This document shows, piece by piece, positions 1 to 43,468 of a stretch of 43,468 bases of DNA. How positions within the stretch are numbered: position 1 is the first letter of the stretch; the number at the start of each line of letters is the position of its first letter. The stretch is from Burkholderiales bacterium 68-10 (lineage in GTDB: Bacteria; Pseudomonadota; Gammaproteobacteria; Burkholderiales; Burkholderiaceae_C): positions 135,433-178,900 of the forward strand of contig MKTG01000057.1 of the NCBI GenBank assembly GCA_001897615.1, in the 5' to 3' direction. A program made the position numbers and the translations under genes. The notes below the pieces were generated by a model, which worked only from the letters and a program-made list of their open reading frames with translations, did no database searches and was not told the origin of the DNA.

Positions 1-2
1 CC

Positions 3-1610
3 CTGGACCGCGCAGGCCGCTTCATGTACGTCAATGGCGAGAGCGAGCGGCTGTTGGGCGCCAGCACCCGACAGCTGCTGGACGAGCCGATCTGGCAGCA
101 ACTGCAAGGCCAGCAGCCGGACCTGGTGCGTGCGCGCATCGACGAGGCCCTGAGCCACAACCAGCGCGTCGAGTTCGAGGACTTCTACCCGACGCAGGGC
201 AAATGGATCGAGCTGCGCGCCTACCCCTACGCCGAAGGCCTGGCGGTGTACTTCCGAGACGTGAGCGAGCGCAAGGCCGCCGAGGAGAAGATCCATCGCC
301 TGGCGTTCTACGACCCGCTGACGGGCCTGCCCAATCGTCAGCTGCTCATCGAACGGCTGGAGACGGCGCTGCTCGATTGCGCCGCCAACGGACACTCGGG
401 CGCGCTCATGTTCATCGACCTGGACAACTTCAAGGTCCTCAACGACACCCGGGGGCACCACACCGGTGATCTGCTGCTGAAGGGCGTGGCCACGCGATTG
501 CGGCATTGCGTGCGCGTCGACGACACCGTGGCGCGCATCGGTGGCGACGAGTTCGTGGTGCTGCTGCAGGCGCTGGACAGTGACCCCGCGGTGGCGGCGC
601 GCAAGGCGCACGCGGTGGCCACCAAGGTGCTGGCCCGGATGATCGAGCGCTTTGACCTCGACGGGCACCAGCACCATTGCACCACCAGCATCGGCATCAC
701 GCTGATCGCCGCCGGCCAGGACAACGTGGCCGAGCTGCTGCAGCAGGCCGACATGGCCATGTACCAGGCCAAGCACATGGGGCGCAACACCCTGGCGTTC
801 TTCGACCCGCCGATGCAGGCCGCGCTGAACGCCAGCGCGTCGCTGGCGCTGGCGCTGCGCGCGGCGCTGAGCGACGACAGGCAGCTGACCCTGCACTACC
901 AGCCGCAGTTCGATCGGGCGCGCCGCATCACCGGTGTCGAAGCCTTGCTGCGCTGGCAGCATCCGCAGCGCGGGCTGGTGGGCCCGGTGGAGTTCATCCC
1001 GGTGGCCGAAGACACCGGCCTGATCGTGCCGCTCGGCCTGTGGGCGCTGACCCAGGCCTGCCGTCAGCTGGCGTGCTGGCAGGGTCAGGCCAGGACGGCC
1101 GCGCTGAGCATCTCGGTCAACGTCAGCGCGCGGCAGTTCCGCCACCCGGACTTCGTCGATCAGGTCACGGCGGTCATTCGGCAGTGCGGTGCGCCACCCC
1201 GCCGGCTGCGGCTGGAATTGACCGAGAGCCTGCTGGCTGACCACCTGGACATCACGCTGGCGCAGATGGCCCGCCTGCGGCAACTGGGCGTGGCGCTGTC
1301 GCTGGACGACTTCGGCACCGGCTATTCGTCACTGGCCTACCTCAAGCGGCTGCCGCTGGACCAGATCAAGATCGACCGCGCCTTCGTGGCCGACGTGCTG
1401 AGCGACGCCGGCGATGCGGCGATTGCCGGCGCCATCATCGGCATGGCGCACAGCATGGGCCTGAAAGTGGTGGCGGAAGGCGTGGAAACCGAGGCGCAGC
1501 ACCGGTTTCTGTCCGAGCGCGGCTGCGATCAGTTCCAGGGTTTTCTGCTGGCCCCGCCCCTGCCGCTGGAGGCACTGGAGGCCTTCATCGCCCTGCACGC
1601 CACGGCCTGA
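3..1610 (+). CDS. PAS-GGDEF-EAL cyclic-di-GMP signalling protein, 5' end outside window
   Basis: Enzyme of cyclic-di-GMP turnover. The reading frame is already open at the left edge (codons before the first ATG at 24 read LDRAGRF), so the N-terminus lies outside. Numbering from that ATG: end of a PAS domain at 1-85, GGDEF domain about 90-255 with an intact GGDEF motif at 173-177, and an RxxD inhibitory site (RVDD, 164-167) exactly five residues before it. The EAL domain runs about 270-520 with EAL at 306-308, DDFGTGYSS, a KIDRAFV segment and AEGVET, the metal-binding and catalytic stretches of active phosphodiesterases. Both halves therefore look catalytically competent. Membrane or further sensor domains may lie upstream. 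The gene converges on the ECF sigma gene to its right. Confidence 0.95.
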   Translation: MDRAGRFMYVNGESERLLGASTRQLLDEPIWQQLQGQQPDLVRARIDEALSHNQRVEFEDFYPTQGKWIELRAYPYAEGLAVYFRDVSERKAAEEKIHRLAFYDPLTGLPNRQLLIERLETALLDCAANGHSGALMFIDLDNFKVLNDTRGHHTGDLLLKGVATRLRHCVRVDDTVARIGGDEFVVLLQALDSDPAVAARKAHAVATKVLARMIERFDLDGHQHHCTTSIGITLIAAGQDNVAELLQQADMAMYQAKHMGRNTLAFFDPPMQAALNASASLALALRAALSDDRQLTLHYQPQFDRARRITGVEALLRWQHPQRGLVGPVEFIPVAEDTGLIVPLGLWALTQACRQLACWQGQARTAALSISVNVSARQFRHPDFVDQVTAVIRQCGAPPRRLRLELTESLLADHLDITLAQMARLRQLGVALSLDDFGTGYSSLAYLKRLPLDQIKIDRAFVADVLSDAGDAAIAGAIIGMAHSMGLKVVAEGVETEAQHRFLSERGCDQFQGFLLAPPLPLEALEAFIALHATA

Positions 1611-1775
1611 GCGGCCCGGCCACCAGGCGCCGGCCAGCTGGGGGGCGTGGCGCCGAAAAACCTGCCGATCAGCGCCGATGCAGCCATCGCCAGCGCGCCC
1701 CCGCACAGCACCGGGGTGAGTCGCGGCCCGTGGTGCCGCAGCGCCACCACGATCGGCGTGGCGGCAACCTGCCGG

Positions 1776-2489
1776 CTACGGCTTGCGCGACAGGCCCTCG
1801 GCGCCGCCGCGGGCCAGCACGCCAGCCACGATGCGGTCGCAGCGCGCGCCGTCGAAGGCGAAAGCGTCGCCCAGCGCGATATCGGCCTGGCTGGCCAGGT
1901 CCTCGCGCAGCAGGCCGCGGGCACGGAAGAAGCGCGTGCGCACGGTGGCCTCGGGAATCCCCAGCGCCTCCGACACCTCCTCCACGCTCATTTCCTCGAC
2001 CGCGCGCAGCATGAACACGGTGCGGAACACTTCCGGCAGCAGGTCGATGCGCGCTTCCAGCAGCTGGCGCATCTGCGCGCGCATGGCGAACTGCTCGGGA
2101 CGCTTGTCCGGCGTGTCGGTCAGCGAGGCCTGGATTTCGGGTTCGGTGGCGTTCATGGCGGCGTCCAGAGGAATGAGGGTGGCCTGATGGCGGCGCAGCC
2201 GGCCCAGCGCCTCGTTGGCGACGATGCGCACCAGCCAGGTGGACAGCTTGGCGTCGGCCCGGAAGCTGTCCAGTGCCCGCCAGGCGCGCAGATAGGCGTC
2301 CTGCAGGGCGTCCTCGGCGTCGGCGTCGTTCTTCAGAATGCTGCGCGCCGTGCGAAACAGCAGGCGGTTGTGGCGACGCATGATGGCCTCGAAGGCGGCT
2401 TGCTCGCCGCGCGCGGCGCGCGCCGCCAGCTCGGTGTCGGTGGTGTGCTGGGCGCTTGGCGCGTGTGCCAGGGGCAGGGTGTTCGGCAT
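1776..2489 (-). CDS. ECF-type RNA polymerase sigma factor
   Basis: Sigma-70 family factor of the extracytoplasmic-function class, 237 residues. Region 2 lies at about 25-95 (ARGEQAAFEAIMRRH through the DAEDALQDAYLRAW segment) and region 4 at about 150-205 (LPEVFRTVFMLRAVEEMSVEEV, then a helix-turn-helix ending ATVRTRFFRARGLLREDL). A short C-terminal extension (FAFDGARCDRIVAGVLARG) follows region 4. The start is supported by GGAGG 7 nt upstream. No anti-sigma gene is adjacent. The gene lies downstream of the flavoprotein gene on the same strand, separated by 89 nt containing a strong hairpin, so it may be cotranscribed only in part with the folE operon. Its target promoters cannot be named from sequence. 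Confidence 0.93.
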   Translation of the reverse strand: MPNTLPLAHAPSAQHTTDTELAARAARGEQAAFEAIMRRHNRLLFRTARSILKNDADAEDALQDAYLRAWRALDSFRADAKLSTWLVRIVANEALGRLRRHQATLIPLDAAMNATEPEIQASLTDTPDKRPEQFAMRAQMRQLLEARIDLLPEVFRTVFMLRAVEEMSVEEVSEALGIPEATVRTRFFRARGLLREDLASQADIALGDAFAFDGARCDRIVAGVLARGGAEGLSRKP

Positions 2490-2539
2490 CAGATAGACCT
2501 CCGGAGCATTGGATGCGATGGGCGTGCCGTGCGTTCCCG

Positions 2540-2567
2540 CCGACCGCCGCCGATGGTCGGCGGTCGG
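2540..2567 (-). terminator. Hairpin between flavoprotein and ECF sigma genes
   Basis: Perfect 10-bp inverted repeat (CCGACCGCCG / CGGCGGTCGG) with an 8-nt loop, just downstream of the flavoprotein stop codon. There is no T-tract after it, so it may act as an attenuator or RNA-stabilising hairpin rather than a full intrinsic terminator. Confidence 0.55.
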
Positions 2568-2578
2568 GACAAGGCCGC

Positions 2579-3304
2579 TCAGTAGCCGTAGAACTCCTCG
2601 CTGCGCACGTCGTCCTCGTCGACGCCGGCGGCCACCAGGGTCTGCTGCATGGCCTGCACCAGGCCGGGCGGGCCGGAGACATAGAAGATCGGCGCCGGCA
2701 GGCCGGCCGTCTGCTGCCGGATCAGCGCGCTGTCGATCACCCGCGTCTCGCCGCGCCAGGGCTGGCTGCTGCGGCCCATCTCGGTCATGGTGGCGGCCAG
2801 GCGAAAGCGCGGATTGGCCTGCGCCAGCTGCTGCAGCTCGGCCAGGAAAGCGGTGTCCTCGGGCCGGCGGTTGGAATACAGCAGCAGCAGATCCTGCGGC
2901 ATCTGCTGGTGGGCGGCGTGACGCAGCATGCTCATGAACGGCGTGATGCCGATGCCGCCGGCAATCAGCACCCCGGCCCGCGCCGGGTTCCTGTGCAGCG
3001 TCAGCGCGCCGAACGGCCCGTCGAGCTGGACCGCCGCGCCATCGGGCAGCGCGCCCAGCGCCCGCTTGTAGGCGCTGTCGCGCATGCGGGTGGCCACCAC
3101 CAGCTCGTTCTCGTGGGGCGCGCTGACGATGGAAAACGCATGGCGCGCATCCTGCGAATCGGCGGCCACGCCCGGCAGCGGCAGGATCAGGTCGATCGCC
3201 TGCCCGGGCCGGAAGTCGAAGCCGGCCGGCTTGTCGAAGTGAAAGGCCTGCGTGCCTTCGGCCACCGGCTGGCGGCGCTGCAGTGTGGTGTGGTAGACCG
3301 ACAT
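2579..3304 (-). CDS. Ferredoxin-NADP reductase-type FAD/NAD(P)H oxidoreductase
   Basis: Soluble flavoprotein of 241 residues without a 2Fe-2S domain. The N-terminal FAD-binding barrel includes HAFSIVSAP (the family's RxYS flavin site, with His in the Arg position). The C-terminal NAD(P) domain includes GGIGITPFMSML, YSNRRPEDTAF and YVSGPPGLV, and the protein ends in EEFYGY with an aromatic residue near the terminus, typical of the family. AGGAG lies 8 nt before the ATG. It follows folE by 52 nt on the same strand and probably shares its transcript. Its electron partner is not evident: candidates would be a ferredoxin elsewhere or the respiratory proteins encoded upstream. The family is secure, the substrate is not. 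Confidence 0.9.
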   Translation of the reverse strand: MSVYHTTLQRRQPVAEGTQAFHFDKPAGFDFRPGQAIDLILPLPGVAADSQDARHAFSIVSAPHENELVVATRMRDSAYKRALGALPDGAAVQLDGPFGALTLHRNPARAGVLIAGGIGITPFMSMLRHAAHQQMPQDLLLLYSNRRPEDTAFLAELQQLAQANPRFRLAATMTEMGRSSQPWRGETRVIDSALIRQQTAGLPAPIFYVSGPPGLVQAMQQTLVAAGVDEDDVRSEEFYGY

Positions 3305-3356
3305 GGTGAAAACTCCTGAGAAACGGGGCCGCGAACGGCAGGGTGGGTGGGCGCGG

Positions 3357-4100
3357 TCAGCGGCTGTCGCGCTCCAGCAGGCTGAGGAATTCGCGCCGCA
3401 GCGTGGCGTCCTTGAGGAAGGCGCCGCGCATCACCGAATTGCGCATCAGCGCGCCATCGTCCTTGACGCCGCGCCAGTGCATGCAGAAGTGGCTGGCCTG
3501 CATCACCAGCGCCAGGCCGTCGGGGCGGATGCGCTGCTCCAGCTCGTCGGCCAGCATGACCACGGCTTCTTCCTGGATCTGCGGGCGGCTCATCACCCAT
3601 TCGGCCAGGCGGGCGTACTTGGACAGGCCGATCAGGTCGGAGCCGGCGTTGGGCAGCACGCCGACCCACAGCTTGCCCAGGATCGGGCACAGGTGGTGCG
3701 AGCAGGCGCTGCGCACCGTGATCGGGCCGACGATCATCAGCTCGTTGAGCTGCGACACGTTGGGAAACGCCGTCGCATCGGGTGCCGGCTCGTAGCGGCC
3801 GCGAAACACCTCGCTGACGAACATCTTGGCCACGCGGCGCGCGGTATCGGCGGTGTTGTGGTCGTTCTCGGTGTCGATCACCAACGCGTGCAGCACCTCC
3901 CGCAGGCGCGCCTGCACTTCCTCGCGCAGCTCGCCCAGTTCACCCTCGCGGATGTGGGCGGCGATGTTGTCGTTGGCGTGATAGCGCTGCCCGGCCTCGA
4001 TGAGCCGGTAGCGGATGCGGTCGGACACCGGCATGCGGGTCAGGATGTCGCTGTCGGCGGCGGTGGCGTTCAGGGTGTCGGGGGCTACTTTGGCGAGCAT
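3357..4100 (-). CDS. folE: GTP cyclohydrolase I
   Basis: Converts GTP to 7,8-dihydroneopterin triphosphate, the first step to tetrahydrofolate and pterins. The zinc ligands and active site are visible: SACSHHLCPILG carries the first Cys and His, and ASHFCMHWRGVKD the second Cys. The start at 4100 (MLAKVAPD) is chosen because AGGAG sits 7 nt upstream of it; an in-frame ATG at 4124 has no such site. The protein is then 247 residues, somewhat longer than enterobacterial FolE because of an N-terminal extension. It sits between a periplasmic four-helix protein and a flavoprotein reductase rather than among folate genes, which suggests a specialised or second copy. That role is inference. Confidence 0.94.
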   Translation of the reverse strand: MLAKVAPDTLNATAADSDILTRMPVSDRIRYRLIEAGQRYHANDNIAAHIREGELGELREEVQARLREVLHALVIDTENDHNTADTARRVAKMFVSEVFRGRYEPAPDATAFPNVSQLNELMIVGPITVRSACSHHLCPILGKLWVGVLPNAGSDLIGLSKYARLAEWVMSRPQIQEEAVVMLADELEQRIRPDGLALVMQASHFCMHWRGVKDDGALMRNSVMRGAFLKDATLRREFLSLLERDSR

Positions 4101-4163
4101 GGGGTGACTCCTGCGGTGGGCCATGCGGTCCCGGCGCGGCCTGTGCCGCGCCGGGCCGGACGG

Positions 4164-4868
4164 TCAGTTGACGAATTTGGCGGGGAAGGCGGCAATCAGT
4201 CCGGCGCTCAGCGCATCGGCCATGTGCAGCATGTGGGCTTCGGCCTTGCCGTATTCGGCGATGCCTTCGGCGTACTTGCCCTGCAGCACGGCGGTGGCGT
4301 AGACCAGGGTGGTGTCGATATGGCCCTTCATCATCGAGCGCACCTCGTCCTGCTTCCAGTTCGGGTTGGCCTTGGCCAGGAAGTCGGCGATCTCCCGCGC
4401 GTTGGCGTAGGCGGCGGCCACGGACTTGTCCAGTGCCGGCTTGTCATTGGCCTTGGCGGCCTTGACCACCTCGACCGCGCCGGCGATGTGCTCCTTCAGC
4501 AGTTTGGTCAGCGCGTTGCCGGCGGCGTCGCCGTAGAAGGGCTTGATGGCGTTGCCGATGTCTTCCTGATTCCGCAGCAGGCGCGCGGCGGTGGCGTCGA
4601 AGGCCTGCGGGCTGGACACGAAGGCGGTCACGGCGGCGTAGGTCCATTCCATGTGCTGGGCCCACAGCGTCTGCATGGCCGAATACAACTGGGTCATGCT
4701 GGCCGTGCGCGCGCCTGCCGTGGCGGCCACCTGCGCGGCGGAGGCGTGCGTGGCTTGCGTGTGGGCGTGGGCGTGGGCGTGGGCGCCGGCGGGCGCGAGG
4801 GTCATCAGGGCGCCCAGCGAGGCGGCTGCGGCGGCGATCTTCAGGCGGCGGTTGAGCGAAGCGGACAT
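4164..4868 (-). CDS. Exported four-helix protein with histidine-rich N-terminus, function unknown
   Basis: The start [10 protein letters not shown] is fixed by AGGAG 6 nt upstream; the frame is open further upstream without support. Residues 1-29 form a signal peptide ([23 protein letters not shown]). The mature N-terminus is His-rich (H30, H32, H34, H36, H41). The remainder (about 58-230) looks all-helical, with one or two histidines in each predicted helix: H72 ([10 protein letters not shown]), H127 (KEH), H183 (KGH), H212 and H215 (EAHMLHM). From memory it resembles an uncharacterised family common in Gram-positive spore formers, with conserved LW..H..WT, RLLRN and FYGD segments; I know of no assigned function. 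Metal or haem binding is a reasonable guess, not shown. It is the first gene of the probable folE-flavoprotein transcript. Confidence 0.85.
4761..4784 (+). repeat. Hexanucleotide tandem repeat encoding His-Ala dipeptides
   Basis: Four exact copies of GTGGGC. On the minus strand they encode the alternating His-Ala stretch just after the signal peptide of the four-helix protein. Unit length is a multiple of three, so gain or loss of a unit would change the number of histidines without shifting frame. Confidence 0.8.
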
Positions 4869-5079
4869 GGTGTTCTCCTGGGTCGGTGATTGAAGCGGTG
4901 GATGCCGCGAACCGGTGCCGAAGGCGTGGGCGGTTGCGTGCTGTCCTGCCCATTGGATGGAGCGGTCTTGCGCCGCGTTCCCGCAGGGGGTTGCCGCTGG
5001 GTCGGCCGTGAAAGCCAGGACGCCAGGCAGGGTCGACAAGGAGCGGGCGCGTGTGCCGGGTCAGCGCTGCGTACGCCTT

Positions 5080-5100
5080 GAACGCATCCCGAATGCTCTT
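5080..5100. promoter_or_regulatory. Dyad resembling an NsrR-type operator (tentative)
   Basis: Two 10-nt arms around a central base, GAACGCATCC and (read on the other strand) AAGAGCATTC, share GCAT-Y-C. Size and spacing recall the AAGATGCATTT-type half-sites of the nitric-oxide sensor NsrR, but the match is partial. It lies upstream of the four-helix protein gene. Not demonstrated. Confidence 0.22.
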
Positions 5101-5105
5101 AATAG

Positions 5106-5150
5106 AGTAGCTGCTGGCGCTGACTGTTGGCGCGCTGGAGCCTTGTTCGG
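5106..5150 (+). repeat. Family A interspersed repeat, copy 1
   Basis: Begins with AGTAGCTGCTGGCGCT and continues for 29 nt with GGCGCGCTGGAGCCTTG. It fills the gap between the NorF-like gene and the four-helix gene. Family A units are 45 nt long: a 16-nt core plus a 29-nt arm. Confidence 0.8.
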
Positions 5151-5163
5151 CGTCAAGCGCGCT

Positions 5164-5439
5164 CTAACGCAGGGACAGCCCGTACGCCAGCAGGATCAGC
5201 AGCACCACCAGCGTCAGCGCACCGATCAGCGCGCGGCGCCACAGGGCCGGGGCATGACGCAGCTCCATGAATTCCAGGATCACGACCAGGCCCTTGAGCC
5301 AGGCCAGGGCGAACACCACCGCCATGCCGGCCAGCTGCGCCCGCGCCACCCAGCCGCCGCGGCCCAGCGCCCAGGTGACGGCGGTGGCCGCCAGCATGGC
5401 CAGCCAGGCGAGGTCGAGGATCAGGTGCCGGTGCTTCAT
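5164..5439 (-). CDS. Cytochrome c oxidase subunit IV / NorF-like membrane protein
   Basis: Small membrane protein of 91 residues with three predicted helices (about 6-25, 33-58 and 68-90); the middle one carries LKGLVVILEFMELRHAP, typical of bacterial COX4/NorF-like subunits. It follows the subunit-III-like gene by 13 nt and is probably cotranscribed. The small-plus-COX3-like pair matches norE-norF, accessory genes of denitrification clusters that support nitric-oxide reductase. No norCB or catalytic oxidase subunit lies in the window, so the partner enzyme must be encoded elsewhere. A terminal-oxidase accessory role is the alternative. Confidence 0.8.
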   Translation of the reverse strand: MKHRHLILDLAWLAMLAATAVTWALGRGGWVARAQLAGMAVVFALAWLKGLVVILEFMELRHAPALWRRALIGALTLVVLLILLAYGLSLR

Positions 5440-5452
5440 GTCATCGGCCGCG

Positions 5453-6040
5453 TCAGCGCATCACGTAGACCAGCGGAAACAGCACCAGCCACAGCAGGTC
5501 CACCAGGTGCCAGAAGGCGCCGGCGGTCTCCAGCGTGTGGGCTTGCAGCCTGCCGCGCTCGCGCGCCAGGCCGATGGCGGTCAGGCCCAGCGCCAGCAGG
5601 CCGGCCAGCACGTGCAGCAGGTGAAAGCCGGTCAGGATGTAGTAGAAGTCGAAGAACAGGTTGCCGTCGCCCATGCCGATGCCCTGCGCCGCCTTGTCGG
5701 CGTACTCCCTCAGCTTGAAGACCACGAAGCCCGCGCCCAGCAGCCAGCCGGCGCCCAGCCAGCCCAGCGCGGCGCCGCGCGTGTTGTCCCGCGTGGCGTG
5801 CACCGCCCGCGCCACGGCCCAGCTGGCCGACAGCAGCAGGGCGGTGTTGAGGGCGCCCGCGCTCACGTCCAGCGACTGCTGCGATGTGCGAAACAGCTCC
5901 AGGTGCCGCAGCCGCGTGAAGGCAAAGGCGCCGAACAGCACGCAGAAGGTGGCCAGCTCCAGCGCGATCACGTACCAGATGAACAGGTCACCCGGCAGGC
6001 GTGGCGCGGCGGCGTGGCGTGGGTCAGTCGATGCTTGCAA
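5453..6040 (-). CDS. Cytochrome c oxidase subunit III family protein (NorE-like)
   Basis: Integral membrane protein of 195 residues with five predicted helices, shorter than true COX3 (seven helices) and matching the NorE-like branch. Diagnostic stretches are GDLFIWYVIALELATFCVLFG near the N-terminus, FYYILTGFHLLHVLAGL in the fourth helix, and ETAGAFWHLVDLLWLVLFPLVYVMR at the C-terminus. NorE-type proteins are accessory to nitric-oxide respiration, and the NorF-like gene follows directly. The promoter side is occupied by a family A repeat 3 nt from the start codon, then a MITE, so its expression signals may lie within or across these elements. Confidence 0.85.
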   Translation of the reverse strand: MQASTDPRHAAAPRLPGDLFIWYVIALELATFCVLFGAFAFTRLRHLELFRTSQQSLDVSAGALNTALLLSASWAVARAVHATRDNTRGAALGWLGAGWLLGAGFVVFKLREYADKAAQGIGMGDGNLFFDFYYILTGFHLLHVLAGLLALGLTAIGLARERGRLQAHTLETAGAFWHLVDLLWLVLFPLVYVMR

Positions 6041-6043
6041 AAC

Positions 6044-6088
6044 GATAGCTGCTGGCGCACGACTGGCGGGCGCAAACGGTCTGAATTT
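6044..6088 (+). repeat. Family A interspersed repeat, copy 2 (MITE target)
   Basis: Core GATAGCTGCTGGCGCA plus a 29-nt arm. Its last eight bases (CTGAATTT) are the left target-site duplication of the adjacent MITE. Confidence 0.85.
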
Positions 6089-6322
6089 GACTCTACTCGC
6101 GAATGACGGTGAGGTACTTGATCAGTGCCGCACTGCGACACGACGCATGAGAAACATGAACAGCCATACGCAGAGGACGCAAAGAAAACCGATGGATCTT
6201 CTGGCTTTCCGCGTCCTCTGCGAAATCTCTGCGTCCTCTGCGTTCGGAGGTTGGCGGTTTCCAATAAGCGATCATTCGACGCCTTGTCTCGCAGGCCATC
6301 ACCATCATTCGCGAGAAGAGCC
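6089..6322. mobile_element. MITE copy 1, inserted at the end of a family A repeat
   Basis: A 234-bp non-coding element with 24-nt terminal inverted repeats (left begins GACTCTACTCGCG, right end read inwards begins GGCTCTTCTCGCG; three mismatches). It is flanked by an exact 8-bp direct repeat CTGAATTT (6081-6088 and 6323-6330). Inside are several copies of the CGCAGAGGACGC motif in both orientations. It carries about 35 bp absent from copy 2 (near 6135-6170). There is no transposase, so it must be mobilised in trans. GG termini and an 8-bp duplication are compatible with the ISL3 family, which is an inference from memory. Confidence 0.88.
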
Positions 6323-6342
6323 CTGAATTTTCATCAGATGGT

Positions 6343-7362
6343 TCACTGCGCCCGCGGTGGCGGCGCGCTGTCGGCCACGGCCATCACGGCCACCGGTTCG
6401 GGTTGCAGCAGGCTGCCTTCGCGCCAGCCCTTCCAGGTGGCGATGCCCAGCACCAGCACCACCAGCGAGGCCAGCGCCAGCGCCACCAGGGCCGGCAGCT
6501 GGGCCGCGCTGTCCTGCTGCGCCAGCCGCAGCGTCAGCGCGGCAAAGGCCGCCAGCGGAAAGCCCAGCGACCAGAAGGCGATCGAAAACGGCTGCGTCAG
6601 CATGCGCCGCACCACCTGACCGCTCCACAGCACGAAGAACAGCGCCACGCCCCAGCACATCCAGGCCAGCGTCAGCGGCCCGCCCAGCAGCAGCACGCCG
6701 CTGCCGATGACGGCCGGTGGCGCCACGCTGATGAAGGTGACCGGCAGCAGCCGTTCGGGCCACAGCCCCTGCGTGGCGATGCGCGCGCCGATCAGCGCCA
6801 GCAGCACCGGCCACAGCAGCACGCCCAGGCCGAACTGCGCCGCCGTCCAGGCCGGCGCGCCCAGCATCACGCCGGCCAGCGGCGCCAGCACGTTGCCCAC
6901 CACCGGAATGAACAGCACCGGCGTCAGTGCCGCCCAGCTCAGGCCCTGACTCCTGTCGGCGCTGAGCCAGCGCGCCAGCACCCACAGCGTGACGGCGAAC
7001 TGCGTCAGCGAGCCGGTCCACCACAGCGCCGCCACCCAGGTCTCGGGGCCGAACAGCATGGCCGCCGCCGACGCCAGCAGGATCAGCGACACCGGCAGCG
7101 TGGCGATGAAGGCGTGGCGCACCGGGTGCTTGAGATCGGCCGCCAGCGCCTCGGGATAGTGCTGCCAGCGCAGCCACGACATCACGAGCAGCACCAGGAA
7201 CACCAGCGCCGCCGCGCCCGCCAGCACCATGGCCCCGGCGCCGGCCATGTCGCCCAGGACGGGCGTGGCACGCGCCCAGGCCAGCGACAGCCCGGCCAGC
7301 GTCATGACGATGGCGAACCAGTTGAAGGCGAGGTATTTCAGGGCATCTGGGCGCTGCGGCAT
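6343..7362 (-). CDS. SLAC1/TehA-family anion channel or transporter
   Basis: Polytopic inner-membrane protein of 339 residues with about ten predicted helices. It begins LKYLAFNWFAIVMTLAGLSLAW and contains the characteristic HPVRHAFIATLPVSLILL segment (motif WFA followed by P-R-FF-type loop). The family includes TehA of Haemophilus and plant SLAC1, which pass small anions such as nitrate, chloride or sulfite; TehA was named for tellurite resistance. The start at 7362 is chosen because homology begins there, although no clear Shine-Dalgarno precedes it and the frame stays open upstream. It lies upstream of the NorE/NorF-like genes and is divergent from the sulfate-binding-protein gene. Substrate unknown. 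Confidence 0.88.
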   Translation of the reverse strand: MPQRPDALKYLAFNWFAIVMTLAGLSLAWARATPVLGDMAGAGAMVLAGAAALVFLVLLVMSWLRWQHYPEALAADLKHPVRHAFIATLPVSLILLASAAAMLFGPETWVAALWWTGSLTQFAVTLWVLARWLSADRSQGLSWAALTPVLFIPVVGNVLAPLAGVMLGAPAWTAAQFGLGVLLWPVLLALIGARIATQGLWPERLLPVTFISVAPPAVIGSGVLLLGGPLTLAWMCWGVALFFVLWSGQVVRRMLTQPFSIAFWSLGFPLAAFAALTLRLAQQDSAAQLPALVALALASLVVLVLGIATWKGWREGSLLQPEPVAVMAVADSAPPPRAQ

Positions 7363-7396
7363 GGCACGATGATGCCACGCTTGGCGCTCTATTTTT

Positions 7397-7441
7397 AGTA
7401 GCTGCTCGCGCTGTAAGGAATAGCGCTGGCACCGATTTTCA
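7397..7441 (+). repeat. Family A interspersed repeat, copy 3
   Basis: Core AGTAGCTGCTCGCGCT plus a 29-nt arm. It lies upstream of the SLAC1-type gene in the divergent intergenic region. Confidence 0.7.
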
Positions 7442-7447
7442 TGCACG

Positions 7448-7575
7448 GCCGCGCAGCAGACCGACAGCGAGCGGCCGCGGCGCAGGCCACCCCGAGACGC
7501 CGTGATCGGGGCCGCCCGAGCGACTGCGTGATCCCCTGCAGGGGTTAAGGCGCCGCAGGCCACCCAAGGGGAGCC
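7448..7575. repeat. Probable diverged family B repeat
   Basis: GC-rich stretch with the family B elements GAGCGGCCGCGGCGCAGGCCA and a CCGCAGG...AAGGGG end, plus short palindromes (CCCCTGCAGGGG). It is more diverged than the other copies and not behind a stop codon. Together with the repeat before it, it fills the 307-nt gap between two divergent genes. Confidence 0.45.
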
Positions 7576-7577
7576 TC

Positions 7578-7604
7578 ATAAGCAAACAAGAAAAGAATCG
7601 TTCA
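7578..7604 (+). promoter_or_regulatory. AT-rich motif shared with the cysP upstream region (candidate CysB site)
   Basis: Reads ATAAGCAAACAAGAAAAG, standing out from GC-rich surroundings about 65 nt before the sbp start. The core AAACAAGAAAA recurs upstream of the second binding-protein gene at 9284. Sulfate importers are usually under the LysR-type regulator CysB, so a CysB operator is plausible; this is inference from duplication and context. Confidence 0.4.
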
Positions 7605-7669
7605 CTTGCCGGGCGGCAGGGCGCACCATCGCTTCCTCATTTCTTTCAGTTGTGATCTGGAGTCTTCTT

Positions 7670-8686
7670 ATGCAAATTCGCCGCCGCACCGCCGCCCGAT
7701 GGCTCGCCGCCAGCGCCGTCGCCGCCACGGGCACGCTTGCTTTTGCGCAGCCCGCGCCCGTCACGCTGCTGAACGTCAGCTACGACCCCACGCGCGAGTT
7801 CTACGTCGAGTTCAACAAGGCGTTTGCCCAGCACTGGAAGGCCAAGACCGGCCAGGACGTGAGCGTGAAGCAGTCGCACGGCGGCTCGGGCAAGCAGGCG
7901 CGCTCGATCATCGACGGGCTGGAGGCCGACGTAGCCACGCTGGCCCTGGCCGGCGATACCGACGCGCTGCACGCCCACGGCGGCTGGATCCCGAAGGACT
8001 GGCAAAAGCGCCTGCCGCACAACAGCTCGCCCTACACCTCCACCATCGTGCTGGTGGTGCGCGCCGGCAACCCCAAGGGCATCAAGGACTGGGACGACCT
8101 GGCCAAACCCGGCGTGAAGGTCATCACCCCCAACCCCAAGACCAGCGGCGGCGCGCGCTGGAACTACCTGGCCGCGTGGGAGTACGCCAAGCGCAAGCTG
8201 GGTGACGACGCCAAGGCCAAGGATTTCGTCGCCCGGCTGTACCAGAACGTGCCCGTGCTCGACACCGGCGCGCGCGGCTCGACCATCACCTTCGGCCAGC
8301 GCAACCAGGGCGACGTGCTGATCGCCTGGGAGAACGAGGCGCATCTGCTGGGCAAGGAATTCGGGCAGAAGTTCGACATCGTCTACCCCAGCCTCTCCAT
8401 CCTGGCCGAGCCGGCAGTAACCGTGGTGGACAAGAACGTCGACAAGCACGGCACCCGCGCCGTCGCGCAGGCGTATCTGGATTACCTGTACAGCGACGAG
8501 GGGCAGGACCTGGCCGGCAAGCACTTCTACCGCCCGATCAGCGACAAGGCGGCGGCCAAATACGCCAGGCAGTTCCCCCAGCTGAACCTGTTCACGATCG
8601 ACCAGGCGTTTGGCGGCTGGGCGCAGGCCAGCAAGGCGCACTTTGCCGATGGCGGGCAGTTCGATCAGATTTACACGAACAAGTGA
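7670..8686 (+). CDS. sbp: Sulfate ABC transporter periplasmic binding protein (Sbp-type)
   Basis: Periplasmic receptor delivering sulfate to the CysTWA importer, 338 residues. The start at 7670 is preferred over an ATG at 7652 because GGAG lies 8 nt before it and a signal peptide follows directly ([18 protein letters not shown]). The residues that bind sulfate in the Salmonella protein are conserved in context: Asp in [11 protein letters not shown], Ser in HGGSGKQ, Ser-Gly-Gly in [14 protein letters not shown], Ala in GARGST, and Trp in LIAWENEA. The C-terminus [15 protein letters not shown] is typical. It is first gene of the cys cluster and followed, after a repeat-filled gap, by a second receptor with a different pocket. 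Confidence 0.95.
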
Positions 8687-8715
8687 TTTCACTGTTGAAC
8701 TGAAAGGAATTCGCC

Positions 8716-8940
8716 ATGCACCAGTCCGCCGCCCGCCCTTTGCCACCCGCCGCTTTGCGCGTGCTGGCCGTGACAGCCGAAGCGTGGGACTTGTGCAGGT
8801 GCGCGGCCCTGCCGGCGATCCGCACGCGCAGGACGCCGCGCCCCCATGGGTGCGGCCACGCGGCGCACAACACGCCCGCCGAACTGCGCCAATGGCCGTA
8901 CTGGCCGGATTTCCCGGGCGCGGCGATCGGGTGGCGATGA
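8716..8940 (+). CDS. Small ORF between the two sulfate-receptor genes, unknown and doubtful
   Basis: 74 codons with AAAGGA 7 nt before the ATG, located 29 nt after sbp and in the same direction. The product contains several Cys and His residues (LCRC, HGCGHAAH) and ends RQWPYWPDFPGAAIGWR. There is no signal peptide or recognised family. In favour: good ribosome site and operon position. Against: the same stretch is also open on the opposite strand and could be a non-coding dispersed sequence. I do not assign a function. Confidence 0.35.
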   Translation: MHQSAARPLPPAALRVLAVTAEAWDLCRCAALPAIRTRRTPRPHGCGHAAHNTPAELRQWPYWPDFPGAAIGWR

Positions 8941-8975
8941 GTCATCGGTGACTTCAGCGCCACCAAGATTCCACG

Positions 8976-9020
8976 TTAAAACAGGCGGTAGCGCTTGCCC
9001 ATTAAGCGAGAGCAGCTAGA
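8976..9020 (-). repeat. Family A interspersed repeat, copy 4
   Basis: Read on the minus strand it begins TCTAGCTGCTCTCGCT; the 29-nt arm follows. It lies in the 690-nt region between the two receptor genes. Confidence 0.75.
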
Positions 9021-9039
9021 GTTTTTGAACTGTTCGGCC

Positions 9040-9140
9040 CTTACCCCTGTTCTCTCCCAGGTGGAGCAGACGCCACACCGCGCGAAGCTGCGCCACTGAT
9101 CAATCGCAGGCCGAGGGCAGGGACACGGCAGTGGGGCCGC
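9040..9140 (+). other. Possible structured leader upstream of the CysP-like gene
   Basis: Contains nested complementary segments: GTGG/CCAC around 9062-9077, GCGC/GCGC around 9081-9094, and CCACTG (about 9096) with CAGTGG (about 9130). No known riboswitch class is matched convincingly. It could be a leader RNA, a processed spacer or another diverged repeat. Confidence 0.25.
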
Positions 9141-9146
9141 TTTTGT

Positions 9147-9209
9147 GTTCGCGAAACTTCGCTGCGCGAACTTTGCCTACTTACTTTTGGCGGAGCAAGA
9201 GAAAGTAGG
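9147..9209. repeat. Double-hairpin interspersed sequence (family C)
   Basis: First hairpin: GTTCGCG / CGCGAAC at 9147-9171. Second: CCTACTTACTTTTG / CAAGAGAAAGTAGG at 9176-9209 with two mismatches and a 6-nt loop, followed by CGCCCGCCGGGGCG. Similar CTTTGCCTACTT...AAGTAGG sequences recur, as I remember, between genes of many Burkholderiales. This is the only copy in the window. Confidence 0.5.
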
Positions 9210-9277
9210 TCGCCCGCCGGGGCGAACTCTCCCCTCCAGCAGCGCCTTCATTCCTCGGGTTTTATCATCTTTTCAAT

Positions 9278-9306
9278 ATAAAGAAACAAGAAAAAAGTAG
9301 TTTGAG
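9278..9306 (+). promoter_or_regulatory. Second copy of the AAACAAGAAAA motif (candidate CysB site)
   Basis: Reads ATAAAGAAACAAGAAAAAAG, about 70 nt before the CysP-like start. Aligned with the copy upstream of sbp it is identical over AAACAAGAAAA and similar on both sides, at a comparable distance from the start codon. It suggests that the second receptor gene has its own regulated promoter. Confidence 0.42.
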
Positions 9307-9376
9307 TTTTAAAGACTCGACTTCAAACTCATGGCCATGGTCGGCATTTCGCCGACCTCGTCATTTCCGCAGTGCC

Positions 9377-10375
9377 ATGAAAACCTCCCTCCGCCTCGCC
9401 CTCTCCGCCCTCGCCCTGGCCACCGCTGGCGCCTGCCACGCGCAGACCAGCCTGCTCAACGTGAGCTACGACGTCGCACGCGAGTTCTACAAGGACTTCA
9501 ACACCGCCTTCATCGCCGATTACAAGAAGAAGACGGGCAAGGACATCAAGGTCGATCAGTCGCACGCCGGCTCCAGCGCCCAGGCGCGCGCCGTGGCCGA
9601 CGGCCTGGCGGCCGACGTGGTGACCATGAACACCACCACCGACATCGACTTCCTGGCCGACAAGGGCGTGGTCGCCAAGGAATGGCGCAGCAAGTTTCCG
9701 AATGGCGCGTCGCCCACCACGTCGACCATGCTTTTTTTGGTGCGCAATGGCAACCCGAAAAACATCAAGGACTGGGACGACCTGATCCGCCCCGACGTGA
9801 AGGTCGTCGTGGTCAACCCCAAGACCGGCGGCAACGGCCGCATGGCGTACCTGGCCGCCTGGGGCCAGGTACGCGCCAAGGGCGGCACCGACGCGCAGGC
9901 TGCCGAGTTCGTCAGCAAGCTGTACCAGAACGTGCCAGCGCTGGCACGCGGCGGGCGCGACGCCACGGGCATGTTTTTGCAGCGCAACCTGGGCGATGTG
10001 CTGGTGACGTTTGAATCTGAAGTGGTCTCGGTCGAAAACGAGTTCGGCAAGGGCAAGGTGGATGCGGTGCACCCCAGCGCCAGCATCGTGACCGAGAACC
10101 CGGTGGCCGTGGTCGAGCGCACGGTGCAGAAGAAGGGCACGGCAGCCGAGGCCAAGGCCTACCTCGATTTCCTGTATTCGCCCGAGGGACAGGAAATCGC
10201 CGCCAAGCACAACATCCGCCCGCGCAACGAGTCGATCCTGAAGGCGCACGCCAACGTGTTCAAGCCGATCAAGCTGTTCACGGTGGATCAGTACTTTGGC
10301 TCGCTGGCCGAGGCGCAGAAGGTGCACTTCAACGACGGTGGGCAGTTTGACAAGTTGTATCAACCGGGCAAATGA
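9377..10375 (+). CDS. cysP: Sulfate/thiosulfate-binding protein, CysP-like
   Basis: Second periplasmic receptor of the importer, 332 residues, with signal peptide MKTSLRLALSALALATAGACHA. It is a paralogue of the first receptor but the ligand pocket differs: the Ser-Gly-Gly element is replaced by KTGGNGRMAYLAAWG, the GARGS Ala by Gly, and the Trp of AWENEA by Phe in TFESEV. In remembered E. coli sequences CysP (thiosulfate) has SGNARYTYLAAWG and FESEV, while Sbp (sulfate) has SGGARW and AWENEA, so this copy belongs to the CysP side. The start is set by the signal peptide; no strong Shine-Dalgarno is seen, and the frame is open to 9302. Ligand preference remains inference. Confidence 0.88.
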   Translation: MKTSLRLALSALALATAGACHAQTSLLNVSYDVAREFYKDFNTAFIADYKKKTGKDIKVDQSHAGSSAQARAVADGLAADVVTMNTTTDIDFLADKGVVAKEWRSKFPNGASPTTSTMLFLVRNGNPKNIKDWDDLIRPDVKVVVVNPKTGGNGRMAYLAAWGQVRAKGGTDAQAAEFVSKLYQNVPALARGGRDATGMFLQRNLGDVLVTFESEVVSVENEFGKGKVDAVHPSASIVTENPVAVVERTVQKKGTAAEAKAYLDFLYSPEGQEIAAKHNIRPRNESILKAHANVFKPIKLFTVDQYFGSLAEAQKVHFNDGGQFDKLYQPGK

Positions 10376-10378
10376 GTT

Positions 10379-10460
10379 CCCCCTGAGCGGCCAACGGCCG
10401 CTTCGCCCGGAGGGGGACGCACCCAGCGGCCTGACAAAGCCAGCGCCGCGGGTGCCCGAA
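10379..10460 (+). repeat. Family B repeat directly behind the cysP stop
   Basis: Starts CCCCCTGAGCGGCC three bases after the TGA, then a hairpin CTTCGCCCGGAGGGGG and CACCCAGCGGCCTGACAAAGCC. It has the same orientation relative to the upstream gene as the other family B copies behind stop codons. Confidence 0.65.
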
Positions 10461-10580
10461 CGGCCCTGCGCCTGCGGGGCGCGGGCGGGTGCGAAGGGCC
10501 GTGACGGCGCGCCAATGCGTTCAATAGACACCGCCGTCACGCGTTGATCATTGACAAGCCTGTACTCGCTCTAATTTGCA

Positions 10581-10625
10581 AGAAATCGTGCTGAAGCTCC
10601 CGTTCACCAAGCGCCAGCAGCTATC
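10581..10625 (-). repeat. Family A interspersed repeat, copy 5
   Basis: On the minus strand begins GATAGCTGCTGGCGCT. It ends six bases before the cysT start codon, occupying the place of a normal ribosome-binding site. Confidence 0.85.
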
Positions 10626-10631
10626 AAATCC

Positions 10632-11507
10632 ATGATGACCACCGCCAGCCTCGCTGTGCCATCGACACCCGCCGCCCCACGCCGCCGCGCCGCGCGGCGC
10701 GTGCTGCCGGGCTTCAACATCACGCTGGGCTACACGCTGCTGTACCTCAGCCTGGTGGTGCTGATTCCACTTTCGGCGCTGCTGCTCAAGACCTTCGCCA
10801 TGACCTGGGCCGAGTTCTGGGCTGCGGTGTCGGCGCCGCGCGTGCTGGCGGCGTTCCGGCTCAGCTTTGGCGCTTCGCTGCTGGCTGCGGGCGCGAACGT
10901 GGTCGCCGGGCTGCTGGTGGCCTGGGTGCTGGTGCGCTACTCGTTCCCGGGCAAGAAGATCGTCGATGCCCTGGTCGATCTGCCGTTCGCGCTGCCCACC
11001 GCCGTGGCCGGCATCGCCCTCACCGCCATCCTGGCCGACAACGGCTGGATCGGGCAGTGGCTGGCGCCGCTGGGCATTCAGCTCGCGTTCAACCCCAAGG
11101 GCATCGTCATCGCGCTGATCTTCATCGGCTTGCCGTTCGTGGTGCGCACCGTGCAGCCGGTGCTGGAAGACACCGAGAAAGAACTGGAAGAAGCCGCCGC
11201 CTGCCTGGGCGCGACGCGTGGGCAGACCTTCCGCCACGTAATCTTTCCGGCCATCGCGCCGGCGCTGCTGACGGGCTTTGCCATGGCGTTCGCGCGCGGC
11301 GTGGGCGAATACGGCTCGGTGATCTTCATCGCTGGCAACATGCCCATGGTGTCGGAGATCGTGCCGCTGATCATCATCGGCAAGCTCGAGCAATACGACT
11401 ACGCCGGCGCCACTGCGGTGGCGTCGATGATGCTGCTGGTCTCGTTCGTCATGCTGCTGGTCATCAATGGCCTGCAGGCGTGGCAGCGCCGCCGGCATGG
11501 GGCCTGA
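10632..11507 (+). CDS. cysT: Sulfate/thiosulfate ABC transporter permease CysT (CysU)
   Basis: One of two membrane subunits of the sulfate importer, 291 residues, six predicted helices. The coupling loop that docks on CysA is clear: [21 protein letters not shown] (E-A-A-x3-G-x9-I-x-L/F-P). Other family segments are [16 protein letters not shown] and [16 protein letters not shown]. The start ATG is immediately preceded by a family A repeat and no Shine-Dalgarno is visible; a second ATG follows at once. cysW begins one base after the stop, so the two subunits are translationally linked. Confidence 0.95.
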
Positions 11508-11508
11508 C

Positions 11509-12426
11509 ATGAGCCAGACCCGAGCCATTCCCAAGCGCGTGCGCACCACCGAGTCGCCAGCGGTCCGCAGGCTGCTTATCGGCCTGGCGCTGGTGTTCAT
11601 GGGGCTTTTTCTGGTGCTGCCGCTGGCGGCGGTGTTCGTCGAAGCGCTCAAGGCCGGCTGGTCGGCGTACTGGGATGCACTGAAAGAACCCGACGCACTG
11701 GCCGCGATCCGTCTGACGCTCATCACGGCCGCGATTGCCGTGCCGCTGAACCTGGTGTTTGGCGTGGCCGCTGCGTGGTGCATCGCCAAGTTCGAGTTCC
11801 GTGGCAAGGCGTTCCTGACCACGCTGATCGACCTGCCGTTTTCCGTCTCGCCCGTGGTCGCCGGCCTGATCTACGTGCTGGTGTTCGGCGCGCAGGGCTG
11901 GCTGGGGCCTTGGCTGGCCGAGCACGACATCAAGATCATCTTTGCCGTGCCGGGCATTGTGCTGGCCACGGTGTTCGTCACCTTTCCGTTCATCGCGCGC
12001 GAGCTGATTCCGCTCATGCAAGCGCAGGGCAGCGACGAGGAACAGGCCGCGCAGGTGCTGGGGGCCAGCGGCTGGCAGACCTTCTGGCACGTGACGCTGC
12101 CCAACATCAAGTGGGGGCTGATCTACGGCGTCATTCTGTGCAACGCGCGGGCCATGGGCGAATTCGGCGCCGTGTCGGTCGTCAGCGGCCATATCCGCGG
12201 CCAGACCAACACTATGCCACTGCACGTGGAAATTCTCTACAACGAATACCAGGCGCAGGCCGCGTTTGCGGTGGCGTCGCTGCTGGCGCTGCTGGCCATC
12301 GTCACGCTGCTGATCAAGACTGTGGTCGAGTGGAAGCATGCGCGCGAACTGCAGGCCGCCGCTGAGCTGCCGCCCGAACGGCCGCACGATTCAGCATCAA
12401 ACAAGGCCCCAGCGCTTGCTCATTAA
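11509..12426 (+). CDS. cysW: Sulfate/thiosulfate ABC transporter permease CysW
   Basis: Second membrane subunit, 305 residues. Family stretches: [20 protein letters not shown], the EAA-type docking loop [22 protein letters not shown], and [21 protein letters not shown]. The chosen start MSQTRAIPK has GGGG shortly upstream and lies one base behind the cysT stop. The end is unusual: the final codons ([11 protein letters not shown]) and the TAA stop fall inside a family A repeat, so the C-terminal tail is repeat-derived and beyond the conserved part of the family. Confidence 0.95.
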
Positions 12427-12441
12427 GTGCAATCAGCTATC
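12397..12441 (-). repeat. Family A interspersed repeat, copy 6, overlapping the cysW 3' end
   Basis: On the minus strand begins GATAGCTGATTGCACT. The cysW stop codon (12424-12426) lies within it, and cysA starts 17 nt after it. Confidence 0.75.
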
Positions 12442-12458
12442 GAATCAAGAGCATCCGC

Positions 12459-13547
<1,089 letters not shown>

Positions 13548-13555
13548 GTTTTGAA

Positions 13556-13600
13556 CGAAATAGGCTCTCAGCGCTTGAGGGGCAAGCGCGAGCCGCTATC
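13556..13600 (-). repeat. Family A interspersed repeat, copy 7
   Basis: On the minus strand begins GATAGCGGCTCGCGCT. It lies eight bases after the cysA stop, with the self-complementary GCGCTTG/CAAGCGC typical of some copies. Confidence 0.75.
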
Positions 13601-13640
13601 AATTTCATACCGCACGCCCGCCGCGGACGAAGCGCGCATT

Positions 13641-13753
13641 CGAGCGGCCGCGGAGCAGGCCACGCGTGGGCGCCGTGGCCGGACCTGCGCCGGCCACGGG
13701 CGCCGTCCCCCTCCCGCAGGAGAGGGGGAAGACGCCGCAGGCGGCTCAGGGGG
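13641..13753 (-). repeat. Family B repeat behind the orphan binding-protein stop
   Basis: Read with the minus-strand gene it starts CCCCCTGAG two bases after the TAG. It contains the hairpins CCCCCTC/GAGGGGG and GTGGCCGG/CCGGCCAC and ends GGCCGCTCG. There is no T-tract, so terminator function is possible but unproven. Confidence 0.75.
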
Positions 13754-13755
13754 TG

Positions 13756-15000
13756 CTATTTCTTGATCAGCGGGCAACGCGACAACGCCAGCGGCTGAAA
13801 CGCCTGCTCGCCCGGGATGACCTGCCTGATCTTGTACAGGTCCCAGGCCTTGGTCGATTCAGCCGGTGTCTTGACCTGCACCAGCAGCATGTCGTGCACC
13901 AGCCGGCCGTCGTCGCGGATGCGGCCCTTGCGCACCACGGCGTCGTTGACCTCGGTGGTCTTCATCCTGGCCATCACCGCCTGCGCGTCGTCGGTGCCGG
14001 CGGCCTTGATGGCCTTCAGGTAGTGCAGCACGGCCGAATACACCGCCGCCTGCATCATGGTGGGCATCTTCTTCATGCGCTCGAAGTAGCGGCGCGAGAA
14101 GGCGCGCGTCTGCTCGTCCTGGTCCCAGTAGAAGCCGGTGGTGATGAACATGCCCTGCGCGTTCTGCAGGCCCATGCCGTTGACCTCGGTGATCAGCGCC
14201 AGCAGCGGCGTGAACACCTGCTTGTTGGCGCCCACGCCCAGGCCGAACTCGCGCGCCTGCTTGACGGTGTTGAGCGTGTCGGCGCCCGAGTTGGCTAGGC
14301 CGATGACCTGCGCCTTGCTGTTTTGCGCCTGCAGCAGGTAGGACGACATGTCGCTGGTGCCCACCGGGTGCTTGACGCTGCCCAGCGCCTGCCCGCCCTG
14401 CGCCTCGACGATGGCGCGCGCGTCCTTTTCCAGCGCGTGGCCAAAGGCGTAGTCGGCGGTGATGAAGAACCAGCTCTTGAGGCCCTGCGCGCCCAGCGCC
14501 CGCGCCGTGCCGGTGGCCAGCGCGTAGGTGTCGTACATCCAGTGCACGGTGCTCTTGTTGCACTGCTCGTTGGTGATGGCGGCCGATCCGGCGCCGGTGA
14601 CCAGTGCCAGCCGGCCCTTGTCGTCGGCGATTTTCTGTACCGCCAGCGCGACGTTGGAGAAGGTCAGGTCGGTGATCATGTCGACCTGCCTGGTGTCGAA
14701 CCACTCGCGCGCCAGGTTGGCGCCGATGTCGGTCTTGCCCTGGTGGTCGGCGCTGATCAGCTCGATCGGCATGCCCAACACCTTCTTGTCCTTGGCGAAG
14801 TCCTCGATCGCCAGCTCGGCCGCCGCCACCGAGCCGCGGCCCGAGTTGTCGGCCGACACGCCCGACATGTCGGTCAGCACGCCGATCTTGACCACGTTGT
14901 CGCTGATGCCGGCCGACTGCGCCCAGCCGGCGGCCAGCAGCACCAGCCCGCCCAGCAGGGCGCGGGCGGGGTGACGGATCAATCGGAAGGGTCTGGCCAT
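13756..15000 (-). CDS. ABC transporter substrate-binding protein, branched-chain amino acid (LivJ/K) family
   Basis: Exported receptor of 414 residues with a signal peptide (ALLGGLVLLAAGWAQSAG). The mature start VVKIGVLTDMSGVSADNSG is the typical first strand of the Leu/Ile/Val-binding fold. Later segments are GKTDIGANLAREWFDTRQVDMI, VTGAGSAAITNEQCNKSTVHW and FFITADYAFGHALEKDA. GGAG precedes the ATG by 9 nt. No permease or ATPase genes are nearby, so it is an orphan receptor. In this family related proteins also bind aromatic acids, amides or other small carboxylates, so the ligand is open. It lies downstream of ssb on the same strand. Confidence 0.92.
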   Translation of the reverse strand: MARPFRLIRHPARALLGGLVLLAAGWAQSAGISDNVVKIGVLTDMSGVSADNSGRGSVAAAELAIEDFAKDKKVLGMPIELISADHQGKTDIGANLAREWFDTRQVDMITDLTFSNVALAVQKIADDKGRLALVTGAGSAAITNEQCNKSTVHWMYDTYALATGTARALGAQGLKSWFFITADYAFGHALEKDARAIVEAQGGQALGSVKHPVGTSDMSSYLLQAQNSKAQVIGLANSGADTLNTVKQAREFGLGVGANKQVFTPLLALITEVNGMGLQNAQGMFITTGFYWDQDEQTRAFSRRYFERMKKMPTMMQAAVYSAVLHYLKAIKAAGTDDAQAVMARMKTTEVNDAVVRKGRIRDDGRLVHDMLLVQVKTPAESTKAWDLYKIRQVIPGEQAFQPLALSRCPLIKK

Positions 15001-15094
15001 GGCTGCGTCTCCAGGAAGGGGTGAAGCGCAGCACGGTAGAACGCGGCTTGATCCGCGTCAATTGGGATTTTTCCGGCGCGCGGCCGGCGGCGCG

Positions 15095-15613
15095 TCAGAA
15101 CGGGATGTCGTCGTCCATGTCGTCGAAGCCCGACGAGGGCCTGGCGGCCGGGGCCGCCGCGCGGGGCGCGGGTGCGGCGGCACGCGGGGCGGGCGCGGCG
15201 CGGCGCGGCGCGCCGTAGCTGTCGCCACCACCACCGTAGCCGCCCTCGTCCCCGCCACCGGGGCCGCCCATGCCCTGGCGGCTGCCCAGCATCTGCATCT
15301 GGTCGACGCGGATTTCGGTGCTGTAGCGGTCCTGGCCGCTGGCCTGGTCCTGCCACTTGCGGGTGCGGATGCTGCCTTCGACGTAGATCTGGCTGCCCTT
15401 GCGCAGGTACTGGCCGGCGATCTCGGCCAGGCGGCCGTTGAACACCAGGCGGTGCCATTCGGTGTGCTCGCGCGGCTCGCCGCTTTGCTTGTCCTTCCAC
15501 TTGTCGGTGGTGGCCAGCGTCACGTTGGCCACCTGGTCGCCATTGGGAAAGGAGCGCATTTCGGGGTCGCGCCCCAGGTTGCCGACGAGGATGACTTTGT
15601 TGACGGAGGCCAT
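15095..15613 (-). CDS. ssb: Single-stranded DNA-binding protein
   Basis: Coats single-stranded DNA during replication, repair and recombination; acts as a tetramer. Start [20 protein letters not shown] is fixed by AGGA upstream and family homology. The OB fold occupies 1-110 ([52 protein letters not shown]). A Gly-rich and then Ala/Pro/Arg-rich linker containing repeats of the type [15 protein letters not shown] runs to about 160, and the acidic tip [10 protein letters not shown], the protein-interaction end, is intact. Length (172) is normal. The frame is open far upstream without meaning. Confidence 0.97.
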
Positions 15614-15711
15614 GGCGTTGTTCCTGTGAAGTGAAAAGGGAAACAGCGGATTTGCGAGCCCGTCATTGTGCCGCAAGCCCCGCGGCCGGCCGGTTGAGCG
15701 CCGCGCCCGTG

Positions 15712-16134
15712 TCAGCGCTCCACCGTCACGCCCAGCGGCGCCAGCCGGCGCGCCAGCGCCAGCACCGCGAGGTCCTTGCTGAACAGCCGCGCGCGCCAGG
15801 CCACGGCCAGGTCGAGGAAGATCTGGTCGTCCGGGTCGCGGCAGCGCACTGGCGCCGGATCGGCCGCCGGCACCGGGTGGCTCCAGCGGTCGAACGCCGC
15901 CAGCACGCTGTCGGCCGTGCGCTGGCGGCGCGCCAGTTGGGCCAGCACCGCCGGGTAGCCCAGCACCCGGGCCAGCTCTTCGCGCATGGCCGGCTGGGCC
16001 AGCCAGCGCGTGCCGCCGCAGGCGATGGCGTCGCGCAGCGCATCGACCTGCGGATCGTCGAACAGCCACAGGTCAAGCACGCGGTTGGTGTCGATCACCA
16101 CGGCGGGCGTGCCGCCCGCAGCGCTTGGGAACAT
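15712..16134 (-). CDS. PIN-domain protein, putative RNase
   Basis: 140 residues with the acidic constellation of a PIN nuclease: D15 in [10 protein letters not shown], the ELARVLGYP segment (E53/E54), D100-D103 in [13 protein letters not shown] and D121 in LFSKDLAVL. It resembles the 'toxin component, PIN family' group, but no antitoxin gene is next to it: the left neighbour is ssb and the right neighbour a broken transport gene. It may be a solitary toxin or a housekeeping RNase. No good Shine-Dalgarno is visible; a GTG at codon 12 or 13 is an alternative start close to the conserved strand. Confidence 0.8.
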
Positions 16135-16155
16135 CTGGACCGCCGATCCGATGGA

Positions 16156-17148
16156 TCAGGCCGTTTCGATCTTCAGACTGCGCACGAACGGCACCCAGCG
16201 CTCGCGCTCCTTGCGGCCGAAGGCGTCGGCCTGCGCCGGAGTGGAGGGGCCCAGGTTATCCGAACCGCCGCGCGCCAGCCGCTCCTGCATCGCGGGCAGG
16301 GCCAGGGCGGCGTTGAGCGCCTGGTTCAGGCGTGTGATGTCGGCGTCGGCCACCTTGGCGGGGGCGAACAGGCAGTTCCACGAATAGGCGTCGTAGTCGC
16401 GCAGGCCCTGTTCGGCAAAGGTCGGCACGTCGGGGATGACCGGACTGCGCTTGCGTCCGCCAAAGGCCAGCAGGCGCACGCGGCCTTGCTGGGCCATGGG
16501 CTGCGAGGTGATGATGCCGTCGAACACCATGTCCACATGGCCGCCCGCCAGGTCGGCCATGGCGGGCCCGTTGCCCTTGTAGGGCACGTGGTTGAGCCTG
16601 ATGTCGGCGGCACGCGCGAAGGCCTCGCCGACGATGTGGCTGATCGAGCCGGTGCCGCCCGAGCCATAGCTGATCTAGCCCGGGTTGGCGCGCGCGGCGG
16701 CGATCAGCTCCTTGAGCTTCTTGGCGCCCGCGGCCTTGCCCGCCAGTACCAGGGGCGTGCGGCCGACCAGGCCGATCTGGCGCAGGTCGCGTTCGACGTC
16801 GAACGGCAGGTTGCGGTACAGCGCCACGTTCATGACCATCTGCGAGCTGGTGCCCAGGCCGACGGTCAGGCCGTCGGGCGCGGCCTTGGCCACCATCTCG
16901 GTGCCCAGCGAGCCGCCGGCGCCCGGCTTGTTCTCGACGATCACCGGCTGGCCCAGCGGCTCGGCCATGTAGCGCGCCAGCTCGCGCGCGATCAGGTCGT
17001 TGGCGCTGCCGGGGGCGAAGCCGACGATGATGCGGATCGGGCGGGACCCCGCCGTCTGCGCGAAGGTGGCCGGCGCCGCCACGGACGCGGCCAGGCCCGC
17101 CAGGGCAGCGCGACGTGACCAGAAACGGGTAGGTGAGGATTCAGTCAT
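16156..17148 (-). pseudogene. Bug/TctC-family binding-protein gene interrupted by an in-frame TAG
   Basis: Both halves are continuous in one frame of 331 codons and align to the full family: signal peptide with a twin-arginine-like SRRAALAGL, RPIRIIVGFAPGSANDLIAREL, PVIVENKPGAGGSLG, then after the stop ISYGSGGTGSISHIVGE, VPYKGNGPAMADLAGGHVDMVFD and PDVPTFAEQGL. The stop (complement of 16675-16677) stands between NPG and ISYG, where the family usually has Lys, so one A-to-T change (AAG to TAG) explains it. AGGAG precedes the start and no other lesion is visible. It is either a recent pseudogene, a sequencing error or a suppressed stop. It sits 19 nt behind the AtuA-like gene as the last member of the CoA cluster. 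Confidence 0.85.
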
Positions 17149-17167
17149 GTGGATGCTCCTTGTTCGG

Positions 17168-18982
17168 TCAATGCTCGGAAGGGAACCAGGCGGCCGGCAC
17201 GGACACCGGCATCGCCAGCAGAATCTGCCCCATGCCCTTGCCCAGCGCGTCGTTGCGCAGCGAGGCCATGCCGCCGCCGCCCAGCGCCTGCTCGCAGACG
17301 AAGTTGAAGGCGTGAATGCCGGGCACCTCGTAGCGCGTGACCTTGCCCTGCACCAGGTGCGCCAGCCAGTCTTTCACGCGTGCCTCGGTCAGCTCGGCGC
17401 GCAGGTGCGCGAGCCACTCGGGCTTGCGCGCGATCACGCCGATGTTGGAGCTGTCGCCCTTGTCGCCCGAGCGTGCCCAGGCCAGGCGGATCAGCGGCAC
17501 CTCGATGGTCTGGCCCGAGGCCTGCGCCGGACTGGCCTGCGCCTGAATCGCTATTGATTTGGAAGCTGCTGGCGCTGATTGGACGGTCGCCAGGGCTTGA
17601 TTTGGCACTGAAACTGCCGTGCCATCCAGCGCTACCTGCGGCGCCAGCCGCGCCTTGTCCAGCAGGAAGGCGTATTGCCGGATCAGCGGCGACACGCCGG
17701 CGCGCCCGCCAGCACCGGTGGTACCGGGGGCCCAGGAGGTGCCCGCCGGCGCCACCTCGCGCGCCAGCAGCTCGAGCGCCGCCTTGTCGCGGTGGCGCGC
17801 GCTCAGGCGCAGGATGGCCTCGCGCGTCTGCGCCGCCGCCGCCTGTGCGTGCGGACCGTAGGGGCTTTCGGCGCCCAGCACCTCGATGTGGGTGGCGCTG
17901 AAGGGCGCCAGGCCCTGTGCCGCCAGCAGCTCGCCCACGCGCGTCAGGATCGCCTCGCCGGTGCGGCGTGCCTTGGCCACGGCGTCGAAGCCGACGATGG
18001 TCAGCTGCGCCGAGGTCTTGAAGCCATCGACGTAGGTGGCGCTGACCTTGTAGCTGCCGGTGGGCGCGCGACCGCGCGCGCCGTGCACACGCACGCGCTG
18101 CTCGCCCGCGGGTTCGATGCGAACCTGGGTGAAGTCGCACACCACGTCGGGCAGCAGGTAGTTCGCCGGGTCGTGGATTTCGTACAGCAGCTGCTCGGCC
18201 ACGGTCTGCGGGGCGATCAGCCCGCCGGTGCCTTGCGGCTTGGCGACGGTGAAGCTGCCATCGCTTTCGCACTCGACGATGGGATAGCCGATGTGCGCCC
18301 AGTCGGGCACGTCCTGCCAATCCGTATGCAGCCCGCCCGTGGCCTGGCAGCCGCATTCGATGATGTGGCCAGCCAGGCTGCCGCCCGCCAGCGCGTCGAG
18401 GTCATTGGGCGTCCAGCCGAACTCGTGCATCAGGATGCCCAGCGTCACCGCCGAATCGACGCAGCGGCCGGTGATGACGATCTGCGCGCCCGCATCCAGC
18501 GCGGCCTTGACGGGCAGCGCGCCCAGGTAGGCGTTGGCGGTCACCACCTTGGCCGGCAGCGGCGCGCCGCTTTGCAGCTCGGTGAGGGGCGGTTGCTGCT
18601 CGCGCAGCGCGGGCAGCAGCGGCATCACGTCGTCGCCGGTGACGGTGGCGATTTTGACTTGCACGCCCAGCTCGGCCGCCAGCGCCCGCAGTGCGTCGGC
18701 GCAGCCCTCGGGGTTGACGCCACCGGCGTTGCTGACCACGCGGATGCCCTTGGCCACCACGTCCTTGAGCACCTGCTTCATCGCCACGCTGACGAAGTCG
18801 GTGGCGTAGCCCAGCTCGGGCTTCTTCATGCGCGCGGCCGCCAGGATGGACATCGTCAGCTCGGCCAGGTAGTCGAAGGCCAGGTAGTCCACCTGACCGC
18901 TGGCCACCAGCTGCGGCGCGCCGACGCTGGAGTCGCCCCAGAAGCCCGAGGCGCCGCCGATGCGTACGGATTTAGTGGACAT
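17168..18982 (-). CDS. AtuA-family acyl-CoA metabolism protein (DUF1446 plus C-terminal AtuA-like domain)
   Basis: Cytosolic protein of 604 residues. The N-terminal part (about 5-450) is the DUF1446/AtuA domain: VRIGGASGFWGDSSVG, DYLAFDYLAELTMSIL, VVSNAGGVNPEGCADAL and IVITGRCVDSAVTLG. The C-terminal part (about 490-600) is the small AtuA-associated domain: IRLAWARSGDKGDSSNIGVIARKPEW. AtuA was named in Pseudomonas acyclic-terpene catabolism, but the family is widespread in acyl-CoA clusters and its reaction is not firmly known to me. The linker at about 459-479 is encoded by a family A repeat in antisense orientation. Upstream lie a family B repeat and then the enoyl-CoA hydratase gene on the same strand. 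No geranyl-CoA carboxylase is present, so terpene use should not be assumed. Confidence 0.88.
   Translation of the reverse strand: MSTKSVRIGGASGFWGDSSVGAPQLVASGQVDYLAFDYLAELTMSILAAARMKKPELGYATDFVSVAMKQVLKDVVAKGIRVVSNAGGVNPEGCADALRALAAELGVQVKIATVTGDDVMPLLPALREQQPPLTELQSGAPLPAKVVTANAYLGALPVKAALDAGAQIVITGRCVDSAVTLGILMHEFGWTPNDLDALAGGSLAGHIIECGCQATGGLHTDWQDVPDWAHIGYPIVECESDGSFTVAKPQGTGGLIAPQTVAEQLLYEIHDPANYLLPDVVCDFTQVRIEPAGEQRVRVHGARGRAPTGSYKVSATYVDGFKTSAQLTIVGFDAVAKARRTGEAILTRVGELLAAQGLAPFSATHIEVLGAESPYGPHAQAAAAQTREAILRLSARHRDKAALELLAREVAPAGTSWAPGTTGAGGRAGVSPLIRQYAFLLDKARLAPQVALDGTAVSVPNQALATVQSAPAASKSIAIQAQASPAQASGQTIEVPLIRLAWARSGDKGDSSNIGVIARKPEWLAHLRAELTEARVKDWLAHLVQGKVTRYEVPGIHAFNFVCEQALGGGGMASLRNDALGKGMGQILLAMPVSVPAAWFPSEH
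17546..17605 (+). repeat. Family A repeat, copy 8, inside the AtuA-like coding region (genic form)
   Basis: Reads AATCGCTATTGATTTGGAAG into CTGCTGGCGCT and the 29-nt arm. The GCTAT element is displaced outward relative to intergenic copies, as in the two other genic copies. It is antisense to the gene and encodes the linker between the two domains (around NQALATVQSAPAASKSIAIQ). Confidence 0.85.
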
Positions 18983-19012
18983 GGCCGGCCTCCTGCTTCG
19001 TTGGCAGGCCGT

Positions 19013-19123
19013 TGGCTGCGGAGCAAGCCAGGCCAGCGAACGCCGTGGCCGGACCAGTGCCGGCCACTGGCGTTGTCCCCCTCGCGAAGCAAGAGGGGGA
19101 AGGCGCGCAGCGCCACAGGGGGT
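19013..19123 (-). repeat. Family B repeat behind the enoyl-CoA hydratase stop
   Basis: Starts CCCCCTGTGG ten to eleven bases after the stop codon of the minus-strand gene, with hairpins CCCCCTC/GAGGGGG type and GTGGCCGG/CCGGCCAC type. It separates the hydratase from the AtuA-like gene. Confidence 0.75.
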
Positions 19124-19132
19124 GTTTGCTAT

Positions 19133-19912
19133 TCATCGTCCGCTCCACTTCGGTTTGCGCTTTTCGCGGAAGGCCAGTTGGCCCTCGGCTGCATCGTCCG
19201 TGAGCGCGAACAGGCCGATCTGGCTTTCGGTGAAGGCCATCGACTCCTCGAACGACATGGCGCCGATGCGCTTCATCAGATACAGGCCGCGGCGGATGGC
19301 GGCGGGGGATTTGTCCAGGAAGCGATCCAGCAGTGCCTGCACGCCGGCGTCAAGGTCGTCGGCCACGCGGTTGATCAGGCCGAGCTGCAACGCCTCTTGC
19401 GCGCTGATGGGCTCGCCGGTGACGCACAGCTCGGTCAGCGCGCGCGCGCCGATCAGACCATTCAGCACCGACAGCACCTGAGCCGGAAACACACCCACCT
19501 TGACCTCGGGCAGGCCGAAGATGGCGTGCGGCGCCGCCACCACCATGTCGCACATCGCCATCAAGCCCATGCCGCCGGCCATGCAGGCGCCGTTGACGCG
19601 CGCGACGAGCGGCACGTTGAGCTGGCGCGAGAGGCGAAACAGGTTGGCGATGCCCTGCGTGGGCTCGGAATAGTCGAACTTGAAGGACTGGCCGGTGGCC
19701 AGGTCGGCGCCGGCGCAAAAGGCCTTGTCGCCGGCGCCGGTGAGCACGATGGCGCGCACCTCGCGGTCGGCGTTGGCGCGCGTGAGCGCTTCGATCAAGC
19801 CAGCCAGCACACCAGGGCTGATGGCGTTGCGGCGCTCGGGGCGGTTGATGGTCAGCCACAGCACGCCGTCCTGCTGGCGCTGCAGCAGCTCGGGCTCGGG
19901 GGGGGTGGTCAT
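19133..19912 (-). CDS. Enoyl-CoA hydratase/isomerase family protein
   Basis: Crotonase-fold enzyme of 259 residues acting on an acyl-CoA. CoA and oxyanion-hole segments: INRPERRNAIS, FCAGADLATG (oxyanion hole) and ARVNGACMAGGMGLMAMCD. Of the two catalytic glutamates of classic hydratases, the second is present (E136 in FGLPEVKVG), but the first is replaced by Gly (G116, where the family usually reads GGGCEL). Such members can be hydratases with altered mechanism, isomerases or lyases, so the reaction is uncertain. A GGAG motif precedes the ATG. It lies 18 nt behind a CoA-transferase gene and is likely cotranscribed with it. Confidence 0.9.
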   Translation of the reverse strand: MTTPPEPELLQRQQDGVLWLTINRPERRNAISPGVLAGLIEALTRANADREVRAIVLTGAGDKAFCAGADLATGQSFKFDYSEPTQGIANLFRLSRQLNVPLVARVNGACMAGGMGLMAMCDMVVAAPHAIFGLPEVKVGVFPAQVLSVLNGLIGARALTELCVTGEPISAQEALQLGLINRVADDLDAGVQALLDRFLDKSPAAIRRGLYLMKRIGAMSFEESMAFTESQIGLFALTDDAAEGQLAFREKRKPKWSGR

Positions 19913-19930
19913 GCGTCGGTCTCCGGTCAG

Positions 19931-21160
19931 TCAAGTGGTTGGGGCGCCCCGCGCGGCGCCGCGCGCCAGCAGGGCTTCGATCTCGGCGTCGGTGTAGCCG
20001 GCCTCGCGCAGCACCTCGGCGGTGTGCTGGCCCAGCACCGGCACCGGGCGGTGGTTGTCGGGCACGGTGTCGGACCACTCGCTGGGCACGGCGGTCTCTA
20101 GCACGGTGCCGACCACCGGGTGCTCGGTCTGGCGGAAAAAGCCGGTGGCAGCCAGGTGCTCGTCGTGCAGCAGCGACTCGAAAGTGTGCATCGGAAAGAT
20201 CGGGATCTCGGACTCGGGCAGCAGCGCGCGCCACTCGGCGGTGGTGCGCTGCGCCAGTTCGTCGGCCACCAGCTGGTACAGCGCGTCGATGGACTGGGTG
20301 CGGGTGCGGATGTTCTTGAAGCGCGGGTCGGTCTTCAGCAGCTCGCCCCGGCCGACGGCGTTCAGAAAGAGCTCCCAGTGCTTGTCGGTATAGATCAGAC
20401 AGCAGACGTAGCCGTCCTGGGTCTTGTAGGGCCGGCGGTTGGGCGACATCAGGCGCGGGTAACTGAAGTCGCCCTGGCCTGGAACGAAGGTACGGCCGTA
20501 CAGGTGATCGCCCAGCACGTAGGGAATCATGGTCTCGAACATCGGGATCTCGACGCTCTGGCCGCGGCCGCTGCGCTCGCGTGCGTACAGCGCGGCGCTG
20601 ATGACCCCGAAGGCGTACAGACCCACCGAACGGTCGGCAATGGTGATCGGCAGGTAGCGCGGTGCCTCGCCAGCGGCTTCGCCCACCACCGCGGCCAGCC
20701 CGGTGGCGGCCTGGATCATGTCGTCAAACGCCGCCTTGGCCGCATAGGGCCCACGCTGGGAAAAGCCGACCATGCTGGCGTAGATCAGGCGCGGGTTGAC
20801 CGCCAGCAGCACGTCGGGCCCCAGGCCCAGGCGCCGCATGGCGGCGGGGCGCACGTTGGTGGTCAGCACATCGGCGCCCTGCGCCAGCCGCAGCAGGGCG
20901 GCCACGGCCTCGGGCTGCTTGAGGTCCAGCGCCACGCTGCGCTTGTTGCGGTTCAGGCCCAGGAACAGCGGACCCAGGCCCTGCTCGCCGTGCGGGCCGA
21001 TGCTGCGCGTGGAATCGCCCTGCGGCGCCTCGACCTTGATCACGTCGGCGCCCAGGTCGGCCAGCATCTGCGTGGCCGACGGGCCCATGAACACCGTGGT
21101 CAGGTCGAGCACCCGCACGCCGGCCAGCGGGCCGCTGGGAGCGCGGGTCGGCCCACTCAT
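19931..21160 (-). CDS. CaiB/BaiF (class III) CoA-transferase, second in cluster
   Basis: Moves CoA between carboxylates, 409 residues. Typical segments: GVRVLDLTTVFMGPSATQMLADLGADVIKVE, GLNRNKRSVALDLKQPEAV, NVRPAAMRRLGLG, and the active-site Asp in AAFDDMIQAATG (D146, the position of catalytic Asp169 of formyl-CoA transferase). C-terminal SEWSDTVPDNHRPVPVLGQHTAEVL is the family ending. Its start codon overlaps the stop of the Bug-protein gene by 4 nt (ATGA), indicating translational coupling. It probably activates the acid imported through the adjacent receptor; the acid is unknown. Confidence 0.92.
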   Translation of the reverse strand: MSGPTRAPSGPLAGVRVLDLTTVFMGPSATQMLADLGADVIKVEAPQGDSTRSIGPHGEQGLGPLFLGLNRNKRSVALDLKQPEAVAALLRLAQGADVLTTNVRPAAMRRLGLGPDVLLAVNPRLIYASMVGFSQRGPYAAKAAFDDMIQAATGLAAVVGEAAGEAPRYLPITIADRSVGLYAFGVISAALYARERSGRGQSVEIPMFETMIPYVLGDHLYGRTFVPGQGDFSYPRLMSPNRRPYKTQDGYVCCLIYTDKHWELFLNAVGRGELLKTDPRFKNIRTRTQSIDALYQLVADELAQRTTAEWRALLPESEIPIFPMHTFESLLHDEHLAATGFFRQTEHPVVGTVLETAVPSEWSDTVPDNHRPVPVLGQHTAEVLREAGYTDAEIEALLARGAARGAPTT

Positions 21161-22131
21161 TCAGGCTTGATCCCGGCCGCGCGGATCACCTGGCCCCACT
21201 TCTTCGAATCGGCCGCCTGAAACTGCGCCAGCCCCTCGGGGGTGCTGAGCGACACTTCGCCGCTGGTCTTGGCCATGAAGTTCTTGAACCCTTCGCTGGT
21301 GGTGGCCTTTGCAAAGGCCTGGTTGAGCTTGTTCACGATGGCCGCCGGCGTGCCGGCGGGCGCGTAGATGGCGAACCAGTAGCTCATGTCGTAACCCTTG
21401 ACACCGGCCTCGGCCACGGTGGGCACGTCGGGCGCCGCGGCCACGCGCTTGCTGCCGCTGGCGGCCAGCGCGCGCAGCTTGCCGCCCTGCACCTGCGGCA
21501 GCGCGGTGGGGGCGTCGGCGAACATGAAATCGATCTGACCGCCGATCAGGTCGGTGAGCGCCAGCGGATTGCTCTTGTAGGGCACATACAGCGCGTCGAC
21601 GTGCGCCATTTGCTTGAGCAGCTCGCTGGCCACCTGGCTGGACGAGGAGCCGGCGCCGAAGCTGAGCTTGCCCGGCGCCTTCTTGGCCGCCGCGATCAGG
21701 TCGGCCAGCGTCTTGTAGGGCGAATCAGGGCGCACCAGCAGCAGCATCTGGCCGGTGGACACCAGGGTGATGGGCGCGAAGTCCTTCACCGGGTCGTAGG
21801 GCAGCTTCTTGAACAGGTGCTCGTTGGCCGACTGCGTGGTGTTGGTGGTGGTCAGCAGGGTGTAGCCGTCGGGTGCGGCCTTGGCCACATACTGCGCGGC
21901 GATGAAGCCGGCCGCGCCGCCCTTGTTCTCGACCACGATCGGCACCTTCAAATCATCGCCCAGTGCCTGCGCCAGCACGCGCGCGAACTGGTCGGTGCCG
22001 CTGCCGGGGCCGAAGGGCACGACCAGCGAGATCGGCTTGCTCGGGTAGTCCTGCGCCGCGACGGGCAGCGCGGCCAGGGTGGCTGCGGCGGCGGTCAGCG
22101 CCGCCAGGGCGTGGGTGATGCGAATGCTCAT
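21157..22131 (-). CDS. Bug-family (TctC-like) tripartite tricarboxylate transporter receptor
   Basis: Periplasmic solute receptor of 324 residues. Start MSIRITHALAALTAAAA is fixed by AGGAG 6 nt upstream and a signal peptide ending AALPVAAQ. Family segments: YPSKPISLVVPFGPGSGTDQFARVLA, VPIVVENKGGAAGFIAAQYVAKAAPDGYTLL and VPYKSNPLALTDLIGGQIDFMFAD. Its coding sequence overlaps both neighbouring CoA-transferase genes by 4 nt, placing it in one transcript with them. No TctA or TctB membrane genes are present, as is common for the many orphan Bug receptors in Burkholderiales. Ligand: probably a carboxylate, identity unknown. Confidence 0.93.
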   Translation of the reverse strand: MSIRITHALAALTAAAATLAALPVAAQDYPSKPISLVVPFGPGSGTDQFARVLAQALGDDLKVPIVVENKGGAAGFIAAQYVAKAAPDGYTLLTTTNTTQSANEHLFKKLPYDPVKDFAPITLVSTGQMLLLVRPDSPYKTLADLIAAAKKAPGKLSFGAGSSSSQVASELLKQMAHVDALYVPYKSNPLALTDLIGGQIDFMFADAPTALPQVQGGKLRALAASGSKRVAAAPDVPTVAEAGVKGYDMSYWFAIYAPAGTPAAIVNKLNQAFAKATTSEGFKNFMAKTSGEVSLSTPEGLAQFQAADSKKWGQVIRAAGIKPE

Positions 22132-23291
22132 GAGGTCTCCTGGGTGGGTTTGAGGCGGGGCGGCACCGGCAGGCCGTGCGCGGCGTTGTCGGCGCCCAGG
22201 CGGGGTGCGCCCGCGTGCGGCAGGGGGCGCTGGCCGTCGATGCTGAGCGGCAGCGCGGTGAGTGAGAAGTCTTCGCCCGCAATGGGCGCCAGGATGCCGA
22301 GCGCCCGCACCTGCGGATGCGCCAGCGCCTCGGGCACGCTGTGGATGGGCGCGCAGGGCACGCCCGCGGCCTCGAAGCGCGCGGTCCATTCGGCGCGGGG
22401 TCGCGCGCGCAGCAGCGGCTGCAGTTGCGCCAGCAGCGCCGCCTTGTGCGCCAGCCGCGCGCGGTTGGTGGAAAAGCGCTCATCCTGAAGCCAGTCGGTC
22501 CGGCCCAGCTCGGCCGCCAGCTTGGCGAACAGGCGGTCGTTGCCGCAGCAGATCAGCAAGGGCGCGTCCTGGGTGTCGAAGGCCTCGTAGGGCACGAAGC
22601 CGGGGTGGCCCGAGCGGTCGCGCAGCGGCAGGCGCCCTTCGTTGACGTAGGCATCGGCCTTCTGGCCGTTCCACACCAGGGCGGTTTCCAGCAGCGAGGT
22701 TTGCAGGATGCCGCCGCGTCCCGTCTGGTGTCGGCGTTGCAGCAGCGCCAGCGCGCCGATGACCACCCACATGCCGCTGCCCTGGTCGCACATCGAGGCG
22801 GCCGAGCGCATGGGTGGGTCGTCGGGGCCGCCGTTGGTGCTGGACAGACCGCTGAAGGCCTGTACCAGCGGCTCATAGCCGGGTTGCAGGGCCATCGGGC
22901 CGACATGGCCGAAAGCGGAGATCTCGCAGTAGATCAGGCGCGGATGGCGCGCGCACAGCGCCGGGCCGTCGATGCCCAGCTTGGCCGGAACCCCCGGCCG
23001 CAGGTTGTGGATGAAGATGTCGGCCTCGCTCGCCAGGCGCTCGAACGCCGCCAGACCGGCGGCGCTTTTCAAATCCAGCGCCACCGACTGCTTGCCGCGG
23101 TTGAAAACCTGAAAGTTCAGCGCGTCGCCATGCCGGAACGCCGGCCCCATGGCGCGGGCGTCGTCACCGCCTTCGATGCGCTCCAGCTTGACCACTTCGG
23201 CGCCCAGGTCGGCCAGGATGGCGCCGGCAAACGGCCCCGCCAGCACCTGGCCCAATTCGAGCACGCGCACGCCTTGAAGCACTCCGCTCAT
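22128..23291 (-). CDS. CaiB/BaiF (class III) CoA-transferase, first in cluster
   Basis: 387 residues; first gene of the leftward cluster, divergent from the LysR regulator. Segments: GVRVLELGQVLAGPFAGAILADLGAEVVKLE, FNRGKQSVALDLKS, NLRPGVPAKLGID and YCEISAFGHVGP. At the usual catalytic-Asp position the sequence is PGYEPLVQAFSG, with Glu (E140) instead of Asp; the glutamate could still form the mixed anhydride, or the protein may have a changed activity. Its stop overlaps the Bug start by 4 nt (ATGA). The two transferases of this cluster differ clearly in sequence, so they may serve successive acids. Confidence 0.91.
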   Translation of the reverse strand: MSGVLQGVRVLELGQVLAGPFAGAILADLGAEVVKLERIEGGDDARAMGPAFRHGDALNFQVFNRGKQSVALDLKSAAGLAAFERLASEADIFIHNLRPGVPAKLGIDGPALCARHPRLIYCEISAFGHVGPMALQPGYEPLVQAFSGLSSTNGGPDDPPMRSAASMCDQGSGMWVVIGALALLQRRHQTGRGGILQTSLLETALVWNGQKADAYVNEGRLPLRDRSGHPGFVPYEAFDTQDAPLLICCGNDRLFAKLAAELGRTDWLQDERFSTNRARLAHKAALLAQLQPLLRARPRAEWTARFEAAGVPCAPIHSVPEALAHPQVRALGILAPIAGEDFSLTALPLSIDGQRPLPHAGAPRLGADNAAHGLPVPPRLKPTQETS

Positions 23292-23399
23292 GTCGATCCC
23301 GCACCTGTCTCCTGTGATTTGTGGCCAGTCTAGGCCGATCGAACTGATATTGGAAGCGCTACAGTTCTATTTCTGTGATAACAAATCAGGATCAATCAC
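23292..23399. promoter_or_regulatory. Divergent promoter region with LysR-type T-N11-A site
   Basis: The 108-nt gap between the first CoA-transferase and lysR is AT-richer than its surroundings. TGATAACAAATCA (23376-23388) is a short palindrome of exact T-N11-A form, 11 nt before the LysR start codon. A related half-site CTGTGATTTGTG lies at 23312-23323 near the CoA-transferase start. The arrangement fits autoregulation plus activation of the divergent operon, as usual for LysR regulators. Confidence 0.5.
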
Positions 23400-24320
23400 A
23401 TGCGCATCGACCTGAACCTTCGGCAGCTGGAGGCCTTTGTCCAGGTCGCGGCCTGCGGCAGCTTCCGGCAGGCGGCGGCGCGGCTGGGCCAGTCCCAGCC
23501 GGCGCTGAGTCGCTTCATCCGGCAGGCCGAGCAGACCCTGGGGGCGCGCCTGTTCGACCGCGACACCCGCCGCGTCGAGATCACGGCGGCCGGGCGCGAG
23601 CTGCTGCCCATCGCCCAGCGCATCCTGCGCGACTTCGACGACGCGCTGAGCGACTTCGGCGAGTTCATGGCCGGCCGCAGCGGTCAGGTCGCCATGGCCA
23701 TGCTGCCGTCGGCCGGCGTGGCGCTGGTGCCGCGCGCCGTGGCGGCGTTCTCGCGCCAGCACCCGCAGGTCAGCTACCTGCTGCGCGAGGCCCCCGCCGA
23801 TGCGCTCGCGGCCCTGGTGGAGCAGGGTCAGGTCGACTTCGGCATCAGCGTGCGGCCCGCGCCGCGGCAGCGCCTGCAATACCGCCATCTGCAAGACGAC
23901 CCCTTCGTGCTGCTGTGCCGGCGTGACGACCCGCTGGCGGCGCAGGCGTCGGTGTCGTGGTCGGTGTTCACCACCCGTCCGTGCATCGTCAGCGCGGCGC
24001 AAAGCAGCATCCGCCCGGTGACCGACGCGGTGTTCCTGCGTCAGCGCACCCCCGTGCGGCCCGTGCTGGAATACCCGAGCGTGGCGGCCAGCGGCGCGCT
24101 GGTGGCCGCCGGCGTGGGGATCACGGCCTTGCCGCGGCTGGCGCTGGAGTTGGTCGACATGAGCCAACTGGCGGCCATTCCCCTGCAGCGGCCCTACATG
24201 ACGCGGCCGATCGGCATCGTCACGCGCATCGGGCGCACGCTGCCGCCGGTGGCGCGGGCGTTCATGGCCTGCCTGACCGTCGACACGGCGACGCGGGCTG
24301 GCGCCAGCACCCTGCCATGA
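23400..24320 (+). CDS. LysR-type transcriptional regulator of the CoA cluster
   Basis: 306 residues. Winged helix-turn-helix at about 5-65 (LRQLEAFVQVAACGSFRQAAARLGQSQPALSRFIRQAEQTLGARLF in family terms, with the recognition helix SQPALSRFI), followed by a linker helix and the effector-binding domain from about 95 (GQVAMAMLPSAGVALVPRAV, DFGISVRPA). It is transcribed away from the CoA-transferase/Bug operon with a shared promoter region, the classic geometry for a regulator sensing the pathway substrate or a CoA intermediate. chrA follows in the same direction 31 nt after its stop. Confidence 0.93.
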   Translation: MRIDLNLRQLEAFVQVAACGSFRQAAARLGQSQPALSRFIRQAEQTLGARLFDRDTRRVEITAAGRELLPIAQRILRDFDDALSDFGEFMAGRSGQVAMAMLPSAGVALVPRAVAAFSRQHPQVSYLLREAPADALAALVEQGQVDFGISVRPAPRQRLQYRHLQDDPFVLLCRRDDPLAAQASVSWSVFTTRPCIVSAAQSSIRPVTDAVFLRQRTPVRPVLEYPSVAASGALVAAGVGITALPRLALELVDMSQLAAIPLQRPYMTRPIGIVTRIGRTLPPVARAFMACLTVDTATRAGASTLP

Positions 24321-24351
24321 TCGTGGCCCCGCTCTACCGCCAGAACGCACC

Positions 24352-25590
24352 GTGCCCACCCATTCGCCAGAGCCCGCGGACAGCCTTGCCGGATCCGGCG
24401 CGCCACCGGGTTCGGCCTGGGAGGTCTTCGGCGTCTTCCTGCGCCTGGGCCTGAGCGCGTTCGGTGGGCCCGTGGCGCACCTGGGCTACTTTCGCGCCGA
24501 ATTCGTGCAACGCCGCCGCTGGTTGGACGACGCGGCCTATTCCGACCTGGTGGCGCTGTGCCAGTTTCTGCCCGGGCCGGCCAGCAGCCAGGTGGGCATG
24601 GCGCTGGGCCTGGGTCGCGCCGGCTGGCGCGGCGCGCTGGCGGCCTGGCTGGGCTTCACGCTGCCGTCGGCGTGCGCGCTGATCCTGTTTGCCCTGGGCG
24701 TGCAGCGCTGGACGGGGTTGGCCACATCCGGCGCGGTGCATGGCCTGAAGATCGCCGCCGTTGCGGTGGTGGCGCAGGCCGTGCTGGGCATGGGGCGGTC
24801 GCTGTGTCCGGACTGGCCGCGCGCCGGCCTGGCCGTGGTGGCGGCCTTGATCGTGCTGGCCGTGCCGTCGGCGGGCGCGCAGTGGCTGGCCTGGGGGTTG
24901 GGCGCGCTGGTGGGCTGGCGCGTGCTGGCGTTGCCGGCACCGGCCCCCGCGCCGCACCGCGACGGGGGCCTGGGCCGGCGCGGCGGCGCCTGGCTTCTGC
25001 TGCTGTTCGCGACCCTGCTGGTGCTGCTGCCGTTGTTGGCGGCCTTCACGGGCTCGACCTGGGTGCGGGCGGTGGCGGTGGTCTACCAGGCGGGGGCGCT
25101 GGTGTTTGGCGGCGGCCACGTGGTGCTGCCGCTGCTGCAGGCGGGCGTGGTGGCGCCGGGCTGGATCGACAACGCCAGTTTCGTGGCCGGCTACGGCGCG
25201 GCCCAGGCGGTGCCGGGGCCGCTGTTCACCTTTGCCGCCTATCTGGGCGCGGCCATGCCGGCCGTGCTGGGTGGCGGCTGGGCGGGTGGCTTGGCGCTGC
25301 TGCTGGCAATCTTCGCGCCGGCGGCGCTGCTGGTGCTCGGCGCCCTGCCGTTCTGGGCCTCGCTGTGCCAGCACGGCGCGGTGCGACGCGCGCTGGCGGG
25401 AGTCAATGCCGCCGTGGTGGGCGTGCTGGGCGCGGCGCTGTACGACCCGGTCTGGACCAGCGCCATCCAGTCGCGCGGCGACGTTGCGCTGGCGCTGGGC
25501 GTGTTCGGCCTGTTGCTGCATGGGCGCTGCCCGCCGGTGCTGGCGGTGGGGCTGGCGGCGCTGGGCGGTTGGTGGCTGGCCGGGCGTTGA
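24352..25590 (+). CDS. chrA: Chromate transporter ChrA, full-length two-domain form
   Basis: Inner-membrane protein of 412 residues; family members export chromate in exchange with proton motive force and confer resistance. Two CHR halves are visible: first at about 24-190 (FLRLGLSAFGGPVAHLGYF, CQFLPGPASSQVGMALGL), second at about 210-405 (FGGGHVVLPLLQAGVV, AQAVPGPLFTFAAYLGAAMP). The start is GTG at 24352, 31 nt behind lysR. It converges on the methyltransferase gene with only 7 nt between stop codons. No chrB regulator is adjacent. Whether it truly transports chromate or another oxyanion is inferred from family only. Confidence 0.93.
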   Translation: MPTHSPEPADSLAGSGAPPGSAWEVFGVFLRLGLSAFGGPVAHLGYFRAEFVQRRRWLDDAAYSDLVALCQFLPGPASSQVGMALGLGRAGWRGALAAWLGFTLPSACALILFALGVQRWTGLATSGAVHGLKIAAVAVVAQAVLGMGRSLCPDWPRAGLAVVAALIVLAVPSAGAQWLAWGLGALVGWRVLALPAPAPAPHRDGGLGRRGGAWLLLLFATLLVLLPLLAAFTGSTWVRAVAVVYQAGALVFGGGHVVLPLLQAGVVAPGWIDNASFVAGYGAAQAVPGPLFTFAAYLGAAMPAVLGGGWAGGLALLLAIFAPAALLVLGALPFWASLCQHGAVRRALAGVNAAVVGVLGAALYDPVWTSAIQSRGDVALALGVFGLLLHGRCPPVLAVGLAALGGWWLAGR

Positions 25591-25597
25591 GCGCGTG

Positions 25598-26911
25598 TCA
25601 GGGCGCGGCGGGCCCGCGCCGCGCCGTGAGGTCGAAGCGCAGCAGCCGGCATTCGATGGGGCCGTTCCACAGCGGCACGCGGCGCGATTCCTTCAGGCGC
25701 AGGCGGCCGGGCAGCTTGCTGTCGGGGGTCAGCAGCCAGGCGCTCCAGCCGGCGTAGTGGCTCTTCCAGTGCGCGGCCAGGCGGGTGAAGAATTCGTCGC
25801 CGGCGTTGACGTCGGCCGCCGCCGTCGCGCCGCCCGCGGCCCGTCCGCGCGCCAGCGTGCCGGACTGGAAGGCCTCGCGGCCGCGCGCCGGCTGGCCGGC
25901 CACGCCGGCGGCGGCGATGCGCTCGCCGTAGGGCGGGTTCATCAGCAGCACGCCGGGCGTGGCGCAGGGCGGCAGGCGCTGCAGCGCGTCGCCGCCGCGC
26001 AACTGCACGGCGTGCGCCACACCGGCGCGCTGGGCGTTGCGCTGGGCAAAGTCGACCATGCGGTGGGCGACGTCGCTGCCGAAGATCCGCACGCCGGGAG
26101 ATTGCGGGTCATTTTGGCCCGCAGCGCTTGCTGGTCGAGCGCCAGCAGCTTCTTTTTTTATAGCGTTCCAGGTTGCCGCATCGAACGGCCCCAGGCGCTC
26201 GAAGGCAAAGCGCCGCTGGCCGCCGGCGGGCAGGCCCAGCAGCAGTTGCGCCGCCTCGATGACGATGGTGCCCGAGCCGCAGCAGGGGTCGTACAGCGGC
26301 AGCGGCGACACCGTGCGCGTGGCCGGCTGCCACCAGCCGCTGGCGGCCAGCATGGCGGCGGCCAGGGTTTCCTTCAGCGGCGCGTCGCCCTTGTCCTGGC
26401 GCCAGCCGCGCTTGAACAGCGGCTCGCCGCTGGTGTCGATGTACAGCGTGGCGTCCTGCGGGCCCAGGTGCGCCTGCACGCGCACGTCGGGCTGCTGGGT
26501 GTCGATGCTGGGGCGCACGCCGCCGGCCTGCTGGCGAAAGCGGTCGGCCACTGCGTCCTTGATGCGCAGGGTGGCGAAGTTCAGGCTTTTCAGCGGGCTG
26601 GCCTGCGCTGTCACATCGACGCGAAAGCTCTGGCGCGGGCTGAACCACTGCTCCCACGCCACGTCGCTGGCCAGGCGGTACAGCTCGTGCTCGTCGCGGT
26701 AGGGCGCGTGGGCCAGCTCGATCAGCACGCGCTGGGCCAGGCGGCTCAACAGGTTCAGGCGCAGCATCACGGCCCAGTCGCCGCGCACGCGCACGCCGCC
26801 GCGCAGCGTCAGCAAGTCCTGCCCGGCCAGGCCGGTGAGGCCATGCGCCTCGTCGGCCAGCAGGTCCTCGACACCGCCGGCGCAGGGCAGAAACAGCGTC
26901 AGCGTGCTCAT
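25598..26911 (-). CDS. THUMP-domain class I rRNA methyltransferase (RlmL-like, lacking the RlmK half)
   Basis: 437 residues. The N-terminal RNA-binding THUMP part runs to about 160 (LFLPCAGGVEDLLADE, then RVLIELAHAPYRDEHELYRL), followed by a Rossmann methyltransferase: SAM motif DPCCGSGTIVIEAAQLL at about 207 and catalytic MNPPYGER at about 323. C-terminal LTPDSKLPGRLRLKESRRVPLWNGPIECRLLRFDL is highly typical. E. coli RlmKL (about 700 residues) methylates G2445 and G2069 of 23S rRNA; here only the G2445-type half is present, so the m2G2445 activity is likely. A family A repeat encodes residues about 249-268 (NAIKKEAAGARPASAAG), an insertion between conserved blocks. It overlaps the thioesterase gene by 4 nt. 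Confidence 0.92.
   Translation of the reverse strand: MSTLTLFLPCAGGVEDLLADEAHGLTGLAGQDLLTLRGGVRVRGDWAVMLRLNLLSRLAQRVLIELAHAPYRDEHELYRLASDVAWEQWFSPRQSFRVDVTAQASPLKSLNFATLRIKDAVADRFRQQAGGVRPSIDTQQPDVRVQAHLGPQDATLYIDTSGEPLFKRGWRQDKGDAPLKETLAAAMLAASGWWQPATRTVSPLPLYDPCCGSGTIVIEAAQLLLGLPAGGQRRFAFERLGPFDAATWNAIKKEAAGARPASAAGQNDPQSPGVRIFGSDVAHRMVDFAQRNAQRAGVAHAVQLRGGDALQRLPPCATPGVLLMNPPYGERIAAAGVAGQPARGREAFQSGTLARGRAAGGATAAADVNAGDEFFTRLAAHWKSHYAGWSAWLLTPDSKLPGRLRLKESRRVPLWNGPIECRLLRFDLTARRGPAAP
26109..26165 (-). repeat. Family A repeat, copy 9, inside the methyltransferase gene (genic form)
   Basis: In coding direction reads CGCTATAAAAAAAGAAG into CTGCTGGCGCT and a 29-nt arm. It carries the displaced GCTAT of the genic form. 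It is translated in the same frame as the copy in rpoN. A run of seven A residues makes this spot prone to slippage or sequencing error. Confidence 0.87.
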
Positions 26912-27363
26912 GGCATCACCGTCGCCGCCGCTTGGGCGCAGGCCAGCAGCTTGCGGTGAACCGGCCCGGGAATGGCGGTGACCCGGCGCGTGCCGGGGTC
27001 GATGAAGACGATGCCGGTCTTGCCGCGCGCCACCTCGCGGCCCTCGGTCCGCTCGGTCATGCGGAACACCAGGTCGAAGCCGTAGCGGTTGAAGTCGGCC
27101 GGCTGCATCTGCACGCGCAGGGTTTCGCCGTGGAAGGCCTCGGACTTGTACTGCGCCAGCATGTCGCCGACCACGATGGCGGCGCCATCGACATGGCCTT
27201 CGCGATAGCCCAGCGCCTGGAAGAAGCGCAGCCGCGCCTCGGACACCAGGCTGAGCAGCTGGGCGTTGTCCAGGTGCCCGCCCTGGTTGACGTGGCTGAT
27301 GTAGATCTGCAAGTCGGTGGCAAAGCCGAAGTGCGGCGGCAGGTCGAAGACGATGCGGGTCAT
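26908..27363 (-). CDS. Hot-dog-fold acyl-CoA thioesterase family protein
   Basis: 151 residues of the 4-hydroxybenzoyl-CoA thioesterase type. The N-terminal strand-helix (TDLQIYISHVNQGGHLDNAQLLSLVSEARLRFF) contains the conserved HVN/DN loop and the hot-dog helix; later strands are DMLAQYKSEAFHGETLRVQ and FRMTERTEGREVARGKTGIVFID. Substrate not predictable. It lies between rpoN (13 nt away) and the methyltransferase (4-nt ATGA overlap), probably one transcript. Confidence 0.88.
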   Translation of the reverse strand: MTRIVFDLPPHFGFATDLQIYISHVNQGGHLDNAQLLSLVSEARLRFFQALGYREGHVDGAAIVVGDMLAQYKSEAFHGETLRVQMQPADFNRYGFDLVFRMTERTEGREVARGKTGIVFIDPGTRRVTAIPGPVHRKLLACAQAAATVMP

Positions 27364-27376
27364 GGTGTGAACGTGC

Positions 27377-28942
<1,566 letters not shown>

Positions 28943-28999
28943 GCCAACTCGGTATGCGCCTGCGATGCATACCGTTTCCGATCCAGCCAATCCATGAAT

Positions 29000-29117
29000 C
29001 GAACGGCCGCGGAGCAGGCCATGCCAGCGAACGCCATGCCCGGGCGTGTACCGGGCATCGGCGTTGTCCCCCCTCGCGCAGCAGAGGGGGGAAGGCGCGT
29101 CAGCGCCTCAGGGGGGT
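29000..29117 (-). repeat. Family B repeat between lptB and rpoN
   Basis: Starts CCCCCCTGAGG about ten bases after the lptB stop, contains the hairpins CCCCCCTC/GAGGGGGG type and ATGCCCGG/CCGGGCAT, and ends GGCCGTTCG close to the rpoN start. It interrupts the usually tight lptB-rpoN junction. Confidence 0.78.
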
Positions 29118-29126
29118 GCCCGTTGT

Positions 29127-29945
29127 TCACAGCCTGAAGTGCTCGCCCAGGTAGACGCGCCGCACCTCGGGGTTGGCCACGATGTCGGTCGGCGTGCCGG
29201 TGGCCAGCACGCGCCCCTCGCTGATGATCACCGCGTGGTCGCAGATGCCCAGCGTCTCGCGCACGTTGTGGTCGGTGATCAGCACGCCGATGCCCTGGCT
29301 CTTGAGGAAGGCGATGATGCGCTGGATCTCGATCACCGCGATCGGGTCGATGCCGGCGAACGGCTCGTCCAGCAGGATGAAGCGCGGCTGCGTGGCCAGC
29401 GCGCGCGCGATCTCCACCCGCCGGCGCTCGCCACCCGACAGCGCCGGTGCCGGCGAATCGCGCAGCGACTCGACGTGCAGCTGCCGCAGCAGCTCGGTCA
29501 GGCGCTGCTCGATCACGTCGCGCCCCAGCGGGCGGCCCTGGGCGTCGACCTGCAGCTCCAGCACCGCGCGCACGTTCTCGGCCACCGTCAGCTTGCGGAA
29601 GATCGACGCCTCCTGCGGCAGGTAGGACAGCCCCAGGCGCGAGCGCCGGTGGATCGGCATGTGCTCGATGGCCTGGCCGTCGATGGCGATGCTGCCGGCG
29701 TCGGCGCGCACCAGTCCGACGATCATGTAGAACGACGTCGTCTTGCCGGCGCCGTTGGGGCCCAGCAGGCCCACCACCTCGCCGTTGATCACGTCCAGCG
29801 ACACGTCGTGCACCACGCGGCGCGCGCCGTAGTTCTTGCGCAGGCCGCGCACTTCCAGCCGGCTGTGGCCGCGCGCCGCCGGGGTGCCGGCCGGCGCGGG
29901 GGCGTCAAAGCGCGACGCCAGCGCTTCCAGTGCCGGCTCGCTCAC
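29127..29945 (-). CDS. lptB: LPS export ABC transporter ATP-binding protein LptB
   Basis: Cytoplasmic ATPase of the LptB2FGC complex that extracts lipopolysaccharide from the inner membrane. Walker A GPNGAGKT at 62-69, signature ALSGGERRRVEIARAL, Walker B FILLDEPFAGIDPIAV and H-loop LITDHNVRETL, all intact. At 272 residues it has an N-terminal extension of about 28 residues (EALASRFDAPAPAGTPAARG) before the conserved RLEVRGLRKNYG, compared with about 240 in E. coli. Its start overlaps the lptA stop by 4 nt, so the two are translationally coupled. Confidence 0.96.
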   Translation of the reverse strand: MSEPALEALASRFDAPAPAGTPAARGHSRLEVRGLRKNYGARRVVHDVSLDVINGEVVGLLGPNGAGKTTSFYMIVGLVRADAGSIAIDGQAIEHMPIHRRSRLGLSYLPQEASIFRKLTVAENVRAVLELQVDAQGRPLGRDVIEQRLTELLRQLHVESLRDSPAPALSGGERRRVEIARALATQPRFILLDEPFAGIDPIAVIEIQRIIAFLKSQGIGVLITDHNVRETLGICDHAVIISEGRVLATGTPTDIVANPEVRRVYLGEHFRL

Positions 29946-30583
29946 CGGCCGGCCCCTTCGGGCAGCGCGGTGGCCGGGCGCAGCGGCAGCGCCGGCGCCG
30001 AGGCGGCGGGCGCGGCGCCACCGGACTGGCGCGGCGCCAGCGTGGCGCGCACGCGCCCGCCCGGCGCGGCCGACGGCGCCCCGGCGGTGGGCGCGCCATC
30101 CACCGTGTAGACCTCGGTGCGGTTGTTGTAGACGATCAGGCTGCCCAGCACCTGATCGAGCAGGGTGGCGCCCTCCAGGCGCCGCATCTCGGCACGGCGG
30201 ATCAGGCGCACCGTGTCGGCCTTGCTGTCGTATTCAATGGTCTCACCCTCGCCTTCGATGTATTCGTCCAGGCCCTCGCGCTTCTGGCGAAAGAAGGCGC
30301 GCTTGCCGGCCTCGGCAGACAGGGTGCCGAACTGGTTGCCGGCGCTGTCCTGGCGCACTTCCAGCCGGGCGCCGCGCATGACGATCGTGCCCTTGGTCAC
30401 CAGCACCTTGCCGGTGAAGGTGGACAGCTGCTTCTGGTCTTCGTAGCGCAGCGCATCGGCCTCGATGTTCATGGGCTTGTCGCGGTCGGCGCGCTCGGCC
30501 CAGGCCGGCACGGCCAGACCCAGCAGCAAGGTGGCGCGGACCAGGGCGCGGCGTGGCGCGCACGGCAGGACAGGAAGCTTCAT
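29942..30583 (-). CDS. lptA: Lipopolysaccharide transport periplasmic protein LptA
   Basis: Periplasmic bridge protein carrying LPS between inner-membrane LptC and outer-membrane LptD. Signal peptide about 1-28 (ALVRATLLLGLAVPAWAE). The OstA/LptA beta-jellyroll follows: PMNIEADALRYEDQKQLSTFTGKVLVTKGTIVMRGA and FREGLDEYIEGEGETIEYDSKADTVRL in family terms. After the Asn-Asn-Arg-Thr-Glu segment a low-complexity Ala/Pro tail of about 40 residues follows. No clear Shine-Dalgarno is seen. lptC and kdsC, usually directly upstream, are not present: the gene before it is dsbA with its own terminator. Confidence 0.94.
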   Translation of the reverse strand: MKLPVLPCAPRRALVRATLLLGLAVPAWAERADRDKPMNIEADALRYEDQKQLSTFTGKVLVTKGTIVMRGARLEVRQDSAGNQFGTLSAEAGKRAFFRQKREGLDEYIEGEGETIEYDSKADTVRLIRRAEMRRLEGATLLDQVLGSLIVYNNRTEVYTVDGAPTAGAPSAAPGGRVRATLAPRQSGGAAPAASAPALPLRPATALPEGAGR

Positions 30584-30660
30584 GGCTAAGGCACGGTTTT
30601 TGCTTTAGTGACGGGTCATTCTAAGCGGCGCCCATGCGCCTCGACCGGTGGCTGGGCATG

Positions 30661-30683
30661 AAAAAAGCCCGCCGAGGCGGGCT
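30661..30683 (-). terminator. Rho-independent terminator after dsbA
   Basis: On the minus strand AGCCCGCC-TC-GGCGGGCT followed by a run of T residues, 40-60 nt behind the dsbA stop. A textbook intrinsic terminator separating dsbA from lptA-lptB. Confidence 0.9.
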
Positions 30684-30724
30684 GCTCCGGGGGCCGGCGT
30701 CCGGGCGGACGGCGGCTCAGGCGA

Positions 30725-31354
30725 TCACTTCTTGCGTTCCTGCGCGATCAGGTTGTTGGTGATCTGGACCATGCGCTCGAAGCCGCCGGCCATCGAGCCG
30801 TCGGTGTAGTAACGCCCGGCAATGCCCAGCGCCGGCGTGCCTTCGACGTGGTAGGCCTCCTGCAGCTGCACGGCGCGGCGCAGCTTGTTGGCGACGCCGA
30901 AGGACTTGTAGGTGGCCTCGAACTTGGCGCGGTCCACCCCCTGCTCGGCGATCCAGGGCAGCAGCACGTCGGGCTTGTCCAGGCGCTTGCGCTCGGTTTG
31001 CAGCGCCTGGAACACCTTCATGTGCACCGGCTGGTCGGCCAGGCCCATGGCCTCGAGCGCGTAATAGATGCGCTGCAGCGGCTCGAAGCTGCTCTGGAAG
31101 CCCACGTGCTCGCGGCGCACCGCCACGTCCTTGGCGGCGGCCTTCTTCCAGGCCTCGAACACCGGCTCGAAGTTCTTGCAGTGCGAGCAGCCGTAGGAGA
31201 AGAACTCGATCACCTCGATCTGGCCGGCCGGCGCGTCGACGGGGGCGCGGTCCTTCAGCGTGGCGTAGCCGGGGCCCGACTGGGCCCAGGCCGGCAGCGC
31301 CAGCATGCCGGGCAGGGCCACGGCGGCACCGAGGGTGAATTGGCGACGATTCAT
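30725..31354 (-). CDS. dsbA: Thiol:disulfide interchange protein DsbA
   Basis: Periplasmic oxidase that introduces disulfides into exported proteins and is recycled by DsbB. 209 residues with signal peptide 1-24 (FTLGAAVALPGMLALPAWA). Thioredoxin-fold active site EFFSYGCSHC with cysteines at 56 and 59; the middle pair is Ser-His instead of Pro-His of E. coli, as is usual in betaproteobacteria in my recollection. The cis-proline loop EGTPALGI is present. AAGGAG lies 10 nt before the ATG. It follows the SPOR-protein gene by 134 nt on the same strand and ends at an intrinsic terminator. Confidence 0.95.
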   Translation of the reverse strand: MNRRQFTLGAAVALPGMLALPAWAQSGPGYATLKDRAPVDAPAGQIEVIEFFSYGCSHCKNFEPVFEAWKKAAAKDVAVRREHVGFQSSFEPLQRIYYALEAMGLADQPVHMKVFQALQTERKRLDKPDVLLPWIAEQGVDRAKFEATYKSFGVANKLRRAVQLQEAYHVEGTPALGIAGRYYTDGSMAGGFERMVQITNNLIAQERKK

Positions 31355-31488
31355 GGGGGAAGACTCCTTGTCAATGGACCTGGTTCAGAGCGGCGCGCGC
31401 GGGCGGAGTTCCCGCGTGGCATCACATGGGCCGCGCGCGGCAGTGACGGGTTTCACGGTCTGGCGTGCTGGCCGTGGCCCGGGCGGAT

Positions 31489-32370
31489 TCATTTCTGCAC
31501 GCGCACCAGCGCGGCGTCGAAGCCGTCGCCGTCCAGCCGCTGCTTGACGCGGTCGGCCGCGTCCTTGTTCTGGAACGGGCCGACGCGCACGCGGTAGACG
31601 GTGCGGCCGGCCTGCTCGCGCTCGCTCACGCGCGCTTCCACGCCCATCAGCGACAGGCGGGCGCGCTGGGCGTCGGCGTCCTCGGGCGTGCGGAAGGCGC
31701 CGGCCTGCACGAAATAGGCAAACGGGTCGGCGGCGGCGGCTGGCGCGGCCGGTGTGGCGCCGGCGCGCGCCGCGGCCAGATCGCCCAGCGGATCGCTGGA
31801 CGGGCGGGCCGGGGCCGGGCGCGCGGTGACCGCGGGTGGCACCGGCTCGGCCGCCTTGTCGGCGCCGCGCGCGGGTGGGCGCGTGTCGGCCGCGCGTGAT
31901 TCGGCCGGCTTGCTGTCGGGGGCGGGCCGGGCGACCTCGGTCGGCGCCGGGATTGGTGCCGGCGCCGGGGCGGGTGCCACGCTGCCGCTGGCGGCGGCGC
32001 CCGAGCGGGCGCCGTTCTTGCCGCGCAGCGCGGCATTCGGGTCCCAGTCCTTGTTCTTTTCGGCCTCGGCGGCGTCCTGGCCGTTGGTGCGGGTGGTGTT
32101 CTTGCTGACCAGCGGCACCGGCACCTTGGCCACGTAGATGGCCACCGCCAGCGCCGCCGCCAGGCCGAACAGCACGCCCAGCAGCAGCCCCAGGAAGGTG
32201 CCGCCGGATTGGCGCGTCCGCCGAGGCGGAGCAAGGCCGGTGGCCGGCGCCGGGCCGGCCACGGCGCTCGCGGGTTTGGCCTGCTCCGCGGCCAGTCGAA
32301 GGTCTGGTTTCATGCGCTGCGGGTGGCGCGAGGGCGCCCTGGATGGTGGGTCAAGCTCGAGAAGCGGCAT
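31489..32370 (-). CDS. SPOR-domain inner-membrane protein
   Basis: 293 residues: short cytoplasmic N-terminus, one transmembrane helix at about 57-82 (FLGLLLGVLFGLAAALAVAIYV), a long Ala/Pro-rich periplasmic linker and a SPOR domain at about 222-293 (DPFAYFVQAGAFRTPEDADAQRARL, TVYRVRVGPFQNKDAADRVKQRL). SPOR domains bind denuded peptidoglycan at the division septum, so a role in division is likely. The ATG directly follows the argS stop (TGAATG), favouring coupled translation from it; a Met at codon 20 is the alternative. Residues about 25-45 (LAAEQAKPASAVAGPAPATG) are encoded by a family B repeat. Confidence 0.9.
   Translation of the reverse strand: MPLLELDPPSRAPSRHPQRMKPDLRLAAEQAKPASAVAGPAPATGLAPPRRTRQSGGTFLGLLLGVLFGLAAALAVAIYVAKVPVPLVSKNTTRTNGQDAAEAEKNKDWDPNAALRGKNGARSGAAASGSVAPAPAPAPIPAPTEVARPAPDSKPAESRAADTRPPARGADKAAEPVPPAVTARPAPARPSSDPLGDLAAARAGATPAAPAAAADPFAYFVQAGAFRTPEDADAQRARLSLMGVEARVSEREQAGRTVYRVRVGPFQNKDAADRVKQRLDGDGFDAALVRVQK
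32226..32297 (-). repeat. Family B repeat fragment translated within the SPOR-protein gene
   Basis: In coding direction GGCCGCGGAGCAGGCCA, then GCGCCGTGGCCGG and GCGCCGGCCAC, the same order as the left half of the intergenic family B copies; the CCCCCTC hairpin half is missing or diverged. It encodes the cytoplasmic N-terminal segment. Confidence 0.75.
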
Positions 32371-34044
32371 TCACATGCGTGCCGGGGCCGACACGCCCAG
32401 CACCGCCAGGCCATTGTGCAACACCTGGGCGGTGGCGGCGACCAGCGCCAGGCGGGCGGTTTTCACGGCTGCGTCATCCACCAGGATGCGTTCGGCGTCG
32501 TAGTAGCTGTGGTAGGCGGCGGCCAGCTCGCGCAGGTAGAAGCTGACGTCGTGCGGGGCGAAGTCCTGCGCGGCGGCGCTCAGCATGTCGGGGTACTTGG
32601 CCAGTTGCAGCATCAGTGCCTGCGCGGCCGGGGTGTCCAGCGGTGCCAGATCGGCGCCGGCCAGCGTCGCCACGTCGCCGCCCCAGGCCTCCAGCACCGA
32701 GCAGATGCGCGCATGGGCGTACTGCACGTAGTACACCGGGTTGTCGTTGTTCTTGGCCACCGCCAGGTCGACGTCGAAGGTGTATTCGGTGTCGGGCTTG
32801 CGGCTGAGCAGGAAGAAGCGCACCGCGTCGGCGCTGGTCCACTCGATCAGGTCGCGCAGGGTCACGTAGCTGCCGGCGCGCTTGCTGATCTTGACTTCCT
32901 CGCCGCCCTTGACCACGCGCACCATGGTGTGCAGCACGTAGTCGGGGTAGCCGGCCGGGATGCCCACGCCCACCGCCTGCAGCCCGGCGCGCACCCGCGC
33001 GATGGTGCCGTGGTGGTCGGTGCCCTGGATGTTGATGGCCTTGGCGTAGCCGCGTTCCCACTTGCCGATGTGGTAGGCCACGTCGGGCACGAAGTAGGTG
33101 TAGCCGCCGTCCTGCTTGCGCATCACGCGGTCCTTGTCGTCGCCGTAGTCGGTGGTGCGCAGCCACAGGGCGCCGCCATCCTCGTAGGTCTTGCCGGCGT
33201 CGATCAGGCGCTGCACCGTGGCCTCGACGCGGCCGCTGTCGTACAGGCTGGATTCGAGGTAGTACTCGTCGAACTTCAGGCGGAAGGCCTGCAGGTCCTT
33301 GTCCTGTTCATGCCGCAGGTAGGCGACGGCGAACTGGCGGATGCCGTCCAGGTCGTCCGCGTCGCCGCTGGCGGTGAACTGGCGGTCGTCGGCGCGCACG
33401 CTCTGGCGCGCCAGAAAGTCGTCAGCGATGTCCTGGATGTAGTCGCCGTTGTAGGCCGCCTCGGGCCAGCCGGCGTCGCCCGGCTTGAGGCCGCGCGCGC
33501 GGCACTGCACCGAGCTGGCCAGGGTGTCGATCTGCACGCCGGCGTCGTTGTAATAGAACTCGCGGTGCACCCGCCAACCCTGGGTGGTGAACAGGTGGCA
33601 GATGGCGTCGCCCAGCGCCGCCTGGCGGCCGTGGCCGACGTGCAGCGGCCCGGTCGGGTTGGCGCTGACGAACTCGACCATCATCTTCTCGCCGCGCGCC
33701 GGCCGGCTGCCGTAGCGCGCGCCTTCGCCCAGCACCTCGCGCACCACCTGCTGCTTGGCGGCCGGCCGCAGGCGGATGTTCAGGAAACCGGGGCCGGCCA
33801 GCTCGATGGCCGACACCCAGCGCTGGAAGGCGGGCGCGGCCTCCAGCGCGCCCTTCAGCTGCTCGCCCAGCGCGCGCGGGTTGGCCTTCAGCGGCTTGGC
33901 CAGCTGCATGGCGGCGGTGCAGGCCAGATCGCCGTGCGCGGCCTGGCGGGGCGATTCAAAGGCGGCCTTCGACCCGGTGCCGGGCCAGAGCCGCTCCAGC
34001 TCGGCCGCCAGCGCGGCAAGCAGTTCGGTCTTGACGGATTGCAT
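32371..34044 (-). CDS. argS: Arginyl-tRNA synthetase
   Basis: Class I aminoacyl-tRNA synthetase charging tRNA-Arg. 557 residues, normal length. The N-terminal Add-1 domain includes [21 protein letters not shown]. The HIGH signature is in [14 protein letters not shown] at about 128-141, and the KMSKS-like loop is [12 protein letters not shown] near 383, as usual for ArgRS with a degenerate second signature. The C-terminal anticodon-binding domain ends in [15 protein letters not shown], typical of the family. The stop abuts the start of the SPOR-protein gene, so the two form an operon. Confidence 0.97.
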
Positions 34045-34108
34045 CGGCGGATTTTACGGGGCGGGCGGCGGTCGACCGGGGGCCTGCTGCCTGCCAGTCG
34101 ATCATGCA

Positions 34109-34153
34109 TCAAATTGGCATCCAGCGCCTTGCTGGAGAGCGCCGGCAGCTATC
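34109..34153 (-). repeat. Family A interspersed repeat, copy 11
   Basis: On the minus strand begins GATAGCTGCCGGCGCT plus the 29-nt arm. It lies between the DUF2214-type gene and argS, about 20 nt behind the stop of the former. Confidence 0.8.
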
Positions 34154-34173
34154 AAACTTGAAGTGACCGGGAT

Positions 34174-34623
34174 TCAGCTGCCGTAGCCGCGCGCCAGGAA
34201 CACCGCCGCCAGCGGGATCACCGCCACCAGGTGCGTCTCGATCATCACCAGGCGACGCACGCCTTGCACCTCGTGGGGCGGCGGCAGACTGCCGTCGGCC
34301 GCCATGGCGCGCTGCCAGCGGGCGATGCGGCGCGTGGGGCCGACCATCATGACGGCGGTGGCCAGGAACAGGGTCAGCTTCAGGTGCAGCAGCGGGTTGC
34401 TCCAGTACCAGGCCGCGCCCTTGGTGCCCCAGTAGATGCGCACCAGGCCGGACAGCAGCACCACGGCGGTGGCGATCCAGAGGATGCGATCGAGCCGCGC
34501 CAGCCGCTGCACCACCGTGGCGTTGAGCCATTCGACGCGGCAGATGGCGGCCTGGGCGGACGCGAACACCACCCAGCCAATGACGGCGCTGATGTGAAAG
34601 AAGGCAAGCCAAGCTTCGAGCAT
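34174..34623 (-). CDS. DUF2214-type small membrane protein
   Basis: 149 residues with four predicted membrane helices: MLEAWLAFFHISAVIGWVVFAS, ILWIATAVVLLSGLVRIYWG, HLKLTLFLATAVMMVGPTRRI and LVMIETHLVAVIPLAAVFLARGYG. Histidines in the first, third and fourth helices recall CopD-like haem or copper-binding four-helix proteins. Function is not known to me. It follows the LysR gene by 31 nt on the same strand and may share its transcript. The start MLEAW fits the beginning of the first helix. Confidence 0.8.
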   Translation of the reverse strand: MLEAWLAFFHISAVIGWVVFASAQAAICRVEWLNATVVQRLARLDRILWIATAVVLLSGLVRIYWGTKGAAWYWSNPLLHLKLTLFLATAVMMVGPTRRIARWQRAMAADGSLPPPHEVQGVRRLVMIETHLVAVIPLAAVFLARGYGS

Positions 34624-34654
34624 GGCCCGGATCGTACCCGCAGGTCGCCGGCGT

Positions 34655-35599
34655 TCAGCCCGGCCGGCGCCAGAAACCCGGATCGCCGTAACGTTCGCGC
34701 AGGTGGTCGACCCACAGCCGCACGCGCAGCGGCAGCTGGCGCGTGGGGTGCGGCACGATGGCGTAGATGCCGTTGGGCGGCGCGGCGAACTGCTCCAGCA
34801 CCGGCACCAGCGCGCCGGCGTTGACCTCGTGCTCGACCTCCCAGGTCGAGCGCCAGGCGATGCCGTGGCCGGCCAGGCACCAGTCGTGCAGCACCTGGCC
34901 GTCGGTGCAGTCCAGCGGCCCTTCGGGGCGCAGGTGAATGACGTCGTGCTCGGCCGCGGCCTGCCCGGCGGCACTGCGCGGCACGCGAAATGCCCAGCCG
35001 CGCGACTGCGAGGCGTCGCTGGACAGCACCAGGCAATCGTGCTGGGCCAGCTCGCGCGGGTGGCGCGGCGTGCCGCGCCGCGCCAGGTAGGCGGGCGTGG
35101 CCACGCACAGGCGGCGGTTGTCGGCCAGGCGGATGCTGACCAGCGACGAATCGGGCAGGTCGCCCACGCGCACCGCGCAGTCGTAGCCCTCGGCCGCCAG
35201 GTCGACCACGCGGTCCGACAGGTTGAGCGAGATGCGCAGGCGCGGGTGCGCGGCGTGGAAGGCGGGCACCAGCGGTGCCACGTGGCGCCGCCCGAAGCCG
35301 GCCGGGGCGGTGATGCGCAAGTGTCCGCTGGCCTGCACGCCGCCGGCCGAGACGCTGGCCTCCGCCCCCGCCACCTCGGCCAGGATGCGCTGGCAGTCGT
35401 CCAGAAAGGCCGTGCCCTCGTGCGTCAGCGCGATGCGGCGCGTGGTGCGCACCAGCAGCTTGACGCCCAGGTGCTCCTCCAGCGCGTCCAGGCGGCGGCT
35501 GACCACCGCCGGCGCCACCCCCTCGGCGCGCGCCGCGGCGCTCAGGCTGCCGCGCGCGGCCACCGAGGCGAAGGTCTCGAAGACCTTGAGCTTGTCCAT
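34655..35599 (-). CDS. LysR-type transcriptional regulator
   Basis: 314 residues; helix-turn-helix at about 4-62 (VFETFASVAARGSLSAAARAEGVAPAVVSRRLDALEEHLG in family terms) and effector domain from about 90 (ASGHLRITAPAGFGRRHVAPLVPAFHAAHPRL). It belongs to the CrgA/AaeR-like group with TLRITAP after the linker. It is divergent from the unknown membrane-protein gene at 35711 (111-nt gap) and upstream of the DUF2214 gene, either of which could be a target. Effector unknown. Confidence 0.93.
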   Translation of the reverse strand: MDKLKVFETFASVAARGSLSAAARAEGVAPAVVSRRLDALEEHLGVKLLVRTTRRIALTHEGTAFLDDCQRILAEVAGAEASVSAGGVQASGHLRITAPAGFGRRHVAPLVPAFHAAHPRLRISLNLSDRVVDLAAEGYDCAVRVGDLPDSSLVSIRLADNRRLCVATPAYLARRGTPRHPRELAQHDCLVLSSDASQSRGWAFRVPRSAAGQAAAEHDVIHLRPEGPLDCTDGQVLHDWCLAGHGIAWRSTWEVEHEVNAGALVPVLEQFAAPPNGIYAIVPHPTRQLPLRVRLWVDHLRERYGDPGFWRRPG

Positions 35600-35710
35600 G
35601 GGCGGGAATTATGCGCAGCCGGGCGGGCCGCCTGCGGCCTGGGCGCCACGGACGGCGTGCACCGTGGCGGCCGGGCGTGCGATCATCGGCCGCTGCATCC
35701 GTCTACTTCC

Positions 35711-36430
35711 ATGCGAGCCGAATCCGCCCCGCCGCTCGACAAGCGCCACTTCGACGTGCGCACGATGAACCTCGCCCAGCTGCAGCGGCTGGCCGAGCGC
35801 GGCAGCCGGCGCGCGCGCGCCGAGCTGGAGGCCCGCATGCGCGCGCCCGACGAACGGCCGGCCCCGGCCGAGCCCGTGGCGCCTGCCCTGGCCCCGGTCG
35901 CGGCGCCACCCGCGTGGCCGGCCGCCGCCCAGATCCCGACGCTGACCGTGCGCGTCGATCCCGTGCCCGCGGGGGCGACTGCCGGCGCCGCCACGGCCAA
36001 CCCACCGGCACCGACACCGGCGCCGGCAGCCATCGCGGTGCCCCACGAGGCGCTGGCGCGGCAACTGCAGCTGATCGCCCGGCAGGACGAGGCGCGCGCC
36101 CGCGCCGGCGGTCCGCCGCGCCTGGTCGGCCTGGTGCTGCTGGCCTGGGGCGCGCTGCTGCTGCTGGGCGGCCTGGTGATGCTGGGACGGGGCGGCGTGG
36201 CGCTGTACTACCTGTGCTGCGGCCTGGGCGCGGCCGCCGTCGGCGCGCTGCTGATGCGGCGCAGCCGCTGGGCCATGGCGCTGCATGGCGCCTTGCTGCT
36301 GCTGGCGCTGGGCTGGGCCTGGGCGGGCGCGGCGCGGCACAGCCTGCTGCTGGCGCTGATCCAGGCAGCGCCGCTGCTGATCCCGGCCGCATGGATGGCC
36401 GTGCGGGCGGTGCGCGAGCCGCTGGAATGA
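35711..36430 (+). CDS. Hypothetical membrane protein with charged N-terminus
   Basis: 239 residues, no family recognised. Residues 1-50 are charged and helical (LAQLQRLAERGSRRARAEL), 50-110 are Ala/Pro-rich low complexity, 113-135 amphipathic, and 136-235 contain four hydrophobic helices (LVGLVLLAWGALLLLGGLVML, YYLCCGLGAAAVGALLM, WAMALHGALLLLALGWAWA, ALIQAAPLLIPAAWMAV). Codon use and GC match the surroundings. No ribosome site is obvious. It is divergent from the LysR gene and upstream of glcB, with a family A repeat directly after its stop. Confidence 0.65.
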   Translation: MRAESAPPLDKRHFDVRTMNLAQLQRLAERGSRRARAELEARMRAPDERPAPAEPVAPALAPVAAPPAWPAAAQIPTLTVRVDPVPAGATAGAATANPPAPTPAPAAIAVPHEALARQLQLIARQDEARARAGGPPRLVGLVLLAWGALLLLGGLVMLGRGGVALYYLCCGLGAAAVGALLMRRSRWAMALHGALLLLALGWAWAGAARHSLLLALIQAAPLLIPAAWMAVRAVREPLE

Positions 36431-36433
36431 CAT

Positions 36434-36478
36434 TAAAAACCGGCCCTGGCGCTTGATGGGTGAGTGTCAGTAGCTGCG
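36434..36478 (-). repeat. Family A interspersed repeat, copy 12 (diverged)
   Basis: On the minus strand begins CGCAGCTACTGACACT and continues into CATCAAGCGCCAGGGCC. It starts four bases after the stop of the preceding gene and lies at the upstream end of the glcB leader. Confidence 0.6.
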
Positions 36479-36571
36479 TTATTCATAGCATTTGTGGCCT
36501 TCGGCCCCGCGCCGAGGCCGCCCGACGTCGCCCCGGGCGGCGCGCCTCATCCCGTCGATAATTGCCTAAAA

Positions 36572-36625
36572 CGCAAAGGTTTTTCGATTTTTCTCCTGTT
36601 TCATGCGCAAAACAAATCGAATACA
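36572..36625 (+). promoter_or_regulatory. AT-rich putative regulatory region upstream of glcB
   Basis: An AT-rich island in GC-rich surroundings. It contains the inverted repeat TCGATTT (36584-36590) / AAATCGA (36614-36620) and a loose direct repeat CGCAAAGGTTTTTCGA and CGCAAAACAAATCGA. A -10-like AATACA follows at the end. Probably the glcB promoter and operator; the regulator is unknown. Confidence 0.4.
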
Positions 36626-36682
36626 GTGCGCCGATGGGCGCCGGGCGCCCGTCCGTTTCCCTTTTTTCTTCGAGGCCGCCGC

Positions 36683-38902
36683 ATGACCGCACGCACCCCC
36701 ATTCACGACCTGCAAGTCGCCAACGAGCTGTACGAGTTCATCAACCGCGAGGTCCTGCCCGACGTGGGCGTGGACCAGGCGCATTTCTGGCAGGGCTTTT
36801 CGGCCATCGTGACCGAGCTGGCGCCCAAGAACGCCGCCCTGCTGGCCGAGCGCGAGCGCCTGCAGAAGGAGCTGGACACCTGGCACGCGGCCAACCCCGG
36901 CCCGATCAAGGACATGCGCGCCTACCGCGCCTTCCTGGAGCGCATCGGCTACCTGGTGCCGCAACCCGCCAAGGTGAAGGTGACCACCACCCGGGTCGAC
37001 GCCGAGCTGGCCGTGCAGGCCGGTCCGCAGCTGGTGGTGCCGATCCTGAACGCGCGCTACGCCCTGAACGCCGCCAACGCACGCTGGGGCTCGCTGTACG
37101 ACGCGCTGTACGGCACCGACGTGATCCCCGAGACCAAGGGTCTGGAAAAGGGCGCCAAGTACAACCCCCGCCGCGGCGCCAAGGTGATCGAGTGGGCGCG
37201 CCACGTGCTGGACCGCACCGCGCCGCTCAAGAAGGGCTCGCACGTCGATTCGGTCGGCTACCTGGTGCGCGACGGCGAGCTGGTGGTCAAGCTCAAGGAC
37301 GGCAAGAGCAGCAAGCTGGCCGACGCCTCCCGGTTCGTCGGCTACCAGGGCGAGCCCAAGGCGCCCTCGTCCATCCTGCTGCTGCACCACGGCCTGCACC
37401 TGGACATCCGCATCGACCCCGCCTCGGCCATCGGCCGCAACGACCCGGCCGGCGTGGCCGACCTGGTGGTGGAGGCGGCCGTCTCCACCATCCTCGACTT
37501 GGAGGACTCCATCGCCGCCGTCGACGCCGAGGACAAGGTGCTGGGCTACCGCAACTGGCTGGGCATCCTGCGCGGCACGCTGACGGAGAGCTTTGAAAAA
37601 GGCGGCAAGACGCTGACGCGCGGCCTCAACCCCGACCGCCTCTACACCGCCGCCAGCGGCAAGGGCCAGGTGCGGCTGCACGGGCGCTCGCTGATGTTCG
37701 TGCGCAACGTCGGCCACCTGATGACCAACCCGGCCATCCTGTACCAGGCCGCCGACGGTCGCATGCGCGAGATTCCCGAAGGCATCCTGGACGCCGTGGT
37801 CACCACCACCATCGCCCTGCACGACCTCAAGGGCAAGGGGGCGGGCGGCATCCGCAACTCGCGCACTGGCAGCGTCTACATCGTCAAGCCCAAGATGCAC
37901 GGCCCGGCCGAGGTCGGCTTCGCGGCCGAGCTGTTCGGCCGCGTCGAGCAGTTGCTGGGTTTGAAGGACAGCACCGTCAAGCTGGGCATCATGGACGAGG
38001 AGCGCCGCACCAGCGTCAACCTGAAGGCCTGCATCGCCGCCGCCAAGAGCCGCGTGGCCTTCATCAACACCGGCTTTTTGGACCGCACCGGCGACGAGAT
38101 GCACAGCTGCATGCGCGCCGGCCCGGTCTACCGCAAGGGCGACATGAAGACCAGCGCCTGGATCCAGGCCTACGAGCGCAACAATGTGCTGGTCGGCCTG
38201 GCCTGCGGCCTGCGTGGCAAGGCCCAGATCGGCAAGGGCATGTGGGCCATGCCCGACCTGATGGCCGAGATGATGAAGCAGAAGATCGGCCATCCCAGGG
38301 CCGGCGCCAACACCGCCTGGGTGCCCAGCCCCACCGGCGCCACGCTGCACGCCATGCACTACCACCAGGTGCTGGTCAGCGACGTGCAGAAGGCCCTGGA
38401 GGCCGAACTGGCCCAGGCCGACCCGAAGGCCCTGCGCGACGAGCTGCTGAGCGGCCTGCTCACCATCCCGGTGGTCAGCCAGGACAAGTGGACCGCGACC
38501 GAGAAGCAGCAGGAGCTGGACAACAACGCCCAGGGCATCCTGGGCTACGTGGTGCGCTGGGTCGACCAGGGCGTGGGCTGCTCCAAGGTGCCCGACATCC
38601 ACCACGTCGGCCTGATGGAAGACCGCGCCACGCTGCGCATCAGCAGCCAGCACATGGCCAACTGGCTGCTGCACGGCGTGGTCAGCGAAGGCCAGGTGCG
38701 GGCCACGCTGCAACGCATGGCCGCGCTGGTCGACCAGCAGAACGGCGGCGACCCGCTGTACCGCCGCATGCACGACCACTTCGACACCTCCGCTGCCTTC
38801 CAGGCCGCGTGCGATCTGGTGTTCAAGGGCGTCGAGCAGCCCAGCGGCTACACCGAGCCGCTGCTGCACGCCTGGCGCCAGAAGGTCAAGGCCGGTGCAT
38901 GA
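36683..38902 (+). CDS. glcB: Malate synthase G
   Basis: Condenses glyoxylate with acetyl-CoA to malate in glyoxylate/glycolate use. 739 residues, as expected for the monomeric G isoform (about 720). The start [21 protein letters not shown] has GAGG upstream and family homology from its first residues; the open frame to 36464 is upstream leader. Active-site segments: [38 protein letters not shown] (around 334), [16 protein letters not shown] (around 435) and [17 protein letters not shown]. It is a single-gene unit with its own leader and ends at a bidirectional terminator shared with the DksA-type gene. Confidence 0.97.
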
Positions 38903-38907
38903 AAAAT

Positions 38908-38952
38908 GATAGCTGCTGGCGCTCGACAGACGGGCGCTACAGCTTGTTTCGA
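38908..38952 (+). repeat. Family A interspersed repeat, copy 13
   Basis: Core GATAGCTGCTGGCGCT plus a 29-nt arm CGACAGACGGGCGCTACAGC and on. It begins six bases after the glcB stop, and its 45th base directly abuts the palindromic terminator. Confidence 0.88.
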
Positions 38953-38988
38953 CATGAAAAACGGGCGCCGCGGCGCCCGTTTTTCATG
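38953..38988. terminator. Perfect 36-nt palindrome, bidirectional terminator
   Basis: Each half reads CATGAAAAACGGGCGCCG from its own strand. GC-rich stem flanked by A- and T-tracts serves both convergent genes, glcB and the DksA-type gene. Confidence 0.9.
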
Positions 38989-38999
38989 CCGGCGCGGTC

Positions 39000-39383
39000 T
39001 CAGGCGCGGGCGATGCCCTTCTTGTGCTCCCAGGCCGACTTGCAGGCCACGCAGTGCTGCGTCATGGGCTCGATCTTCAGGCGCTCGAACGGGATGGCGC
39101 AGCCGCAGGCGTCGCACAGGCCGTAGTCGCCGGCGTCCATGGCCTCCAGCGCGCGGTCGATGCGCGCCAGCTCGTCGGCGTCCAGCGCGGTCAGGCGCGT
39201 GTCGACCTCGCGCGTCTGGTTGGCCAGGCGGGCGTTCTCGTCCTGCGACACGCTGCCGGCGGTGTTCTCGGCCGGCGCCAGGTTGGCGCGGTTTTGCGCC
39301 ATCTGCGCGTGCAGCTCCTGGCGGCGGGCCAGCAGCCGTTGTTTCAGCTCGTCGAGCTGGGGGGCGGTCAGGGCTTGGCTCAT
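39000..39383 (-). CDS. DksA/TraR-type C4 zinc-finger protein
   Basis: 127 residues: N-terminal coiled-coil region (about 8-85, LTAPQLDELKQRLLARRQELHAQM and LDADELARIDRALEAMDAG) and a C-terminal zinc finger with C90, C93, C111 and C114 (YGLCDACGCAIPFERL, TQHCVACK). Proteins of this type bind the RNA-polymerase secondary channel; this one is shorter than DksA (about 150) and its tip residues differ from the Asp-x-x-Asp-Ala of DksA, so it may be a paralogue with a different role. AGGAGAG stands 9 nt before the ATG. Confidence 0.9.
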   Translation of the reverse strand: MSQALTAPQLDELKQRLLARRQELHAQMAQNRANLAPAENTAGSVSQDENARLANQTREVDTRLTALDADELARIDRALEAMDAGDYGLCDACGCAIPFERLKIEPMTQHCVACKSAWEHKKGIARA

Positions 39384-39462
39384 GGTCACTCTCTCCTGCG
39401 ATTTGCCGAATGCCTGTGCCGCGCGGGCAGCGCGGCGCTTCATCCCGCAGAATACCACCCGG

Positions 39463-39678
39463 ATGACGCCGCCCGAGCCCATGCCCGACCCCACGCGTTG
39501 CCCCCTGTGCGGGCAGCCGAACCGGTGCGCCCAGGCGCTGGCGCGCGCCACCGGCCAGCCCGCGCCGCCGTGCTGGTGCATGCAACAGCGCGTGGACCCA
39601 CGGCAGCTGGCGCGGGTGCCGGCGCGGGCGCGCGGGCAGGCCTGCCTGTGCCCCGCCTGCGCCGGGCCGGCGGCGTGA
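39463..39678 (+). CDS. Small cysteine-rich CWC-family protein
   Basis: 71 residues (or 65 from the in-frame ATG at 39481). Cysteine pattern CPLCGQPNRCA, then PCWCMQQRVD, then CLCPACA is that of the cysteine-rich CWC family, small presumed metal-binding proteins of unknown role. Its stop overlaps the start of the MFS gene (TGATG), so the two are translated as a pair. Confidence 0.8.
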   Translation: MTPPEPMPDPTRCPLCGQPNRCAQALARATGQPAPPCWCMQQRVDPRQLARVPARARGQACLCPACAGPAA

Positions 39679-41165
39679 TGGGCGGCCCGGCCATGGACGA
39701 CGCGGGCGCGCCCCCGCCCGGTTCGGCCGAGGCGCTGCGCGCGCGCCACGGCACGCGCTACCGCTGGCTGCTGCTGGCGGTGATGGTGGGCACCATGGCC
39801 TCGATCATGTCGTCCACCGTGGTCAACGTGGCGATCCCGGGCTTGTCGCAGCAGTTCACGCTGGGGCAGGCGCGCGCCCAGTGGGTCAGCAGCGGCTTCA
39901 TGGTGGCGATGACGGTGTCGATGCTGACCACGCCCTGGCTGCTGGCGCGCTTTGGCTACCGCGCCACCTACAACGGCTGCATGGCGTTGCTGCTGGCCGG
40001 CGGCGTGCTGGGCGGGCTGGCGCAGAGCTACCCGCTGGTGCTGGCCGCGCGCGTGGCCGAGGGGCTGGCCGCGGGCGTGGTGCAGCCGATCCCGGCGGTG
40101 ATCATCATGCGCGCCTTCGAGCCGCACGAGCAGGGCCGCGCCAGCGGGGTGTTCGGCATGGGCGTGGTGCTGGCGCCGGCGCTGGGGCCGTCGATCGGCG
40201 GCGTGCTGGTGGACTGGTTCGGCTGGCGCTCGATCTTCTTCATGGTGGCGCCGTTCTGCCTGCTGGCGCTGTGGCTGGCGCGCCGCTACGTGCCCACCAC
40301 CGCGCCGGGCGGCGCCGCCACGCGGCGCGACGAGGCACTGGACGGCGTGGGCCTGCTGCTGGGCAGCGCCGGCACGCTGAGCCTGCTCAACGGCCTGGTG
40401 GCGCTGCGCGCCGGCCCGGCCGCCGAGGCGGCGGCGCTGCTGGCCGGCGCCGGGGCCTGCCTGGCCGGCTTCATCGGCTGGCAGCGCCGCTGCGCGCGCA
40501 CGGGGCGGGCGCCGCTGATGAACCTGCGCCTGTTTGCCTGGCGGCCGTTTGCCATGGGCGCGCTGGTGGCGCTGATCTATGGCACGGCGCTGTTCGGCTC
40601 CACCTACCTGCTGCCGGTGTACATGCAGATGGGGCTGGGGCTGTCGGCCTCCAGCGTGGGCGGCATCCTGCTGCCCTCGGGCCTGGTGCTGGCGGCCACC
40701 ATCCCGCTGGTGGCGCGCTGGGCCGACCGCCTGCCGGCCAGCGGCCTGGTCAACACCGGGCTGGCGCTGCTGGCGCTGTCGTTCGCCGCCATGGTGACGG
40801 TGGGCCTGGGCGCCAGCCTGTGGCACCTGATGGCGCTCAGCCTCATCGGGCGCGTCGGGCTGGGCTTCATCCTGCCCTCGCTCAACCTGGGTGCCATGCG
40901 CGGGCTGGAGCTGGCGCTGATCCCGCAGGGCTCCAGCGTCATCAACTTCGTGCGCACGCTGGGCGGGGCGGCCGGCATCAGCCTGTGCGGCATCGCGCTG
41001 GAATGGCGGCTGGCGGCGCACGGCGCCTCGCTGACCGATGGCGCGCCCACGGCGGCGCGGCTGGCGGCGTTCGACGAGGTGTTCCTGATGCTGGCCGCGC
41101 TGTGCGCGCTGGCCATGCTGGCGGCACGCCACCTGGGGGCGCCGGGCGCTGCCGCGGCCCGATAA
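39678..41165 (+). CDS. MFS exporter, DHA2 (EmrB/QacA) family
   Basis: Inner-membrane drug:proton antiporter type, 495 residues, about 14 predicted helices. Motifs: ASIMSSTVVNVAIPGLSQQF in the first helix (the D-x-T-V-x-N-V-A-L-P signature with Ser for Asp), QWVSSGFMVAMTVSMLTTPWL, and the motif-C region GVVLAPALGPSIGGVLVDWFGWRSIFF. It lacks EmrA or a regulator next to it. The start overlaps the CWC gene by one base. Substrate unknown. Confidence 0.92.
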   Translation: MGGPAMDDAGAPPPGSAEALRARHGTRYRWLLLAVMVGTMASIMSSTVVNVAIPGLSQQFTLGQARAQWVSSGFMVAMTVSMLTTPWLLARFGYRATYNGCMALLLAGGVLGGLAQSYPLVLAARVAEGLAAGVVQPIPAVIIMRAFEPHEQGRASGVFGMGVVLAPALGPSIGGVLVDWFGWRSIFFMVAPFCLLALWLARRYVPTTAPGGAATRRDEALDGVGLLLGSAGTLSLLNGLVALRAGPAAEAAALLAGAGACLAGFIGWQRRCARTGRAPLMNLRLFAWRPFAMGALVALIYGTALFGSTYLLPVYMQMGLGLSASSVGGILLPSGLVLAATIPLVARWADRLPASGLVNTGLALLALSFAAMVTVGLGASLWHLMALSLIGRVGLGFILPSLNLGAMRGLELALIPQGSSVINFVRTLGGAAGISLCGIALEWRLAAHGASLTDGAPTAARLAAFDEVFLMLAALCALAMLAARHLGAPGAAAAR

Positions 41166-41175
41166 ACTGCCGGCC

Positions 41176-41943
41176 ATGTGCCAGCTGCTGGGGATGAACT
41201 GCAACACGCCGACCGACGTGAGCTTCAGCTTTTCCGGCTTCGCGCAGCGCGGCGGGCGCACCGACCACCATGCCGACGGCTGGGGCATCGCGTTCTTCGA
41301 GGGGCGCGGCGCGCGCGTGTTCCTCGACCCCGGGGCGGCGGCCGATTCGCCGGTGGCGGCGCTGATTCGCCGCTACCCAATCAAGAGCCGCAACGTCATC
41401 TCGCACATCCGCAAGGCCACGGTGGGCGCGGTGACGCTGGAGAACTGCCATCCCTTCGTGCGCGAGCTGTGGGGCCGCTACTGGGTGTTCGCCCACAACG
41501 GCGACCTGAAGGACCACGCGCCGCGCCTGCACGGCCACTTTCGGCCGGTGGGCGGCACCGACAGCGAGCTGGCCTTCTGCTGGCTGCTGCAGGAGCTGGC
41601 CAAGGCGCACGCCGACGTGCCGTCGGTGGCCGAGCTGACGCGCACGCTGCGCGAGCTGCTGCCGCAAATCGCCCGCCACGGCACCTTCAACATGCTGCTG
41701 TCCAACGGCCAGGCGCTGTGGGCGCACGCCAGCACCCAGCTGTCCTACATCGAGCGGCGCCACCCCTTTGCCAGCGCCCGCCTGGCCGACGAGGACCTGA
41801 GCATCAACTTCGCCGACTGCACCACGCCCACCGACCGCGTGGCGGTGATCGCCACCCAGCCGCTGACCCGCGACGAGCGGTGGACGGCCTTCGAGCCGGG
41901 CCAGCTGAAGGTGTTCGTGGACGGGGCCTTGCAGGCACGGTGA
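41176..41943 (+). CDS. Class II glutamine amidotransferase (YafJ-like)
   Basis: Ntn-hydrolase fold protein of 255 residues. The nucleophile Cys2 becomes N-terminal after Met removal (MCQLLGMNC). Further family segments: ADGWGIAFFEG, SHIRKATVGAVTLENCHPF, WVFAHNGDL and GGTDSELAFCWLLQEL, the glutamine-binding and oxyanion elements. There is no synthase domain, so it is a stand-alone glutamine amidohydrolase of the YafJ type whose acceptor is unknown; a role in glutathione-like peptide turnover (Dug3-like) is another possibility. It follows the MFS gene by 10 nt and may be cotranscribed. Confidence 0.9.
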   Translation: MCQLLGMNCNTPTDVSFSFSGFAQRGGRTDHHADGWGIAFFEGRGARVFLDPGAAADSPVAALIRRYPIKSRNVISHIRKATVGAVTLENCHPFVRELWGRYWVFAHNGDLKDHAPRLHGHFRPVGGTDSELAFCWLLQELAKAHADVPSVAELTRTLRELLPQIARHGTFNMLLSNGQALWAHASTQLSYIERRHPFASARLADEDLSINFADCTTPTDRVAVIATQPLTRDERWTAFEPGQLKVFVDGALQAR

Positions 41944-41977
41944 ACGCCTTTGCGGCGGTGGCGATTACTGCAAAATC

Positions 41978-42022
41978 AATAGCTGCTGGCGCTGTTTCGG
42001 CGAGCCCTGCAAGCCGGTTTTC
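41978..42022 (+). repeat. Family A interspersed repeat, copy 14 (MITE target)
   Basis: Core AATAGCTGCTGGCGCT plus a 29-nt arm whose last eight bases (CGGTTTTC) are the left target-site duplication of MITE copy 2. Confidence 0.88.
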
Positions 42023-42221
42023 GGCTCTACGCGCGAATGATGGTGAGGTGCTCGATCAGTGCCGCACCGCAGAGGACGCTAAGAAAACCGATGGATCTTC
42101 TTGCTTTCTGCGCCCTCTGCGAAACCTCTGCGTCCTCTGCGTTCGGATGTTGGCGGTTTCCAATAAACCACCATTCAAAGCCTTGTCTTGCAGGCCATCA
42201 CCATCATTCGCGCGTAGAGCC
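42023..42221. mobile_element. MITE copy 2, inserted at the end of a family A repeat
   Basis: A 199-bp non-coding element with perfect 24-nt terminal inverted repeats (outer end GGCTCTACGCGCGAATGATG), flanked by the exact 8-bp direct repeat CGGTTTTC (42015-42022 and 42222-42229). The interior is closely similar to MITE copy 1 apart from a 35-bp gap. The right duplication ends on the last base of the stop codon of the neighbouring MFS gene. It fills, with the repeat before it, the 285-nt gap between two convergent genes. Confidence 0.92.
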
Positions 42222-42228
42222 CGGTTTT

Positions 42229-43468
42229 CTACAACGCCTCGCTGCGCTCGGCGCGCACCGTGCTCTCGCGCACCGCGCGCCGGATGACGGGCGGCTGCGC
42301 GCCGATGTGGAAGGCCAGCTTGCGCTCGCGCAGCGCGGCGTCGTCCACGCTGACGCGCTCGAAGCGCCGCAGGTGCTCGGTCCAGGAATCGTCCTCGATC
42401 ACCTCGACAAAGCGCCCCGGATCGTTGATGTCGGCCAGCAGCTCCCAGGCCAGCGCGCCCTGGCGCAGGCGCGCGCGGCGGCTTTCCTCCATCAGGGCGC
42501 GGAAGGCCGGCGCGCGCGCCGGGTCGATCTGGAATTCGATGGTCACCAGCACGTGGCCGCTTTCGGGCGGCTCACTGACGCTGGGGCGCGGCTGCGCGCC
42601 GGCCGGGCGCGGGTCTTCCATCACGCCGTGGTCGGGCCAGCGCCGCATGGCCAGCGCCATGGCGGCGCTGCCGCTGGCCGCGCCCAGGCCCAGCGCCACC
42701 GGCACGCTGCTCCAGGTGGCCACCTGGCCCCACACGGCGGCGCCCAGGGCGCTGGCGCCCATGATGGCCATCTGGTACATCGACATGCCGCGCGCGCGCA
42801 CCCAGTCGGGCAGGCTGAGCTGGGCCGACACGCTGAGCGAGTTGGCGGTGGTCAGCCAGGCCGCGCCGCCCAGCGCCATGGCCAGCACGCCGACCCACAG
42901 GTGGCTGTTGACGGCCATCACCGCCATGCCGAGGGCCTGCGTGACCGCGCCGGCCAGCACCAGGTGATCGCGCGAGAGGCGCCGGCGCAGCGCGGGCAGC
43001 ACGAAGGTGGAGGCCACCGCGCCGGCGCCCATCGCCGCCAGCAGGGTGGTGAAGGTGCCGGCGCCGCCGCCCTCGACCAGGCGCGCCACCAGCGGCAGCA
43101 GCGCCATCAGCGCGGTGGAGTGAAAGAAGAAGATGGACACGCGCAGCATCACCCCCTTCAGGTGGTAGGACTGGCGCACGTACTGCAGGCCCACGCGCAT
43201 GGCGCCGGGCAGGGGCTCGCGGCCCAGCGGGTGGGGCCGGTGCTCGCGCCGCCAGCGCGAGATGATCAGCGCCGCTGCCACCGACAGCGCCGCGTTGAGC
43301 AGGAACACCCAGGCGCTGCCGGCGCCGGCGATCAGGGCGCCGGCCACCAGCGGCCCCAGGATGCGCGCGGCGTTCATCGACACGCCGTTGAGCGCCAGCG
43401 CCGCCGGCAGCTTGGTGCGTGGCACCAGCTCGGGCACGATGGCGGCGAACACCGGCCAGCGCAGCGCC
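42229..43468 (-). CDS. MFS transporter (MFS_3 type) with C-terminal monooxygenase-like domain, N-terminus outside window
   Basis: The frame is open through the right edge (codons before the GTG at 43452 read ALRWP), so the first helices lie outside. Visible: several helices of an MFS_3/EntS-like exporter (NGVSMNAARILGPLVAGALI, MRVGLQYVRQSYHLKGVMLR), up to about residue 285. After a proline-rich linker follows a dimeric ferredoxin-like domain of antibiotic-biosynthesis-monooxygenase type (HVLVTIEFQIDPARAPAFRALMEE through FHIGAQPPVIRRA). Such fusions are known in this transporter group; the domain's role is unclear to me. The TAG stop sits at the boundary of MITE copy 2. Confidence 0.88.
   Translation of the reverse strand, partial: ALRWPVFAAIVPELVPRTKLPAALALNGVSMNAARILGPLVAGALIAGAGSAWVFLLNAALSVAAALIISRWRREHRPHPLGREPLPGAMRVGLQYVRQSYHLKGVMLRVSIFFFHSTALMALLPLVARLVEGGGAGTFTTLLAAMGAGAVASTFVLPALRRRLSRDHLVLAGAVTQALGMAVMAVNSHLWVGVLAMALGGAAWLTTANSLSVSAQLSLPDWVRARGMSMYQMAIMGASALGAAVWGQVATWSSVPVALGLGAASGSAAMALAMRRWPDHGVMEDPRPAGAQPRPSVSEPPESGHVLVTIEFQIDPARAPAFRALMEESRRARLRQGALAWELLADINDPGRFVEVIEDDSWTEHLRRFERVSVDDAALRERKLAFHIGAQPPVIRRAVRESTVRAERSEAL

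Follow-up and report, generated by a model that had tools for sequence, protein, structure and literature searches.

The miniature inverted-repeat transposable element (MITE) described here is, with high probability, a non-autonomous transposon of the IS1595 family, which is likely moved by an insertion sequence (IS) of the same genome and which inserts at a single position of a dispersed palindromic repeat (family A repeat). At the level of sequence, the offset between MITE and repeat is fixed in 39 of 40 copies, the orientation is free, the repeat is older than the insertion at the two sites of the window (the whole stretch of 43,468 nt that was analysed), and matching ends are found on an intact transposase gene. 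By the same kind of evidence, related IS in other genera show the same offset. The preliminary description of this DNA had proposed that a non-autonomous element targets the repeat; the MITE does so, but not alone, as this target specificity is common to the IS group.

Two copies of the MITE are located in the window, with 24-nt terminal inverted repeats and 8-bp target duplications as they had initially been described. Copy A occupies positions 6089-6322 of the plus strand (234 bp) and is flanked by the duplication CTGAATTT on its left (6081-6088, plus strand) and on its right (6323-6330, plus strand). Its left terminal inverted repeat (6089-6112, plus strand) and its right one (6299-6322, minus strand) differ at three positions. 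Copy B, a 199-bp version with identical 24-nt ends, occupies positions 42023-42221 of the plus strand between two copies of CGGTTTTC (42015-42022 and 42222-42229, both plus strand). In each case a family A repeat of the plus strand precedes the element: at site A it extends over 6029-6088 with its core AGCTGCTGGCGC at 6047-6058, and at site B over 41963-42022 with its core at 41981-41992, the upstream limit being approximate in both. The last 8 bases of each repeat are the left target duplication itself, and the distance from the start of the core to the end of this duplication is 42 nt at both sites. The fixed offset given in the preliminary description as bases 38-45 is thus the same one, in a numbering which begins three bases upstream of the core.

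Both insertion sites of the window lie between long ORFs. At site B, a minus-strand ORF (42229-43452) ends with a stop codon that includes the last base of the right duplication (window 42222-42231), so that the insertion is placed at the extreme end of this ORF. The interior of copy A includes a palindromic stretch (6169-6243, no strand assigned) common with a second dispersed repeat of the GCAGAGGACGCAGAGG type. Repeats of this type are found inside the MITE at 6169-6243 and at about 42068-42153 of the window, and other family genomes, as well as a few sampled spots of the own genome, have them devoid of MITE ends. A search of Rfam against the window gave no matches.

The genome to which the window belongs comprises 3.64 Mb in 116 contigs, and 40 MITE copies, scored out of 90 first-look candidates, were fetched with their flanks. 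For each of them, the 80 nt on either side were searched for the best-matching 12-nt core. This offset survey, by which the proposed rule could have failed, upheld it: the distance from core start to duplication end is 42 nt in 37 of the 40 copies and 41 nt in two, and one copy (L025) has no repeat. The cores of the 37 copies at offset 42 show no mismatch in 18 cases, one in 10, two in eight and three in one. Restricted to cores with up to two mismatches, the counts are 36/40 at offset 42 and 2/40 at offset 41, against 79 and 73, respectively, when 20,000 positions carrying an AT-rich 8-mer were sampled at random from 263 kb of the own genome. Offset 42 is thus reached by only 0.4% of such positions, and this control rules out a simple liking for AT-rich 8-mers. 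Of the 39 copies with a repeat, 26 have it to the left of the MITE and 13 to the right (p 0.053). Copy L025 is also devoid of a matching duplication, and a later rearrangement of this locus is therefore possible.

The 39 copies with both ends are 199-254 bp long, with a mean pairwise identity of 0.91 and a minimum of 0.71. Their target duplications are perfect in 23 cases, agree at 7 of 8 bases in six and at fewer in ten, and they vary from locus to locus, as do the repeat sequences. A search with the MITE end sequence (up to three mismatches) yielded 82 matches, compared with one for the reversed pattern, and added five loci, that is, the autonomous IS and four MITE copies. Two of the latter are cut by contig ends and have offset 42 with two core mismatches; the other two have their second end in unreadable sequence. 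Since copies were found through scored candidates and the end pattern, those with both ends decayed may escape the count. Among 150 genomes of the family, with up to five best candidates taken per genome, matches to the MITE were found in eight; outside the own genome they are confined to the inner palindrome, which is part of another dispersed repeat.

The target repeat is abundant irrespective of the MITE. Its 14-nt core, with up to one mismatch, gave 416 matches versus 13 for the reversed pattern. In the window, the 14-nt form TAGCTGCTGGCGCT gave 26 matches with up to two mismatches versus 0.82 expected, many of which look like coding sequence. The upstream-flank test retains eight unoccupied copies in the window. 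One example extends from core to tail at 5109-5150 (plus strand), and the cores of the others start at 7400, 17564 and 38911 on the plus strand and at 10622, 26150, 28697 and 34150 on the minus strand. In a 263-kb sample, the 128 unoccupied core matches were divided, by a gap in their scores against the upstream profile of the occupied sites, into 40 family members, including the eight of the window, and 88 others. Within the family, a 16-nt core is present in 61 of 150 genomes, with at least 10 matches in 16 of them, and absent from 89; the own genome has 184 matches, and the genomes G015 and G072 have 295 and 194, respectively.

Occupied and unoccupied repeats follow a common consensus. The duplicated 8 bp are the repeat's own tail, with the consensus cgaTTtg in unoccupied copies, so that the MITE enters the repeat at its 3′ end. 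A T run is present in 27 of 37 occupied versus 20 of 40 unoccupied repeats (p 0.06), and an insertional preference for repeats with such a run is suggestive only. The predicted stem pairing appears roughly alike in the two sets, in a comparison made without statistics, and by eye several occupied repeats have a poor 3′ arm. A preference for stronger hairpins was also considered, and neither this pairing comparison nor a test of hairpin strength supported it. Classical REP sequences are characterized by a GTAG or CGTC tag and an associated RAYT transposase. Compared with these, the target repeat is likewise a high-copy palindrome, and a position between ORFs is seen at the two insertion sites of the window.

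The repeat predates the insertion at both sites of the window, as relatives carry it there without the MITE. At site A, the relative most similar at this locus (G163) aligns uninterruptedly over 801 columns with 92% identity, and it has the repeat, no MITE and a single copy of the target with one base different. In total, three of the nine relatives compared at this site (G163, G160, and G173) align through with the repeat kept, and the alignments of the remaining six are interrupted at the site and uninformative. Similarly, site B holds the repeat but no MITE in four of seven relatives (the same three and G164), which are more diverged here; the alignments of the other three are interrupted.

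A transposase with the same ends had been proposed as an object of search, and one was found. There is a single match to the IS1595 transposase domain in the whole genome; it lies outside the MITE copies, none of which includes such a transposase. It is placed in an IS of 1,075 bp with the ends GGCTCTTCTYGCGAATGCTG, located between matches to the MITE end pattern and flanked on both sides by the perfect 8-bp duplication AGAAACAG. A degenerate repeat (4 of 12 core positions mismatched) is found on one side of it, again at offset 42. A single frame of 343 codons, with no stops within, fills the IS, and its product matches PF12762 (49.2 bits, cut-off 27) and NF033547 (174.9 bits, cut-off 75), with an N-terminal zinc-binding domain (NF050000, 51.5 bits, cut-off 28). 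The ends of the MITE resemble those of the IS over 25 nt at 96% identity (right end of copy A) and over 24-25 nt at 88% (copy B), and beyond the last 24-25 nt no clear similarity between the two was found. Mobilization is therefore deduced rather than observed: based on the ends, the length of the duplication and the common target, the transposase of this IS most likely moves the MITE. Among 29 genomes of the genus, close relatives of the transposase were restricted to the own genome, and one other genome had weak matches (25-30% identity). An ISL3 element, at first suggested as partner by the nature of the ends and by the duplication length of 8 bp, was rejected, as DDE_Tnp_ISL3 had no matches in the own genome and was positive in 4 of 14 control genomes.

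Relatives of this transposase are distributed in several genera. A scan of the collection gave 41 loci, in Acidovorax, Comamonas and others. Acidovorax temperans harbors 18 elements with related ends, 12 of them at offset 42 and three at 41. The remaining three have no repeat on the visible side; two of these show one end only, and the third, a 106-bp element (L218, 1062-1168) with a perfect duplication, is a clean off-target insertion. Two insertions each in Acidovorax facilis and Acidovorax delafieldii are at offset 42 with 3-5 core mismatches, three of the four being pieced together from contig ends through matching duplications; a further A. facilis end (L185) has no repeat. A Comamonas insertion (L084) is at offset 42 with three mismatches. 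The end search covered 23 of the 41 loci and counted those with a full 8-bp duplication; it gave seven distinct insertions with perfect duplications, three at the repeat and four elsewhere (L087, L091, L092, and L095), where L092, L093, and L094 have identical flanks and count once. One of the four, in Hydrogenophaga (L091), belongs to a relative with 62% identity. Loci L080 and L081 were re-examined as L219 and L223.

Strong matches to the transposase were present in 12 of 399 genomes of the family (up to five best candidates per genome). Their 16 loci provided 12 insertions with perfect duplications, after four loci with unusable ends (L226, L233, L234, and L235) were dropped; five are at the repeat, all at offset 42, and seven are elsewhere. 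In the case of G121, which belongs to another genus, an IS whose ends differ (GGCTATGTCTG) and whose transposase is 43-45% identical has all four of its copies at offset 42, with the repeat on either side. One insertion in G070 is also at 42, and the cores in these two genomes have 1-4 mismatches; an individual core with 4-5 mismatches may be a chance match. Off-repeat insertions are those of L224 (84% identical), L225 (62%), L227, L228, L229, L230, and L232, the last being a different IS of G121, which also harbors the four targeted copies. High numbers of the repeat are present in genomes of the genera of L224 (23 matches in G095) and L225 (82 in G004 and 43 in G142), so that a shortage of targets is no obvious excuse for these two. 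In the genera of L227, L229, and L230, the one genome searched has one or two core matches. In the transposase tree, which has long branches, the IS that target the repeat are not grouped in one clade: the targeting label has to change three times, with two or more of these changes forced by well-supported branches. Targeting is not absolute, and L025, the 106-bp element of A. temperans and the off-target IS relatives are its exceptions.

The mini-MITE of 106 bp in A. temperans also carries passengers. At L210 (1001-1770) and L216 (1094-1863) it contains a transposase frame of the IS200/IS605 family (NF033573, 147.7 bits, cut-off 55); these two 770-bp copies are identical and stand at two sites whose duplications differ, and the mini-MITE thus appears to have moved together with its passenger. 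At L214 (1042-2329) and L221 (1014-2301), again two sites with different duplications, a frame of the IS630 family is nested in it (NF033545, 293.1 bits, cut-off 100). Larger units of 1952, 2020, and 2777 bp include sequence of both passengers.

In the mechanism that we favor, the IS1595 transposase would recognize the approximately 24-nt ends of the MITE, move it, and cut in such a way that the last 8 bp of the repeat, which are AT-rich and lie past the 3′ foot of its hairpin, become duplicated. The transposase, and not a host protein, would read the repeat, mainly through its asymmetric sequence (the core and the AT-rich tail) and not through the stability of the hairpin alone; we infer both points. 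A serious but unproven rival is a reading of structure, according to which any stem-loop with an AT-rich stretch behind it, similar to an intrinsic terminator, would receive insertions at its 3′ foot, with the repeat favored only as the commonest hairpin of this kind in these genomes. Several insertions in distant relatives agree with it: in L227 an 11-bp stem stands immediately before TTTTTCTT, in L230 a 7-bp stem immediately before TTTTTCAT, in L092 a terminator-like hairpin is one base off TTTTCTTT, and in L229 such a hairpin adjoins the insertion, with a duplication that is A-rich on that strand. In L076, L077, and L238 the predicted stem of the repeat stops at the base preceding the duplication. 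The hairpin tests were exploratory and chosen after the data had been seen, and they gave p 0.034 (non-repeat sites) and 0.039 (repeat sites) for a foot-anchored score, but combined p values of 0.08 (11 non-repeat sites) and 0.43 (9 repeat sites) when hairpin strength was compared with AT-matched nearby positions. Moreover, the low joint percentiles of the hairpin analysis are due in large part to how T-rich the duplication is, the pairing of occupied and unoccupied repeats looks alike, several occupied ones have by eye a poor 3′ arm, and the same one of the two hairpin feet is used in all 39 insertions at a repeat in the own genome. The single foot and the poor arms favor a reading of sequence, and the structural one is possible but doubtful. 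Equally tentative is its extension, in which a branch of IS1595 transposases would seek out terminator-like hairpins and insert at their 3′ foot, and in Comamonadaceae a hairpin repeat that is very abundant in some genomes would turn this aim into single-base targeting by transposases with about 45% identity.

The constant spacing between the conserved core and the cut, and the abundance of the repeat independently of the MITE (see the own genome and G015 above), would also suit a host protein or process which acts on the repeat and tethers the transposition complex at a set distance. We consider this unlikely, as the consulted part of PMC1525189 holds the transposase itself responsible in the cases of IS1397 and ISKpn1. 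Survival of harmless insertions into intergenic repeats after random integration is in line with the position of both window sites between long ORFs, but it leaves the single-base precision unexplained, given how rarely random AT-rich positions fall at offset 42, and is very improbable. Least credible of all is the spread of repeat and MITE as a single composite unit. Although the repeat adjoins the MITE in 39 of 40 copies, duplications and repeat sequences differ by locus and the repeat is found on either side; the mixed orientation and the relatives carrying the repeat alone at the same sites refute composite copying at the two window sites. The insertions are independent, as had been concluded initially from the differing duplications.

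If confirmed, the finding would add IS1595 to the families aiming at dispersed palindromic repeats, and it shows a MITE population shaped by such an aim. The data set includes 67 insertions from several genera with an offset of 41 or 42, two diverged transposase groups and off-target relatives. It bears on how a small transposase picks one base, and the precise target, the small size of the protein and the very short non-coding ends make recognition directly testable. Should the reading at the hairpin foot hold, the repeat would provide genome-wide landing pads for IS, MITEs and their nested passengers.

That IS target REP-like palindromes is known, as the preliminary description had stated: the consulted part of Tobes and Pareja (2006, PMC1525189) names ISPsy8, ISPa11, ISPpu9, ISPpu10, ISRm22, ISRm19, IS1397, ISKpn1, and IS621, and the families IS3, IS110, IS4, IS256, and IS5, with IS1595 not named there among them. 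Its table contains IS1016, of the IS1595 family, at 2/17 and IS1016C2 at 1/3. The pairing of such an element with this repeat had been called new, and this holds against the searchable open-licence literature in PMC: in the titles and beginnings of abstracts among the matches listed, neither an IS1595 element nor a MITE with a dispersed repeat as its target was reported. Within these sources, IS insertion at one REP position is established, and the IS1595/MITE case with its unusually clean target rule is new.

The partner IS resembles its family in the DDE_Tnp_IS1595 domain, the N-terminal zinc-binding domain, the 8-bp duplications and the single transposase gene. The parts of PMC8101967 consulted list the groups ISPna2, IS1595, ISSod11, ISNwi, ISNha5, ISH4, and IS1016, all with the zinc-binding domain except IS1016. 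ISApl4, another IS1595 element, has AT-rich 8-bp duplications at mostly intergenic sites, with no repeat described in the portion of PMC12561309 consulted. Bacterial MITEs are described as generally preferring intergenic sites, with one case in which an IS, IS1111, targets a REP lying within a MITE, QMITE2 (PMC10969869, in part). The present element is similar to those MITEs in being short and mostly intergenic, with terminal inverted repeats and duplications, but unlike the ones presented in that part of the source it aims at one base of another repeat. As in the type 1 association of PMC1525189, copies are placed at a single position of a high-copy intergenic palindromic repeat. That type requires 100% of the copies at one position, and with 37 of 40 at offset 42, two at 41 and one without a repeat, the present case is very nearly, but not strictly, of this kind. 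In contrast to the REP-targeting IS named there, it concerns the IS1595 family, mostly non-autonomous copies, the tail of another repeat and several genera.
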